Positions 1 through 64,000 of a stretch of 64,000 bases of DNA are shown here, in pieces (position 1 is the first letter of the stretch; every line of letters starts with the position of its first letter). Under the pieces are notes generated by a model. It had not been told where the DNA came from, made no database searches, and was given only the letters and a program-made list of their open reading frames with translations. The DNA lies in contig JACPWS010000012.1 of the NCBI GenBank assembly GCA_016196925.1, positions 1 through 64,000 on the forward strand. Reading direction: 5' to 3'. Origin of the DNA: Burkholderiales bacterium (GTDB taxonomy: Bacteria; Pseudomonadota; Gammaproteobacteria; Burkholderiales; Burkholderiaceae_D). The translations under genes and the position numbers were made by a program.

Positions 1-868
1 CTTCCTTGACGCCGGCGGTGAAGTATGTCTGCAGGCCGAGCAGTTTGTAGCCGGCGCGGAACAGGCGATCCAGGCCGGGTTCTTCCATGCCCATGTCGGC
101 CAGGAATTCGGCCTTATCGGCTTCGTCCAGGTCGGCGATTTCGGATTCGATGGCGGCGCAGATCGCGACGATCGGTGCGTTCTGGCTGGCGGCGTAAGCG
201 CTCAGCTGGTCCAGCAGCGGGTTATTGCTGAAGCCGTTGTCGGCCACATTGGCGACATACATGGCCGGTTTGGCGGTGATCAGGCACAGCGGCTTGATCA
301 GCAGCATTTCTTCGGCGTCCAGTCCCAGTGCGCGCACCGGCTGGGCTTCGTTCAGGGCCGGCATGATGCGTTCCAGCAGGGCGACCAGCTTGGCGGCGTC
401 CTTGTCGCCGGAACGGGCTTTCTTGTTTTCGCGGTGGATGGCTTTTTCTACCGTGCCCATGTCGGCCAGCGCCAGCTCGGTCTGTATCACTTCGATGTCG
501 TCCAGCGGGCTGATCTTGCCGGCCACGTGGATCACGTTGTCGTCTTCAAAGCAGCGCACCACGTTGACGATGGCGTCGGTTTCGCGGATGTGGGCCAGGA
601 ACTGGTTGCCCAGGCCTTCGCCCTTGGAGGCGCCCGCCACCAGGCCGGCGATGTCGACGAATTCCACGATCGCGTTCTGCACGCGTTCAGGCTTGACGAT
701 GGCGGACAGTTGCGCCAGGCGCGGATCGGGCACTTCGACTACGCCTACATTCGGTTCAATAGTGCAAAAAGGGTAATTTTCTGCCGGAATGCCTGCTTTA
801 GTCAGGGCATTGAACAGGGTGGATTTGCCGACGTTAGGCAGGCCGACGATGCCGCATTGGAGACTCAT
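1..868 (-). CDS. ychF: Redox-regulated ATPase YchF (3' end beyond window)
   Basis: This is an Obg/TRAFAC-family P-loop nucleotidase that prefers ATP, binds the ribosome and is linked to stress responses. Reading the minus strand from the ATG at 868 gives [20 protein letters not shown], with the P-loop GLPNVGKST at residues 8-16, then a G3-like stretch EFVDIAGLV. The region equivalent to the family NVNE specificity motif reads NVAD, so E is replaced by D. About 289 of the usual ~363 residues are inside the window and the C-terminal TGS-type part is missing only because the window ends. It does not appear in the supplied ORF track because it has no stop in the window. The MATE gene lies 22 bp upstream on the same strand, so the two may be co-transcribed. 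Confidence 0.95.
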
Positions 869-890
869 GATGTGTGCCGAAGTGTTGAGA

Positions 891-2285
891 TTAACCCGCT
901 ATTTTACCGGAAAGCGTGTGCATTCTGATTCTATGTGAGGATAAACGCTGCAAAAATCCCAGCAGCAGTACACCGGCCACGGTCAGCCCCATTACCAGGC
1001 CGATCCAGAATCCGCTGGCGGCCATAGGCTGGGCCGGGCGCCACGGCAGCCAGTCCGGCGCCAGTCCCAGCACAAAACCGAGCGGCAGGGCGAAGCCGTA
1101 AAACGCCATGACATGGATCAGCATAGGGGTGCGCGTGACCTTGTAGCCGCGGATGGCGCAGGCGGTGGTGACCTGGGCCGCATCCGACAGCTGGAACACG
1201 GCGGCGAACAGCAACAGCTTGGCCGCCATCTCTTGCACCTCGCGATCGCTGGTGTAGGCGGCCGCGATCTGGTGCCGGAACGCCATGATGAAGGCGGCCG
1301 ACAGCACGGCAAAGCCCAGCGCCAGCGCTACGCCTATCCAGGACACGAAGTGCGCGCGGCGCGCATCGCCCTCGCCCAGGGTTTGCCCGACCCGGGTGGT
1401 CAGCGCTATGCCCAGGCTCATCGGCAGCATGAACACCAGCGAAGAAAAATTCAGCGCGATCTGGTTGGCGGACACCGCCACCACGCCGAAACGCGCGACC
1501 AGCAAGCCGACTGCGGAAAACGCCGAGACTTCGGCAAAATACGTGACGCCTATCGGCAGCCCCATCTTCAGCATGGCGCGGATCTCCGGCCAATGCGGCC
1601 GCTCGCGCTGCGCAAACGGATAGGTCGGGCGGTAGACCGGCGCGCGCCGTATCCACAGCAGCATGGCGGCCAGCATCAGCCACAGGCCGACCCCGCTGGC
1701 GACTGCGCAGCCGGTCGCGCCGAGTTGCGGGAAACCGGCATGGCCGTAGATCAGCAGCCAGTTGACGGTGATATTGAAGCCCAGCCCGCCGAGCGCGATC
1801 AGCATCACCGGCTTGGTCTGGTTCAGGCTGGTGGTGTAGCCGTACAGCGCGCGGTACAGGGCGAACGCCGGCATCCCCATGCTGATTACATGCACGAACT
1901 GGCTCGCCTTGCGCTCGATTGCCGCCTCCAGTTGCAGGTAGGCGAACACCAGCGTCGACAGGTTCAGCAACAGGCAAGCCAGCACGCCCACGCCGAGTGC
2001 CATCCAGAGCGACTGGCGCATGATGTGCGGCACCCGGGAGAAATTTTCAGCGCCGACTTCATGCGCGACCACCGCATTGATCGCCATCATGACGCCCATC
2101 ACGGTGACCAGCACGATCGCCCACAGCGAAGTGCCGAGCGCCACCGCCGCCAGGTCGCCGGCGCTCAGGTGGCCGGTCATGGCGACGTCGGCCACCCCCA
2201 TGCCCACCGTGGCCAGCTGGCCTATCAGGACGGGCCAGGCGATTTGCCAGAGGGCGGCGGCTTCGGTGCGGATGCGGGTTTTCAT
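891..2285 (-). CDS. MATE family efflux transporter
   Basis: Inner-membrane multidrug/toxic-compound exporter of the MATE family (NorM branch), driven by Na+ or H+. The 464-residue product has about twelve hydrophobic segments in two similar halves, the expected length for the family. The N-terminal half carries [20 protein letters not shown] and a [14 protein letters not shown] stretch typical of MATE helices 1-2. The ORF track starts four codons earlier at a TTG (2297); I prefer the ATG at 2285 giving MKTRIRTEA. No strong ribosome-binding site is visible before either start. It precedes ychF by 22 bp. The substrate cannot be read from the sequence. Confidence 0.88.
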
Positions 2286-2435
2286 GCGGAGCAACAATAA
2301 CGGTGAAGGACCCGCATCTTACCTTATCCGCCTTTGCCCGGCTGCACCGCAGGGGGAGGGGGCAGCGGTAAAAAGGCTGTAACCAGATTTCGTGTTGATG
2401 AGCGGTTTTGTGAAGAGCCCGGATCTTATTAAGCT

Positions 2436-2574
2436 CATTCCGGCATGGTGTTAGCCGGAATCGGTGCAAGGAGTCCTTGCACCTTTGTCCGCATAAGTAA
2501 CATCGCCACTCTCAAGACAGGCAGTCAACGCAACAAAAGTCGCTGGATTCCGGCTTAAAGCGTGCCGGAATGAC
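2436..2574. repeat. GTGCAAGGA-palindrome element, copy 1
   Basis: Contains the odd palindrome GTGCAAGGAGTCCTTGCAC (two perfect 9-bp arms) and two hairpins of the form ATTCCGGC…GCCGGAAT, ending GCCGGAATGAC. The stretch GTCGCTGGATTCCGGCTT plus GCCGGAATGAC and the same palindrome recur at 47062-47167 with a different arrangement, so this is a dispersed family. Confidence 0.6.
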
Positions 2575-2643
2575 ATCTCCAACTTTTTTAAACATTAACG
2601 TAACGGTATCAACACGAAATCTGAATACAGCCGGTAAAAACAG

Positions 2644-2724
2644 ATACTCCCCCTGTTTTTATATAAAATCGGCCTGTCGTCAGCGGATTCATTGGCTTTC
2701 AAAATATACTCCATCCCAGTATTT
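2644..2724 (-). repeat. ATACTCCCC element, copy 1
   Basis: About 81 bp. Read on the minus strand it has a core GCCAATGAATCCGCTGACGA and ends in GGGGGAGTAT, matching copies at 22534-22614, 35971-36052 and, more loosely, 46889-46966. The other end, AATACTGGGATGGAGTAT, is an imperfect palindrome. Small size, inverted ends and no coding capacity suggest a MITE-like or structured repeat. Confidence 0.65.
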
Positions 2725-2747
2725 AAGCATGGTGAGCGCCATGTGGG

Positions 2748-2924
2748 CCGCGAAAGGTGTAGCGGGGAATTCGGGTAGCAAGCTACCCGCCCGCGCAACG
2801 ACTTGAGCATGCATGCTCAAGCGCGCCCTGCAAGCGGGAATCCATGTACATCAAACACTCAGGTGTATCTCCGCTTTCGCGGGGATGACGAAATCGGAAT
2901 AAATCCGTGATTCCTTAAAACGGC
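2748..2924 (+). repeat. REP/MITE-like two-hairpin unit with nested palindrome module, copy 1
   Basis: Long version of the dispersed unit. It contains the module GGTGTAGCGGGGAATTCGGG with palindromes GGGTAGCAAGCTACCC and CTTGAGCATGCATGCTCAAG, then AGCGGGAATCCATGTACATC and a hairpin CCGCTTTCGCGG, ending AATCCGTGATTCCTTAA. The 5' terminal arm is not well preserved here. It sits immediately 3' of the patatin gene stop. Confidence 0.65.
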
Positions 2925-4009
2925 AAGATGCGCGCCGGATCGGGGTTGTCCGCGAAGGCAGCGAATTCGTCGCGCAGGCGCTCGCTTTCGGCGATCGCGA
3001 TTTTCCAGTTGCGCGCGCGCAGATCGTGTTGCAAGCCGTAGTGGCTAAAGTCTTTGCGGTCGGGCAGCTTGCTGCGCGGCAGGCTGCGCACGAAGTCCGC
3101 CGAGGGTGACAGCATGATCACGTTATCGAGCCAGTCGCGATTTTCGCCGCGGCCGGCGCGCCGCCATGGCAGCGGCTTATCGAGCCAGCCCGGCACGATG
3201 TGGTCGGTGAAGTGCGGATACAGCACCAGCGCGCCTTCCTCGCCGGCGGTCAGGCGCGAGTAGGGCAGCGCCAGGTGGTAGTCGATCATGCCACCGTCCC
3301 AGTACTGGCCGTTCGGCGCATGCGCGATCCGGGTGACCGGCTGCATGATCAGCGGCAGGGTGCCGGAGGCCAGCAAGGCCGATGCGAGATTGTCGGGCGT
3401 CAGCGACGAGAAATGGGTATCGAAATTATCGAACTTCGCTTTCAGCCAGTACAGCGGATCGCGCAAGTCGCCGATCACCATCCTGTCCATGTGGCGGGCC
3501 AGGCGCGCGCGCGAGGCGAGGTTGGCCAGGCCGGCGGCGGCGAAGCCGGCCCTGGTCCCCAGTCTGCTCCCGGGCGCCGCCAGCCAGCCGCGCCCGCGCA
3601 TCGCCAGCACTTGCAACCGGTGCAGCGGCTGATGGGCGATTTCCTGTTCGTGCCCGCCTATAAATTCCTGCAACAATTGCTTGATGATGGACGTCACTTC
3701 CTGCGGACCCGGCCTGGCCGTATAGGTCTGGGCGCAATACAAATCGCCGAGACGGCGGAAGGCCGCCGCCGGGTCGGCATGGCTGGCCGCCGCCATGCGC
3801 CAGGCGCCTATCGAGGCCCCGATCAGCGTGCGTACTCTGGGCGCAGCCGGCAGCCACTCGCCGAACAGCCACTGATCGAGCGCCTGCAGGATCAAGCCCT
3901 TCGGGCCGCCGGCCGCAGCCGGAAGCACGGCGATGTCTTGCGCTTGCAGCCCATGCGCGCGGATATGCGCGAGCGCAGTCTTGCCGGCGCGGATTTCCAG
4001 GGCCTTCAT
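2915..4009 (-). CDS. Patatin-like phospholipase family protein
   Basis: Predicted serine lipid acyl hydrolase. The sequence shows an oxyanion-type stretch [12 protein letters not shown] near residue 30, the nucleophile elbow GASIG, and a DGGMIDYHL segment that supplies the Asp of the Ser-Asp dyad. The ORF track extends the frame to 4357, but that part is only the alternative frame of pth; the ATG at 4009 ([10 protein letters not shown]) overlaps the pth stop as ATGA, which fits translational coupling and gives 364 residues. No signal peptide is seen, so it is probably cytoplasmic. The true substrate is unknown; the patatin call rests on the two motifs and overall layout. Confidence 0.8.
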
Positions 4010-4578
4010 CTCGGCGTATGCAATTGCATCATCGCTTCCGGGAACTTGCCTTCCACCAGCAGCGGCAGGATCTTCAGGCTGGCGGCGATCGCTTCGTCGA
4101 TCAGCGGCTGTTCTTCCTTGCGCGGCCGGTGCAGCACAAAATCCGCCACCGCATGTTGCAGGTTCAGCGTGCGCGGATGGCCGATTCCTAACCTTAAACG
4201 CCAGTAATCCTGAGTGGCCAGCGCGGCCGTGATGTCTTTCAAGCCGTTGTGGCCGCCGGACGAGCCGCCCTTCTTCAGCTTGGCGGCGCCGGGCGGCAGA
4301 TCGAGTTCGTCGTGCACCACCAGCACTTGCTCGGGCGCGATCTTGTAAAAGCGGCAAAGCGCGCCGACAGCCTGGCCGGAACGGTTCATGAAGGTCTGCG
4401 GTTGCAGCAGCCAGACTTCGCTGTCGGCGATGCGGGTCTTGCCGACCAGGGCGTTAAAGTTTTTGTCGCGCTGCAGGCTGACCGGCAATTGGTCGAGCAG
4501 CCAGAAGCCGGCGTTGTGCCGGGTTTGTTCGTATTCCGGGCCAGGGTTGCCGAGGCCGACGATGAGGCGGATGGTCAT
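4006..4578 (-). CDS. pth: Peptidyl-tRNA hydrolase
   Basis: Releases tRNA from peptidyl-tRNA that drops off the ribosome, an essential recycling step in the cytoplasm. The 190-residue product matches the family length and shows the N-terminal signature [21 protein letters not shown] with the catalytic His, the conserved FMNRSGQAV, the HDELDLPPG motif and GGHNGLKDI. The ATG at 4578 is the only sensible start. Its 3' end overlaps the patatin gene by four bases. In many bacteria pth is next to ychF; here a lipase and a MATE exporter lie between them. A 256-bp inverted-repeat element separates it from uvrA upstream. Confidence 0.97.
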
Positions 4579-4612
4579 GGGATGCTGGTGTTGGTGTTTG
4601 GTTGTGAATGAT

Positions 4613-4868
4613 TGTCCACGAAAAACACGAAAGGCACGAAAAAAAACGAATCAATAATAAATTGCCGTCATCCCCGCGCAGGCGGGGATCCAGTGACTGT
4701 TGGTAGTTACGACACTGGATTCCCCCTTGCAGGGCGCGCTTGAGCATGCATGCTCAAGCCGTTTCGCAGGCGAGCAGCATGCTGCTCGAATTCCCTGCAA
4801 CACCCTGCGCGGGAATGAAAAAATGGAGGTTTTAGTTCTTTTCGGGCCTTTCGTGTTTTTCGTGGACA
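4613..4868. repeat. 256-bp inverted-repeat element between uvrA and pth, carrying a nested REP unit
   Basis: The ends are near-perfect inverted repeats of about 33 bp beginning TGTCCACGAAAAACACGAAA (4613-4645 and 4836-4868; the arms differ at roughly three positions). Inside (about 4665-4817), in reverse orientation, is a REP-type unit with the palindromes CGAGCAGCATGCTGCTCG and CTTGAGCATGCATGCTCAAG. No protein is encoded. It fills essentially the whole gap between the uvrA stop and the pth start. Confidence 0.75.
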
Positions 4869-4877
4869 GCGCTCTCC

Positions 4878-7805
4878 CTACTTCTGCAACAACGGCAGCA
4901 AATACTTGCCGGTCACACTGTCAGGATTGTCGGCCACCTGTTCCGGCGTGCCGGTCGCGATGATGCGGCCGCCGCCGGCGCCGCCTTCGGGGCCGAGGTC
5001 GATCAGCCAGTCGGCGGTTTTGATCACGTCCAGATTATGTTCGATGATGACCACGGTATTGCCCTGGTCGCGCAGGCGGTGGATCACTTTCAGCAGCAGC
5101 GCGATGTCGTGGAAATGCAGGCCGGTGGTCGGTTCGTCCAGGATGTACAGGGTGCGGCCGGTGTCGCGTTTGGACAGTTCCAGCGACAGTTTCACGCGCT
5201 GCGCTTCGCCGCCGGACAGCGTGGTGGCGCTCTGGCCCAGGCGGATATAGCCGAGCCCGACGTCGAGCAGGGTGTGCAGCTTGCGCGCGATCAGCGGCAC
5301 CGGCTTGAAGAATTCGTGCGCGTCTTCCACCGTCATTTCCAGCACCTGGTGGATGTTCTTGCCCTTGTACTGGACTTCCAGGGTTTCGCGGTTATAGCGC
5401 TTGCCGTGGCAGACGTCGCAAGGCACGTACACATCGGGCAGGAAGTGCATCTCGACCTTGATCACGCCGTCGCCCTGGCAGGCTTCGCAGCGTCCGCCTT
5501 TCACGTTGAACGAGAAACGGCCGGCGCTGTAGCCGCGTTCCTTGGCGGTAGGCACGGTGGCGAACAGGTCGCGGATAGGGGTGAACAGGCCGGTGTAGGT
5601 GGCCGGATTCGAGCGCGGGGTGCGGCCTATCGGCGCCTGGTCGACCGCGATCACCTTGTCGAAATGCTCGAGGCCGCTGACGTGGTCGAAGGCGGCCGGT
5701 TCGGTTTGCGAGCCGTACAGATGGCGCGCCGCCACGTGGTACAGGGTGTCGTTGACCAGCGTCGATTTTCCCGAGCCGGAGACGCCGGTCACGCACGTCA
5801 GCAAGCCTACCGGCAGCTTCATCGTGACGTTTTTCAAGTTATTGCCGCCGGCGCCGGCGATCACCAGCTGCTTGTCCTTGGCGTACGGGGTGCGCTGTTC
5901 CGGCACCGCGATCTTCAGCGCGCCGGACAGGTATTGCGCGGTCAGCGAGCGCTTGTTGCTGAGGATATCTTGCAGGCTGCCTTCGGCGATCACTTCACCG
6001 CCGTGCACGCCGGCGCCCAGGCCCATGTCGACCACGTAATCGGCGCAGCGTATCGCGTCTTCATCGTGCTCCACCACCAGCACGCTGTTGCCGATGTCGC
6101 GCAAATGCTTGAGCGTGTCTATCAGCCTGTCGTTGTCGCGCTGGTGCAGGCCGATAGACGGTTCGTCCAGCACATACATCACGCCGGTCAGGCCGGAGCC
6201 GATTTGCGAAGCGAGGCGGATGCGCTGCGCTTCGCCGCCGGACAGGGTGTCGGCGCTGCGCTCCAGCGACAGGTAATCGAGGCCGACATTGTTCAGGAAA
6301 GTCAGGCGCGAAGAAATTTCCTTGATGATGCGGTCCGCGATGTCGCGCTTGGCGCCTGTCAGCTTCAGGTGTTCAAAGAAACGCAGGGTTTCGCGCAGCG
6401 GCAGGGCGCTGATCTCGTAAATCGCTTTTTCCTGCTTGCCGTGGCCGACCTTGACGTAGCGCGCTTCCACCCGCAGGCGCGCGCCTTCGCAAGACGGGCA
6501 GACTTTTTCATTGATGAACTTGGCCAGTTCTTCTTTCACCGCCATCGAATCGGTCTCGCGATAACGGCGCTGCAAGTTGGTGACCACGCCTTCGAACGCA
6601 TGTTCCTTGACGACGGCGCGGCCCTTCTCGTTGATATAGGTGAACGGGATAGTCTGCTTGCCCGAGCCGTACAGGATCACTTGCTGGGCCGCTTCCGGCA
6701 ATTGCTCGAAAGGCAGGTCCAGGTCGAAGTCGTAAAACGCGGCCAGATTCGACAACATCTGGAAATAGAATTGATTACGGCGGTCCCAGCCCTTGACCGC
6801 GCCGGACGCCAGCGACAGATTCGGGAAAGCCACGATGCGCTTCGGATCGAAGAATTCTATATGGCCGAGGCCGTCGCATTCGGGGCAGGCGCCCATAGGA
6901 TTGTTGAACGAGAACAGGCGCGGCTCCAGCTCTTGCAGCGAATAGCCGCACACCGGGCAGGCGAATTTGTTCGAGAACAGTTGCTCATGGCCGCTGTCCA
7001 TATCGACCACCAGCGCGCGCCCGTTGGCGATGCGCAGGCAAGTCTCGAACGATTCCGCCAGGCGTTGTTTGATCTCGGCCTTGACCTTGACCCGGTCCAC
7101 CACCACATCGATGGTGTGTTTTTCGGTTTTCTTCAGCTTAGGCAAATCCTCGACTTCCACAATCCTGGCCGGATGGGTGCCGCTCTGCACGCGGAAGCGC
7201 ACGAAGCCTTGCGCCTGCATCTGCTCGAACAGGTCGACATGCTCGCCCTTGCGATTCGCCACCACCGGCGCCAGTATCATCAGCTTGGTGTCTTCCGGCA
7301 TGGCCAGCACCGCATCCACCATCTGCGACACCGATTGCGCCGCCAGCGGGTTTTCCGGATGATCGGGGCAATACGGGGTGCCGACGCGCGCATATAGCAG
7401 GCGCAGGTAATCGTGGATTTCGGTGACCGTGCCGACCGTCGAGCGCGGGTTATGCGAGGTGGCTTTCTGCTCGATCGAGATCGCCGGCGACAGGCCTTCG
7501 ATCAAGTCGACATCGGGCTTCTCCATCAATTGCAAAAACTGGCGCGCATAGGCCGACAGCGATTCCACGTAACGGCGCTGGCCTTCCGCATACAGGGTGT
7601 CGAACGCGAGCGAAGACTTGCCCGAGCCGGACAGGCCGGTAATCACCACCAGCTTATTGCGCGGCAAATCGAGATTGATGTTTTTCAGGTTGTGGGTGCG
7701 CGCGCCGCGCACCCGTATCAGCTCGCGCTTTTGCTCCGGCGGGAGATGGCCGGCGTCGAAATCGATTTCGGCGGGTTTCGGTGCTGCTTTGGAGCGTTTA
7801 GTCAT
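4878..7805 (-). CDS. uvrA: Excinuclease ABC subunit UvrA
   Basis: DNA-damage recognition ATPase of nucleotide excision repair; the UvrA dimer loads UvrB at lesions. The 975-residue protein has two ABC modules: first Walker [13 protein letters not shown], zinc-finger cysteines CPVCGYS…CPECDG, signature LSGGEAQR; then second Walker [13 protein letters not shown], second zinc finger CEACQGDG…CDVCHGKRY, and another LSGGEAQR followed by [12 protein letters not shown]. The length is slightly above the ~940 usual because of a short N-terminal extension ([15 protein letters not shown]). It is divergent from the MFS gene across 121 bp. I saw no convincing LexA box there. Confidence 0.98.
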
Positions 7806-7926
7806 GGTCTTGGTGGCTGAATTTGGCTGGCTGAGGCGAGCAACCTGCTACTATAACGGGTTTTTGAAATTTCCCGCAGGCTTGTCCTTACTTAGCCTGA
7901 TACTGGCATACAAGACCCGTTCGATT

Positions 7927-9168
7927 ATGACTATTGCAACCCCTTCCGACGTCGCAGCGCTGGCCGCTGCTGAAGCTCAGGGCATGAGCCGTGACGAAAT
8001 CCGCGCCAGCGCTTCGCTGGCCGCCATCTTTGCCTTGCGCATGCTGGGCTTGTTCATGTTGTCACCGGTATTTGCAATTTATGCAAAAAGCTTAAGCGGC
8101 GGCGACAATGCCTTGCTGGTCGGGATCACGCTCGGGATGTTCAGCCTGGTGCAGGCATGCTGCCAGCTGCCGTTCGGCATCGCCTCGGATCGTTACGGAC
8201 GTAAGCCGGTGATTATCGCGGGCTTGATCTTGTTCGTGCTCGGCGCCGTGGTCTGCGCGGAATCGGGCAATTTGATCGGCGTGCTGATCGGCCGCGCGAT
8301 ACAAGGACTGGGCGCGATCTCGGCGGCGATCACCGCCTTGATCGCCGACTCTACGCGCGAAGAGCACCGCACCAAGGCGATGGCCATGGTGGGCGGCTCG
8401 ATCGGCATCACGTTTGCGCTGGCGATGGTGATTTCCCCCGTGCTGTTTGAAAGCATAGGCATGTCGGGCATGTTCCTGATGACCGCCGTGCTCGGCGTGG
8501 CGGCGATCGCCACGGTGTTGTGGGTCACCCCGGACGCGCCGGCGGTCCCGGCGGCGCCGGTAGCGCTCGCCAGCGTGCTGAAAAACCGCGAACTGATGCG
8601 TTTGAATCTGGGCGTGTTTGTGCTGCACTTCGCCCAGATGGCCATGTTTGTGGTGGTGCCGGCGACCCTGGTGCAGGTCGCCGGTTTCCCGGTCGCCAGC
8701 CATTGGAAAATTTACTTGCCGGTGATGCTGGTGTCTTTCGTCGCGATGCTGCCGGCCATTTTTGTCGGTGAAAAATACGGAAAAATGAAACCGGTATTCG
8801 TTGCCGCGATTGCCTTGCTATTCCTGGTGCAACTCGGCTTCTGGCAATTATTGCAGCATCCGTTTGCGCTGATCGCCTTGCTGTTCGCCTTTTTTATCGC
8901 ATTTAATATCCTGGAAGCAAGCCAGCCTTCGCTGGTTTCCAGAATCGCGCCGCCGGCGGCGAAAGGCGCGGCGCTCGGCGTTTACAACACTTTGCAAGCC
9001 CTGGGCATCGCCTGCGGTGCCGCGACCGGCGGCTATCTGACCCAGTACGCCAGCGCATCGGCAATCTTTGCGCTGTGTGCCGGGCTGACACTTATCTGGC
9101 TTATAATCGCATCCAACATGCCGGACATAGCGCGCCGGTCAGGCAGCAAACAGCCCGCACAGGGCTGA
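7927..9168 (+). CDS. MFS transporter
   Basis: Major facilitator superfamily secondary transporter, 413 residues with about twelve transmembrane segments. The loop 2-3 signature appears as [13 protein letters not shown], and a second-half counterpart lies near [10 protein letters not shown]. The ORF track begins at 7597 inside the uvrA antisense region; the ATG at 7927 ([12 protein letters not shown]) leaves a short cytoplasmic tail before the first helix and is the sensible start. It sits between the divergent uvrA and the downstream ssb (47-bp gap), an arrangement I recall from related Burkholderiales. Substrate unknown. Confidence 0.85.
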
Positions 9169-9215
9169 TGCCTATACATCAATATCAGGAATGAACAGGA
9201 AAACAGGAGAAAACC

Positions 9216-9698
9216 ATGGCATCCGTAAATAAAGTCATCATCGTAGGCAATCTGGGACGCGATCCGGAAACACGTTACATGCCCAGTGGTGACGCCATGA
9301 CCAGCATTACCGTGGCGACTACCGATAGCTGGAAAGACAAGGCCACCGGCGAGAAAAAAGAACAGACCGAATGGCACCGCATCACCTTCTTCGGCAAACT
9401 GGCCGAGATCGCCGGCCAGTACCTGAAAAAAGGCAGTCAGGTGTATGTAGAAGGCAGCCTGCGCACCCGCAAGTACACCGACAAAGACGGCGTGGAAAAA
9501 TACGCGACCGACATCAAGGCCGACACCATGCAGATGCTGGGCAGCCGCCAGGGCATGGGCGGCGGTTCTTCCATGGACGAAGGCTACGGCAGCGCACCGG
9601 CCCCGCAACAGCGCAGCGCCGCCCCGGCACAACGCCCAGCGCCGGCTTCACGCCCGGCGCCGAATTTCTCGGATATGGATGACGATATTCCGTTCTGA
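9216..9698 (+). CDS. ssb: Single-stranded DNA-binding protein
   Basis: Binds and protects ssDNA during replication, recombination and repair. The N-terminal ~110 residues form the OB fold ([53 protein letters not shown]). A Gly/Pro/Gln-rich flexible linker follows and the protein ends in the acidic tip DMDDDIPF used to recruit partner proteins. The 160-residue length is normal. A good ribosome-binding site, AGGAGAAAACC, precedes the ATG. It may be read with the MFS gene 47 bp upstream or from its own promoter in that gene's 3' end. Confidence 0.97.
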
Positions 9699-9732
9699 GA
9701 TATACCGAAGGAAGCACAGATTTAACCGGAAT

Positions 9733-9838
9733 TCGTCATCCCCGCGGAAGCGGGGATCCACCTAAGTGCTTGATTTACATGGATTCCCGCTTTCGCGGGA
9801 ATGACGCGTTTTGATTTAATCTGCGTTTCCCTAAGTTA
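9733..9838 (+). repeat. REP/MITE-like two-hairpin unit, copy 3
   Basis: Shows the two hairpins ATCCCCGCGGAAGCGGGGAT and ATTCCCGCTTTCGCGGGAAT separated by CCACCTAAGTGCTTGATTTA, and the terminal arm AATCTGCGTTTCCCTAAG. It lies 35 bp after ssb and reads as a short copy without the nested palindrome module. Confidence 0.75.
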
Positions 9839-9845
9839 GTTCTGT

Positions 9846-9888
9846 AAATAAAACCCCGGTAAGCCAATCGCTACCGGGGTTTTATTTA
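9846..9888 (+). terminator. Strong hairpin terminator (likely bidirectional) after ssb
   Basis: A perfect 12-bp stem AAAACCCCGGTA / TACCGGGGTTTT with a 10-nt loop, with A-rich and T-rich flanks, so it can work in both directions. It is the first clear terminator downstream of ssb. Between it and the next hairpin (9889-10042) I see no gene. Confidence 0.8.
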
Positions 9889-10042
9889 TTGTGGGGCGGC
9901 CAGATACCGCCACGTATTTGCATACTTCACGAGAAAAATCCAAGAGCGCAAAGCAATGTGGCACACTTCAAAACCCTCAAAGTGCCGCTTAGGCCATAAA
10001 AATAGATTCTCACCAATTTCTGTAGACCGCAAATCCCAGAAG

Positions 10043-10074
10043 CAAAACGCCAACCGGTGATGGTTGGCGTTTTG
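10043..10074 (-). terminator. Hairpin terminator downstream of the tRNA remnant
   Basis: Perfect stem CAAAACGCCAACC / GGTTGGCGTTTTG with a 6-nt loop. On the minus strand it follows the tRNA-like 3' end at 10088-10117 by about 14 bp, the usual position for a tRNA gene terminator, so it probably belonged to that tRNA. Confidence 0.65.
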
Positions 10075-10087
10075 TGAAATGTGTTCT

Positions 10088-10117
10088 TGGTGAGCCGTGG
10101 TGGAATCGAACCATCTA
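10088..10117 (-). pseudogene. 3' remnant of a tRNA gene (possibly tRNA-Lys)
   Basis: On the minus strand the sequence reads a T-arm GGTTCGATTCC followed by ACGGCTC, discriminator A and an encoded CCA. The T stem pairs at four of five positions. The 5' acceptor strand (GAGCCGT), D arm and anticodon arm are absent upstream, so this is not a functional tRNA. The acceptor sequence fits a tRNA-Lys of this group, but that is recollection only. Such 3' ends are left when an integrative element duplicates part of its tRNA target. Confidence 0.5.
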
Positions 10118-10162
10118 CTCAAGGATTTCCAAGAAACGCGTCGACGACGATGCGCTGTGCCG

Positions 10163-10702
10163 TCAGAGCGACAGCGTATCGATGCGGGACAGCCCTAAGC
10201 TGATGTTCTTCCTGATCGCGCCGGCGATGGCCATTTTGACACGCTCGGCGCCCGCAAATGCTTCCGACCCGCCTGTCGTGTGCTCGGACTTGATTGCTTC
10301 TTGCCAGACCACGGTGCCAGTGTCGGCGCGTTTCAAGGTCCAGCCCATTTCGATCTTGGACGTGAACGAGATGCCAAAAGATGGATGCTGCTCGTTGAAT
10401 ATCTGTACAGTCAGCTGATATTCGCCACCTTCAGGTTTAACGTTGGCAAAGGCCTTTGATTCGCTAATTGCGGCGGCCAGCGCGGCGCGCAGTTCGGTCA
10501 TGGTGGCGGCCGTCGCTGCTGCGTCGGCGCTCGGCGGAGGCAGCGCTGTCAGGCTGACCGATTGAGGGTGGTGCTTGGCCAACTGCATCGGCGCCGGCGT
10601 CATGTCCCGTTGGGTCAATTGCGATGCGCAGCCAGTCAGGGCCGCCAGCGTCACGACGATGGTCAGAGCACAGGCGCTACGGAAAAGGGAAGTCATTTTC
10701 AT
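10163..10702 (-). CDS. Hypothetical lipoprotein
   Basis: Not recognised. The 179-residue product has a lipoprotein signal peptide with lipobox LTGC (Cys about residue 25), so it should be a lipid-anchored envelope protein. The mature part begins with a Pro/Ala-rich linker (residues ~30-65), then a compact C-terminal domain with QLTVQIFNEQHPSFGISF and a beta-strand pattern ending in an alternating helix with SEAFAGAERVKMAIAGAI. The layout (envelope lipoprotein, mixed beta strands, VWQEAIKSE-type strand) resembles small proteobacterial lipoproteins of unknown role. It follows another lipoprotein gene by 31 bp on the same strand, so they probably form an operon. GAGAGA lies upstream of its ATG. 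Confidence 0.75.
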   Translation of the reverse strand: MKMTSLFRSACALTIVVTLAALTGCASQLTQRDMTPAPMQLAKHHPQSVSLTALPPPSADAAATAATMTELRAALAAAISESKAFANVKPEGGEYQLTVQIFNEQHPSFGISFTSKIEMGWTLKRADTGTVVWQEAIKSEHTTGGSEAFAGAERVKMAIAGAIRKNISLGLSRIDTLSL

Positions 10703-10733
10703 TGATAGTCTCTCTCAAGTGGTAGTGTGATAT

Positions 10734-11180
10734 TTATTTCTTAGGCGCAGACTGGATGTTGGTCAACACTTCAACGACCATTTCCTCGGGCGATTTTCGG
10801 GTCAGCGAAGTGTGTAGGGAATTGCCGGTCGCCATGGGGAAATTGCTCTTGGGATCGCGGAAATTGATGGTCAGCTCCAGCATGTACATGGTGATGTCCC
10901 ACATCCATTTGTCGATATAGGTGACCGACATATCCGCCTTGTAAGGCGTCGGCAGTTCTGGTCCGGTGGTGACTACGTAGCCCTCGCTTTCCAGCTTGGC
11001 CTTGATGATTTCGTTGACATTGTGACTGTCCTTGTCATGCTTGACAACGTAAGCGGTTTTGATTGCCGTCAGGTCTGCGCCCGGTGACAAGTTGGCGGAC
11101 GTGCGGTTCACGGCGCAGCCGGTCATCATCGACATCGCGCAAGCCAGCATGATTGCCGGTACTATTCTTTTCAAACTCAT
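10734..11180 (-). CDS. Hypothetical lipoprotein
   Basis: Not recognised. The 148-residue product has a signal peptide with lipobox MTGC (Cys about residue 22). The mature domain contains IKTAYVVKHDKDSHNVNEIIKAKLESEGY, a strand-helix unit seen in small periplasmic domains, and a Trp/Met-rich strand WMWDITMYMLELTI. A strong ribosome-binding site AAGGAGTAGT precedes the ATG. It is the first gene of an apparent two-gene lipoprotein operon with 10163-10702, and the two could be partners in the same envelope structure. No function is assigned. Confidence 0.75.
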   Translation of the reverse strand: MSLKRIVPAIMLACAMSMMTGCAVNRTSANLSPGADLTAIKTAYVVKHDKDSHNVNEIIKAKLESEGYVVTTGPELPTPYKADMSVTYIDKWMWDITMYMLELTINFRDPKSNFPMATGNSLHTSLTRKSPEEMVVEVLTNIQSAPKK

Positions 11181-11793
11181 TACTACTCCTTGTGGATATG
11201 GGGCCGGCTTGCCGGGCTTGGTTATTCGATAGTGTTCTATCGAGATCGGATTGTTCCGGACGGTTTATCGGAGCATTGCTGAGTGTCCGGATTAATGTAA
11301 GGGAGGGGGCGCTTGCCAACGTGGCGATGCTGCAGGATTGACGGGTTGGTGGCCCGGACTTGCAACGTGACCAGCCAGGATGCGACGAACCCGATCAGCT
11401 CTGGCCCCACATCTGTAGCGTATTCGTGAGCCGGGGGCAACAATCGCATCAGTTATCCTCAAAAATATTCCATATCTTAAAGGAAATAATGAGTATTTTG
11501 TAAATCATTTTTGTTGGGACATCGACCTTTGCGCGTGGACACGTCGACACACGGGAATTGATGTTGCCAGGAGTGATGTGCAGGCGCTGTCGCGGTCGTC
11601 GACGGGCGCGAAAACCGGCACTCCGTTGAGGCTGGCGGGGTTTTTTGTTGTCTACAGAATTTAATTAACATTACAGCTTTTCTGTAGTGTTAATCAAGGC
11701 GATGGATACTCCAGCTTTCGTTCATTCCAGCGAGCTGGAAAATGAACAATTATCGTCAGAGGTCGCCTTGAATAGCACTGAACGATCGCTGGG
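11181..11793. other. Gene-free interval with upstream promoter region and structured block
   Basis: About 610 bp without a convincing gene between two lipoprotein genes. The right part (11664-11770) can fold into several stems and is annotated separately. The left part presumably carries the promoter of the leftward lipoprotein operon. Short ORFs listed here have no signal peptide, no ribosome-binding site and no recognisable motif. Confidence 0.55.
11664..11770. other. Nested inverted repeats, possible structured RNA or operator block
   Basis: Three stems are visible. ATTAACATTACAG pairs with CTGTAGTGTTAAT (12 of 13, 5-nt loop). CAAGGCGA at 11695 pairs perfectly with TCGCCTTG at 11763. Inside the second, GTTCATTCCAG pairs with CTGGAAAATGAAC with a short bulge. 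The arrangement is a stem enclosing a hairpin next to another hairpin, just downstream of the stop of the leftward lipoprotein gene 11794-12399. There is no T-run typical of a terminator on either side. Confidence 0.4.
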
Positions 11794-12399
11794 TTAAGGG
11801 ACTTGCAAAGCGAGTATCGCGTCGGCCGGCGACGGCAGGGTGCGCGTCCCGAACAGGGTATTGCCGGATAAGACTGCGGTCGCGTACTGCACCGAAGGAT
11901 CAGCGCGGAAATTGTAAGCGGACTGGTTGAAATTCACCCTCAGTCCCTGCGCCGCCACCCTTACGGGGTAAGCGATCTGAATGCCATTGATATAGTCGCC
12001 GTCATCGTCGATAGCCATTAAAAATGCCATCAAATTTTCGACTGCTGTCGAACTATGAAGCGTGGACGTTGAATACAGGCTGGCTTCATAGAGCGAAGAG
12101 TAGGGCTGGGCCAGGTCGCCCGGTATGTTAAATAGCACAATGTCGCCTAACACAAAGGTCACGATGTCGCCGCCTGTGTACCCGACGTAGCCGCCCGCGG
12201 CCGTGGTCAAGTGCGATTCCGAACCGGTTACGCTATTGACGTATTCCAGTCCTGAGATCGTGGGATGACGCAGGAATTCGTAGCTGGGCTGCAAGAGCGC
12301 AGGTCCGGAGTCGACGACTACATAGGCGTCCACTCGTCCTGCTCCGCATCCCGTCAGGCCAAGACCGGCGAGGGCTAAGATCGCAAAGAGTTTTTTCAT
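11794..12399 (-). CDS. Hypothetical lipoprotein
   Basis: Not recognised. The 201-residue product has a clear lipoprotein signal peptide ending LTGCGAG (Cys about residue 18). The mature part is rich in Gly, Ser, Thr and Tyr with few charged residues, suggesting an extended beta structure; a TAAGGYVGYTGGDIVTFVLGDIVLF stretch and an acidic AIDDDGDYINGIQIAYP segment stand out, the latter resembling a calcium-binding type loop (DDDGDYING). Two ATGs are in tandem (12402 and 12399); GGAGG lies one base before the first and four before the second, so the second is more plausible. It is alone in its orientation block, separated from other lipoproteins by structured DNA. Confidence 0.7.
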   Translation of the reverse strand: MKKLFAILALAGLGLTGCGAGRVDAYVVVDSGPALLQPSYEFLRHPTISGLEYVNSVTGSESHLTTAAGGYVGYTGGDIVTFVLGDIVLFNIPGDLAQPYSSLYEASLYSTSTLHSSTAVENLMAFLMAIDDDGDYINGIQIAYPVRVAAQGLRVNFNQSAYNFRADPSVQYATAVLSGNTLFGTRTLPSPADAILALQVP

Positions 12400-12402
12400 C
12401 AT

Positions 12403-12981
12403 GCCTCCAACGTTTCGTGTCGAAATAGTTTAGTCATGCGGCGCCATCACGGCTGTTTAGTCGTCGCCGTGATGGTGCCAGTCGTGCTCGTCCCCGTCTT
12501 CATCTATGGCGCCGCCCTATTCCGGACTCGCTGCCGGTAAAGCTGCTTGTTCATTCCAGCATTCCTGGCGGGGGCGCTCTACCGTTCTATATGCAGTCGC
12601 CAATCGCTGCCACGCCAATTCCGACCGGGTTATTGGAGGCTAGGGGAGCCGCCGCGAATAACTTGGGGGCGCGGACTCTTGCCGTGCAGGATAAGTGTTT
12701 GGCCGCGAGGGTAGGCATACACTAAACGTTCGAACCGCCTAATCAGATGTGCCGTAGTTGTTTCAGGTGTAAGTTAAAGTAACCGTAAAAATGCGGGAGC
12801 GTCATCTTGGCTAGCGTATCGGGAAACGGTGAACATCCTTTTTTTCTATGGCGACAGGCTGAAGGAAATTTTCGAAAGCCGCTGTTTGCAATTCGCAATA
12901 TTGCATTGGAACTAGCGGTTCCGCGTGCTAAGGTAAGTAAGTGGGTACTACAAACCGACATCGTTTTCCCAGGGGAACATC
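12403..12981. other. Divergent intergenic region, no gene seen
   Basis: About 580 bp between the leftward lipoprotein and the rightward binding-protein gene. The only clear structure is the hairpin at 12440-12479. The overlapping ORF 12807-13661 in the track is the wrong frame of the downstream gene. Promoters for both flanking genes are expected here but I cannot point to a convincing -35/-10 pair. Confidence 0.5.
12440..12479 (-). promoter_or_regulatory. Hairpin in the likely 5' UTR of the lipoprotein gene
   Basis: GGCGCCATCACGGC pairs with GCCGTGATGGTGCC (13 of 14, 12-nt loop). It lies about 40-80 nt upstream of the lipoprotein ATG on the minus strand, with no T-run, so it could be a leader structure or a protein-binding dyad rather than a terminator. 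Confidence 0.35.
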
Positions 12982-14721
12982 ATGCATATCCGGGTTGCCG
13001 CCGTGCGCCATATCAGCTTGCTGGTCGGCATCTTATTGGCTGGCGCGGCTCCGGCGGTACAGGCCGATCAGGCCGCCGCCGAACGCTGGCTGAAACGGGA
13101 ATTCCATCCCAGTACGCTCAGTTATGCAGAGCAATTGGAAGAAATGCGCTGGTTTATACAGGCGGCCAAGCCTTACCGCGGCATGACGGTGCATGTGGTG
13201 TCGGAAGAAATCGACACCCACAAATACGAAGCCAGGGTGATGGCGCGGGCGTTTTACGAGATCACCGGGATCAGGGTGGTGCACGATACCATTCCCGAGG
13301 GCGATCTGGTGGTCAAGATCCAGGCCGAGATGGCGAGCGGCCGGCCCAGCGGTTACGACCTGTATGTCAACGATTCGGATGCGATCGGCACCCATTACCG
13401 CTACGGCGTCACGGTCGCCTTGTCGGATTTCATGCTGGGCGAGGGGCGCGACGTCACCCTGGCTACGCTGGATGTGCACGATTTCATCGGGCGCAGCTTC
13501 GTCACCGGCCCGGACGGCAAGCTGTACCAGTTGCCGGATCAGCAATTTGCGAATCTGTACTGGTTCCGCGCCGACTGGTTCGGCCGCGCCGAGCTGAAGG
13601 CAAAATTCAAGGAGAAATACGGTTACGAGCTCGGCGTGCCGCTGAACTGGTCGGCCTATGAAGATATCGCAAATTTCTTCAGCAACGACGTGCGCGAGAT
13701 CGACGGCGTGCGCGTCTACGGTCACATGGATTACGCCAAGAAAGATCCTTCGCTGGGCTGGCGCTTTTCCGACGCCTGGCTGTCCATGGCCGGCACCGGC
13801 GACCCCGGTTTGCCGAACGGCAAGCCGGTCGACGACTGGGGCATACGGGTCGAGGGCTGCGTGCCGGTCGGCGCTACGGTGGCGCGCGGCGGCGAATTGA
13901 ACGGTCCGGCCAGCGTGTATGCGCTTAACAAATACCTGGAATGGCTGAAAAAATACGCGCCGCCCGAGGCGATGGATATGACGTTTACCGATGCCGGGAC
14001 TGTGCCCGGCCAGGGCCATATCGCCCAGCAGATTTTCTGGTACTCGGCGTTTACCGCCGCGCTGTCCAAGCCGGGCCTGGCTGTGGTGAACAAGGACGGC
14101 ACGCCGAAATGGCGCATGGCGCCTTCGCCGTACGGCGCTTACTGGCAAGAGGGCGTCAAGCTCGGTTACCAGGACGCTGGTTCCTGGACCATGCTGAAGA
14201 CGGTGCCGCCGGAGCGCCGCAAGGCGGCCTGGCTGTATGCCCAATTCACGGTGGCCAAGAGTACCTCGCTGAAGAAGACCCTGGTCGGCCTGACGCCTAT
14301 CCGCGAATCGGACATCAACTCGCCGGCCATGACCGCGGCCGCGCCGCGCCTGGGCGGCCTGGTCGAGTTTTACCGTAGTCCGGCGCGTATCTCGTGGACG
14401 CCGACCGGCATCAATGTGCCGGATTATCCCCTGCTGGCGCCGCTGTGGTGGCAAAACATCAGCCTGGCCGTGAGCGGGGCAAAGACGCCGCAACAAGCGA
14501 TGGATAATCTGGCGGAACAGATGGATCAGGCCATGGCGGACATCGCGCGCACCGGCAAGATGCAGCGCTGCGCACCCAAGCTGGGCCCTAGGCTGAAGCC
14601 CGGGCAATGGCTGGGCACCGAGCATGCGCCGCGCGCCAGGCTGGCCAATGAAAAACCGCCGGGTCAGACCGTGTCTTACGAAAAATTATTGGAGGCGTGG
14701 AAAGAAGGCCGCGTGCGCTGA
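12982..14721 (+). CDS. Extracellular solute-binding protein (GlpV-like, family 1)
   Basis: Periplasmic substrate-binding component of the SBP_bac_1 class. The 579-residue size is larger than ordinary sugar-binding proteins and fits the GlpV-type proteins of glycerol ABC importers; that assignment is by length and general pattern only. A signal peptide of about 28 residues ends in PAVQADQ. The body shows MTVHVVSEEIDTHKYEARVMARAFYEITGIRV near residue 70 and YDLYVNDSDAIG, the usual first-lobe layout. AGGGGAACATC is a good ribosome-binding site before ATG 12982. No ABC permease or ATPase gene is adjacent, so it is either an orphan transport component or a ligand sensor feeding the kinase further downstream. 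Confidence 0.75.
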   Translation: MHIRVAAVRHISLLVGILLAGAAPAVQADQAAAERWLKREFHPSTLSYAEQLEEMRWFIQAAKPYRGMTVHVVSEEIDTHKYEARVMARAFYEITGIRVVHDTIPEGDLVVKIQAEMASGRPSGYDLYVNDSDAIGTHYRYGVTVALSDFMLGEGRDVTLATLDVHDFIGRSFVTGPDGKLYQLPDQQFANLYWFRADWFGRAELKAKFKEKYGYELGVPLNWSAYEDIANFFSNDVREIDGVRVYGHMDYAKKDPSLGWRFSDAWLSMAGTGDPGLPNGKPVDDWGIRVEGCVPVGATVARGGELNGPASVYALNKYLEWLKKYAPPEAMDMTFTDAGTVPGQGHIAQQIFWYSAFTAALSKPGLAVVNKDGTPKWRMAPSPYGAYWQEGVKLGYQDAGSWTMLKTVPPERRKAAWLYAQFTVAKSTSLKKTLVGLTPIRESDINSPAMTAAAPRLGGLVEFYRSPARISWTPTGINVPDYPLLAPLWWQNISLAVSGAKTPQQAMDNLAEQMDQAMADIARTGKMQRCAPKLGPRLKPGQWLGTEHAPRARLANEKPPGQTVSYEKLLEAWKEGRVR

Positions 14722-14735
14722 CACTAAGGAGCCGC

Positions 14736-14938
14736 AGATTAATCCAAAAAGCGTCATTCCCGCGCAAGGTGTAGCAGGGAATTCGGGTAGCATGCTACCC
14801 GCCTGCGTAACGACTTGAGCATGCATGCTCAAGCGCGCCTTGCAAGGGGGAATCCAAGTAAATCAACCGCTTAGGTGGATCCCCGCTTTCGCGGGGATGA
14901 CGAAATCCGGTTAAATCCGCGCTTCCCTAGTGTTTGCC
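14736..14938 (+). repeat. REP/MITE-like unit with nested palindrome module, copy 4
   Basis: The most complete long copy. Terminal arms: GCAGATTAATCC at the left and GGTTAAATCCGCGCTTCCCTAG at the right. The first hairpin, ATTCCCGCGCAAGG…CTTGCAAGGGGGAAT, is opened by an ~80-bp module that holds GGGTAGCATGCTACCC and CTTGAGCATGCATGCTCAAG, both perfect palindromes. The second hairpin is ATCCCCGCTTTCGCGGGGAT. It separates the GlpV-like gene from the PhnD-like/kinase pair. Confidence 0.8.
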
Positions 14939-14976
14939 GCCCGGCATGCGGCGCCACAGAAAGAAACGGGGGAAAC

Positions 14977-15798
14977 ATGGCATATTGGCTGGTCGCCGTA
15001 TGGTTGGCGCTGGGGATGCACGCGGCCCAGGCACAGGCATTGCGCATAGGCGTGCTGCCCTATCTCAGTCCGCGCACGCTGCTGGTCGAATTCGCGCCTT
15101 TGCGCGAATTCCTGGCGAGCGAGTTGCAGCAAGAAGTGGAAATCCTGACCGCCAGCGACTTGCCGCGTTTTCTCGAGCGCAGCCATGCCGGCGATTTCGA
15201 CCTGGTGATCAGCGCCCCGCATTTTGCGCGGCTGGCGCAAACCGCCGACGGCTACTTGCCGCTGGTGGCGATACGCGCCGATTTCTACGCTTTGCTGCTG
15301 GTGCCGAAAAACTCTCCGGCGCTGACGCTGCACGAGTTGCGCGGCAAGACCCTGCACCTGCCGCATAAACTTTCCTTCGTCTCTATGCAGATCGAGGATT
15401 TTTTGCGCCAGCGCGGCTTGCAGCCGGAACACGACTTGCGCTTGCTGTATTACAGCACGGACAATAATGCGATACTGGCGACCGAAAACAGCGCGGGCGA
15501 CGCCGGTGCGGCGCAGCGCTCCGTCTTTGAACGCATGCCCAGGGACATCACCAGCCATTTGCGTATCATAGGCAGCACCCAGAGCGCCCTGAGCCTGATT
15601 ATCCTGGCGCATCCGCGCCTGGCAACGACGGCGCTGCCGGCCTTGCAGGGCGCATTGAATAAGTTCCCCTATAGCGAACCGGGGCTGAGGTTTTTTCAGA
15701 GCAGCCATAGCGAATTCATTCCGGCCGATGCCGCCACCATGGCGCAACTGGACGCTTATCTGCCGCGACTGAAGCTGAGGCTGGCGCAAGGGCCATAG
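14977..15798 (+). CDS. PhnD-like phosphate/phosphonate-type substrate-binding protein
   Basis: Predicted periplasmic binding protein of the PhnD/TauT-like superfamily, 273 residues. The ATG at 14977 (MAYWLVAVWLALGMHAAQA) gives a clean signal peptide; the ORF track start at 14875 lies in repeat DNA. The mature N-terminus LRIGVLPYLSPRTLLVEFAPLREFLASEL is the family hallmark, followed by FDLVISAPHFARLAQ and the hinge region. GGGGGAAAC precedes the start. The stop (15798) is one base from the next ATG (15800), so it is translationally tied to a sensor kinase and not to transport genes. It therefore probably presents a ligand to that kinase; the ligand is unknown and need not be a phosphonate. Confidence 0.8.
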   Translation: MAYWLVAVWLALGMHAAQAQALRIGVLPYLSPRTLLVEFAPLREFLASELQQEVEILTASDLPRFLERSHAGDFDLVISAPHFARLAQTADGYLPLVAIRADFYALLLVPKNSPALTLHELRGKTLHLPHKLSFVSMQIEDFLRQRGLQPEHDLRLLYYSTDNNAILATENSAGDAGAAQRSVFERMPRDITSHLRIIGSTQSALSLIILAHPRLATTALPALQGALNKFPYSEPGLRFFQSSHSEFIPADAATMAQLDAYLPRLKLRLAQGP

Positions 15799-15799
15799 C

Positions 15800-17761
15800 A
15801 TGCGTTTCAATCCGTATTCGCTGCGTTTCAAATTATTGCTGGCCTCGACTCTGGTCGAGACCATCATGCTGAGTTTTTTATTGTTCAATGCGACCCGGCT
15901 GATAGACAATGCGATGCTGGCCTCGACCGAAGCCGCGCTCAAGCAGGCGGTCACCATGCTGAATGTGGCGACCGCGCCGTATCTGGTGCAGGGCGACTAC
16001 GCCACCATGCAAGACAACCTGAATGAAATCGTCGGCAATACCGATCAGGGCGTGGTGTACGTGGTGGTCAGGAATACGGCGGCGCGCATCGTCGCCAAGG
16101 CCGGCGTCGCAGATGCTAAGCTTTTGCCGGCCGCTAGCCGCAGCCTGAACGAGGCGCTGGCGGGCGCGGTGTTGCATGTGGAAAGACCGCTCAGCCTGGC
16201 CGGCCAGCACGTCGGCACCCTGAATTTCGGCCTGTCCACCAAGATCATCGCGCAAGCAAAAGGCACGGTGTTCGAACAAAGCAGCTTGATCGCGATCGCT
16301 GAAATCGGCCTCACCTTCGTCTTGTTGAGCGCGCTCGGCTATTGGCTGACCCGCAATCTGGGACGCTTCGTCGAGATCAGCCGCGCGATTGCCGACGGCC
16401 ATTACGAACAGCGCTTGCCGGAACGCGGGCACGATGAGGTGGCGAGCCTGGCGCGCAATTTCAACCGCATGGTGGCTGCGGTGGCGTCGAAGATAGGCCA
16501 GTTGCACGCGAGCGAGCATGAATTCCGCAGCCTGTTCGAGCAGGCCGCGGTCGGTTTGGCGCATATCGGTTTCGCCGGCGAATGGCTGCGCTATAACCAC
16601 ACCTTGTGTGAAATCCTCGGCTATGAATACGGCGAAATGGAAGCCGCCGGCTTATACTCGGTATGGCCGGCGGACGACGCCGCCAGCGACGCATTGGCCA
16701 GAGAGGAATTGCTGGCCGGCGGGCGCAGCCACTATGTGACCGAGTTGCGTTTGCGGCGTAATGACGCGCAAATGGTCTGGGTCAGGTTGACGGTGTCGCT
16801 GTTCCGGCAAGAGTCGGGCGAAGCTAAATATTTCGTGTATGTGATGCAGGACATCAGCGCCGCCAAGCAAGCCGAACTGGACCTGGCCAGGTATCTGGAG
16901 CGCGACCTCGAGAATAAAATCCTGGAGCGCACCGAGCAGCTGCGCGAACTCAATGAACAGCTGGAGGTCAGGGTAGAAGCGCGCACGCATGAATTGCGTC
17001 TGGCCATGGATCAGATCGTCGAATCGGAAAAACTGGCCTCGCTGGGGCAAATCGTGGCCGGCGTGGCGCATGAACTGAATACGCCTATCGGCAACGTGAT
17101 CCTGATGTCGACTACCATAGACGAGAAGATCGCCGACTTGTCCAAGGCGCTGCGGCTGGAAAAAGTTTCGCGCTTGATGCTGTCTGGCGCCGTGGCCGAT
17201 ATTCAGCACGGCAACAGCATCATCATCCGCAGTGCGCGTCTGGCCAGCGAGTTGATAGAAAGCTTCAAGCGGGTGGCGGTCGATCAGACCAGCCACCGGC
17301 GCCGCCAGTTCGATTTGCGCGTCACGCTGGAAGACATACTCAACACCCTGAGCACGCTCACGCGTCACGCCAGGGTGACGGTGGAATTGAAGGTGCCGCC
17401 GGGAATCAGGATGGATAGCTTCCCCGGCCATCTGGAACAGATCTTCAATAACCTGATCGTGAATTCGATCAAGCACGGTTTTCCAGGAAAAGAAAATGCC
17501 CGCATCACGATAGACGCCAGCGTTCAGACTGACTGGATAGAGATCATTTACCAGGATAACGGTCACGGGATAGAAAAGCGCTTGCATCGCAAGGTGTTCG
17601 AACCGTTTTACACTACCCAGATGGCGCAGGGCGGCTCAGGCTTGGGCATGTACATTGTCCACAACCTGATCTATGGCGTGTTGAAAGGCAGTCTGAAGCT
17701 CGAAAGCGACAAGGAGCAAGGCTTGCGTCTGATTTTTCATGTGCCGGCGACGACGCCGTGA
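15800..17761 (+). CDS. PAS-domain sensor histidine kinase
   Basis: Membrane sensor kinase, 653 residues. A first membrane helix lies at about residues 12-32, a periplasmic domain to ~165, a second helix to ~190 (LIAIAEIGLTFVLLSALGYWL), a HAMP region (RAIADGHYEQRLPERGHDE), a PAS domain from ~245 to 355, a coiled coil rich in Glu/Arg, then the kinase core. The phosphoacceptor is H424 in VAGVAHELNTPIGN, the N box includes N555 in NNLIVNSIKHGF, and the G boxes read DNGHGI and GGSGLGMYIV. No receiver domain and no response-regulator gene are nearby, so its partner is elsewhere. It is co-translated with the PhnD-like binding protein, forming a probable ligand-sensing unit. Confidence 0.92.
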   Translation: MRFNPYSLRFKLLLASTLVETIMLSFLLFNATRLIDNAMLASTEAALKQAVTMLNVATAPYLVQGDYATMQDNLNEIVGNTDQGVVYVVVRNTAARIVAKAGVADAKLLPAASRSLNEALAGAVLHVERPLSLAGQHVGTLNFGLSTKIIAQAKGTVFEQSSLIAIAEIGLTFVLLSALGYWLTRNLGRFVEISRAIADGHYEQRLPERGHDEVASLARNFNRMVAAVASKIGQLHASEHEFRSLFEQAAVGLAHIGFAGEWLRYNHTLCEILGYEYGEMEAAGLYSVWPADDAASDALAREELLAGGRSHYVTELRLRRNDAQMVWVRLTVSLFRQESGEAKYFVYVMQDISAAKQAELDLARYLERDLENKILERTEQLRELNEQLEVRVEARTHELRLAMDQIVESEKLASLGQIVAGVAHELNTPIGNVILMSTTIDEKIADLSKALRLEKVSRLMLSGAVADIQHGNSIIIRSARLASELIESFKRVAVDQTSHRRRQFDLRVTLEDILNTLSTLTRHARVTVELKVPPGIRMDSFPGHLEQIFNNLIVNSIKHGFPGKENARITIDASVQTDWIEIIYQDNGHGIEKRLHRKVFEPFYTTQMAQGGSGLGMYIVHNLIYGVLKGSLKLESDKEQGLRLIFHVPATTP

Positions 17762-17884
17762 GCGCCGGCGTCACCGCGCCATTATCGCACGCCACGATAG
17801 AAAAAACGAATGCTGCCTATGCCGTAGATGCGCGCCCGATACACGCTGTTGACCAGCGCCGGCATTCTTGCTTTACTACCGAAA

Positions 17885-17914
17885 TTGACATAGCTTGGTA
17901 ATAAAAAGTATGCC
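17885..17914 (+). promoter_or_regulatory. Possible sigma-70 promoter for the PBP gene
   Basis: TTGACA at 17885-17890, an 18-bp spacer and TATGCC at 17909-17914. The -35 is perfect but the -10 is weak. It lies about 20 bp before the ATG, which would give a very short leader, so the call is tentative. Confidence 0.3.
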
Positions 17915-17931
17915 TACACGGTTCAGCCATC

Positions 17932-20900
17932 ATGTCCAGTATTCGTCGTATTCGCCGGCGTCGCAGCATGCTTGAGGTGGCCTACAACAAGCGCGCCGCC
18001 GCTCGCCGCGCCGCGAGCGAAACCGAGGCGCCGCTCGCCGCGCCGGCCGCACCGGCGGCGCCGCGCGCAGCCCGGCCCTTGCGCTTGGGGCGGATTTTTC
18101 TCGCGCTGATCTTGCTGTCGGTGGCCGTCGGCGCCGGCCTGGTGTGGCGGGAAATGCATAGTTTCGCCATGCAGGCGCGCTTCTTTTCCAGACTAGCGCA
18201 ACAACTGACGTATAGGCTGGAACCCGGTCCCAGCCCGGCGATCCGCTTTCCCGGCGCCGGTCCTTACGACGAGCGGCTCGGTTATAGCGCTTTGCCCGCT
18301 TTCCTGTCGCGCTTGCAGGCAAAAGACTACGCGATCACCGCGCAGGCGCGCATCTCGCCCAAGATGGAGGAAATGGCCGGACGCGGCTATTTCGCCACTT
18401 ACCGCGAAAAGACCGACGCCGGCCTGACCATTTTCGATTGCCGCCGGCAGCCGCTGGTGGCGGCCCGGTTTCCCGGGCGCCTGTATGCCGGTTTTGAAGA
18501 CGCGCCGCCGATCCTGGTCAACAGCCTGCTCTACATAGAAAACCGCGAGCTGCTCGACCCCGGCGCACCGCAGCGCAATCCGGCCGTGGAGTGGGACCGG
18601 CTCAGCAAGGCCGTGCTGGACAAGGCGCTCGCCGGCATCGCCGGCGCCCGGCGCTCGCCCGGCGGCAGCACGCTGGCGACCCAGATGGAGAAGTACCGCC
18701 ACTCGCGCGAGGGACGCACCAATTCCATGCAGGATAAATTCCGGCAAATGGTGTCGGCCTCGCTGCGCGCCTATCAGGGCGGCGCAGACAGCCGCGCGGC
18801 GCGGCGCCAGATCGTGCTCGATTACCTGAATTCTGTGCCCTTGTCGGCCAAGCCAGTCTATGGCGAAGTCAACGGCATCGGCGATGGCATGTGGGTATGG
18901 TACGGGCGCGACTTTGCCGAGCTCAACCGGCTGCTGAAAGACCAGCTGGAGCAGCCGGCCGCAGCGCTCGGCTATAAGCAGGCGCTCAGTCTGCTGATCG
19001 CTCAGCGCAGTCCCTCGCATTACCTGAACGGCGGCGCCCGCGAGCTGGAGCAATTGACCAATAGCCATCTGCGTCTGCTGGCGGCGGCCGGCGTGATTTC
19101 ACCCGCGCTGCGCGACGCCGCCCTGCAACTGCGTTTGCAGGCGAGCGGAAAATTCGACCTTCCGCCCGCGCCCGCCGATACTTTCGTCAAGCGCAAAGCC
19201 AGCAATACCGTGCGCACCCATCTGGCCGGTTTGCTGGGCGATCTGCGCCTGTACCAGCTGGACCGGCTCGACCTCAGCGTGGCCAGCACGCTCGACGCGC
19301 AAACCCAGGGCGCGGTCACGGAAGTGCTGCGCAACTTGCGCGATCCGGAAACCGCTAAGGCCGCCGGGCTGATCGGCAAAGGCTTGCTCGGCAAGGGCGA
19401 TCCAGCCCAGGTGGTGTATAGCTTTACCTTGCTGGAAAAGGGCGAAAACGCGAATTACCTGCGCGTGCAAACCGATAATTTCGACCAGCCGCTGGACATC
19501 AACGAAGGCGCCAAGCTCGACCTCGGCTCGACCGCCAAGCTGCGCACCCTGGTCACCTATCTGGATATCGTCGCCCAGCTGCACCAGCGCTATCGCGAGC
19601 TCGACCGCGCCGCGCTGGCCAGGCTGAGCTTCGATCCCAAAGACCAGCTGTCGCGTTGGGCGGTCGGGTATTTTCAGCAGGGCGGCGCGCGCGATTTGCC
19701 CGCCATGCTGGAGGCGGCGATGGAGCGCCGCTATTCGGCCAGCCCGGCGGAAGCCTTCATGACCGGCGGCGGCATCCACCATTTCGAGAATTTCAAGAAA
19801 GAAGACAATGGCCGCATCCTCAGCGTGCGCGAAGGCTTGCGCAATTCGGTGAATCTGGTCTTCGTGCGGCTGATGCGCGATGTCGTGCATTTTTACATGT
19901 TCCAGACCCCGGGCTCGTCGGCCAGCCTGCTGGCGGATGGCGGCGACCCGCGCCGTGCCGCTTATCTGAGCCGCTTCGCCGACCGCGAAGGGCGCGAATT
20001 CCTGCAGCGTTTCTATGCCAAATACCAGGGCAAGAATGCGTGGGAAGCGCAGCAAATCCTGTTGTCGGGTTTGCTGCATGCGACGCCGTCGCGGCTGGCG
20101 GCGATGCACCGCACGATAGCGCCGGACGCCACGCCGGCCGAGTTCGCCGCTTTCCTGAACGCTAACCTCGATTCGCAAAACGAAGTCAGCAGTGCGCGCG
20201 CCGCCGAATTGTATGAGAAATACGCGCCGCAAAATATGTCGCTGTCGGACCGCGCTTACCTGGCCACCATCCATCCGCTGGAACTGTGGCTGGTCGGTTT
20301 CCTGCGCCGGTATCCCGACGCCGGCCTGACGCAGATCGTCGCCGCCAGCGCCGCGGAACGCCAGCAAGTCTACGAGTGGCTGTTCAAGACCCATAGAAAA
20401 CATGCGCAGGATAAGCGCATCGCCGGCTTGCTGGAAGTGGAGGGTTTCCTGGAAATCCATCGCCAGTGGAAGCGCATGGGTTATCCGTTCGCTTCGATGA
20501 CGCCGTCCTATGCCAGCGCGCTCGGCGCTTCGGCCGACCGCCCCGCCGCCCTGGCGGAATTGATGGGCATCATCGTCAGCGACGGCTTACGCAAGCCCAG
20601 CCAGCGCATAGCGACTTTGCATTTCGCGGCCGCGACGCCGTATGAAACCGTGCTGGCCCACGGCCGGCATACGGCCGGCGAACCGGTGCTGGCGCCGGAA
20701 GTGGCGCGGGTGGTGGCCGCCGCCTTGCGCGAGGTGGTGGCGCAAGGCACCGCCAGGCGCGCGCGCGCCGCCTTCACGGCGCGCGACGGCAGCAATATCG
20801 CGGTGGGCGGCAAGACCGGCACCGGCGACCAGCGTTTCGATGTGTTCGGCGCCGGCGGACGCCTGCTCGAGTCGCGTTATGTCAACCGCTCCGCCACCTT

Positions 20901-21075
20901 CGTGTTCAATATCGACCAGCGCTTTTTCGGCAGCATGACGGCGTATGTGCACGGGCCGCAGGCAAAGAATTACGACTTTACCAGCGCCTTGCCGGTGCAG
21001 TTGCTGACGCTGCTGGCACCCAGCCTGATGCCGCTGCTGGAACCGGCGCCGGACATGCGCGCCTGCACTTATTGA
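17932..21075 (+). CDS. Bifunctional class A penicillin-binding protein, unusually long
   Basis: Predicted peptidoglycan glycosyltransferase/transpeptidase with 1047 residues. An Arg/Ala/Pro-rich cytoplasmic tail (1-48) leads into one membrane helix (about 50-68). The GT51-like part shows LYIENRELLD in place of the usual EDxxFxxH, then GGSTLATQMEKYRHSREGR and KFRQM, which match motifs 2 and 3. The transpeptidase part has STAK with S533, SVN at 639 and KTGTGD with K961. The ~320 residues between SVN and KTG are far longer than in standard PBP1a/1b, where this gap is roughly 100. The altered first GT motif leaves glycosyltransferase activity uncertain. It is transcribed alone between the kinase and the small unknown gene. 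Confidence 0.82.
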   Translation: MSSIRRIRRRRSMLEVAYNKRAAARRAASETEAPLAAPAAPAAPRAARPLRLGRIFLALILLSVAVGAGLVWREMHSFAMQARFFSRLAQQLTYRLEPGPSPAIRFPGAGPYDERLGYSALPAFLSRLQAKDYAITAQARISPKMEEMAGRGYFATYREKTDAGLTIFDCRRQPLVAARFPGRLYAGFEDAPPILVNSLLYIENRELLDPGAPQRNPAVEWDRLSKAVLDKALAGIAGARRSPGGSTLATQMEKYRHSREGRTNSMQDKFRQMVSASLRAYQGGADSRAARRQIVLDYLNSVPLSAKPVYGEVNGIGDGMWVWYGRDFAELNRLLKDQLEQPAAALGYKQALSLLIAQRSPSHYLNGGARELEQLTNSHLRLLAAAGVISPALRDAALQLRLQASGKFDLPPAPADTFVKRKASNTVRTHLAGLLGDLRLYQLDRLDLSVASTLDAQTQGAVTEVLRNLRDPETAKAAGLIGKGLLGKGDPAQVVYSFTLLEKGENANYLRVQTDNFDQPLDINEGAKLDLGSTAKLRTLVTYLDIVAQLHQRYRELDRAALARLSFDPKDQLSRWAVGYFQQGGARDLPAMLEAAMERRYSASPAEAFMTGGGIHHFENFKKEDNGRILSVREGLRNSVNLVFVRLMRDVVHFYMFQTPGSSASLLADGGDPRRAAYLSRFADREGREFLQRFYAKYQGKNAWEAQQILLSGLLHATPSRLAAMHRTIAPDATPAEFAAFLNANLDSQNEVSSARAAELYEKYAPQNMSLSDRAYLATIHPLELWLVGFLRRYPDAGLTQIVAASAAERQQVYEWLFKTHRKHAQDKRIAGLLEVEGFLEIHRQWKRMGYPFASMTPSYASALGASADRPAALAELMGIIVSDGLRKPSQRIATLHFAAATPYETVLAHGRHTAGEPVLAPEVARVVAAALREVVAQGTARRARAAFTARDGSNIAVGGKTGTGDQRFDVFGAGGRLLESRYVNRSATFVFNIDQRFFGSMTAYVHGPQAKNYDFTSALPVQLLTLLAPSLMPLLEPAPDMRACTY

Positions 21076-21214
21076 ATCGCCCCCGGTAAGCTAGCCCGGC
21101 CGGCTCCCGGCAGCTCATCCCCGTTCGCGGATTGATGGTGAAATCAGGTTTCGATGGTAAATTGAAAAGTCAATCAATTTTTTTTTCAGTTTGTAACTCC
21201 TCATGTCAACTGAA

Positions 21215-21280
21215 ACCGGAAACCAGACGTTTCCGGTAGTAAAGAATCTTTGCCTTCCACTTTTTTGCAGCGAAGATTCC
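21215..21280 (+). promoter_or_regulatory. Structured leader upstream of a small unknown gene
   Basis: Two stems in the 5' region: ACCGGAAAC/GTTTCCGGT (perfect 9 bp, 5-nt loop) and GAATCTT/AAGATTC further on. The second ends roughly 20 nt before the ATG at 21298. It may be a leader structure or a tail hairpin of the PBP transcript. Confidence 0.35.
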
Positions 21281-21297
21281 CTTACTGGAGTCTGAAA

Positions 21298-21636
21298 ATG
21301 ATTTACGAAATACTGGTTCGCCCATCGGATAGCAAGAAAATTAGCTCCGATCACCTGATCTGGATAGAGAGCGATCTGACTACCCGCTCGTTTGAGCAAT
21401 GGCTGCGCGACAAGTCTTTGCTGGACGGCAGCGGCCGGGCCGCCGTGCTGCGCTGGAGTATCGTGCAGACGCTGAGACCGGCGCACTTTAATCTGGCGAC
21501 CCAGGCCAAGGCTTTGAAAAGCCGTATTTCGGAATTGATGAGCGGGGCGCCGGAAGTCCTGGATGTGCCGGATGCTTCCCTGGCGCTGCAGGCGTTTCGC
21601 CTGAAAAGTGCCGCACCCGAGTTAATCGCCGCCTGA
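21298..21636 (+). CDS. Hypothetical protein
   Basis: Not recognised. The 112-residue product has no signal peptide or membrane helix and is probably soluble and cytoplasmic. It begins MIYEILVRPSD and contains a helical middle (RSFEQWLRDKSLLDGSG) and a small hydrophobic C-terminus with paired Ala. The ATG at 21298, preceded by CTGGAG, is preferred over the ORF-track start at 21250 because the longer N-terminus lies in the structured leader. A terminator follows the stop directly. Codon use looks like its neighbours, which supports a real gene, but nothing in it indicates a role. Confidence 0.6.
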   Translation: MIYEILVRPSDSKKISSDHLIWIESDLTTRSFEQWLRDKSLLDGSGRAAVLRWSIVQTLRPAHFNLATQAKALKSRISELMSGAPEVLDVPDASLALQAFRLKSAAPELIAA

Positions 21637-21649
21637 TAGCGCAAGCGCC

Positions 21650-21680
21650 GCCATCGCCGCCGAGGCGGTGGTTTTTTTTC
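21650..21680 (+). terminator. Terminator after the small unknown gene
   Basis: A bulged GC-rich stem CCA…CCGC-CGAG-GCGG-TGG followed directly by eight T residues. It lies about 15 bp after the stop and 80 bp before the RAYT start, so it separates the two genes. Confidence 0.65.
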
Positions 21681-21761
21681 GGGCCTGCCTATTTTTGACT
21701 TCCCTGGCCGCTGCAAGCACAATCCGGTTTCCTTCCGGATTTTCTTTTTTACAGCACCATC

Positions 21762-22454
21762 ATGGCTAGACTGGCCCGACTCGTTATCCCCCATCAGCAA
21801 CACCACCTGATTCAGCGCGGCAATGCCGGCACGCCGATTTTCCGCGACACGCAAGATTACGCCATGTTTCTCGACTGGCTGAAAGAAGCCGCGAGGCAAT
21901 TTCAGGTCGCGATTCACGCCTATGTGTTGATGCCCGATCATCTGCACCTGTTGCTGACGCCGGCCGACGAGAGTGGTTTGGGGAAAATGATGCAGTGGCT
22001 GGGGCGTCACTATGTCCCTTATTTTAATCGCAAATATCAGCGCAGCGGCACGCTATGGCAAGGGCGTTATCGCGCCACCGTGATCGAGGCGGCGCGCTAC
22101 TTCGTGCCTTGCAGTATTTATATAGAAAGCAATCCGCTGCGCGCGGAGCAGGTGGCCGATGCGGCCGATTATCCGTGGTCCAGCTATCGGCACCATATAG
22201 GCATGCTGATCGACCCCCTGATTACCGATCATCCCTTGTACTGGGCGCTCGGCAACACGCCATTCCAGCGCGAAGCCGTGTACCGCGAGCAGATGCAGGC
22301 GTCCTTGCCGGAGAGGGAAATGCGTGAATTGACGCTGGCCACGCTAAAAGGCTGGATGCTCGGTTCCGACGCTTTTAAGGCAGAGATGAGCAAATTGACA
22401 GCGCGCCGCGTCGAACCGATCAAACGCGGCCGGCCACGCAAACAGGGCGTTTGA
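21762..22454 (+). CDS. REP-associated tyrosine transposase (RAYT, Y1_Tnp family)
   Basis: Single-copy-type HUH/Y1 transposase of the TnpA-REP class, thought to nick single-stranded REP hairpins. The 230-residue protein begins MARLARLVIPHQQHHLIQRG, has the HUH pair in MPDHLHLLL, and the family stretch RSGTLWQGRYRATVIE leading to IYIESNPLRA…YPWSSYRHH. The candidate nucleophile Tyr lies in the helix SIYIESNPL or nearby. The C-terminus is basic (KRGRPRKQGV). The gene is flanked by a terminator upstream and, 80 bp downstream, by an ATACTCCCC repeat copy, and a GGGGACA/GGGTCA-type remnant occurs further on. It is the only transposase in the window and a plausible source for one of the dispersed families. 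Confidence 0.9.
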   Translation: MARLARLVIPHQQHHLIQRGNAGTPIFRDTQDYAMFLDWLKEAARQFQVAIHAYVLMPDHLHLLLTPADESGLGKMMQWLGRHYVPYFNRKYQRSGTLWQGRYRATVIEAARYFVPCSIYIESNPLRAEQVADAADYPWSSYRHHIGMLIDPLITDHPLYWALGNTPFQREAVYREQMQASLPEREMRELTLATLKGWMLGSDAFKAEMSKLTARRVEPIKRGRPRKQGV

Positions 22455-22533
22455 GCAAGCGCTGGCGCACCGGCAAGCATGAAACAAGCCGGTGAAGCGG
22501 CGCAGTTGCAAGCGTTTTCACCCGCCAAACAAC

Positions 22534-22614
22534 ATACTCCCCCCTTATTTTAGGTTTTTTAGCTTGTCGTCAGCGTGTTTATTGGCCTTGAAAATATACC
22601 AGAGGGGAGTATTT
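22534..22614 (-). repeat. ATACTCCCC element, copy 2
   Basis: About 81 bp, 80 bp downstream of the RAYT gene. On the minus strand: AAAATACTCCCCTCTGGTAT, then GGCCAATAAACACGCTGACGA, then an A-rich stretch ending GGGGGGAGTATG. Core and ends match the copy at 2644-2724. Confidence 0.65.
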
Positions 22615-22695
22615 TACGGCAGCTTAAACGCCTGAGGCCGTGCCGCCGCTTCCGCAGCCAGATGGAACGTCTGTGCGTATGTATAGGCCGATATT

Positions 22696-22762
22696 TGCTA
22701 TGTCCCCAATTAAATTTAAGTGATAGTTTATTTTATTTAAATTGACACTGACCCTAATTGTT
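22696..22762 (-). repeat. Repeat remnant of the AATTAGGGTCAGTGTCAATT…GGGGACA type
   Basis: On the minus strand the interval starts AATTAGGGTCAGTGTCAATT and ends AATTGGGGACA after an AT-rich middle. I recall this sort of end pair flanking Y1/RAYT transposase genes in other proteobacteria. It lies between the RAYT gene and gltB; the remaining bases up to gltB include only the gltB ribosome-binding region. Confidence 0.4.
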
Positions 22763-22830
22763 ATGATTGCGGATTCTATTGCACTGCACTATTCTCTTCC
22801 TTAGTCATTTAATTTGCCCCGGAGATAGCT

Positions 22831-27516
<4,686 letters not shown>

Positions 27517-27529
27517 TTTTAAAAGCATA

Positions 27530-27595
27530 GCCGCAGAGGCACAGAGGACGCAGAGATGGAAAAGGTGTTCTCTGCGCCCTCTGCGCCTCTGCGGT
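27530..27595 (+). repeat. Large inverted repeat between gltB and gltD
   Basis: Left arm GCCGCAGAGGCACAGAGGAC and right arm CCCTCTGCGCCTCTGCGG form a ~27-bp stem with few mismatches and a 12-nt loop, followed by CAAG and seven T. It resembles a repeat type common in environmental proteobacterial genomes. The T-run downstream makes partial termination possible, which could lower gltD relative to gltB. Confidence 0.7.
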
Positions 27596-27652
27596 GCAAG
27601 TTTTTTTAGATATAAATACGCGCACTGCGCCTAGCCAGATTGAGGTTTTAAA

Positions 27653-29116
27653 ATGGGAAAAGTAACAGGTTTTATGGAATATCAGCGCTTGCACGAAACG
27701 AGCGAAGCGCCGCACGCGCGCAAAAAGCATTACAAGGAATTTACGCTGGCGCTGGACGAGGCAAAAGCCACACTGCAGGGCGCGCGCTGCATGGATTGCG
27801 GCATCCCTTTCTGCAACAACGGCTGTCCGGTGAATAACATCATCCCGGACTGGAACGATCTGGTGTATCGCGGCAATTATCAGCAAGCGCTGGAAACCCT
27901 GCACAGCACCAACAACTTCCCCGAGTTCACCGGCCGCATTTGTCCAGCGCCGTGCGAAGCCGCCTGCACCCTGGGCATCAACGATCAGCCGGTAGGCATC
28001 AAATCCATCGAGCACTTCATCATAGACAAGGGCTGGGAAAACGGCTGGGTAGTACCGCACATCGCCGCGCACAAGACCGGCAAGAAAGTTGCGGTGGTCG
28101 GCTCCGGCCCTGCCGGTCTGGCGGCGGCGCAGCAACTGGCGCGCGTCGGGCACGACGTGACCGTATTCGAGAAGAATGACCGGGTCGGCGGTTTGCTGCG
28201 CTATGGCATTCCCGATTTCAAGATGGAGAAATCGCATATCGACAAGCGCGCCGACCAGATGCGCGCTGAAGGCGTGACTTTCCGCACCGGCGTCCTGGTC
28301 GGCAAGGATTTCCCGGCGAATATCACCAACTGGGCTAAAGAAACGATTTCGCCGGAACAGCTGCAAAAGGATTTCGACGCCGTCATCATCGCCGGCGGCG
28401 CCGAAACGCCGCGCGATTTGCCGGTGCCGGGGCGCGAGTTGAAGGGCGTGCACTTCGCCATGGAATTCCTGCCGGCGCAAAACAAGGTCAACGCCGGCGA
28501 CAAGGTGAAAGACCAGATCATGGCGACCGGCAAACACGTGGTGGTGATCGGTGGCGGCGATACCGGCTCCGATTGCGTCGGCACCTCGAACCGGCACGGC
28601 GCCAAATCGGTCACGCAATTCGAATTGCTGCCGCAGCCGCCCGAACAAGAAAACAAACCGCTGGTCTGGCCTTACTGGCCGACCAAGCTGCGCACCTCGT
28701 CTTCGCATGAAGAAGGTTGCGAACGCGACTGGGCGGTGGCCACCAAGCGCCTGGAAGGCAAGGGCGGCAAGGTCGACAAGCTGATCGCCTGCCGTGTCGA
28801 ATGGAAAGACGGCAAGATGCAGGAAGTGCCCGATTCAGAATTCGAAATGAAGGCCGACCTGGTCTTGCTGGCGATGGGCTTCGTCTCGCCGGTAGCGCAA
28901 GTGCTGGAAGCTTTCGGCGTGGACAAAGACGCACGCGGCAACGCGCGCGCCACGACCGATGGCCCCGGCTGCTATAAAACCAATGTGAAGAAAGTCTACG
29001 CGGCCGGCGACATGCGGCGCGGCCAGTCGCTGGTAGTGTGGGCCATCCGCGAAGGCCGCCAGTGCGCGCGCGAAGTCGACGCGTTTCTGATGGGCGAGTC
29101 GGTGTTGCCGCGTTAA
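27653..29116 (+). CDS. gltD: Glutamate synthase (NADPH) small subunit
   Basis: FAD/NADPH-binding partner of GltB that passes electrons from NADPH through iron-sulfur clusters. The 487-residue protein starts [13 protein letters not shown], has the N-terminal cluster cysteines in [15 protein letters not shown] and [12 protein letters not shown], an FAD-binding [13 protein letters not shown] and the NADPH-binding GGGDTGSDC. It ends GESVLPR. The final ~160 codons are duplicated in a second, broken copy at 32002-32550. Terminator directly downstream. The gap to gltB holds a hairpin, so co-transcription is likely but may be attenuated. Confidence 0.97.
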
Positions 29117-29141
29117 ATTTGAATTGAGTATCAAGCCAAAA

Positions 29142-29169
29142 AGCCCCGGCGCAATCCGGGGATTTTTTT
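29142..29169 (+). terminator. Terminator of the gltBD operon
   Basis: Stem CCCCGG/CCGGGG with a 6-nt loop CGCAAT, followed by A and seven T, 25 bp after the gltD stop. A similar but not identical hairpin follows the gltD pseudogene (32573-32600). Confidence 0.85.
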
Positions 29170-29278
29170 GCTCTCATCAAAAGAAAGCAGTGTCGCCAGC
29201 ATCTGGATAGAGTGCAATGGCGCGGGCGGAAATTTTAAACAACAGAAATGTTGCAACAGACCCCGCGCCCGTGTCCGA

Positions 29279-29411
29279 GTAGGGTGCCAATAGCCGCAGG
29301 CGTATAGCACCGCATGGAATTGTTCACAGACGACATGCGGCGCAATAGATGAAACCCATTGCGCCCTACAGATTGTGGGTTACCGCCTTACTTATTGCGG
29401 GGTACGGGCTT
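29279..29411 (-). repeat. GTAGGGCGCAATGGGC-type repeat, copy 1
   Basis: On the minus strand it carries GTAGGGCGCAATGGGTTTCA, then ATTGCGCCGCATG and a degenerate CCATGCGGTGCTATA arm, ending near CTATTGGCACCCTAC. It corresponds to the copy at 32716-32822 in the opposite orientation, and both copies are followed on their right by TTACTTATTGCGGG or CTACTTATTGCGGG. Between gltD and this repeat a second hairpin (CGCGGG…CCCGCG, around 29219-29270) is visible. Confidence 0.55.
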
Positions 29412-29452
29412 GTCCGTGATTCAGAAACGGATCACTGCAGCATCCATTTTAT

Positions 29453-30229
29453 TCAATATTGATCCGTCGGCGCGAAATCGAATTCCAGCAGCGCGTCATC
29501 CGGCCAGCTCTTGTCATGGACCGGTGCCAGATAGACCTTGCCGCCATTCTCCAGCAGGTTCTCCGGCAACCGGCTGCGGCGCTCGTTTATCGTGAGATAC
29601 ATCGCGGCGATCGGACGCGGTGCGATATAGTCGACCTTGATCCTCGGTGTCAGGCAAGGTTGGCCCGCCGCATAGAATAGTTTGCGAATCACGTAAGGCG
29701 TCTCGTATTGCTCGATCGCCCAGCGCACTGCGCACTCGAGCCGCAGGTCGCCGAGACGGCGTGCATTGAGCGGCACGCCTGGCGTACGGACGTCCGGGCG
29801 CCAGCGGAAGGCGCCCGGTTTGCGATTGAGGAGTAGCTCGGCATCCTCTTTGCTAGCGGCTTCGCTGCGTGGCACGGTAAACGTACCATCTTCCGCGATC
29901 GGAATGGGAATGCTCATTTCATCGCCGGCAATGCGCAGCATGATGTCCTTGAGCGTAGCATTGGCCGCTTTGGGCAACAGCACGAAGCGTAGCGATGCGG
30001 CGGGTGCCATGCGACGCTGCCCGTCGAAGATGTCCAGTCCGGCTGTGAAGGCGCGGTAGGTCTTCCAATCCGGATCCTTGGTGCTGCTGACAACCACCGC
30101 CGCAACGGTGGTGTCGGCCGGTTCGAAGACGGTGCTTGCCGCCCCGGGTACGCTCTCTTCGCCGCCGAATGCCGGATTCAGTAACAGACACTGCCATAAT
30201 AAGCAGCCAATCAGCGACGCTCGTTTCAT
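29453..30229 (-). CDS. Hypothetical secreted protein
   Basis: Not recognised. The 258-residue product has an N-terminal signal peptide (MKRASLIGCLLWQCLLLNPAFGG) and is probably periplasmic. The mature part has a Val-rich strand TTVAAVVVSSTKDPDWKTYRAF, an amphipathic region PKAANATLKDIMLRIAGDEMSIPIPIAEDG and a Cys pair (LECAVRW, GQPCLTP) that could form a disulfide. It ends in strands (DALLEFDFAP). It is transcribed leftward, tail-to-tail with gltD, and lies between two gltD-derived segments, so it may have arrived with the MarR/CPBP genes. Its start at 30229 is followed by a normal signal sequence, so I keep it. Confidence 0.7.
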   Translation of the reverse strand: MKRASLIGCLLWQCLLLNPAFGGEESVPGAASTVFEPADTTVAAVVVSSTKDPDWKTYRAFTAGLDIFDGQRRMAPAASLRFVLLPKAANATLKDIMLRIAGDEMSIPIPIAEDGTFTVPRSEAASKEDAELLLNRKPGAFRWRPDVRTPGVPLNARRLGDLRLECAVRWAIEQYETPYVIRKLFYAAGQPCLTPRIKVDYIAPRPIAAMYLTINERRSRLPENLLENGGKVYLAPVHDKSWPDDALLEFDFAPTDQY

Positions 30230-30324
30230 GTTCTGACCTCAATGGATAGATTGATCACGCCGGCAGCGGTAGCGCATAGCGCGCTGAAGAAAGGCGGCAC
30301 AAAGCACCGCCTGCGGACCAGGAC

Positions 30325-31173
30325 TTATGCCGGGCTGGCAAAGGCCCGGCGCAGCCAGAACGCGGCGGTGCCCGCAATCAGCAACAGGGCAATCAGCGAG
30401 CCTTCCACGCCGAATACGCCGCCGGTCAGCAGGGCATTGCCCACCAGCTCGCCGCGCAGCAGGCCGTCGGTGGCGGCATGGCCCGACACGGTCGATGAGA
30501 ACACCTGGCTGACGCTGTAGTTCCATGCAATGTGGGTGCCGATGCAGACCCACAGGCGGCGCGTCTTCATGTAGAGCGCGGCCTGCAGCACGCCATAGGC
30601 GGCAATCGCGGCGACCGCCAGCACCGAGACGCCGTCATTCGGCAGGTGGGCCAGGCTGAACACCAGCGCCGAAATCACGATGGCGGACTTGCTGCCCAGC
30701 GAACGTTCGGTGACGCCGAATATCACGCCGCGGAACACCATCTCCTCGGCCATGCCGATCAGCACCAGCTCGGCCAGCGGTAGCAGCAGCATGATGCTCA
30801 GGGCGTTGATGCCGTCAAACCGGTAGGCGCCCAGCGCCGCCAACACGGCAAAGGTGAGCGCCACCAGCCCGCCACCGAGCAGCAGGCCGCTACCCAGTTG
30901 ACGCGCCATGCCCGGTGTCGCCAGCTCGGTCGGCTGGCGCTTTTCAATACGACGTACATAGAAGCGGTAGCCGAACCACACCAATACGGCGGCCAGCAGC
31001 TGCGGCCATAGGATGCGGTACGGCTTCTCAACTAGCCTGGAGGCGATGATCATGGTCAGCGGTACTGCGGCAAAGCTCAGCACAGTGCCGAGCACAATGC
31101 GGACCAGGGGATGTGCCATCAGGCGCGACGCCAGGGCAGGTTTGGTTGTTGCCATGCTCAGAGTATTTTCCAT
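30325..31173 (-). CDS. CPBP family intramembrane metalloprotease
   Basis: Predicted CAAX-protease/bacteriocin-processing-type membrane enzyme. The 282-residue product has about eight hydrophobic segments. The family motifs appear in order: EEMVFRG (EExxxR), FSLAHLPN and HIAWN. Start chosen at ATG 31173 (MENTLSMATTKPAL), 12 bp after the MarR stop; the longer ORF-track start is inside marR. A second ATG (MATTK, 31155) is also possible. It forms an operon with the MarR gene upstream and is probably under its control. In other bacteria such enzymes process peptides or act in bacteriocin immunity; no peptide gene is visible here. Confidence 0.85.
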   Translation of the reverse strand: MENTLSMATTKPALASRLMAHPLVRIVLGTVLSFAAVPLTMIIASRLVEKPYRILWPQLLAAVLVWFGYRFYVRRIEKRQPTELATPGMARQLGSGLLLGGGLVALTFAVLAALGAYRFDGINALSIMLLLPLAELVLIGMAEEMVFRGVIFGVTERSLGSKSAIVISALVFSLAHLPNDGVSVLAVAAIAAYGVLQAALYMKTRRLWVCIGTHIAWNYSVSQVFSSTVSGHAATDGLLRGELVGNALLTGGVFGVEGSLIALLLIAGTAAFWLRRAFASPA

Positions 31174-31184
31174 ATTCGCTTTCG

Positions 31185-31658
31185 TCAGGGAGTTGATCGC
31201 ACTTTTTTGTTTGCGGCGCGGATGCGCTCGCCGAAGGAGCGCTGCCCAAGGACCGCGATGGCCTGCGCCAGACACGCCGATAAGGGAAATTCCAGTTCCG
31301 CATCGAGGCTGTCGGCCGCGCGCCTGGTAGCCTGCCAGCATGCCTGCAGGTGGGGCAGCAGTGCCTCGCCCTGAGGACTCAGGCGCACCACGCGCTGCCT
31401 GCCATCCTCGCCACCGGCAACTACCAGCAGCAAGCCTTCCTTCTTCATTAATGCCACCGTTTGCGTCGCCGCCGGCTGCGTGATGCCAGCCAGTTCGGCC
31501 AGCTGGCCGATGGTCGCGCTTTGCTGCTGCGCCAGTATCCGCATCACCGGCGTGTAGCGCGGCCGGTAATCCAGGCCCGCGTCCGCATAGGCTTGCTGGA
31601 CAGCGCCATCAAGCAGTTCGATCAGGTGTCGCAATTGGGTTCCGAGTCCTTGTTTCAT
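31185..31658 (-). CDS. MarR family transcriptional regulator
   Basis: Winged-helix regulator, 157 residues, the normal MarR size. It has the helix-turn-helix region IGQLAELAGITQPAATQTVALMKKEGLL and a wing GGEDGRQRVVRLSPQGEALL, with dimerisation helices at both ends. It is the first gene of an apparent operon with the CPBP protease. A near-perfect 24-bp palindrome (31676-31699) lies just upstream of its ATG and is the likely operator, so autorepression is expected. The inducing ligand is unknown. Confidence 0.9.
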   Translation of the reverse strand: MKQGLGTQLRHLIELLDGAVQQAYADAGLDYRPRYTPVMRILAQQQSATIGQLAELAGITQPAATQTVALMKKEGLLLVVAGGEDGRQRVVRLSPQGEALLPHLQACWQATRRAADSLDAELEFPLSACLAQAIAVLGQRSFGERIRAANKKVRSTP

Positions 31659-31675
31659 GTCGCTATATTAGCGCA

Positions 31676-31699
31676 ATTTATATAAGTGCTTATATAAAT
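31676..31699 (-). promoter_or_regulatory. Palindromic operator upstream of marR
   Basis: ATTTATATAAGT faces its reverse complement with only the central pair mismatched, giving a 24-bp inverted repeat 17 bp before the marR ATG. Position, AT-rich content and symmetry fit a MarR-dimer binding site overlapping the promoter of the marR-CPBP operon. Confidence 0.75.
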
Positions 31700-32001
31700 G
31701 TTTGACGTGGTGTCATTTTAGAAAATTGCCACCTGATTCCACAGACCAGCATGCCCACTCTCGACCCGCATATCGACGAGTCACCGCAGTCGGCCGAATT
31801 TGCTCAAGCCATCCTAAGGCGAACGGGGTCACCCGTCAGCCTCCAGTAGTCAGGCCTTACGTTTGACATTTCCGAATACGTGAACCGGGTAAGCCAGATA
31901 GGATGTGCAAGAATTTGTGCCCACGCGCTCATGGGTAACGAGGGAGAAAGGAGGCAAGCTATTACATCCAAAAATTTCAAAATGAAACGCGCTTTATCTA
32001 T
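31700..32001. other. Spacer with no recognised gene
   Basis: About 300 bp between the marR operator and the gltD remnant. It holds one small ORF starting MPTLDPHIDESPQ (31751-31849, 32 residues) with no ribosome-binding site and no motif. I regard the interval as remnant DNA. Confidence 0.45.
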
Positions 32002-32550
32002 GCGCCTGAGCAATTGCAAAAAGATTTCGACGCCGTCATCATCGCCGGCGGTGCCGAATTGCTGCCGCAGCCGCCCGGGCAGGAAAACAAGCCCCTGGTA
32101 TGGCCTTACTGGCCGACCAAGTTGCGCACCTCGTCTTCGCATGAAGAAGGCTGCGAACGCGACTGGGCGGTCGCCACCAAACGCCTGGAAGGCAAGGGCG
32201 GCAAGGTCGACAAGCTGATCGCCTGCCGCGTGGAATGGAAAGACGGCAAGATGCAGGAAGTGGCAGATTCCGAATTCGAAATGAAGGCCGACCTGGTCTT
32301 GCTGGCGATGGGCTTCGTCTCGCCGGTGGCGCAAGTGCTGGACGCTTTCGGCGTGGACAAGGATGCCCGCGGCAACGCGCGCGCCACGACCGATGGCCCC
32401 GGCTGCTATAAAACCAATGTGAAGAAAGTCTATGCCGCCGGCGACATGCGGCGCGGCCAGTCGCTGGTGGTGTGGGCCATCCGCGAAGGCCGCCAGTGCG
32501 CGCGCGAAGTCGACGCGTTTCTGATGGGCGAGTCGGTGTTGCCGCGTTAA
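32002..32550 (+). pseudogene. gltD: Truncated, internally deleted second copy of gltD
   Basis: Encodes the C-terminal part of GltD, starting in the segment equivalent to [17 protein letters not shown] and ending with the same MGESVLPR stop. Compared with gltD at 27653-29116 it lacks 219 bp (73 codons), in frame, between two CGAA tetranucleotides. The missing part includes GGGDTGSD, the NADPH-binding loop, and the whole N-terminal half is absent too, so it cannot be functional. Synonymous differences are dense at the 5' end (the EQLQKDF codons differ at most third positions) and rare in the last ~150 bp. A terminator-like hairpin follows. Confidence 0.85.
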
Positions 32551-32572
32551 TTTAGATTCAGCTTCTAACCTA

Positions 32573-32600
32573 AAGGCCCCGGCGCGAGCCGGGGGCCTTT
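32573..32600 (+). terminator. Hairpin after the gltD pseudogene
   Basis: AAAGGCCCCGGC/GCCGGGGGCCTTT stem with a GCGA loop. It corresponds in position to the gltBD terminator, which suggests that the duplicated segment included the terminator. Confidence 0.65.
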
Positions 32601-32715
32601 CCGCCCATAAAAAAATCAGTGCTGCAGATTTTTCTGAAAACCTGCGCGGATGGATAGACGCTTAAAAATACGAGACGAAAATAGGTGCCGGAATAAAGAC
32701 CGAAAAGTTCACTTG

Positions 32716-32822
32716 GTAGGGCGCAATGGGCTTCATCTATTGCGCCGTCTGTCGTATGGAATAATTTCATACGGCGCAATATGCCTGCGGCAATTGACGC
32801 CCTACTTATTGCGGGTTACGAC
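32716..32822 (+). repeat. GTAGGGCGCAATGGGC-type repeat, copy 2
   Basis: GTAGGGCGCAATGGGCTTCA, then TATTGCGCCG…CGGCGCAATA stem sequences, ending GACGCCCTAC. The two ends are inverted repeats (GTAGGGCG and CGCCCTAC-like). It lies ~165 bp after the gltD pseudogene, as copy 1 lies ~160 bp after gltD, though in the other orientation. Confidence 0.6.
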
Positions 32823-32829
32823 GCTTGGG

Positions 32830-33048
32830 GAAAAGATACGCATCCTCGGCTTTCTGGGCAGCGACGCCGCGCGCTTCCGCGGCTACGACCATCAGACCCA
32901 CACGGCGGCCGAAGAAATGCGCAGCGCGGCCGCTAAGGGCGACGGCAAGGCAGCCATCGCCGCCTACGCCAACGTGCAGAGCAATTGCCTGGCTTGTCAC
33001 CAGAGCTTCCGCAAGCGCTTCCAGGAGCATTTTTACGCTCTGAAGTAG
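32830..33048 (+). pseudogene. 3' fragment of a cytochrome c' (class II) gene
   Basis: About 72 codons in the frame ending at 33048: LGEKIRILGFLGSDAARFRG, a helix AAEEMRSAAAKGDGKAAIAAYANVQSN and the heme motif CLACH followed by QSFRKRFQEHF. This is the C-terminal helix and CXXCH of four-helix c'-type cytochromes (usually ~130 residues mature). The 5' half is replaced by the GTAGGGCGCAATGGGC repeat, so no signal peptide or start codon remains. Confidence 0.65.
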
Positions 33049-33071
33049 GGGCGAGCCGTCCTGCAGCGGTG

Positions 33072-33356
33072 ATGCGGCCGCTCCTTGCGGTGAGCGGCAC
33101 CATGCATTTAGTCGAGCCGGCCAGCGCTGCACGTGAGCTGGTGCTGGAGCACGGCTTTCTCAGTTTCATCCCGGAAATCGCGATCGAGCGCGACCTGAGC
33201 GCCGGCCGGCTGATCAAATTGCAGATCGCTGCTTTAAGCCCGTGCTATTGGGATGCAATGATGGCCTGGCGCAGCGGAAAACGGCGCGACGCGAACAAGC
33301 AATTGCTGCTCGCGACAGTGAGAGCGATGGCGGCGGATTGGGGGCAGTCCGGCTAA
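33072..33356 (+). pseudogene. C-terminal fragment of a LysR-type regulator
   Basis: The 94 residues from MRPLLAVSGTMHLVEPASAA contain AARELVLEHGFLSFIPEIAIERDLSAGRLIKL, which matches the end of a LysR effector-binding domain, then YWDAMMAWRSGKRRDANKQLL. The DNA-binding half is missing. The fragment lies directly after the cytochrome fragment. It may be expressed as a short protein but would not be a regulator. Confidence 0.55.
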
Positions 33357-33386
33357 ACAAGGATAGTCGGATTTTCTTCCCAGCCC

Positions 33387-34226
33387 CTAAGGCTTGCGCT
33401 CCTCATAGCGCATTTGCTTCCCCAGTTCGGCGCCGATGTGGCGCTGGAAGATGTTTTCCAGGCTGCCGTCCTCGCGCATGGCGCTGATGGTTTTTTCCAG
33501 CAGCTCGAAGTTGGCTAGGCTGACCCGGCTGCGCGACACGATCAGGCCATGCACGACTTTATCGTGCGGTGACCAATCCTTGATCAGGGTCAGTTCGTTC
33601 ATCTGTTCGCGCATGCGAAACGGCTGAAAAGTGATCGGTAGCGCCAGTACCGCGTGCACCCTGCGGGCCATAAACAGGCGCATCACAGAGTCAAAATCGG
33701 CCGCTTCATAGACCCGTTTTTGCGCGCGCAGTTTATCCAGCCAGACATCGTAAGCGGGCCCGTGCCGAAAACTCTTCACCACCGCCACCATCAGACTGGG
33801 GTCGGCCAGAAAGCCTTCCATGCTGTGCGCCGCCGGCGGCACATCTTTGTGCAGCAACACATAGTTGCGGGTGGTGAAATAGGGGATGAAGCGGGCAAAT
33901 TTTTCGCGCTCGGGCGTGGCTATCCCCGAGACCGACATATCCAGCGCGCCTGTGCTGAGTTGCGACCAGATTCTGACGCGCGATTCAACTGCGGTATGGA
34001 AGCGGCAAGTCGTGCGGCGCTCAAGCTCTTCCACCACATCCTTATCGATGCCGGTATAACTACCGTCCGCGCTGCGGTAGAACAGCGCGCCCAATTCATA
34101 ATAGGCCAGCTGTATGGTGCCGCACTCCGTTTCCGGCGCAGCCCTGGCCGGGCTGGTAAAACCAGTCAACGTTGCCAGCACGATGCTCGCGCAGCATCGC
34201 TGCAGTAAGAAAGTTGAGTGGGGCAT
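33387..34226 (-). CDS. Transporter substrate-binding domain protein (SBP_bac_3)
   Basis: Periplasmic amino-acid-type binding protein, 279 residues. A signal peptide ends in SPARAAPE, then IQLAYYELGALFYRSADGSYTGIDKDVVEELERRT gives the first lobe with the GIDKDV pattern of the family, and ALDMSVSGIATPEREKFARFIPYF the typical second element. It ends normally. No ABC permease or ATPase is adjacent; it stands alone and leftward. It could be a stray transport component or a ligand-presenting protein for a sensor. Ligand unknown. Confidence 0.8.
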   Translation of the reverse strand: MPHSTFLLQRCCASIVLATLTGFTSPARAAPETECGTIQLAYYELGALFYRSADGSYTGIDKDVVEELERRTTCRFHTAVESRVRIWSQLSTGALDMSVSGIATPEREKFARFIPYFTTRNYVLLHKDVPPAAHSMEGFLADPSLMVAVVKSFRHGPAYDVWLDKLRAQKRVYEAADFDSVMRLFMARRVHAVLALPITFQPFRMREQMNELTLIKDWSPHDKVVHGLIVSRSRVSLANFELLEKTISAMREDGSLENIFQRHIGAELGKQMRYEERKP

Positions 34227-34357
34227 GAGGTCAGGTTAGGCCAGCAAGCAGAGGAAGGCAATGGTTGAAACGCCAATCGGACTTTTAAGCTTTGCACAGT
34301 GCTGCGTTCATTTGTGCTGGTGAATAAGGACGATCGGCACAGGGCTGGCATGCCTGG

Positions 34358-34981
34358 TTAAGGCGCATAGCCGGACCTTAGCATTTTGTCGGTCGCGAAA
34401 TTCTGCGAGCGCTTCAGGGCCTTTTCCACCGTCTGTTCGCCGCGCAACACCTTGGCAATTTCCAGCCCGACGTGGTCGGCGATCACTTGAAACTCTGGAA
34501 TGCTCACGTACTGTATGCCTATATCCGGCGTGGGCGCGGCGCCGGCATCCGCGCTGTCTGCATTTTCTATCGCGTTCGCTACGAAGCCGGCAAACGGGGC
34601 CGCCTTCAGGTAATTCTCGTTGGCATACGTCGATTTGCGCGTGCCGGGCGGAACCGCGATCCAGCCGCGATTATTCGCGACGCTCTGGATATAAGCCCTG
34701 GAGGTGGCCCAGAAAATGAATTGCCTGGCTTCTTTCTGGTGGGGGGAGGATTTGGGGATGGCTAGGGCCCAGCTCCACAGCCAGGCGCCGCTTTTTCCGG
34801 CCGCCGCCACCGGCGCCGGCGCGTAGCCGAGCTGGGCCGATACTTTGGAACGTTTCGGGTCGAACAGCATGCCGGCCGCCACCGTGGCGTCTATCCAGAT
34901 GCCGCAATGTCCGTCCGAAAACAAGGCCAGGTTCTCATTGAAGCCGTTGCGGTCGGCGTTGGGCGGGCCATATTTGCTCAT
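34358..34981 (-). pseudogene. N-terminally truncated sugar ABC transporter substrate-binding protein
   Basis: The 207 residues match the C-terminal half of SBP_bac_1-type sugar/polyol binding proteins: SKYGPPNADRNGFNENLALFSDGHCGIWIDATVAAG, then GAWLWSWALAIPKSSPHQKEARQFIFWATS and the end NFATDKMLRSGYAP. The family is about 430 residues with a signal peptide, so roughly half is missing. The stop of the next gene lies only six bases upstream of the first ATG, so the breakpoint coincides with that gene's end. Probably a deletion or recombination product. Confidence 0.7.
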
Positions 34982-34987
34982 GATCTT

Positions 34988-35749
34988 TTACAGCGTGCCG
35001 TCACGGCTCAGCTCGGCCAGGCCCGCATTGAAGGCGTCGCGCAATTGCTGGTGGTTGCCGACGCGTTTCGAAAAGGCGAGGTAAAAATCCGAATGCGCCA
35101 GCGGCGGCGTCATGAATTCCAATTGCCCGATCAGGCGCGGGCGTTGACCTACCATCAGATCGGCGGCGGAAAACTTATCGACCAGCGCTAACTGGACGCG
35201 ATCCTGATCCAGCATATCGAGATTGTTCAAGTCTTCCGCGACGATTTCCTTGTGCAGAAAAGACGCCGCTTCAAATGCCGGCAGGGACACGCCGTCGCGC
35301 ACCGCGCCTATGCGATACGGGGCCAGGGATTTGAATAAGAGCGCCGGCCGCCTGAGCTGTTCCGCCGGATAGCTCAGCGCCAGCGATTTCTTCTTCAGCA
35401 AGCCGGTGGTGCCGCCGGGGAAACGCCTGGTATACACGAAAGCCGGATCCGCCAGGCCCGCCGCCGTGGCTTCCGAGGTCAGCAGGCCGTCGGCCTTGCC
35501 TTGCTCCGCCTGCAACCTGGCGCGCGCCCAGGTGTAAAACTCGAGCCGGACGCGATAACCCTCGCGCTGGAAGGCGGCCGTCGCCAGCTCCGCGGCATAG
35601 CCGCCCTGCGGCAAGTCGGGTCCGAGATAGGGCGGGCGCTCTCCGGCCGCCAGCACGACGGTCGGCGCGGCATGCAAGGGGCTGGCGCACAGCAGCGCAA
35701 ACAACAGGGGGGCGGCGCTACGACACAGTTGACGGCGGCGCGCTTTCAT
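34988..35749 (-). CDS. Periplasmic solute-binding protein (SBP_bac_3-like)
   Basis: The 253-residue product has a signal peptide (…LLFALLCASPLHAAPT) and a mature start VVLAAGERPPYLGPDLPQGGYAAELATAAFQREGYRV, the usual layout of these domains, then ADGLLTSEATAAGLADPAFVYTRRF and VQLALVDKFSAADLMVGQRP. I take ATG 35749 (MKARRRQLC), preceded by GAGGAGCTCGCC, over the longer ORF-track start at 36037, which runs through a repeat. No transport genes are linked. It lies head-on to the truncated SBP below, with only six bases between them. Confidence 0.8.
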   Translation of the reverse strand: MKARRRQLCRSAAPLLFALLCASPLHAAPTVVLAAGERPPYLGPDLPQGGYAAELATAAFQREGYRVRLEFYTWARARLQAEQGKADGLLTSEATAAGLADPAFVYTRRFPGGTTGLLKKKSLALSYPAEQLRRPALLFKSLAPYRIGAVRDGVSLPAFEAASFLHKEIVAEDLNNLDMLDQDRVQLALVDKFSAADLMVGQRPRLIGQLEFMTPPLAHSDFYLAFSKRVGNHQQLRDAFNAGLAELSRDGTL

Positions 35750-35970
35750 CGGCGAGCTCCTCGGTGGCGGTGCATCATCATGAGTACTGAGTCGCCGTTC
35801 AAAAGTTACTGTCACATCTGGCCAGAACCGCCCAAACGTAACACTTATTTTTTCACGGCTCCTGAGTTTCAGTGTAGTGATTTTTCGTCGGTTCGGGGTT
35901 TTATGTGGGAAGCGGGGCGCGCCTGGCATAGCGCGCCGGCGGCGCCGCGCGTGCGCCGGTAAAACGGCCA

Positions 35971-36052
35971 AAATATACTCCCCCTCAGTATTCTGTGGAG
36001 GCCAATGAATTCGCTGACGATAGCGCGATTTTGTCAAAAAAAGGGGGAGTAT
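35971..36052 (+). repeat. ATACTCCCC element, copy 3
   Basis: About 82 bp: AATATACTCCCCCTCAGTAT at the left end, GGCCAATGAATTCGCTGACG core, GGGGGAGTAT at the right end. The two ends can pair. It lies upstream of the binding-protein gene 34988-35749. Confidence 0.7.
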
Positions 36053-36084
36053 CCGTAGCGGCGAGGGCGGGCTGCTAGGAAAGC

Positions 36085-36204
36085 ACCGATTTAATCGGAT
36101 TTCTTCATCCGCGCGAAAGCGGGGATATAGCTAAGTGTTTGATTTACATGGATTCCCGCTTTTGCGGGAATGACGCTTTTTGAATTAATCCGCGTTTCCC
36201 TAGG
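36085..36204 (+). repeat. REP/MITE-like two-hairpin unit, copy 5
   Basis: AATCGGATTTCTTCATCC, hairpin CGCGCGAAAGCG, spacer TAGCTAAGTGTTTGATTTAC, hairpin ATTCCCGCTTTTGCGGGAAT and end AATCCGCGTTTCCCTAG. It abuts the stop of the sulfatase-like gene. Confidence 0.75.
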
Positions 36205-38140
36205 GTTGAATATGATTCTCCATCATCAGCCGGCGGACAGTCTGGTACTGCGCCAGCAGGCTGCGTTCGAGCTCGGCCGCGTCGGCGGCGCGCATGCCGG
36301 GCGCGCTGCCGACCAGCCGTGTCAAGTTGTGCGAGACCCAGCCGCGGGCGGAGATCAGGTCGATGATATTCCCCCTGACTCCCAGCGCGACGCGCTGCCC
36401 GACCCGCTCGGTATCGAGCAGCGAGCGTCCCAGCCCGGCATAAGCGACCGACCAGTTGGCCAGCTCGGCGATGGTCGGGAGTATGTCGAGCTGGCTGCCG
36501 ATGCGCTCGTCGACGCCAGGCGTGACGCCCGGTCCGACGATGAGCAGCGGGATATGGTAAAGGTTGGGGATGATCTCTGCATGCTCCATCAGCCCGCTGG
36601 CGTGGTCGCCGGTGAGCACGAAGATCGTGTTGTCGTAGTAGCCCGCTTTCTTCGCCGCCGCCATCAGTTCGGCGATCGCCCAGTCCGCGTAATACAGGGA
36701 ATTGAGATACTTGTTGAGCGTGTTGATTTCAGGGTATTTGCGCCAGCGCTCTTGCGGAACCATAAACGGCGCATGCGTGGTGGAGGTGAAGATGTAACCG
36801 AGAAACGGCTGTTGCGCATGGGCAAAAAGCTGGTGAGCTTCCTGCAGCGTGTTGTGATCCCAGGTTCCCCAGTTGGAAGGCGGCTTGGGGCGCGCATGCA
36901 GTTCTTGCATATCTTCCGCCCCTTTATAGGTGGCAAAACCGGCGCGCGCCGCGATGGCGTTGAAGCGGAACGAGCCGCGATAGTCGCTTTGCAGAAAAAA
37001 TGTCGCGTAATGCTGAGACTGCGCGAGTTCTCCGAGGAAGCTCTGGCGGTTTTGCTCTATGCCTTCGCCGAGGAAAGGCATGCCGGGCGGCGTGGGCAGG
37101 CTGGCGAGTATCGACTCGGCGCCCTGGATTGAGCGCTGGCCGTTGGCGTAAAAATGCGTATACAAGCGCCCCTGTTTCGCCAGCGCATCGAAGTTGGGCG
37201 TCGCGCCTAGCGGCGGCAATTGCAGGTGCCGCCGCAAGGCGTCTATGTGCTGCGCACCCCAGCTTTCCAGCACCAGGACGACGACGTTAGGCTTGGCGCC
37301 GGCGCCGCGGAAGGCATGCGGCTGGAACAGCGGATAAGCCGGATCCTGGAACGCTTGCTTGCTGCCGGCCAGCACGTTCTGGGTGCGCGCGATGGCTTCC
37401 GTCTGCGGCATGAAATCGTGCACAGGCGGCGCGCCATCGAGCATCGCGTGCGTCACGGCAAAGGCACCGTTGAGTGCGAGATAAGCCTGCGCCGCCGTGT
37501 TCGAGAAGAAGGCGTCGGACACGCTGAGCGGCTTGCCCGACCAGCCTCCGCGGCCGGCCGAGATCAACAGCAACAGCACCAGCGCCAAGCCGCCCAGGCG
37601 GACCGATTTGCGCTGCGCTGCGGCCGGCGCCGGGCGCAACAGGCGCTGCCATAGCCTGGCGCCCAGCACCGCGCCGGCGGCCGACAGCGCCAGCAACACG
37701 GCGTATTGCGTCAATGCCAGCCGCGCCAGCGGGGCGATGTCGGCCGTGACGGTAGTGATTTCCGATCCGACATGGCGGCGCACTTCGCCGAAATAGAGGG
37801 TATCGGCCAGCAGCATGCAGACCAGCAGCAGCAGCGCACAATAAATGACCCAGCCCCACAGACGTTGCCAGCCTATGTGCTGCGCCCAGCGGAAGGGGAG
37901 CAGCATCAAAGTCAGCGGAAACAGCGTGTACAAAGCAACGATGGAAAGATCGAAGCGCAGGCCGACCAGAAACGCCAGCGCGACCTGCGCCGTGCCGAGC
38001 GCCTTAAAATCCTCGAAGTAAGCCAGATACAGTGCAAGTCGCGCCAGGCTGAATGGCAGCAGGCAGGCAAGGAAGATCAGGGCCAGGCGTCCGTAAGCGT
38101 TACGGCGCAGCGAGAGGATAAGTTGTGAGGGAAGGCGCAT
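36200..38140 (-). CDS. LTA synthase family protein (alkaline phosphatase superfamily membrane enzyme)
   Basis: Membrane enzyme of the LtaS/OpgB type, 646 residues. Four or five N-terminal helices (about 30-200) precede a large periplasmic domain with PNVVVLVLESWGAQ (metal-binding Glu), NGQRSIQGAESIL, where a Ser sits at the position of the LtaS nucleophile Thr, and FVLTGDHASG for the remaining metal ligands. The start ATG 38140 (MRLPSQLI) is preferred to a TTG at 38176. In Gram-negatives such enzymes transfer phospholipid head groups to glucans or other acceptors; the acceptor here is unknown. The gene stands alone between REP units. Confidence 0.85.
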   Translation of the reverse strand: MRLPSQLILSLRRNAYGRLALIFLACLLPFSLARLALYLAYFEDFKALGTAQVALAFLVGLRFDLSIVALYTLFPLTLMLLPFRWAQHIGWQRLWGWVIYCALLLLVCMLLADTLYFGEVRRHVGSEITTVTADIAPLARLALTQYAVLLALSAAGAVLGARLWQRLLRPAPAAAQRKSVRLGGLALVLLLLISAGRGGWSGKPLSVSDAFFSNTAAQAYLALNGAFAVTHAMLDGAPPVHDFMPQTEAIARTQNVLAGSKQAFQDPAYPLFQPHAFRGAGAKPNVVVLVLESWGAQHIDALRRHLQLPPLGATPNFDALAKQGRLYTHFYANGQRSIQGAESILASLPTPPGMPFLGEGIEQNRQSFLGELAQSQHYATFFLQSDYRGSFRFNAIAARAGFATYKGAEDMQELHARPKPPSNWGTWDHNTLQEAHQLFAHAQQPFLGYIFTSTTHAPFMVPQERWRKYPEINTLNKYLNSLYYADWAIAELMAAAKKAGYYDNTIFVLTGDHASGLMEHAEIIPNLYHIPLLIVGPGVTPGVDERIGSQLDILPTIAELANWSVAYAGLGRSLLDTERVGQRVALGVRGNIIDLISARGWVSHNLTRLVGSAPGMRAADAAELERSLLAQYQTVRRLMMENHIQP

Positions 38141-38227
38141 GCGATTTGCTGTGTTAAAAATACCGGGCAGCACCAATACAGATATCGATGTCAGCGCTGT
38201 GATGGCGATGTTGTGGTGAACAGAACC

Positions 38228-38362
38228 TAAGGAGACACGGATTTATTCCGATTTCCTCATCCCCGCGAAAGCGGGGATACACCCAAGTTTTTGATTTACA
38301 TGGATTCCCGCTTTCGCGGGAATGACGCTTTTTGATTTAATCTGCGTTTCCCTAAGGAACTT
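38228..38362 (+). repeat. REP/MITE-like two-hairpin unit, copy 6 (clearest terminal inverted repeats)
   Basis: Ends CCTAAGGAGACACGGATTTA and TTTAATCTGCGTTTCCCTAA are inverted repeats of about 20 bp. Inside are hairpins ATCCCCGCGAAAGCGGGGAT and ATTCCCGCTTTCGCGGGAAT with spacer ACACCCAAGTTTTTGATTTA. This copy best shows the whole unit of ~130 bp. Confidence 0.8.
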
Positions 38363-38855
38363 GCGAGCGAAAACTGCGGCGGGTTTTTCAAAGAACCGGG
38401 TTTGGGTCAGGCAAAGCAGGAGCCGGATTTTACCGCCTTAGCCTGCATTTCCGCATGTTTATGCACGAAATTTGATCGCAGTCATGAAAAACAACATGGC
38501 AAACTCCGGTCTTCCCCGCTATCCTGTGCGCCTCGCGCGGGAGCCTGGATTATTGCATTTCCGATAGCGGCCGCCATGCCGGTTTTGTCTGGATAGCGCG
38601 GCGTACCGGCGGTGTTTGTAGTGCAAATGGTAACGCATTGTAAATTACTGACTGAATATTCATTTATTTATGGCGTAATTTTCCGCTGCAAACGGAATTT
38701 AATTTCATTTTTCATTAAAAAATAAAATCTTGTTCGAAGAATTTTGCGTCTGTGTAAATATTCTATTTAGCGATGTGTTTTAGATAAATGCGTGCGGACG
38801 CGCCTGAATCCGCGTTCTGGATTACAATCTCGGCTTTGCCAATTTAAATGCTGCT
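38363..38855. other. AT-rich region before mlaF, no gene seen
   Basis: About 490 bp. The last 200 bp are clearly richer in A/T than the rest of the window, with TTCATTTATTTATGGCG and ATTTTTCATTAAAAAATAA stretches, and end near TACAAT, a possible -10 for the mla operon. The ORF 38402-38596 has no support. Confidence 0.5.
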
Positions 38856-39659
38856 GTGACTAATCTAGTTGAAATTCGCGATCTGCATTTCGCCTACGGA
38901 GACCGCTCTATTCTGGCGGGTCTGCGCATGGATTTTCCGCGCGGCAAAGTGATTGCCGTCATGGGCGGTTCCGGCTGCGGCAAGACCACGGTGTTGCGCC
39001 TGATCGGCGGCCAGATCCGGCCCCAGCAAGGGGCGGTCACGGTGGATGGCGAGGTGGTGCATAAGCTCGACACCGACGGTCTGTACCAGTTGCGCCGCAA
39101 GATGGGCATGTTATTCCAGTTCGGCGCCTTGTTTACCGATCTGACCGTGTTCGAGAACGTGGCTTTCCCCTTGCGCGAACATACGCAATTGCCGGAATCG
39201 ATGATACGCGACCTGGTCTTGCTGAAGCTGCATGCGGTCGGCCTGCGCAATGCGGCCTACCTGAAGCCGGCCGAGATTTCCGGCGGCATGGCGCGCCGTG
39301 TCGCGGTGGCGCGCGCAGTGGCGCTCGACCCCGAACTGATCATGTACGACGAACCGTTTGCCGGCCTCGACCCGATTTCCATGGGCGTCACGGCCAACCT
39401 GATACGTAAGCTGAACGATGCGCTCGGTTCGACTTCCATCCTGGTGTCGCACGATGTGCACGAGTGTTTCATGATCGCCGACTATGTGTATTTCATGTCG
39501 GCCGGCAAGATCGTGGCCCAGGGCACGCCGGATGAAATGCGCGTGTCGGACGATCCTTACGTCAGGCAATTCGTGCATGCCGAACCGGACGGTCCCGTGC
39601 CCTTCCATTACCCCGGCAGCTCCCTGGCCGAGGATCTGGGGCTGGGAGTGCGCGCATGA
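38856..39659 (+). CDS. mlaF: Phospholipid ABC transporter ATP-binding protein MlaF
   Basis: Cytoplasmic ATPase of the Mla complex, which moves phospholipids between the membranes and maintains outer-membrane lipid asymmetry. The 267-residue protein starts with GTG and shows Walker A GGSGCGKTT, a Q-loop region MLFQFGALFTD characteristic of MlaF/Ttg2A, the signature EISGGMARRVAVARA and Walker B LIMYDEPFAGLD, then the H-loop SHDV. No other start is near. Its stop overlaps the mlaE ATG (ATGATGG). It is the first gene of the long envelope operon and an AT-rich leader lies upstream. Confidence 0.95.
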   Translation: MTNLVEIRDLHFAYGDRSILAGLRMDFPRGKVIAVMGGSGCGKTTVLRLIGGQIRPQQGAVTVDGEVVHKLDTDGLYQLRRKMGMLFQFGALFTDLTVFENVAFPLREHTQLPESMIRDLVLLKLHAVGLRNAAYLKPAEISGGMARRVAVARAVALDPELIMYDEPFAGLDPISMGVTANLIRKLNDALGSTSILVSHDVHECFMIADYVYFMSAGKIVAQGTPDEMRVSDDPYVRQFVHAEPDGPVPFHYPGSSLAEDLGLGVRA

Positions 39660-40438
39660 TGGCCAATTTTTTACGCCTGATCGGCCGCACTCTGCGTGAA
39701 ATGGTGCAAAACATAGGCTACACCACGCGCTGGCTGTTCACCCTGCTGCGCCTGTTGCCGGGCGCGATGCGCCGGCCCGGCCTGATTTCCGAGCAAATCC
39801 ACTTTATCGGCAATTATTCGCTGGTCATCATCGTGGTGTCCGGCTTGTTCGTCGGCATGGTGCTTGGCTTGCAAGGCTATTACACGCTGAATAAATACGG
39901 CTCGGAGCAGGCTCTCGGCCTGCTGGTGGCGCTCTCGCTGACGCGCGAACTGGGACCGGTGGTGACGGCCTTGCTGTTCGCCGGGCGCGCCGGCACCTCG
40001 CTGACGGCCGAGATCGGCTTGATGAAGGCCGGCGAGCAATTGACCGCGATGGAAATGATGGCGGTCAACCCTATCCAGCGCATCCTGGCGCCGCGCTTCC
40101 TGGCTGGCCTGATTGCGATGCCGGCGCTGGCGGCCGTGTTTTCCGCGGTCGGCGTGCTCGGCGGCTATCTGGTCGGGGTCAAGCTGATCGGCGTCGACGA
40201 AGGTGCGTTCTGGTCGCAGATGCAGGACGGCGTCGATATCTGGAAAGATATCGCGAACGGGGTCATCAAGAGCATGGTGTTCGGCCTCGCCGTGACGTTT
40301 ACCGCGCTGTACCAGGGCTACCAGGCCCAGCCTACGCCGGAAGACGTGTCGCGCGCCACCACGCGCACGGTCGTGATCGCTTCTTTGTCGGTCTGGTGGT
40401 TCGACTTTATCCTGACCGCCTTGATGTTTAATAAATAG
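39656..40438 (+). CDS. mlaE: Phospholipid ABC transporter permease MlaE
   Basis: Inner-membrane permease of the Mla complex, 260 residues, with an amphipathic N-terminus and about five helices. Family segments include GNYSLVIIVVSGLFVGMVLGLQGYYTL, ELGPVVTALLFAGRAGTSLTAEIG and MKAGEQLTAMEMMAVNP, diagnostic of MlaE proteins. It overlaps mlaF by four bases. A REP-type unit sits in the 169-bp gap before mlaD, which breaks the otherwise tight spacing. Confidence 0.95.
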   Translation: MMANFLRLIGRTLREMVQNIGYTTRWLFTLLRLLPGAMRRPGLISEQIHFIGNYSLVIIVVSGLFVGMVLGLQGYYTLNKYGSEQALGLLVALSLTRELGPVVTALLFAGRAGTSLTAEIGLMKAGEQLTAMEMMAVNPIQRILAPRFLAGLIAMPALAAVFSAVGVLGGYLVGVKLIGVDEGAFWSQMQDGVDIWKDIANGVIKSMVFGLAVTFTALYQGYQAQPTPEDVSRATTRTVVIASLSVWWFDFILTALMFNK

Positions 40439-40562
40439 CTAAGGAAACGCGGGTTCAATCCAAGCGCGCCATTCCCGCGAAAGCGGGAATCCATGTTGAT
40501 CAAATACTTAGATGGATCCCCGCGGGGATGACGAAAATTGAATTAATCCGTGATTTCTTAAT
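40439..40562 (-). repeat. REP/MITE-like two-hairpin unit inside the mla operon, copy 7
   Basis: Left end CTAAGGAAACGCGGGTTCAA, hairpin ATTCCCGCGAAAGCGGGAAT, spacer CCATGTTGATCAAATACTTA, shortened second hairpin ATCCCCGCGGGGAT, right end AATTAATCCGTGATTTCTTA. It begins right at the mlaE stop codon and fills most of the mlaE-mlaD gap. Confidence 0.8.
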
Positions 40563-40607
40563 GAATTCTGCAGTCCTGTACTGCAAAAATTTAGTAAGGA
40601 AATATGT

Positions 40608-41081
40608 ATGCACCGTAAAACTCTGGATATCTGGGTCGGTCTGTTTGTCTTGCTGGGCGCGGCCGCTTTGCTGTTTTTAGCGCTGAAGGCCGGCAATATG
40701 AGCGCCCTGTCTTTCGATAAGACCTATGATGTAGTTACCCGTTTCGATAATATCGGCGGGCTGAAGCCGCGCGCGCCGGTGAAGAGCGCCGGGGTCGTGG
40801 TGGGGCGGGTCGGCGAAATCAAGTTCGACGACAAGACTTTCCAGGCCAGCGTGACCCTGCAAATGGAGGCGCGCTATAAATTCCCTAAAGATACCTCGGC
40901 CAAGATACTGACCGCTGGTTTGCTGGGCGAGCAATACATAGGCCTGGAGCCGGGCGGCGACACCAATAACCTGGTGGCCGGCGACAAGATCAAGATGACG
41001 CAATCGGCCGTCGTGCTGGAAAACCTGATCAGCCAGTTCCTGTTCAGCAAGGCGGCGGAAGGCAAGGAAGAACAAAAATGA
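40608..41081 (+). CDS. mlaD: Outer membrane lipid asymmetry maintenance protein MlaD
   Basis: MCE-domain protein anchored in the inner membrane that forms a hexameric lipid channel with MlaFEB. The 157-residue protein has one N-terminal helix (LDIWVGLFVLLGAAALLFLAL) and a single MCE domain with YDVVTRFDNIGGLKPRAPVKSAGVVVGRV and LGEQYIGLEPGG. TAAGGAAATAT precedes the ATG. The stop overlaps the next gene, mlaA, by four bases. Confidence 0.95.
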   Translation: MHRKTLDIWVGLFVLLGAAALLFLALKAGNMSALSFDKTYDVVTRFDNIGGLKPRAPVKSAGVVVGRVGEIKFDDKTFQASVTLQMEARYKFPKDTSAKILTAGLLGEQYIGLEPGGDTNNLVAGDKIKMTQSAVVLENLISQFLFSKAAEGKEEQK

Positions 41082-41851
41082 CGCAAGCAATTACGCGCAG
41101 TGCATGGCCGGGGATGCCGGCGCTGGTCTTGCTGGCGGCGAGCCTGTTGCTGGGCGGCTGCAGCACGGTCACCGCCAACAAGCTCAGGGACAAGGCCGAC
41201 CGGACGCTCGATGCGATCGGCACCAAGACCAATATCGGCAAGAATCCGCGCGATCCGCTGGAAGGTTTCAACCGCGTGATGTTCAATTTTAACGACACGC
41301 TCGATCAGGCGATACTCAAGCCTGTGGCCGAAGTGTATCGCGATATCTTGCCGTCTTTCGTGCAAACCGGCATCGGCAATTTCTTCGGGAATATAGGCGA
41401 TGTCTGGAATGCCGTGAATAACCTGTTGCAAGGCAAGGCCGCCGACGGCGTCAACGATGTCATGCGCGTCGCCGTCAATACCACCTTCGGCCTGGGTGGC
41501 TTGCTCGATATCGGGTCGGCCGCCGGCATGCCCAAGCATAAAGAAGATTTCGGCCAGACTCTGGGAACCTGGGGCGTCAAATCCGGTCCCTATGTGGTGT
41601 TGCCGTTTCTCGGCCCTTCGACGCTGCGCGATACCCTGGCTACCCCGGTCGATTTTAAAGGCGACCTGTGGTCCTACCAGACCCCGGTCAGCAGCCGTAA
41701 CGTCGGCACGGCGCTCAGGCTGGTGGACAAGCGCGCCGCGCTGTTGAATGCCGGCACCTTGATAGAAGAGGCGGCGCTCGATAAATACGTGTTCATCCGC
41801 GACGCCTATCTGCAAAGGCGCGCCGGTGAAATTCATCCCGATGAGGATTGA
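41078..41851 (+). CDS. mlaA: Outer-membrane lipoprotein MlaA (VacJ family)
   Basis: Outer-membrane component that removes phospholipid from the outer leaflet and hands it to MlaC. The 257-residue precursor has a signal peptide with lipobox LGGC (Cys ~28). Family segments: DPLEGFNRVMFNFNDTLDQ, GIGNFFGNIGDVWNAVNNLLQGK and EDFGQTLGTWGVKSGPYVVLPFLGPSTLRD. In E. coli mlaA is elsewhere; here it lies between mlaD and mlaC in the operon, so all components may be made together. It overlaps mlaD by four bases. Confidence 0.95.
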   Translation: MTQAITRSAWPGMPALVLLAASLLLGGCSTVTANKLRDKADRTLDAIGTKTNIGKNPRDPLEGFNRVMFNFNDTLDQAILKPVAEVYRDILPSFVQTGIGNFFGNIGDVWNAVNNLLQGKAADGVNDVMRVAVNTTFGLGGLLDIGSAAGMPKHKEDFGQTLGTWGVKSGPYVVLPFLGPSTLRDTLATPVDFKGDLWSYQTPVSSRNVGTALRLVDKRAALLNAGTLIEEAALDKYVFIRDAYLQRRAGEIHPDED

Positions 41852-41959
41852 GCTTCCCTCAAATTGTAAGTAAATATAAGGCTAGTCAACCGCAATCGGG
41901 GCTGGCTGGTTAACCGGTAGCGGGCTGTCCGTGCCGCTCCGATTCAGGAATCAATAAAC

Positions 41960-42601
41960 ATGAAAAAATTGCTCACTCACTTCTTTTTAGGTCTGTTCGC
42001 CACCCTCGCTTTCAGCGGCGCCACCCTGGCGGCCGACGAAGCGCCCGACCAGTTGATCAAGCGCCTGAGCCAGGAAATCCTCGACACCGCGAAAGCCGAC
42101 AAGGATATCCAGACCGGCAGCCAGAAGCGTGTCTACGATCTGGTCGAAAACAAGATCCTGCCTTACATCGATTTTCCGCGCATGACTTCGCTGGCGGCCG
42201 GTAAGAACTGGCGCGATGCCACGCCCGAGCAGCAAAAACAGCTGACCAATGAATTCCGCACCCTGCTGGTGTTTACCTATTCCGGCGCGATTTCGCAGAT
42301 CAAGGATCAGCGTCTGGAATTCAAGCCTTTCCGCGCCGCGGCCGACGACACTGAAGTCGAAGTGCGCTCGCAAGTGATACAGGCGCGCGGCGAACCGATA
42401 CAGCTCAATTACCGCCTGGAAAAGCTGGCGACCGGCTGGAAAATCTACGACATCAACGTGCTCGGCGCCTGGCTGGTGGAAACCTATAAAGGCAGTTTCG
42501 CCGCCGAGATCAGCAAATCCGGCATAGACGGCCTGATCAAGACCCTGGCCGACAAAAACAAGAAGCTGGCGGCGGGTCCGGTTAAATCGGCCTCCAAATA
42601 A
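41960..42601 (+). CDS. mlaC: Periplasmic phospholipid-binding protein MlaC
   Basis: Soluble shuttle that carries phospholipid between MlaA and the MlaFEDB complex. The 213-residue precursor starts with a signal peptide MKKLLTHFFLGLFATLAFSGATLAAD. Family features: an ILPYIDFPRMTSLAAGKNWRDATPEQQKQLTNEFRTLL segment and LEKLATGWKIYDINVLGAWLVETY near the end. The 108-bp gap to mlaA holds no gene. The small STAS gene follows by 10 bp. Confidence 0.95.
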   Translation: MKKLLTHFFLGLFATLAFSGATLAADEAPDQLIKRLSQEILDTAKADKDIQTGSQKRVYDLVENKILPYIDFPRMTSLAAGKNWRDATPEQQKQLTNEFRTLLVFTYSGAISQIKDQRLEFKPFRAAADDTEVEVRSQVIQARGEPIQLNYRLEKLATGWKIYDINVLGAWLVETYKGSFAAEISKSGIDGLIKTLADKNKKLAAGPVKSASK

Positions 42602-42611
42602 AGGGCGCGGC

Positions 42612-42887
42612 ATGTACAAGCCAGAGAGCGAACTGAGCCAGCGCAACGCCAGGCTCGCCGTGCAGGCCGGCTTGGCGGCTATCGCCGGCGGCCAGCTGAA
42701 CTTCGATCTGTCCGGCCTCGGACGTATCGATTCTTCCGCCGTGGCCGCCATGCTGGCCTGGCAACGCGGGGCGCAGGCGCAAGGACTGAACCTGCAATTC
42801 CATGCGGTTCCGGCCGGCTTGCTGAGCCTGATAGCCCTGTATGGCCTGAGCGAACAATTTACCCTGACTGCCGCCGGGCGACATTGA
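42612..42887 (+). CDS. mlaB: STAS domain protein MlaB
   Basis: Small cytoplasmic STAS protein that stabilises the MlaFE ATPase. The 91-residue product has LNFDLSGLGRIDSSAVAAMLAWQR with the conserved Ser-containing loop DSSAV and a short helix at the end. It lies directly behind mlaC as in E. coli. The start at 42612 is only 10 bp past the mlaC stop, with a GGGCGCGG stretch before it and no strong ribosome-binding site, so coupling to mlaC translation is likely. Confidence 0.85.
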   Translation: MYKPESELSQRNARLAVQAGLAAIAGGQLNFDLSGLGRIDSSAVAAMLAWQRGAQAQGLNLQFHAVPAGLLSLIALYGLSEQFTLTAAGRH

Positions 42888-43016
42888 TGCCCGCCACCGC
42901 CTGCGCGCCCTGCTGCGTGCAGCGCTTCCGTTGTAAACTTGAAAATCCCCTATAATCAAAGGTTTTCGCTGCGGCGAACCCTCCCTATCCTAAGCACTTA
43001 AGTGCAAGCACGCCCG

Positions 43017-43937
43017 ATGGCCGCCATACAAATTAGCAATGTACACAAACGCTACCAGTCGCTGAAGGCGCTGGACGACGTGTCGCTCAGCATAGAAGAA
43101 GGCGAATTTTTCGGCTTGCTCGGCCCCAATGGCGCCGGCAAGACTACCCTGATCTCCATCGTCGCCGGCCTGAACCGGGCCGATGCCGGGACGGTCAAGG
43201 TGCAGGGCCATGATGTGGTCGGCGATTACCGCAATGCGCGCCGCAAGCTGGGCGTGGTGCCGCAGGAACTGGTGTTCGACCCTTTTTTTACGGTGCGCGA
43301 AACCCTGCGCATGCAATCCGGTTATTTCGGTCTGAAGAATAACGATAAATGGATAGACGAGGTGATGGAAAACCTCGATCTCACGAATAAAGCCGACACC
43401 AATATGCGCGCCTTGTCGGGCGGCATGAAGCGGCGCGTGCTGGTGGCGCAGGCGCTGGTGCACAAGCCGCCGGTGATCGTGCTGGACGAACCCACCGCCG
43501 GCGTCGACGTGGAATTGCGCCAGACCCTGTGGAAATTCATCGCGCGCCTGAACCGCGAAGGCCACACCGTGGTGCTGACCACGCATTATCTGGAAGAGGC
43601 GCAGGCGCTGTGCAACCGCATCGCCATGCTGAAAGCCGGCCAGGTGGTGGCGCTCGACAGCACGGCGGCCCTGGTCAGACGCATTTCCGGTTCGCAATTG
43701 CGCGTGACGCTGGGCGCGGCCGGCAACACCAGCCTGCCCGCCAGCCTGCAGACTAGCCTGATCAGCCATGAAGTGGCGGTCGATCCGCGCCAATTTGCCT
43801 TGCGCATCAACGATTATGCCCACCTGGAACCTATGCTGGCCGATTTGCGCCTGGCAGGTTGCGTGATCGAAGACTTGCAATTGCTGCAAGCCGATCTGGA
43901 AGATGTCTTCCTGCAAATCATGGAGGGCGTCCAATGA
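43017..43937 (+). CDS. ABC transporter ATP-binding protein (YadG-like)
   Basis: ATPase of an ABC-2 exporter, 306 residues. Walker A GPNGAGKTT, Q-loop VPQEL, signature LSGGMKRRVLVAQAL, Walker B VIVLDEPTAGVD and H-loop TTHYLEEAQ are all present. I choose ATG 43017 (MAAIQISNVHKRYQ) over the GTG at 43002. It overlaps the permease gene by four bases. The pair follows mlaB by ~130 bp and is conserved in this position in betaproteobacteria as far as I recall. Substrate not known. Confidence 0.9.
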   Translation: MAAIQISNVHKRYQSLKALDDVSLSIEEGEFFGLLGPNGAGKTTLISIVAGLNRADAGTVKVQGHDVVGDYRNARRKLGVVPQELVFDPFFTVRETLRMQSGYFGLKNNDKWIDEVMENLDLTNKADTNMRALSGGMKRRVLVAQALVHKPPVIVLDEPTAGVDVELRQTLWKFIARLNREGHTVVLTTHYLEEAQALCNRIAMLKAGQVVALDSTAALVRRISGSQLRVTLGAAGNTSLPASLQTSLISHEVAVDPRQFALRINDYAHLEPMLADLRLAGCVIEDLQLLQADLEDVFLQIMEGVQ

Positions 43938-44698
43938 GCCGCATGACCGGTTTCAATACCCTGTTTTACAAGGAAGTCTTGCGCTTCTGGAAAGTCGCGA
44001 CCCAGACCATCACCGCGCCCATCATGACGGCCTTGTTGTACCTGCTGATCTTCGGCCATGTGCTGGATGCCCATGTGCAAGTCTATCCCGGCGTCAGGTA
44101 CACGGCCTTCCTGGTGCCTGGCCTGGTGATGATGAGCGTGTTGCAGAACGCGTTTGCCAACGCCTCTTCCTCGCTGATCCAGTCCAAGATCACCGGCAAC
44201 CTGGTGTTCATGCTGCTGCCGCCCTTGTCGCATTGGGACTTGTTCGGCGCCTATGTACTGGCGGCCACCGTGCGCGGCCTGGCGGTCGGTCTCGGGGTGT
44301 TCGTGGTAACGGCCTGGTTCGCCAATCTCAGTTTTGTGGCGCCGGGCTGGATCTTGCTGTTCGCCTTGCTCGGTGCGGCCATGCTCGGCACCATGGGGCT
44401 GATCGCCGGGATCTGGGCCGAGAAATTCGATCAATTGGCGGCCTTCCAGAATTTCTTCATCATGCCCGCTACTTTTTTGTCCGGCGTGTTCTATTCTATT
44501 CATTCCCTGCCGGCTTACTGGCAAACCATTTCGCGCTTCAATCCGTTTTTTTACCTGATAGACGGCTTCCGCTATGGCTTCTTCGGGCATTCGGATGTCG
44601 ATCCCGTGGCCAGTCTGGCCATCGTTGCCGTGTTCTGCCTGTTGCTGGCCGGCATGGCCGTGCAGATGCTGAAAAAAGGCTATAAGTTACGTCACTAA
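43934..44698 (+). CDS. ABC-2 type transporter permease (YadH-like)
   Basis: Inner-membrane permease partner of the preceding ATPase, 254 residues, about six helices. The start ATG overlaps the ATPase stop (ATGA), so the ORF-track start at 43859 is not used. The stretch FVPG-like LVPGLVMMSVLQNAFANASSSLIQSKI and the helix FFIMPATFLSGVFYSIHSLP with ISRFNPFFYLIDGFRYG are typical of ABC-2 permeases. The ibaG gene follows. Confidence 0.9.
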   Translation: MSRMTGFNTLFYKEVLRFWKVATQTITAPIMTALLYLLIFGHVLDAHVQVYPGVRYTAFLVPGLVMMSVLQNAFANASSSLIQSKITGNLVFMLLPPLSHWDLFGAYVLAATVRGLAVGLGVFVVTAWFANLSFVAPGWILLFALLGAAMLGTMGLIAGIWAEKFDQLAAFQNFFIMPATFLSGVFYSIHSLPAYWQTISRFNPFFYLIDGFRYGFFGHSDVDPVASLAIVAVFCLLLAGMAVQMLKKGYKLRH

Positions 44699-44731
44699 TT
44701 ACGTCATTAATTTTGCTTGAGAGAGATTATC

Positions 44732-46217
<1,486 letters not shown>

Positions 46218-46218
<1 letters not shown>

Positions 46219-46889
46219 TGTCTACCCAACCGAGCAAGCAATTGACGCTGGCGCTGTCCAAAGGCCGCATTTTCGAAGAAACCCTGCCCTTGCTGGAAGC
46301 GGCCGGCATCCGCGTCACCGAAGACCCGGAAAAATCGCGCAAGCTGATCCTGGCCACCGACGACCCGGACGTGCGCGTCATCATCGTGCGCGCTTCCGAC
46401 GTGCCGACTTATGTGCAATACGGCGCGGCCGATTTCGGCGTGGCCGGCAAGGATGTGCTGCATGAACACGGCGGCGCCGGCCTGTACCAGCCCATCGACC
46501 TGAACATCGCGCGTTGTCGCATGTCGGTCGCGGTTTCGGCCGGTTTCGACTACACCAATGCGGTGCGCCAGGGCGCGCGCTTGCGGGTCGCCACCAAGTA
46601 CACCGAAACCGCGCGCGAACATTTCGCCGCCAAGGGCGTGCATATCGACTTGATCAAATTGTACGGCTCTATGGAGCTGGCGCCGCTGGTCGGCCTGTCG
46701 GATGCGATCGTCGATCTGGTCAGTACTGGCAGCACGCTGCGCGCGAACAACCTGGTGGAAGTCGAGCACATCATGGAAATTTCCTCGCGCCTGGTGGTCA
46801 ACCAGGCCGCGCTGAAACTCAAGCGCGAGCGCCTGCAGCCGATACTGGAAGCGTTTGAGCGCGCTTCCGCAGCGGCTTCCGAAGCTTAA
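46218..46889 (+). CDS. hisG: ATP phosphoribosyltransferase, short form HisG
   Basis: First step of histidine synthesis, joining ATP and PRPP. The 223-residue length and lack of a C-terminal ACT-like domain mark the short HisG(S) form, which needs the regulatory subunit HisZ; no hisZ is in the window. Conserved parts: [34 protein letters not shown] and the PRPP-binding EIVDL-like [18 protein letters not shown]. It is coupled to murA. The gap to hisD (343 bp) contains two repeat elements. Confidence 0.95.
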
Positions 46890-46966
46890 AAATACTAGGG
46901 GGGAGTATTTTTTATCCGGCTTTAAAATCGCTGACGATAGAACGATTTTTTCGCATACTCCCCCAA
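46889..46966 (+). repeat. ATACTCCCC element inside the his operon, copy 4
   Basis: About 78 bp beginning at the hisG stop codon. AATACTAGGGGGGAGTATTT at the left is itself palindromic, AATCGCTGACGATAGAACGA is the shared core, CATACTCCCCC the right end. Relative to copy 3 the G-rich and C-rich ends are exchanged, yet the ends can still pair. Confidence 0.65.
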
Positions 46967-47061
46967 TAAATTGCTCTATTTGCGGTAAACGTTGTTATTG
47001 CACGGTGTTAGGCGCCAAACCTTAGCCGACGCGGTTCTAATCAACGCACTCTGTTTGCAAT

Positions 47062-47167
47062 GTCATCCCAGCGTGCCTTTAGCTGGGATCCAGCGACTTT
47101 CGTGGTTAACTAATAACGGTGCAAGGACTCCTTGCACGGATTCCGGCTTGAAGCATGCCGGAATGAC
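47062..47167 (+). repeat. GTGCAAGGA-palindrome element, copy 2
   Basis: Contains ATCCCAGC…GCTGGGAT, the palindrome GTGCAAGGACTCCTTGCAC and ATTCCGGCTTGAAGCATGCC, ending GGAATGAC. It is related to 2436-2574 and lies upstream of hisD. With copy 4 of the ATACTCCCC element it fills the hisG-hisD gap; I see nothing else in this gap. Confidence 0.6.
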
Positions 47168-47232
47168 GATTTGAAGAGTGTCAGTATTCTCAAGCTCTGC
47201 GGAAGTTTTACCACGCAAGGCGTAACTCGAAC

Positions 47233-48573
47233 ATGGTACAAAATAGTGAAGAAAACAGCATGAAAAACCTGATTTCCCGACTGCATTCCGGCGATGCCGG
47301 CTTTGCGCAACAACTGCGCGCCTTGCTGGCGTTCGAAGCGAGCGAAGACGCCGCCATCGACCAGGCCGCGGCGGCCATCCTGGCCGACGTCAAGGCGCGC
47401 GGCGACGCCGCCGTGCTCGACTATACGCAGCGCTTCGACCGCCTGCCGGCCGACAACGTGGCCGCGCTCGAGCTGTCGCAGGCCGAAATGCAAGCCGCGC
47501 TGGCCGGCCTGGCGCCCGCGCGGCGCAGCGCGCTGGAGGCAGCGGCGCAGCGCGTGCGCGCCTATCACGAGCGGCAAAAAGCCGAATGCGGTTCGGCCGG
47601 CTTCAGCTATACCGAAGCGGACGGCACTGTGCTCGGACAAAAAGTCACGCCGCTGGACCGGGTTGGGATTTACGTCCCCGGCGGCAAGGCCGCTTATCCG
47701 TCGTCGGTGCTGATGAATGCGATCCCGGCCAGGGTGGCCGGCGTGCAGGAAATCGTCATGGTGGTGCCGACTCCGGACGGCGTGAAGAATCCGCTGGTGC
47801 TGGCCGCCGCCGCCATCGCCGGCGTCGACCGTGTGTTCACCATAGGCGGCGCGCAAGCCGTGGCTGCGCTCGCTTACGGCACGGCGACGATACCGCAAGT
47901 CGACAAGATCGTCGGCCCGGGCAACGCCTATGTGGCGGCCGCCAAGCGGCGCGTGTTCGGTATCGTCGGTATCGACATGATCGCCGGGCCGTCCGAGATT
48001 CTGATAATCTGCGACGGCACTACCGATCCGGACTGGGTCGCGATGGATTTGTTTTCGCAAGCCGAACACGACGAGCTGGCGCAATCGATTTTGCTGTGCC
48101 CCGATGCGGCTTACCTCGATGCGGTGCAGGCCAGCATCGCCAGACTGCTGCCGGGCATGCCGCGCCAGGATGTGATACGCACCTCGCTGGCGAAGCGCGG
48201 CGCGCTGATACAGGTGGCCGACATGCAGGAAGCGTGCGCGATCGCGAACAGCATCGCGGCCGAGCATCTGGAAATTTCCGCCGAAAATCCGCAACCGTGG
48301 GCCGACCAGATCCGCCATGCCGGCGCCATGTTTCTCGGGCGTTATTCGTCCGAAGCGCTCGGCGATTACTGCGCCGGACCGAATCACGTGCTGCCGACTT
48401 CGCGCACCGCGCGTTTCTCCTCGCCGCTCGGCGTCTACGATTTCCAGAAGCGTTCGTCGATGATACAGGTCAGCCAGCGGGGCGCGCAGACGCTGGGCAA
48501 GATCGCCGCCGAGCTGGCTTATGGAGAAGGCTTGCAGGCGCACGCGCGCAGCGCTGAACTGCGGTTGGAATGA
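47233..48573 (+). CDS. hisD: Histidinol dehydrogenase
   Basis: Last two steps of histidine synthesis: oxidises L-histidinol to histidine with NAD. The 446-residue frame shows [23 protein letters not shown], the signature [14 protein letters not shown]…, catalytic SQAEHDE with its Glu-His pair, and [17 protein letters not shown]. Start uncertain: ATG 47233 (MVQNSEENS) or ATG 47260 (MKNLISRL), the latter having a GAAG 8 bp upstream. It overlaps the methyltransferase gene by four bases, so the two are coupled. Confidence 0.96.
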
Positions 48574-49490
48574 GCATGGAGTGGCGTAACCGGATATTTT
48601 GCGAAGACGCCCTGGACGGCCTGGCGCGCATCCCCGACGCCAGCGTCGATTTGATCCTGACCGATCCGCCTTACGGCCTCGGCAAGGATTACGGCAACGA
48701 TTCCGACAAGCAGGCCGCCGCCGACTATCTGGCGTGGACCGCAAGCTGGATCGATGCGGTGCTGCCGAAATTGAAGAGCAGCGGCTCGCTGTATATCTTT
48801 TTAACCTGGCGCTATGCGCCGGAAATCTTCGTCATGCTGAAACAGCGCATGAGCATGCTGAATGAAATCATCTGGGACCGCCGGGTGCCGTCGATGGGCG
48901 GCGGCACCCGCAATTTCAGCTCGGTGCACGACACAATAGGTTTTTTTGCGAAAGCCAAGGGCTATTATTTCGACCTCGATGCGGTGCGCATTCCCTACGA
49001 TGCCGCCACCAAGAAGGCGCGCTCGCGCTCGATTTTCGTCGGCGCCAAATGGCTGGAACTCGGCTATAACCCGAAAGACGTCTGGAGCGTTTCGCGCCTG
49101 CATAAAGAACACCGGGAGCGGGCCGACCATCCGACCCAAAAGCCGCTCGAAATTATCGAGCGCATGTTGCTGGCTTCCTGCCCGCCCGGCGGCGTGGTGC
49201 TCGATCCCTTCATGGGCAGCGGCACCACCGCCGTCGCCGCCAAACGGCGCGGACGCGATTTCGTCGGCTTCGAACTGAACCCCGGCTATTGCGAGATCAT
49301 ACGGCAGCGCCTGTCGTCGGCCGAGTCCACCCCGGTCGCTGCCAGCAATCAGCCTACCGAACCGGTACGCGAGAAAATCAGCGCGATCAAACCGGCGAAA
49401 CGCGGCCGGAACAGCCGCGTTCAGCCGGCCGCGCCGGAAAGCGCCGAGGCGCAGCAAGCCACCAGTTTAGAAAAAATGGGAGTCGCATGA
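48570..49490 (+). CDS. Orphan site-specific DNA methyltransferase (beta class, N6-A/N4-C)
   Basis: S-adenosylmethionine-dependent DNA base methyltransferase. In the 306-residue protein the catalytic motif DPPY ([15 protein letters not shown], residue ~32) precedes the SAM-binding [26 protein letters not shown] near residue 215, the beta-class order. The TRD-like middle contains [26 protein letters not shown] basic, Pro/Ala-rich tail (residues ~255-306) follows. No restriction gene is next to it. It sits between hisD and hisC, overlapping both by four bases, so it is expressed with histidine genes. Recognition site unknown. Confidence 0.88.
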
Positions 49491-50569
49491 TGTCCTTGAT
49501 AGAAAATATTATCCGTCCCGAGATACGGGATTTGTCGGCTTACCATGTGCCGGAAGCCGAGGCTTACCTGAAGCTCGATGCGATGGAAAATCCCTACACC
49601 CTGCCGCCCGACTTGCAGCAAGAACTGGCGCAACGATTGGCGCGAGTCGCGCTGAATCGCTATCCGGCGCCTTCGTATACCGCCTTGAAACAGGCGATAC
49701 AAGACAAACTCGGCGTGCCGGCCGGACGCGAGATCGTGCTCGGCAACGGTTCGGATGAATTGATCGCGATGATCTCCACCGCCTGCGCCAAAGCGGGCGC
49801 CAAGGTGCTGGCGCCCGTGCCCACTTTCGTGATGTATGCGATCTCGGCGCAATTCTCCGGACTGGAATTTATCGGCCTGCCTTTGCGCGCCGATTTCACT
49901 CTGGATCTGGCCGCCATGCTGGCCGCCATCGCCGAGCACAAGCCGGCCATCACTTACCTGGCGTATCCGAACAATCCCACCGGCGCCCTTTACGATGCGG
50001 CCGACATAGCAGAGATCTTGCGCGCGGTCGGCGACAGCGGCGTGGTGGTGGTGGACGAGGCCTATCAGCCGTTCGCGCAAACCAGCTTCATGCCGCGCCT
50101 GGCCGAATTCGACAACCTGGTGGTGATGCGCACCGTCTCCAAGCTGGGGCTGGCCGGCATCCGTCTCGGCTACATGGCCGGCAACAATGCGCTGATGCAG
50201 GAATTCGAAAAAGTCCGCCCGCCTTACAATATCAATGTCCTGAGCCAGGCCGCAGCCGAATTCGTGCTGCAGCATGTGGACGTGCTGGAAGCGCAGGCGG
50301 CCGAATTGCGCAGCCAGCGCACAGCCTTGATGGCCGCCTTGGCGGACTTGCCTGGTGTAGAGGTATTTCCCTCGGCAGCTAATTTTGTGTTGATACGCGT
50401 TGCAAATGCCGAACAAGTATTCGCGAAATTGCTGGAACAAAAAATTTTAGTCAAAAATGTAGGTAGAATGCATAAGCTACTGGAAAACTGTCTGCGCATC
50501 ACGGTCAGTACTTCGGAAGAAAATGCACTCTTTCTTGCTGCCTTGGCAGCATCTCTGTCCTCAAAATGA
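49487..50569 (+). CDS. hisC: Histidinol-phosphate aminotransferase
   Basis: PLP-dependent transamination of imidazole acetol phosphate to histidinol phosphate. The 360-residue protein starts [16 protein letters not shown]; the ORF-track start at 49289 lies inside the methyltransferase. Motifs: [43 protein letters not shown] and the PLP lysine in [15 protein letters not shown]. Two adjacent ATGs (49487, 49490) are possible with GGGAG upstream. It overlaps the methyltransferase and hisB genes by four bases. Confidence 0.96.
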
Positions 50570-51168
50570 ATATGTCAGCCCCACGCAGCGCGGCAGTCAG
50601 CCGCAACACCAACGAAACGCAGATCCGCGTCGCCATCAATCTGGACGGCAGCGGCAAGCAAAGCCTGAACACCGGCGTCCCTTTCCTCGACCACATGCTG
50701 GACCAGATCGCGCGTCACGGCTTGATCGACCTCGAGATCGAGGCGGCCGGCGACTTGCATATCGACGCCCACCACACGGTGGAAGATGTCGGCATCACCT
50801 TGGGCCAGGCGTTCGCGCAGGCGCTCGGCGACAAGAAGGGCATACGCCGCTACGGCCATGCCTACGTGCCGCTGGACGAGGCGCTGTCGCGCGTGGTGAT
50901 CGATTGCTCCGGTCGCCCCGGCCTGGAATTCCATGTGCCGTTCACGCGCGCCACCATAGGCAGCTTCGACGTCGATCTGACCCGCGAATTTTTCCAGGGT
51001 TTCGTGAATCACGCGCTGGTCAGCCTGCATATCGATAATCTGCGCGGCAATAACGCGCATCACCAATGCGAAACCGTGTTCAAGGCCTTCGGCCGCGCGC
51101 TGCGCATGGCGGCCGAGCTCGATGCGCGCGCCGCCGGCACCATCCCTTCGACCAAGGGCAGTCTGTAA
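50566..51168 (+). CDS. hisB: Imidazoleglycerol-phosphate dehydratase
   Basis: Sixth step of histidine synthesis, a Mn-dependent dehydration. The 200-residue product is the monofunctional form. It has [19 protein letters not shown], the [16 protein letters not shown] metal-binding motif, and [17 protein letters not shown] phosphatase domain, fused in enterics, is absent, so histidinol phosphatase is encoded elsewhere. It overlaps hisC and is followed by hisH after 27 bp. Confidence 0.97.
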
Positions 51169-51195
51169 CCATGAAGCCGGCCGCGGGCCGGCGAG

Positions 51196-51840
51196 ATGCA
51201 TATGAACAAAATTGTAGTAGTTGATTACGGCATGGGTAACTTGCGCTCGGTAGCGCAAGCGCTGCGCGCCGTCGCGCCCGAAGCCGACGTGAAAATTTCC
51301 GGCGAAGTGGCCGACATCCGCAGTGCCGACCGCATCGTCTTGCCCGGCCAGGGCGCGATGCCCGATTGCATGCGCAGCCTGCGCGAATCCGGCGTGCAGG
51401 AAGCCGTGCTGGAAGCGGCGCGCAGCAAGCCGTTGTTCGGCGTCTGTGTCGGCGAGCAAATGTTGTTCGACCTCAGCGCCGAAGGCGATACGCCCGGCCT
51501 CGGGCTGTTGCCGGGCAAAGTAGTGCGTTTCGCGCTGGACGGCCAGTTGCAAGCCGACGGCTCGCGTTTCAAGGTGCCGCAAATGGGCTGGAACCGCGTG
51601 CAGCAATCGCGATCTCATGCTTTGTGGCAAGATATTGCCGATGGTGCTTATTTTTATTTCGTGCACAGCTATTACGCGCAGCCGGCGGTGGCCGGCGATA
51701 TCGTTGGCCTCACCGATTACGGCAGCTCGTTCGCCTGCGCCGTGGCGCGCGATAACATTTTTGCCACCCAGTTTCATCCGGAAAAGAGTGCAAGCGCCGG
51801 CTTGCAACTGTATAAGAATTTTGTACACTGGAATCCCTGA
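51196..51840 (+). CDS. hisH: Imidazole glycerol phosphate synthase subunit HisH
   Basis: Glutaminase subunit that supplies ammonia to HisF. The 214-residue class I amidotransferase has the oxyanion loop [11 protein letters not shown], the nucleophile Cys84 in [10 protein letters not shown], and the His/Glu pair in TQFHPEKSA. Start at ATG 51196 ([12 protein letters not shown]) or the ATG two codons later. The 184-bp gap before hisA is mostly a REP-type unit. Confidence 0.96.
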
Positions 51841-51873
51841 TTCCGGCGATTTGTTTAGTTTTCCTCTGGGAGG

Positions 51874-51995
51874 CGCAGAAAAATTCGGAGTTCGTCATCC
51901 CCGCGCAAGCCGGGATCCATCTGAGTTCTCGATTCACCTGGATTCCCGCTTGCGCGGGAATGGCGTCGTTAGCGTTAATTTGCGTTTCTTTAGTT
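51874..51995 (+). repeat. REP/MITE-like two-hairpin unit between hisH and hisA, copy 8
   Basis: ATCCCCGCGCAAGCCGGGAT and ATTCCCGCTTGCGCGGGAAT hairpins with spacer CCATCTGAGTTCTCGATTCA, right end TTAATTTGCGTTTCTTTAG. The terminal arms are more worn than in copy 6. Confidence 0.75.
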
Positions 51996-52024
51996 TATAA
52001 GCACCTTTTTTTGTTGATCACATC

Positions 52025-52828
52025 ATGCTGCTCATCCCCGCTATCGACCTGAAAGACGGTCACTGTGTACGCCTGAAACAAGGCGATATGGACCAGGCTA
52101 CCGTGTTTTCCGAAGACCCCGCCGAAACGGCGCGCCACTGGCTGAAGCAAGGCGCACGCCGCCTGCATCTGGTCGACCTGAACGGCGCCTTTGCCGGCAA
52201 GCCGAAGAACGAGGCGGCCGTCAAAGCCATACTGCAAGCGGTGCGCGAGTACGCTGAAGAAACCGACAGCGAAGAAATCCCGGTGCAGCTCGGCGGCGGC
52301 ATCCGCGATCTGGACACCATAGAGCGCTATCTGGACGGCGGCCTGTCTTACATCATCATCGGCACCGCCGCAGTCAAGAATCCCGGCTTCCTGGCCGACG
52401 CCTGCAGCGCGTTTCCGGGCCAGATCATCGTCGGCATCGACGCCAAGGACGGCAAGGTGGCGACCGACGGCTGGAGCAAGCTGTCCGGCCACGAAGTGAT
52501 CGATCTCGCAAAAAAATTCGAAGACTATGGGGTGGAAGCCATCATCTACACCGACATCGGCCGCGACGGCATGATGGGTGGCGTGAATATAGCCGCCACC
52601 GTCAAGCTGGCGCAGGCGGTCAGCATCCCGGTGATCGCTTCCGGCGGCGTGCACAACCTGGCCGATGTCGAAGCGCTGTGCGCGGTGCAGGACGAAGGCA
52701 TCGAAGGCGTGATCTGCGGCCGATCGATTTACGAAGGCACGTTGGATCTGGCTTCCGCGCAGGAACGTGCTGACAAGCTGAGTCTGGAGATCGACGGCGG
52801 CTTCGATCTGGAAGAAGAGCAAGCATGA
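52025..52828 (+). CDS. hisA: Phosphoribosylformimino-5-aminoimidazole carboxamide ribotide isomerase
   Basis: Isomerises ProFAR to PRFAR in histidine synthesis with a (beta/alpha)8 barrel. The 267-residue protein starts [22 protein letters not shown], with the catalytic Asp in [31 protein letters not shown] and [12 protein letters not shown] phosphate-binding loops. It is a little longer than the ~245 usual, through an insert near [12 protein letters not shown] and an acidic tail. It overlaps hisF by four bases. Confidence 0.97.
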
Positions 52829-53589
52829 GCCTGGCGAAACGCATCATCCCCTGCCTGGACGTGACCGCCGGTCGCGTGGTCAAGGGCGTCAATTTCCAGG
52901 AATTGCGCGACGCCGGCGATCCGGTCGAGATCGCGCGCCGCTACGACCAGCAGGGCGCCGACGAACTGACTTTCCTCGATATCACCGCTTCCTCCGATGG
53001 ACGCGACCTGATCTTGCCGATTATCGAAGCGGTCGCTTCGCAAGTCTTCATCCCGCTGACGGTAGGCGGCGGCGTGCGGGCTGTGGCCGATGTGCGCCGC
53101 TTGCTGAACGCCGGCGCCGATAAGGTCGGCATCAATACTTCGGCCGTGACCAATCCGCAACTGGTGGCCGATGCCGCCAACAAATACGGTTCGCAATGCA
53201 TCGTGGTGGCGATCGACGCCAAACGCGTCGCGCCCGGCAAGTGGGAAGTGTTCACCCACGGCGGCCGCAATGCCACCGGCCTCGATGCGGTGGAATGGGC
53301 GCAGCACATGGCCAGGCTCGGCGCCGGCGAAATCCTGCTGACCAGCATGGACAAGGACGGCACCCGCTCCGGCTTCGACCTCGGCCTGACGCGCGCGGTG
53401 TCCGATGCGGTCAGCATCCCGGTGATCGCCTCGGGCGGCGTCGGCAGCCTGCAAGACTTGGCGGACGGCATCAAACTCGGCGGCGCCGACGCCGTGCTGG
53501 CGGCCAGTATTTTTCACTATGGACAACATACCGTGCAGGAAGCCAAGCTGTTCATGGCGGCGCAACAGATAGCGATGAGGTTGGCATGA
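52825..53589 (+). CDS. hisF: Imidazole glycerol phosphate synthase subunit HisF
   Basis: Cyclase subunit that makes imidazole glycerol phosphate and AICAR with ammonia from HisH. The 254-residue barrel starts [24 protein letters not shown] with catalytic Asp in CLDV, and has [45 protein letters not shown] (second catalytic Asp) and [12 protein letters not shown]. Overlaps with hisA and hisI show full coupling. Confidence 0.98.
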
Positions 53590-53981
53590 GTGCATGGCTG
53601 AACAAGGTCAGATGGGATGAGCATGGCCTGGTGCCGGTGATCGCCCAGGATGCCGAGAGCGGCGATGTGCTGATGTTCGCCTGGATGAACCGCGAAGCGC
53701 TCAGCAAGACCGTGGAATGCGGCGAAGCCGTGTACTGGAGCCGTTCGCGCAAGAAACTCTGGCATAAGGGCGAAGAATCGGGCCATATCCAGAAGGTCAT
53801 GGAAATCCGCCTCGATTGCGACGAAGACGTGGTTTTGCTGAAGATCAAACAGCTGGAAGACATCGCCTGTCATACTGGCCGCCATTCCTGTTTCTTTCAG
53901 AAATTCGAAGGCGGCGTCAACGACGGCGAGTGGCAAACGGTCGAGCCCGTCTTAAAAGATCCGGAAAGTATTTACAAATGA
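53586..53981 (+). CDS. hisI: Phosphoribosyl-AMP cyclohydrolase
   Basis: Hydrolyses the purine ring of PR-AMP, third step of the pathway. The 131-residue protein has [34 protein letters not shown], the metal-binding Asp/Cys set [14 protein letters not shown] and the CHTGRHSCF motif. HisI and HisE are separate proteins here, not fused as in enterics. It overlaps hisF and hisE by four bases. The ORF-track start at 53196 is inside hisF. Confidence 0.96.
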
Positions 53982-54337
53982 GCCAAGAACAGACTCTGCA
54001 GCGCCTGGCCGCCGTGATAGAAGGCCGCAAGCCGGCCAATGGCGGCGATCCGGCGACTTCCTATGTGGCGCGCCTGTTCGCCAAGGGCGACGACGCGATA
54101 CTCAAGAAAATCGGCGAAGAAGCCACCGAAACCGTGATGGCGGCCAAGGATGCGCGCGTGTCCGGCGACCATTCCAAACTCTTGTACGAATGCGCCGATC
54201 TGTGGTTTCATAGCCTGGTCATGCTGGCGCAATACGATCTGACGCCGCAGCAAGTGCTGGACGAGCTGGCGCGGCGCGAAGGCCTGTCCGGTTTGGAAGA
54301 AAAAGCCGCCCGCAACGATGGCAATGAACAACAGTGA
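53978..54337 (+). CDS. hisE: Phosphoribosyl-ATP diphosphatase
   Basis: Removes pyrophosphate from PR-ATP, second step of histidine synthesis. The 119-residue all-helical protein has [52 protein letters not shown] and [13 protein letters not shown], with the Glu/Asp residues that bind Mg. Its start overlaps the hisI stop. A HIT gene follows 6 bp later. Confidence 0.96.
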
Positions 54338-54343
54338 ACAACA

Positions 54344-54730
54344 ATGAATGAGGTGAGTGTGGATAACTGTATTTTTTGCAAGATCGCCAGCAAGCAAATC
54401 CCGTCCAGTGTCGTGTACGAAGATGAAGAGTTTCTGGCGTTCAAGGACATCCATCCGGCCGCGCCGGTGCATGTGCTGATTATCCCTAAATTGCATATCG
54501 ATACCTTGTCGACCACGCAAGTCGAACATATTCCCTTGCTCGGCAAGATGTTGGAGCTGGTGCCCAAGCTGGCGCATGAACTCGGTTGCGGCCTGGTCAG
54601 ACATAGCGACGGCAGCCTGACTGGCGGCTACAAAACCTTGATCAACACCGGTCCGGACGGCGGGCAAGAGGTGTATCATTTGCATATACATCTGATCGGC
54701 GGCCCCAAGCCCTGGCACGGGCAGCGTTGA
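54344..54730 (+). CDS. hinT: HIT family protein (HinT-like)
   Basis: Purine nucleoside phosphoramidase-type protein of 128 residues. It has CIFCKIASKQIPSSVVYEDEEFLAFKDIHPAAPVHVLIIPK and the histidine triad in YHLHIHLIGG. The Cys residues near the N-terminus could be structural. It is the last small gene before tatA, 6 bp after hisE, and this his-HIT-tat order is common in betaproteobacteria. Confidence 0.93.
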   Translation: MNEVSVDNCIFCKIASKQIPSSVVYEDEEFLAFKDIHPAAPVHVLIIPKLHIDTLSTTQVEHIPLLGKMLELVPKLAHELGCGLVRHSDGSLTGGYKTLINTGPDGGQEVYHLHIHLIGGPKPWHGQR

Positions 54731-54773
54731 TCGTATTCATTTTTAGAGAGCGCGGCTCTCATCGGGAGTAAGT

Positions 54774-54992
54774 ATGGGTTCGTTTAGTATTTGGCACTGG
54801 CTGATCGTGCTGGTGATCGTCATGTTGGTCTTCGGCACCAAGAAACTCGGCAATATCGGTTCTGATCTCGGCAAGGCCGTCAAAGGTTTCAAAGACGGCG
54901 TCAAGGGCGAAGAAGACAAGCCGGCGGCAACGCAGCAAGTGGCTGACAAAAGCACGATAGACGTCGAAGCCAAAGAAAAATCCAAGCAGTGA
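54774..54992 (+). CDS. tatA: Sec-independent translocase subunit TatA
   Basis: Pore-forming subunit of the twin-arginine pathway. The 72-residue protein has one N-terminal helix ([22 protein letters not shown]), an amphipathic helix ([17 protein letters not shown]) and a charged tail ending in EKSKQ. CGGGAGTAAGT precedes the ATG. TatB and TatC follow; the downstream petA product is a likely Tat client. Confidence 0.96.
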
Positions 54993-55026
54993 AACGCTGG
55001 CGTTTTTTGTTCCTTAGGCTGGCGCG

Positions 55027-55506
55027 ATGATAGACCTAGGCATCAGTAAGCTGGCCTTGATCGGTGTGGTGGCCCTGGTCGTGATCGGCCCGGAAAAGTT
55101 ACCGAAAGTGGCCCGCATGGCGGGTTCGCTGTTCGGTCGCGCCCAGCGCTATATCAATGAAGTGAAATCCGAAGTCAGCCGCGAGATCGAGCTGGAAGAA
55201 TTGCGCAAGATGCAGCAGGAAGTGCAGGCGGCCGCGCAAGATGTCCAGCAATCGGTAGCCGAGACCATCGCGCAGACCGAAAGCGAGCTGCAATCGGCCT
55301 GGCAAGAGAATTCTCTGCTGGCGCCGGCCACGCCGGATCAGCTGGCCGTGAAAGCCAAGGATTTCCGTCGCAAGAAGCTGGCGCGCACTTCGGCTGTACC
55401 GGCTTGGTATAAGAGCCGCAATGGCCAGCGCAGCCACGTGATTTCCGGCTCGGCCCGCATGGCGCGCCACCGCGTCAAGGCGCGTACTCCTGTCAGCTTT
55501 TTTTAG
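55027..55506 (+). CDS. tatB: Sec-independent translocase subunit TatB
   Basis: Receptor partner of TatC, 159 residues. One N-terminal helix (ISKLALIGVVALVVIGPEKLP) is followed by a long amphipathic helix (VARMAGSLFGRAQRYINEVKSEVSREIELEELRKMQQEVQ) and a Gln/Ala-rich region, with a basic end (RHRVKARTPVSFF). The start ATG 55027 is ~34 bp after tatA. The length is normal for betaproteobacteria. Confidence 0.94.
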   Translation: MIDLGISKLALIGVVALVVIGPEKLPKVARMAGSLFGRAQRYINEVKSEVSREIELEELRKMQQEVQAAAQDVQQSVAETIAQTESELQSAWQENSLLAPATPDQLAVKAKDFRRKKLARTSAVPAWYKSRNGQRSHVISGSARMARHRVKARTPVSFF

Positions 55507-55547
55507 TTTCCTATGTCCCCAAGTTTTTCATTTCCGGCGGATGCCGC

Positions 55548-56300
55548 ATGAGCGATCCTAGCCAGCAAGCACCTGAGGAAAGTTTCATTTCCCACCTGGT
55601 CGAATTGCGCGACCGCCTGGTGCGCGCCAGCATAGGCATCGCCATCGTGACCGCGATCCTGATGATCTGGCCCGGCCCTTCCGCGATTTACGATTTCTTG
55701 GCGCAACCTATGCTGGCTTCGCTGCCGGCCGGTTCCAAGATGATCGCCACCGGCGTGATCTCGCCTTTCATGGTGCCGATGAAGGTGACGTTGTTGCTGG
55801 CCTTCGTGCTGACCTTGCCCTGGGTGCTGTACCAGGCCTGGGCCTTTATCGCGCCCGGTCTGTACACCCATGAAAAGAAGCTGGTCGCGCCGCTGGTGAT
55901 TTCATCCTCGCTGCTGTTCATGGCAGGCGTGGGATTTTGCTATTTCTTTGTGTTTGGCCGCGTATTCAAGTTCATCAACGAATTCGCGCCGGCTTCCATC
56001 AACGTGGCGCCGGACATAGAAAACTACCTCGATTTCATCATGGCTATGTGCCTGGCTTTTGGTGTGACTTTTGAAGTGCCGGTAGTGGTGGTGGTGCTGG
56101 TGCGCATGGGCCTGGTGCCGCTGGACAAGCTGAAAGCGATACGTCCGTATGTGATCGTGGGCGCCTTCGTGATCGCCGCCATCGTCACGCCGCCGGATAT
56201 CGTCAGCCAATTCTCGCTGGCCCTGCCGATGTGCCTGCTGTACGAACTCGGCTTGCTGCTGGCCCCGCTGTTTGTGCGCGTGACGCAGGCGCCGGAGTAA
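55548..56300 (+). CDS. tatC: Sec-independent translocase subunit TatC
   Basis: Polytopic core that recognises twin-arginine signals. The 250-residue protein has the N-terminal ESFISHLVELRDRLVRASIGIAIV, six predicted helices, the conserved Glu in the periplasmic loop after MIATGVISPFMVPMKVTLLLAFVLTLPWVLYQAWAFIAPGLYTHEKK and FGVTFEVPVVVVVLVRMGLV. Its stop abuts the convergent DUF2461 gene with no gap, and I see no terminator between them. Confidence 0.96.
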   Translation: MSDPSQQAPEESFISHLVELRDRLVRASIGIAIVTAILMIWPGPSAIYDFLAQPMLASLPAGSKMIATGVISPFMVPMKVTLLLAFVLTLPWVLYQAWAFIAPGLYTHEKKLVAPLVISSSLLFMAGVGFCYFFVFGRVFKFINEFAPASINVAPDIENYLDFIMAMCLAFGVTFEVPVVVVVLVRMGLVPLDKLKAIRPYVIVGAFVIAAIVTPPDIVSQFSLALPMCLLYELGLLLAPLFVRVTQAPE

Positions 56301-56969
56301 TCAGACGCTGCGTAGCCAGCGCACCAGCGGACCGGCGCTTTGCCAGGCGCTCAGCAGGGTGGTTTTTACTTGCGCGCCATCCATGCCCCGCAACGGGCAT
56401 TCGCTCCACACCATGAAATTCTTCAGCTTGATCTGTTCTATATACGGCAGTTCAGCGTCAAAGCCTTTCGGTGGGCGGCTCAGCTTGCCTTCTTCCTGCA
56501 GCGTGCCGAACGCCTGTTTCAGTTTCTTGTCCTTCAGCATTTTGCCGAAGCCATCCGGGTCAGCCACGATGTGCTGACGGATCGCGCGCAGCCGGTCGGC
56601 GGGCGGCATGTATTCGCCGCAGGCAAAAAACAATACGCCATTGGCGTCGATCTGGAAATAATAAGCCGGGCCGCCGCCTTCGCTAGGCTTCTTGCGTCCG
56701 CTAGGCAGGATGGAGGCGGAAAACGTGGTCTTGTACGGTGACTTGTCGTGCGCGAAACGCACATCGCGGTTGATGCGGAACAAGGCTTTTTTCGGCTCGC
56801 AGCCCGCGATAGCGGGGTCGGATTTAGCCAGGCCGGCGATCAGCTCGGTCACTAGTTGCAGGAATTCGGCGCGCAAGATGTCGTAGCGCGGCTTGTTCAT
56901 GACGAACCAGGCGCGGTGATTGTTTTCCGTCAGTTCGGACAGGAAGGCTTGCAGATCGGGAAAATGCAT
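56301..56969 (-). CDS. DUF2461 domain-containing protein
   Basis: Uncharacterised conserved protein of the TIGR02453/DUF2461 type, 222 residues. Family hallmarks: LQAFLSELTENNHRAWFVMNKPRYD, FRINRDVRFAHDKSPYKTTFSASI and GPAYYFQIDANGVLFFACGEYMPPAD. No signal peptide or metal motif is evident, so it is probably cytoplasmic. It lies downstream of the Do protease gene on the same strand with 13 bp between, so the two are likely co-transcribed. The biochemical role is unknown. Confidence 0.85.
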   Translation of the reverse strand: MHFPDLQAFLSELTENNHRAWFVMNKPRYDILRAEFLQLVTELIAGLAKSDPAIAGCEPKKALFRINRDVRFAHDKSPYKTTFSASILPSGRKKPSEGGGPAYYFQIDANGVLFFACGEYMPPADRLRAIRQHIVADPDGFGKMLKDKKLKQAFGTLQEEGKLSRPPKGFDAELPYIEQIKLKNFMVWSECPLRGMDGAQVKTTLLSAWQSAGPLVRWLRSV

Positions 56970-56982
56970 GGTGAGCTCCGCC

Positions 56983-58137
56983 TTATTCTTCGCGCCGCAA
57001 GGCCGGCCGCTTGCCGATCACGATTTCCAGCGTCGGTTGCTGGGCATTGCGCAGCACGGTGATTTTCGCCTTGTTGCCCGGTTTCAGTTGCGCCACCAGG
57101 TTCAGCATTTCGGTGGTGTCGCCGACTGGCTTGCCCTCGATCGCCAGCAGGATATCGCCCGGTTTCATGCCGGCCCGGTCGGCTGGGCCGCCGCGTATTA
57201 CGCCGGCGATGATGGCGCCGGTTTTCTGCTTGAGGCCGAAGCTCTCGGCCAGCTCGGGCGTGATGTCTTGCGGTTCGACGCCTATCCAGCCGCGCACTAC
57301 GTGGCCATGATTGATGATGGATTCCATCACCAACTTCACGGTGGCGACCGGAATTGCGAAGCCTATGCCGACCGAGCCGCCGTTTTGCGAATAGATGGCC
57401 GTGTTGATGCCGAGCAGATTGCCATTCACATCGACCAGGGCGCCGCCGGAATTGCCGGGATTGACGGCCGCATCGGTCTGGATAAAATTTTCAAACGCAT
57501 TGTCGGTCAGATGATTGCGTCCTACCGCCGAGATGATACCCATGGTCACAGTCTGGCCGACGCCGAACGGATTGCCTATCGCCAGCGCGATATCGCCGAC
57601 CTGGGCCTGATCCGAGTGGCCCAGTGTGATCGCCGGTAAATTCGGCAGATCGATCTTGATCACGGCCAGGTCGGTTTCGGGATCGGTGCCGACCACTTTT
57701 GCCACAGTCTTGCGGCCGTCGGCCAGCGCCACATCGATTTCATCGGCAGCTTCGACTACATGGTTATTCGTCAGGATATAGCCCTGGGCGCTGACGATCA
57801 CGCCGGAGCCAAGGCTGGACTGGCGCTCGGCCTGGCCTTGCTGGTCGCCGAAAAAACGCTTCAGGAAAGGGTCGTTCAGTAAGGGGTTCCGGCTTTGCCG
57901 GACTTCTTTCGAGGTAAAGATATTCACTACCGAAGGCATGGCGCGTTGCGCCGCCGAGCGGTAAGAACTTTGCACCGGCACGCCACTGAGCGGCGCTTCC
58001 TGCAGCATGACGGTGGAAGCCAGGCGCAGGCTCTGGCCAGACTTACCCGCCCATTCAGGTTTCAGGGTGGTTACAATAAACCAGAGTGCCAGGACCACCG
58101 TGATGGTCTGGGCGAACAAAAGCCAAAGACGTCGCAT
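56983..58137 (-). CDS. Do-like trypsin-type periplasmic serine protease (DegQ/DegS/AlgW-like)
   Basis: Envelope quality-control protease, 384 residues. An N-terminal helix (LLFAQTITVVLALWFIVTTL) is an uncleaved anchor or signal. The trypsin-like domain has His126 (TNNHVVEA), Asp156 (TDLAVIKID) and Ser230 (VNPGNSGGAL), all present. A single PDZ domain follows (RGWIGVEPQDITPELAESFGL to the end). One PDZ and a membrane anchor fit the DegS/AlgW type that cleaves anti-sigma factors, but no rseA-like gene is here. It is divergent from the Nif3 gene. Confidence 0.9.
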   Translation of the reverse strand: MRRLWLLFAQTITVVLALWFIVTTLKPEWAGKSGQSLRLASTVMLQEAPLSGVPVQSSYRSAAQRAMPSVVNIFTSKEVRQSRNPLLNDPFLKRFFGDQQGQAERQSSLGSGVIVSAQGYILTNNHVVEAADEIDVALADGRKTVAKVVGTDPETDLAVIKIDLPNLPAITLGHSDQAQVGDIALAIGNPFGVGQTVTMGIISAVGRNHLTDNAFENFIQTDAAVNPGNSGGALVDVNGNLLGINTAIYSQNGGSVGIGFAIPVATVKLVMESIINHGHVVRGWIGVEPQDITPELAESFGLKQKTGAIIAGVIRGGPADRAGMKPGDILLAIEGKPVGDTTEMLNLVAQLKPGNKAKITVLRNAQQPTLEIVIGKRPALRREE

Positions 58138-58149
58138 AGAAAGAGGAAA

Positions 58150-58917
58150 ATGAATTTAACTTCAGTCAACAGGGATGAGCTGGTGCAATTTTTGGAAGCA
58201 GAATTGCAAGTCAGCCGCTACCGTGATTATTGCCCAAATGGCTTGCAGGTGGAAGGGCGGGCGCAGATTAAACGCATCGTCAGCGGCGTGACCGCCAGCC
58301 TGGCCTTGCTGCAGCAGGCGGTGGCGCTCGATGCCGATGCGGTGCTGGTGCACCACGGTTACTTCTGGCGCGGCGAGGATGCCCGTGTGATCGGGACCAA
58401 ACAGCGCCGCCTGAAACTCTTGCTGCAGCACGATATTTCCCTGTTCGCCTACCATTTGCCGCTGGATAGCCACGCGGAGCTGGGGAATAACGCCAGTCTG
58501 GCAAAACATCTGGGTTTGCTGCCGGAAGCGCGCTTCGGCGACGACGATCTGGGCTGGCTGGGATGCCTGGAGCAGTCCGGCATCGCCACCGTGGGCCAAC
58601 TGGCGGCGCTACTGGAGCAGCGTCTGGGGCGCCAGCCCTTGCTGATCGGCGATCCTGCGCAAAAGCTCGGCAAGATCGCCTGGTGCAGCGGCGCCGCGCA
58701 AAACCTGCTGCAGCAAGCGGTAGATGCCGGCGCCACGGTCTATCTGAGCGGGGAAATCTCCGAGCCCACCGTGCACCTGGCGCGCGAAGCCGGGGTGGCT
58801 TATCTGGCTTGCGGCCATCATGCGACCGAACGTTACGGCATACAGGCGCTGGGCGATTATCTGGCTGAACGGTTCGGCATCGCGCATCACTTCGTCGATA
58901 TCGATAATCCGGTGTGA
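58150..58917 (+). CDS. Nif3-like dinuclear metal center hexameric protein
   Basis: Conserved NIF3/YbgI family protein (GTP cyclohydrolase 1 type 2 homolog), 255 residues. Metal-ligand segments are DAVLVHHGYFWRG, FAYHLPLDSHAELGNNASLAKHLGL and LACGHHATERYGIQALGDYL. ATG 58150 is preceded by AGAGGAAA; the ORF track start at 57895 lies in the antisense of the protease. It is divergent from the protease gene with only 12 bp between the starts. Function in bacteria is not settled. Confidence 0.9.
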   Translation: MNLTSVNRDELVQFLEAELQVSRYRDYCPNGLQVEGRAQIKRIVSGVTASLALLQQAVALDADAVLVHHGYFWRGEDARVIGTKQRRLKLLLQHDISLFAYHLPLDSHAELGNNASLAKHLGLLPEARFGDDDLGWLGCLEQSGIATVGQLAALLEQRLGRQPLLIGDPAQKLGKIAWCSGAAQNLLQQAVDAGATVYLSGEISEPTVHLAREAGVAYLACGHHATERYGIQALGDYLAERFGIAHHFVDIDNPV

Positions 58918-58930
58918 GACCGCCGCCGCT

Positions 58931-59350
58931 TTATTTTCTCAGGGCGTCGCGGATTTCGCGCAACAGCAACACGTCTTCCGGCGTCGCGGCGGGAGTGGCG
59001 GGCGCTGCCGGTTCTTCTTTTTTCATTTTGTTAAACAGACGCACCATCTGGAAAATAATGAAGGCCAAAATCAGGAAATTAACGGAAACGGTAAGGAAGT
59101 TGCCGTAAGCCAGCACGCCGCCGAGCTTTTTGGCTTCCAGCAGCGTCAAATGGGCGTCCTGGCCGTTCAGCGGCAGGTAGTAATTCGAAAAATCGAGGCC
59201 GCCGAAGATGCGGCCGACGATAGGCATCACGATATCGCCGACCACGGAATCGACGATCTTGCCGAAGGCGGCGCCGATAATCACACCGACCGCCAGATCG
59301 ACCACATTGCCCTTGCTGGCAAACGCTTTAAATTCTTGCATCATACTCAT
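58931..59350 (-). CDS. mscL: Large-conductance mechanosensitive channel MscL
   Basis: Pentameric inner-membrane valve that opens on hypo-osmotic shock. The 139-residue protein has TM1 ([37 protein letters not shown]), a periplasmic loop and TM2 ([27 protein letters not shown]), then a C-terminal Ala/Pro linker and the helix [16 protein letters not shown]. It is convergent with the Nif3 gene. TAAAAGGAGATTCG precedes the start on the minus strand. Confidence 0.97.
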
Positions 59351-59652
59351 ACGAATCTCCTTTTATCACGGTACGACATTGCCTGAAGTGACAATATTTT
59401 AATGCGCAAAATAACATGGGGAACATTGAGGTAGCTCAATTTTCGTTTCTTGATGTACGCCCTTGTGGGAATGACAGCGGTTTTCTAGGGAAATCTCAAA
59501 AAAACCGCAAAAGCGTGTTGAAAAATCTGATCAACTTGGCGTTTCGGATATCTTTTGCTTTAAAACCATACCTGCGTCCTTTATAATTTAAGGTTGCTAG
59601 AAGCTGGGTTTATGCTTCGACAAGTTTTGATTATTGACAGATTGGGGTTGGT
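59351..59652 (+). promoter_or_regulatory. mscL-petA intergenic region with a probable petABC promoter
   Basis: About 300 bp with no gene. A perfect TATAAT lies at 59582-59587; 17 bp upstream is only a weak TTTAAA, so a -35 is not clear. The stretch around 59460-59490 (CTTGTGGGAATGACAGCGG) looks like a worn half of the REP-type unit. A GTTGGTATG context surrounds the petA start. Confidence 0.45.
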
Positions 59653-60267
59653 ATGAGTATCGAAAAGCAGGTCGATTCCGGCCGTCGCGGTTTGCTCGTC
59701 GCCACGTGCGCGGCGGGTGGTGTGGCTGGCTTGGCAACGACAGGAGCGCTGGTAAGCACTTTCCAGCCATCCGAGCGCGCCAAGGCGGCGGGCGCGCCGG
59801 TGGAAGTGGATATTTCCAGTTTAAAACCGGGTGAAATGACGACCGTGGAATGGCGCGGCAAGCCGGTCTGGATACTGAAGCGCACGCCGGAAATGATGGC
59901 GACGCTGGCCAAGACCGAAGACAAGGTGGCCGATCCGAAATCGAACAAGCCTTACACCATGGAGTTGCCATCGTATTGCGACGCCCAGACCCGTACCCGC
60001 AAGGAGCATAGCGAGATCTTGATCACGGTCGGCATCTGCTCCCACCTCGGTTGCTCGCCCAGTTCCAAGTTCCAGGCCGGCGCCCAGCCTTCGCTGCCGG
60101 ACGACTGGCAAGGCGGCTTCCTCTGCCCTTGCCACGGCTCCACTTTCGACCTGGCCGGCCGCGTATTTAAAAACAAACCGGCCCCACAAAATCTGGATGT
60201 GCCTCGTCACATGTATTTGTCGGATACCAAAATCGTCATCGGTAAAGATGAGAAAGGCGAGGCTTAA
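59653..60267 (+). CDS. petA: Ubiquinol-cytochrome c reductase iron-sulfur subunit (Rieske)
   Basis: Rieske [2Fe-2S] protein of complex III that takes electrons from ubiquinol. The 204-residue protein has a twin-arginine-type N-terminus (DSGRRGLLVATCAAGGVAGLATTG) serving as Tat signal and membrane anchor, and the cluster ligands in CSHLGCSP and CPCHGSTFD. tatABC is encoded ~3 kb upstream. The gene is followed by petB after 2 bp. Confidence 0.97.
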   Translation: MSIEKQVDSGRRGLLVATCAAGGVAGLATTGALVSTFQPSERAKAAGAPVEVDISSLKPGEMTTVEWRGKPVWILKRTPEMMATLAKTEDKVADPKSNKPYTMELPSYCDAQTRTRKEHSEILITVGICSHLGCSPSSKFQAGAQPSLPDDWQGGFLCPCHGSTFDLAGRVFKNKPAPQNLDVPRHMYLSDTKIVIGKDEKGEA

Positions 60268-60269
60268 TC

Positions 60270-61679
60270 ATGGCATTTGTCGAGAAAAAACTGCCGGCGG
60301 ACGCTCCTGTCGTCGACAAAGCGCTGAACTGGGTCGATGCCCGTTTCCCGCTGACCAAGCTGTGGAACGATCAATGGGGCAAGTATTACGCTCCCAAGAA
60401 TTTCAATTTCTGGTACATCTTCGGCTCGCTGGCGATGCTGGTGCTGGTGATCCAGATCGTGACCGGTATTTTCCTGGTCATGCATTACAAGCCGGATGCT
60501 ACGCTGGCGTTCGCTTCGGTTGAATACATCATGCGCGATGTGCCCTGGGGCTGGCTGGTGCGCTATATGCACTCGACCGGTGCCTCGGCCTTCTTCATCG
60601 TGGTCTACCTGCACATGACGCGCGCCTTCATGTACGGCTCTTACCGCAAGCCGCGCGAACTGGTCTGGCTGTTCGGTTTCGCGATCTTCCTGTGCCTGAT
60701 GGCCGAAGCTTTCATGGGCTACCTGCTGCCTTGGGGCCAGATGTCTTACTGGGGCGCGCAGGTGATCGTCAACCTGTTCGGTGCGATTCCTTTCATCGGC
60801 CCCGACCTGTCCTTGTGGATACGCGGCGACTACGTGGTGTCGGACGCGACCCTGAACCGCTTCTTCTCTTTCCACGTGATCGCCGTGCCGCTGGTTCTGC
60901 TGGGCCTGGTGGTCGCGCATCTGATCGCCTTGCACGAAGTCGGTTCCAACAACCCTGACGGCATCGAAATCAAGGATACCCTGGACGCCGACGGCCATCC
61001 TGTGGACGGCATCCCTTCCCATCCTTATTACACTTTCCACGACATCTTCGGCGTGACCGTGTTCCTGGTTATTTTCAGCGCGATCGTGTTCTTTGCGCCT
61101 GAAATGGGCGGCTACTTCCTGGAGTACAACAACTTCATTCCTGCCGATTCCCTGAAGACGCCTCCGCACATCGCTCCTACCTGGTATTTCACGCCTTTCT
61201 ACTCTATCCTGCGCGCCACCACTTCGGAGTTCCTGTACGTGGTGCAAGCCGGTATCGTCGCGTATGTCGCCCTGATCTACATGGGTTCCAAGCTGAACGC
61301 CAAGCTCAAGATGGCGATTGCCGTCGTGGCCCTGGTGGCGATCGCCGGCATGATGCCGGGTGCGCTCGATGCGAAATTCTGGGGTGTGGTCTTGTTCGGC
61401 GGCTCGGTCGTGATCCTGGCTTTCCTGCCTTGGCTGGACATGTCCGAAGCCAAATCGATACGCTATCGCCCGGACTGGCACAAATACGTGTTCCTGGTAT
61501 TCGGCGTCGCCTTCGTGACCCTCGGTTACCTCGGCATACAAGCGCCGTCGCCAGGCCGCGAGCGCCTGTCGCAAGTCTGCGCCCTCATCTATTTCAGCTT
61601 CTTCCTGCTGATGCCATGGTGGAGTGCAATGGGAAAATTCAAGCCTGTGCCTAAACGCGTCACTTTTGTAGCGCACTGA
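60270..61679 (+). CDS. petB: Cytochrome b (complex III)
   Basis: Membrane core of cytochrome bc1 with two b hemes and the quinol sites. The 469-residue protein has eight or nine helices, heme-ligand histidines in GWLVRYMHSTGASAFFIVVYLHMTR and FFSFHVIAVPLVLLGLVVAHLIALHE, the Qo motif region PEMGGYFLEYNNF (the usual PEWY reads PTWYFTPFYSILR at the second site) and a C-terminal extra segment. A 2-bp gap from petA and 25 bp to petC indicate one operon. Confidence 0.97.
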   Translation: MAFVEKKLPADAPVVDKALNWVDARFPLTKLWNDQWGKYYAPKNFNFWYIFGSLAMLVLVIQIVTGIFLVMHYKPDATLAFASVEYIMRDVPWGWLVRYMHSTGASAFFIVVYLHMTRAFMYGSYRKPRELVWLFGFAIFLCLMAEAFMGYLLPWGQMSYWGAQVIVNLFGAIPFIGPDLSLWIRGDYVVSDATLNRFFSFHVIAVPLVLLGLVVAHLIALHEVGSNNPDGIEIKDTLDADGHPVDGIPSHPYYTFHDIFGVTVFLVIFSAIVFFAPEMGGYFLEYNNFIPADSLKTPPHIAPTWYFTPFYSILRATTSEFLYVVQAGIVAYVALIYMGSKLNAKLKMAIAVVALVAIAGMMPGALDAKFWGVVLFGGSVVILAFLPWLDMSEAKSIRYRPDWHKYVFLVFGVAFVTLGYLGIQAPSPGRERLSQVCALIYFSFFLLMPWWSAMGKFKPVPKRVTFVAH

Positions 61680-61704
61680 GCCAATTAAGCGAGGAAGAAT
61701 AAGC

Positions 61705-62469
61705 ATGAAATTACTCAAAAAACTGATCGCTGCACTGGCGTTGGTTCCTGCCCTGGCCTTGGCTAACGAGGCAACGTTTCCGCTGGATCACGCGCCGGAT
61801 CGTTCCACCGACATGGCAGCCCTGCAGAATGGCGCCAAGCTGTTCGTCAACTACTGCCTGAACTGCCATTCGGCGTCCGCCATGCGCTACAACCGCTTGC
61901 GCGACATCGGCCTGACAGAAGACCAGATCAAGAACAACCTGTTGTTCACCGGTGAAAAAGTCGGCGACCTGATGAAGACTAGCCTGGCTGCGAAAGACGC
62001 CAAAGTCTGGTTCGGCGCCGTACCGCCCGATCTGTCGGTGATCGCGCGCGCCAAGGCTTCCGGCGCGGGTTCCGGCGCCGACTGGATCTACACTTATCTG
62101 CGTACTTATTACAAAGACGAGTCCCGCCCTACCGGTTGGAACAACATGGTGTTCCCAGCCGTCGGCATGCCGCATGCCTTGTGGGAATTGCAAGGCGTAC
62201 GCAGCGCCAAGTTCGTCGAAGAAAAAGACCCGCACGACGAATCCAAGGTCGTGCACAAGTTCGACGGCTTCGAAAAAGTCACAGCCGGCACCCTGAACAC
62301 GCTGGAATACGACAATGCGGTCGGCGATCTGGTCGCTTACCTGCAGTGGATGGGCGAGCCGGCCCAGAGTACACGCAAACGCCTCGGCGTCTGGGTCGTG
62401 ATGTTCCTGGCCGGCCTGGCCACGCTGGCATGGCGCCTGAATGCGTCGTACTGGAAAGAAGTAAAGTAA
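61705..62469 (+). CDS. petC: Cytochrome c1
   Basis: Heme c subunit of complex III, 254 residues. A signal peptide (MKLLKKLIAALALVPALALA) leads to FVNYCLNCHSASAMRYNRL, the CXXCH heme motif. The distal Met ligand is likely in the segment GMPHALWELQG or nearby. A C-terminal helix (GVWVVMFLAGLATLAWRLN) anchors the protein. GAGGAAGAATAAGC precedes the ATG. It closes the petABC operon. Confidence 0.97.
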   Translation: MKLLKKLIAALALVPALALANEATFPLDHAPDRSTDMAALQNGAKLFVNYCLNCHSASAMRYNRLRDIGLTEDQIKNNLLFTGEKVGDLMKTSLAAKDAKVWFGAVPPDLSVIARAKASGAGSGADWIYTYLRTYYKDESRPTGWNNMVFPAVGMPHALWELQGVRSAKFVEEKDPHDESKVVHKFDGFEKVTAGTLNTLEYDNAVGDLVAYLQWMGEPAQSTRKRLGVWVVMFLAGLATLAWRLNASYWKEVK

Positions 62470-62614
62470 TGCATCCTGGGCCGCTCAGCTTGCTGATGCC
62501 GGCCGCAGGATATTGAGATCGTCCGTTTTTCTCCGTCGTAAGCGGACGTGTAATCCCTGGGTGAGGTGCGCAAAACTGGCTCCTCGCCCTGATCGTTTCT
62601 AAGGAACTATAAAA

Positions 62615-63226
62615 ATGATGGTTCTCTACTCTGGCACAACCTGCCCATTTTCCCAACGTTGCCGCCTGGTGTTGTTTGAAAAAGGCATGGATTTCGAAAT
62701 CCGCGATGTCGATTTATTCAACAAGCCGGAAGACATCTCGATCATGAATCCTTACGGCCAGGTGCCGATTCTGGTCGAGCGCGAATTGATTTTGTATGAA
62801 TCGAATATCATCAACGAGTACATCGACGAGCGCTTCCCGCATCCGCAACTGATGCCGGCCGATCCGCTGCAACGCGCCCGCGCCCGCCTGATGCTGTTCA
62901 ATTTCGAGAAAGAATTGTTCGTCCACGTGCATACGCTGGAAAACGACAAGAACACTTCTTCCGCGAAAGTGCTGGACAAGGCCCGCGCCGAAATCCGCGA
63001 CAGGCTGACGCAACTGGCGCCTTTGTTCATCAAAAACAAATACATGCTCGGCGACGAGTTCTCCATGCTGGATGTGGCGGTCGCTCCTTTGCTGTGGCGC
63101 CTCGATCACTACGGCATAGAATTGTCCAAGACCGCTGCCCCTTTGATGAAATATGCCGAACGCATCTTCTCGCGTCCGGCTTACATCGAAGCGCTGACCC
63201 CATCTGAAAAAGTCATGCGCCGATAA
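62615..63226 (+). CDS. sspA: Stringent starvation protein A
   Basis: Glutathione-S-transferase-fold RNA polymerase-associated regulator. The 203-residue protein starts MMVLYSGTTCPFSQRCRLVLFEKGMDFEIRDVDLFNKPEDISIMNPYGQVPILVERELILYESNIINEYIDERFPHP, diagnostic of SspA, and ends in an all-helical C-terminal domain. Two adjacent ATGs (62615, 62618) follow AAGGAACT. The 145-bp gap to petC suggests its own promoter. A strong terminator follows before sspB. Confidence 0.95.
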   Translation: MMVLYSGTTCPFSQRCRLVLFEKGMDFEIRDVDLFNKPEDISIMNPYGQVPILVERELILYESNIINEYIDERFPHPQLMPADPLQRARARLMLFNFEKELFVHVHTLENDKNTSSAKVLDKARAEIRDRLTQLAPLFIKNKYMLGDEFSMLDVAVAPLLWRLDHYGIELSKTAAPLMKYAERIFSRPAYIEALTPSEKVMRR

Positions 63227-63257
63227 GCGCAAGGCGTTTTACGCTCGACGGCACCTG

Positions 63258-63290
63258 CAACAAGGCTGATACGTCAGCCTTGTTGTTTTT
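63258..63290 (+). terminator. Terminator between sspA and sspB
   Basis: Perfect 12-bp stem CAACAAGGCTGA / TCAGCCTTGTTG with a 4-nt loop and a T5 tail. It lies 32 bp after sspA, so sspB needs its own promoter or relies on read-through. Confidence 0.85.
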
Positions 63291-63339
63291 GGATGTCGCG
63301 TCTATTCTTAAAAATATCTTTTCGCTTGATTGTTTTACC

Positions 63340-63825
63340 ATGTCAGAAATTTCCACCAAACCCTATTTCATGCGCGCCATCTACGAATGGTGCACCGACA
63401 ATGGCTACACGCCGTATATGGCGGTCAAGGTCAATCACGCGGTAAGGGTCCCGATGGAGTTTGTGCGCAACGGCGAAATCGTCTTGAACGTCAGCTTCGG
63501 CGCCACCAGCGGCTTGAAGATGGATAACGATGCCGTTGCTTTCAAGGCGCGTTTCGGCGGCATCTCGCGCGAAATTTACGTGCCGGTAGCCAATGTGCTG
63601 GCCGTCTATGCCAGTGAAAATGCCCAGGGCATGGCGTTTGAAGTGAATTTGACCGAAGAAGAGCCGGTGCCGACCCAGGCCGTGGCAGAAGAGGGCGGCA
63701 AGCCGGCACTGGGCTTGGCGGCAGTCAGCAGCAAGTCAGAAGCTTCGGGCGAATTGCCGGTAGCCGTCGGAGTCAATAAATCGGAAAAAAAATCGGAAAG
63801 ACCCTCGCTAAAAATAATAAAGTAG
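63340..63825 (+). CDS. sspB: ClpXP protease specificity-enhancing factor SspB
   Basis: Adaptor that delivers ssrA-tagged proteins to ClpXP. The 161-residue protein starts MSEISTKPYFMRAIYEWCTDNGYTPYMAVKVN, has the substrate-binding fold (VPMEFVRNGEIVLNVSFGATSGLKMDNDAVAFKARFGGISREIYVPVANVLAVYA), a flexible linker and the ClpX-binding tail ERPSLKIIK. ATG 63340 is preferred; the ORF-track start at 63280 is in the terminator region. Confidence 0.95.
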   Translation: MSEISTKPYFMRAIYEWCTDNGYTPYMAVKVNHAVRVPMEFVRNGEIVLNVSFGATSGLKMDNDAVAFKARFGGISREIYVPVANVLAVYASENAQGMAFEVNLTEEEPVPTQAVAEEGGKPALGLAAVSSKSEASGELPVAVGVNKSEKKSERPSLKIIK

Positions 63826-63883
63826 TCTACAATGTTGTTCTTCAAGATTGACTGAGAAATCGGGTAATCTTGAAAAAAGTTTC

Positions 63884-63959
63884 GCCGGCTTAGCTCATTT
63901 GGTAGAGCAGTTGACTTGTAATCATCAGGTGGCCAGTTCGATTCCGGCAGCCGGCACCA
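63884..63959 (+). tRNA. tRNA-Thr (anticodon TGT)
   Basis: A 76-nt tRNA with acceptor GCCGGCT/AGCCGGC, discriminator A and encoded CCA. D arm GCTC…GAGC, anticodon loop CTTGTAA (anticodon TGT), T arm CCAGTTCGATTCCGG with one imperfect pair. The anticodon stem GTTGA/TCATC has one T-T mismatch. It is downstream of sspB and followed by a terminator hairpin. Confidence 0.95.
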
Positions 63960-64000
63960 AAAAAAATCCCATCGTTAGCGATAACGGTGGGATTTTTCTT
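63960..64000 (+). terminator. Terminator after tRNA-Thr
   Basis: A stem ATCCCATCGTTA / TAACGGTGGGAT with one G-T pair and a T5 run, directly behind the CCA end. It reaches the window edge. Confidence 0.8.

Follow-up and report, generated by a model that had tools for sequence, protein, structure and literature searches.

We found that a 78-bp module, present three times in the stretch of 64,000 nt analysed here (referred to as the window), is an insertable unit with a conserved fold, of which the stem sequences change freely, and that it exists in about 90 copies in its own genome and in many genomes of the family and the order. On the balance of the evidence we slightly favour reading the module as a non-autonomous element of some 78 bp, built of hairpins, which would be dispersed as a folded single strand by an enzyme acting in trans. 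The features of the window on which the analysis is based are listed in Table 1.

Table 1. Module copies, hairpins of copy 1 and host elements in the window
Feature	Position	Strand	Description and basis
Module copy 1, 78 bp	14769..14846	+	In loop of CGTC-type REP, after ...CGCGCAAG; model R2 91.9 bits, E 8e-24; filled/empty comparison
Module copy 2	2757..2834	+	R2 86.0 bits; upstream host REP left arm absent; sequence
Module copy 3	4726..4803	-	R2 93.9 bits; in REP dimer with different flank; sequence
Hairpin A	14774..14806	+	Lower stem GCAGG/CCTGC, bulge GAATT (14779-14783), upper stem CGGGTAG/CTACCCG (14784-14801), tetraloop CATG; fold, covariation
Hairpin B	14813..14834	+	Stem CTTGAGC/GCTCAAG (palindrome 2, 14814-14833), loop ATGCAT here, TTGCAA in most copies elsewhere; fold, covariation
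Small right-end hairpin C	14838..14847	+	CNCTGCAAGNG type; last base is the host's, usually pairing with model position 74; pairing in 92/96 copies
Host composite element, filled by copy 1	14724..14929	.	Ends CTAAGGA...TTCCCTAG, inward REP dimer; repeat families D3-D5, alignment
Left REP arm before module	14752..14768	+	CGTCATTCCCGCGCAAG; sequence, CGTC family description in PMC3733652
Host element, empty	9704..9835	-	Repeat families, alignment
Host element, empty	36073..36204	-	Repeat families, alignment
Host element, empty	38225..38356	-	Repeat families, alignment
Host element, empty	40439..40561	+	Repeat families, alignment
Host element, empty	51863..51994	-	Repeat families, alignment

Host repeats and insertion joints

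The original prediction, which was made from the window sequence, placed the module in three units, and it was indeed found in all three. Palindrome 2, CTTGAGCATGCATGCTCAAG, which had been claimed to be identical throughout, matches exactly at 2802-2821, 4739-4758 and 14814-14833 (chance expectation 0). For palindrome 1, the sequence reads CGGGTAGCATGCTACCCG at 14784-14801, and the reverse unit has CGAGCAGCATGCTGCTCG at 4771-4788; the two differ, as described, by two pair changes that are both compensated. In the 2748 unit the palindrome is CGGGTAGCAAGCTACCCG (2772-2789), with the loop centre altered and the stem unchanged. Perfect palindromes of 20 bp or longer number 3 in the window, against 0 in 20 shuffles. 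The module was further expected to open the first REP hairpin in each of the three units; this agrees with the unit at 14769, but the left REP stem arm is missing in the 2748 unit, so that the outer REP hairpin cannot form there. The 2748 and 14765 units share as host the composite element with CTAAGGAAACGC-like ends, and unlike these two, the 4726-4803 unit lies within a REP dimer flanked by CACGAAA. On both sides of this last host (window 4600-4660 and 4838-4870) are repeats of the type CACGAAAA(A/G)GCACGAAA, which recur around other REP dimers genome-wide.

The REP hosts are CGTC REPs (dRS3) of the kind described by Di Nocera et al. (2013, PMC3733652), which carry a CGTC tag, a stem of 8-9 bp and a CCA tail and form head-to-head dimers. 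The host segments 14752-14768 and 14847-14855 have the CGTC tag, the 8-9 bp stem starting with AT, the loop of 4-5 nt and the CCA tail, whereas the module itself does not. REPs are known targets for other elements, and REPs located inside palindromes have been described, with no such loop insert among them (PMC3733652). The module differs from the CGTC REP in being an insert in its loop with two stems of its own, and in occurring also outside REPs, within G-rich and other repeats that lack a REP stem.

After alignment of the filled element with the five short copies, which had been said to lack the module and are the same host element in empty form, the module stood out as a clean 78-bp extra, ...CCCGCGCAAG^[GTGTAGC...TTGCAAG]^GGGGAATCC. 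At the 14.7-kb locus itself, no alignable relative in the genus has the element after the upstream gene; since the downstream genes of the relatives differ, this comparison indicates absence rather than a precise empty site. Empty sites were also sought in 1.4 Mb of DNA as host flanks joined without the module, and of 160 copies, 62 had such counterparts, which belong to several unrelated repeats; a few of the counterparts are tandem neighbours and not true empty sites. The filled and empty pairs of several unrelated hosts share the joint G^[GTGNAGC...CTGCAAG]^N, with the same geometry in most cases: the module starts with GTGNAGC directly after G, and its commonest form ends in CNCTGCAAG. Examples of the empty joint are CCCGCGC-AGGC-GGGAATCC (in a REP), TACGGCA-AGGC-GGCGCAAC, TTCTGAGT-AGGC-GCGCC, GGCCG-GGGT-GAGGGATTGAGCG, AGGGTTA-GGGT-GGGGATGGG and TGTCTGAG-CG-TAGCGAG; the insertion target is very short, about RRG or NNG. 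Because one joint is common to the filled and empty versions of unrelated host repeats, the module is a separate insertable piece, as had been proposed. The joints (G^GTG...AAG^N) show neither terminal inverted repeats nor clear target duplication, the features of a MITE of a DDE transposon, and the module contains no ORF.

At the right end, model position 74 in the module pairs with position 82, a host base, in 92 of the 96 copies with the commonest right end (CG 80, AT 8 and GC 4; unpaired CC in 4), and most of the remaining copies carry a second type of right end (TCCTT...). In loci such as L214, L075 and L002, the host letter that follows the module is the complement of the one at N in CNCT (CACTGCAAGT, CGCTGCAAGC and CCCTGCAAGG), as if the end paired with the target.

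Covariation of the two stems

As a single strand, the module folds with z = -5.0 as DNA and -4.7 as RNA. The alignment of 29 REP-embedded copies gave a three-way layout, composed of the REP stem, the bulged hairpin A and the hairpin B, in which nine pairs were changed on both sides, with 38 double-change cells against 12.8 in shuffles (0 of 500 shuffles as high). The covariance model R1, built from 29 aligned close copies, picked up many further copies with wholly different stem letters, and a core model, R2, was constructed from 60 diverse copies. These 60 copies align without gaps, with 98.0% of the cells paired (73.3% after shuffling) and with 325 double changes (89 after shuffling) in 16 of the 20 pairs; shifting the partners by 1-3 columns lowers the pairing to 28-44%.

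As a non-circular test of the covariation, GTDB genomes were scanned with a pattern of the conserved letters in which both arms were set to N. In about 100 distinct copies thus collected, Watson-Crick pairing was observed in 473 of 490 cells for arm A (shuffled mean 211, maximum 249) and in 714 of 808 cells for arm B (shuffled mean 368, maximum 411), with 44 and 62 distinct sequences, respectively, in the two arms. Next to no variation is seen in the junction GNAACG, in the bulge GRWTT, in either loop (CATG and TTGCAA) or in the lower stem of hairpin A, and the exact module length is kept in 140 copies. The covariation therefore persists when many copies are aligned, which was the check proposed together with the prediction, and the strong covariation of both stems supports the view that the fold is conserved, rather than the stem sequence, of which the letters change freely.

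Two deviating forms were noted. One copy (L020; G000:C64:68714-68820) is devoid of hairpin A, a loss that looks like the outcome of slippage between a pair of CCGCGCAA repeats. In the own genome, a divergent subfamily (L031 and L022), 'GGAATCTTCGCTTGCAAGCGAAGATCGTT' with arm B ATCTTCGC, occupies a REP of the CGTCATTCCGGCG type, with normal copies next to it.

Copy number, distribution and the nearest published repeat

Using R2, 91 places were detected in the own genome of 3.5 Mb at E<=1e-4, and about 32 close copies residing in CGTC-type REPs were recovered by nucleotide search; the core is 78-82 bp in length. With R1 the module was detected in 79 of 146 genomes of the family (30 of 44 genera). 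Among the named hosts within the whole survey are Undibacterium, Massilia, Herbaspirillum, Herminiimonas, Collimonas, Glaciimonas, Duganella, Cupriavidus, Methylophilus and Methylotenera. It was found in 45 of 399 genomes sampled from the order and in 8 of 399 from the phylum, with four weak matches outside the order, so that the covariance model finds the module across family and order and almost never beyond. The matches to gammaproteobacterial genomes (L291-L294) have low scores, with E about 1e-8, and could reflect convergence; two of these, in two genomes (L291:1501-1581 and L293:1501-1581), are weak single-copy core matches at the stop codon of a rimK-like gene. No module was detected by a pattern scan of IMG/VR and a phage search, and in the plasmid search it was present only in the megaplasmid record of C. 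metallidurans CH34 and one other C. metallidurans record. Tandem module copies occur, for example in L166 and L186. Of 129 modules, 126 are outside the ORFs that a strict caller predicts, mostly in convergent or tandem gaps. In one case (L145:1946-4327, minus strand) a G-rich host repeat with the module (3393-3474) is in frame inside an ORF of 793 aa, apparently tolerated between domains; the product presumably resembles indolepyruvate ferredoxin oxidoreductase.

The nearest published repeat is BRE (Beta-proteobacterial repeat element; Hot et al. 2011, PMC3110155), which the accessible part of that paper describes as 75-91 bp, GC-rich, intergenic and sometimes in tandem with a few letters between, found through an RNA-structure screen, with signs of mobility and up to 29 copies, and located, for instance, at B. 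pertussis 3605317-3605401. The module agrees with this account in core length, in its betaproteobacterial (order-wide) distribution, in its intergenic location and in its tandem copies, and by these features may be BRE or a relative. It differs in that a covarying fold, nesting in or linkage to REPs and empty-site joints do not appear in the accessible text on BRE, and in that BRE copies are fewer (PMC3110155). One BRE locus is linked to lexA; no module was present beside lexA in the loci examined.

A proposed mobile hairpin element and its rivals

The hairpin element favoured above would be composed of the bulged hairpin A, hairpin B and the small hairpin C at the right end, with conserved unpaired letters linking them. 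It would insert after a G, in REP loops and in several other repeats, and would thereafter multiply passively with whatever repeat hosts it. The form acted on would be the folded single strand, most likely ssDNA exposed at replication forks, and the enzyme in trans would recognise the loops, the bulge and the junction rather than the stem sequence. ssDNA is preferred because of the lack of gene-direction bias, the many unrelated insertion sites, the lack of terminal inverted repeats and target duplication, and a weak replication-strand lean. Three genomes in which dnaA lies close to the beginning of the contig gave 73 copies in lagging and 43 in leading orientation (p = 0.007), with no lean in one of the three; since this count assumes a terminus opposite dnaA and includes tandem copies that are not independent, the lean towards the lagging strand is weak and suggestive only. 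Against the hairpin element stand this weakness of the strand lean, the failure to find a mobilising gene, and again the absence of terminal inverted repeats and clear target duplication. More tentatively, such modules could represent betaproteobacteria-wide minimal hairpin transposable elements, with machinery outside the known REP and IS200/IS605 enzymes that recognises only loops, bulge and junction of the folded strand; the stem letters would then be free to drift in pairs, and other palindromic repeats would be open to colonisation.

Short elements derived from IS200/IS605 likewise have two hairpins, insert 3' of a short motif without terminal inverted repeats or target duplication and show a weak lagging-strand lean, but the stem sequence of the module is free and its target motif is very short, against their fixed 4-5 nt. 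The mitochondrial double-hairpin elements (DHE; Paquin et al. 2000, as far as cited in PMC10085805) are also tiny, two-hairpin, GC-rich, intergenic and apparently mobile without a known enzyme, but they belong to fungal mitochondria, have no sequence link to the module and are present in far fewer copies. The module appears to resemble DHE and the hairpin ends of IS200/IS605 in its working, while it does not share all the membership features of either.

There is perhaps a modest chance that the module is instead a structured RNA (a small RNA or an mRNA 3' element, perhaps processed), carried as a passenger of repeats, with its fold kept because the RNA is used. The plus-strand RNA is the stabler by a mean of 1.7 kcal/mol, in 106 of 140 copies, which were however chosen with plus-strand wobble allowed. 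Wobble at pair 48-69 (25 G.U, 0 A.C) points in the same direction, while outside this pair the ratio of G.T to A.C in the N-arm copies is 25:16, with no strand singled out. Modules are in convergent far more than in divergent gaps (31 vs 6), but between tandem genes their orientation is even (14:17), without bias to gene direction. BRE, possibly the same repeat, gives a Northern band of 70-80 nt; this transcript, BprJ1 of Hot et al. (accessible part of PMC3110155), would favour RNA if BRE is this element. On the other hand, both strands fold, no relevant family was found in Rfam at the gathering score or at E<=1, and about 90 copies at unrelated places, together with the empty sites, point to mobility and not to a gene-linked function.

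Template switching in imperfect palindromes, in which one arm is copied from the other, is a documented mechanism that can yield paired changes without selection (PMC8794818), and the short-looped palindromes of the module would be good substrates. It is possible that template switching at replication is a non-selective source of part of the covariation, but that the compensatory changes are mainly such a mutational by-product seems doubtful. Copies alike outside the arms mostly show a single arm-pair difference (81 of 110 for arm A, 58 of 102 for arm B), which neither needs nor excludes this mechanism; moreover, it would not maintain the loops, bulge and junction, which are yet nearly invariant, nor the exact length retained in 140 copies.

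It is also rather unlikely that the module is a REP unit, domesticated or derived, and that RAYT (TnpA-REP) moves it, in which case hairpin A, its bulge and the 5' GNAG would correspond to a GTAG-type REP. Both are intergenic, high-copy, bulged single-strand hairpins in which letters 5' of the foot are conserved, and TnpA-REP of E. coli needs GTAG and the bulge (PMC8266576). The second letter of the module tag GNAG at the foot of hairpin A is, however, free (T 66, A 33, G 21 and C 20 in 140 copies), and the module has in addition a second hairpin with its own conserved junction and no linked RAYT. A Y1_Tnp (RAYT-like transposase) gene at 21762-22454 (+), about 7 kb from copy 1 and the only one found in the own genome, has no flanking module. 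No module was present near any of 31 Y1_Tnp loci, nor was an element with tnpA/TnpB and the ends of the module detected there in a search that was not exhaustive. Y1 is near-ubiquitous in the family genomes, and the module is present in 6 of 13 genomes without Y1 and in 73 of 133 with Y1 (Fisher p = 0.57); one genome (G122, 93% complete) carries at least 24 module copies with no Y1 match. With no linkage at the 31 loci and no association across the 146 genomes, RAYT/IS200 gains no support as the mobiliser. Two similar stretches of the window, 22536-22620 and about 2640-2720, are of the form ATACTCCCCC...TTTT...GTCGTCAGCG...AAAATATAC; the former directly follows the RAYT-like gene and terminates in an inverted end, GGGGAGTAT, and the two are possibly the cognate repeat of this gene.

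That the module is a longer CGTC REP subtype with a grown loop and no mobility of its own is very improbable, for although the about 32 copies in CGTC REPs could have spread with the REP, the same core is present in several unrelated repeats with matching empty sites, including G-rich hosts without a REP stem.

The three main claims of the original prediction stand, and to these are added the non-REP hosts, the bulge GRWTT, the junction GNAACG, the loops CATG and TTGCAA, the third hairpin and the order-wide spread. The covariance model would allow annotation of the module by others, and if the module is BRE, then its fold, insertion joints and REP nesting are added to the accessible account of that repeat. 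With 44 and 62 stems over about 100 copies on a background of constant loops, length and junction, the module is a small repeat in which nature has run an unusually clean covariation experiment. For CGTC REPs and repeats like them, a dedicated transposase is lacking according to Di Nocera et al. (PMC3733652), and the module offers a concrete route to the question of what moves them.
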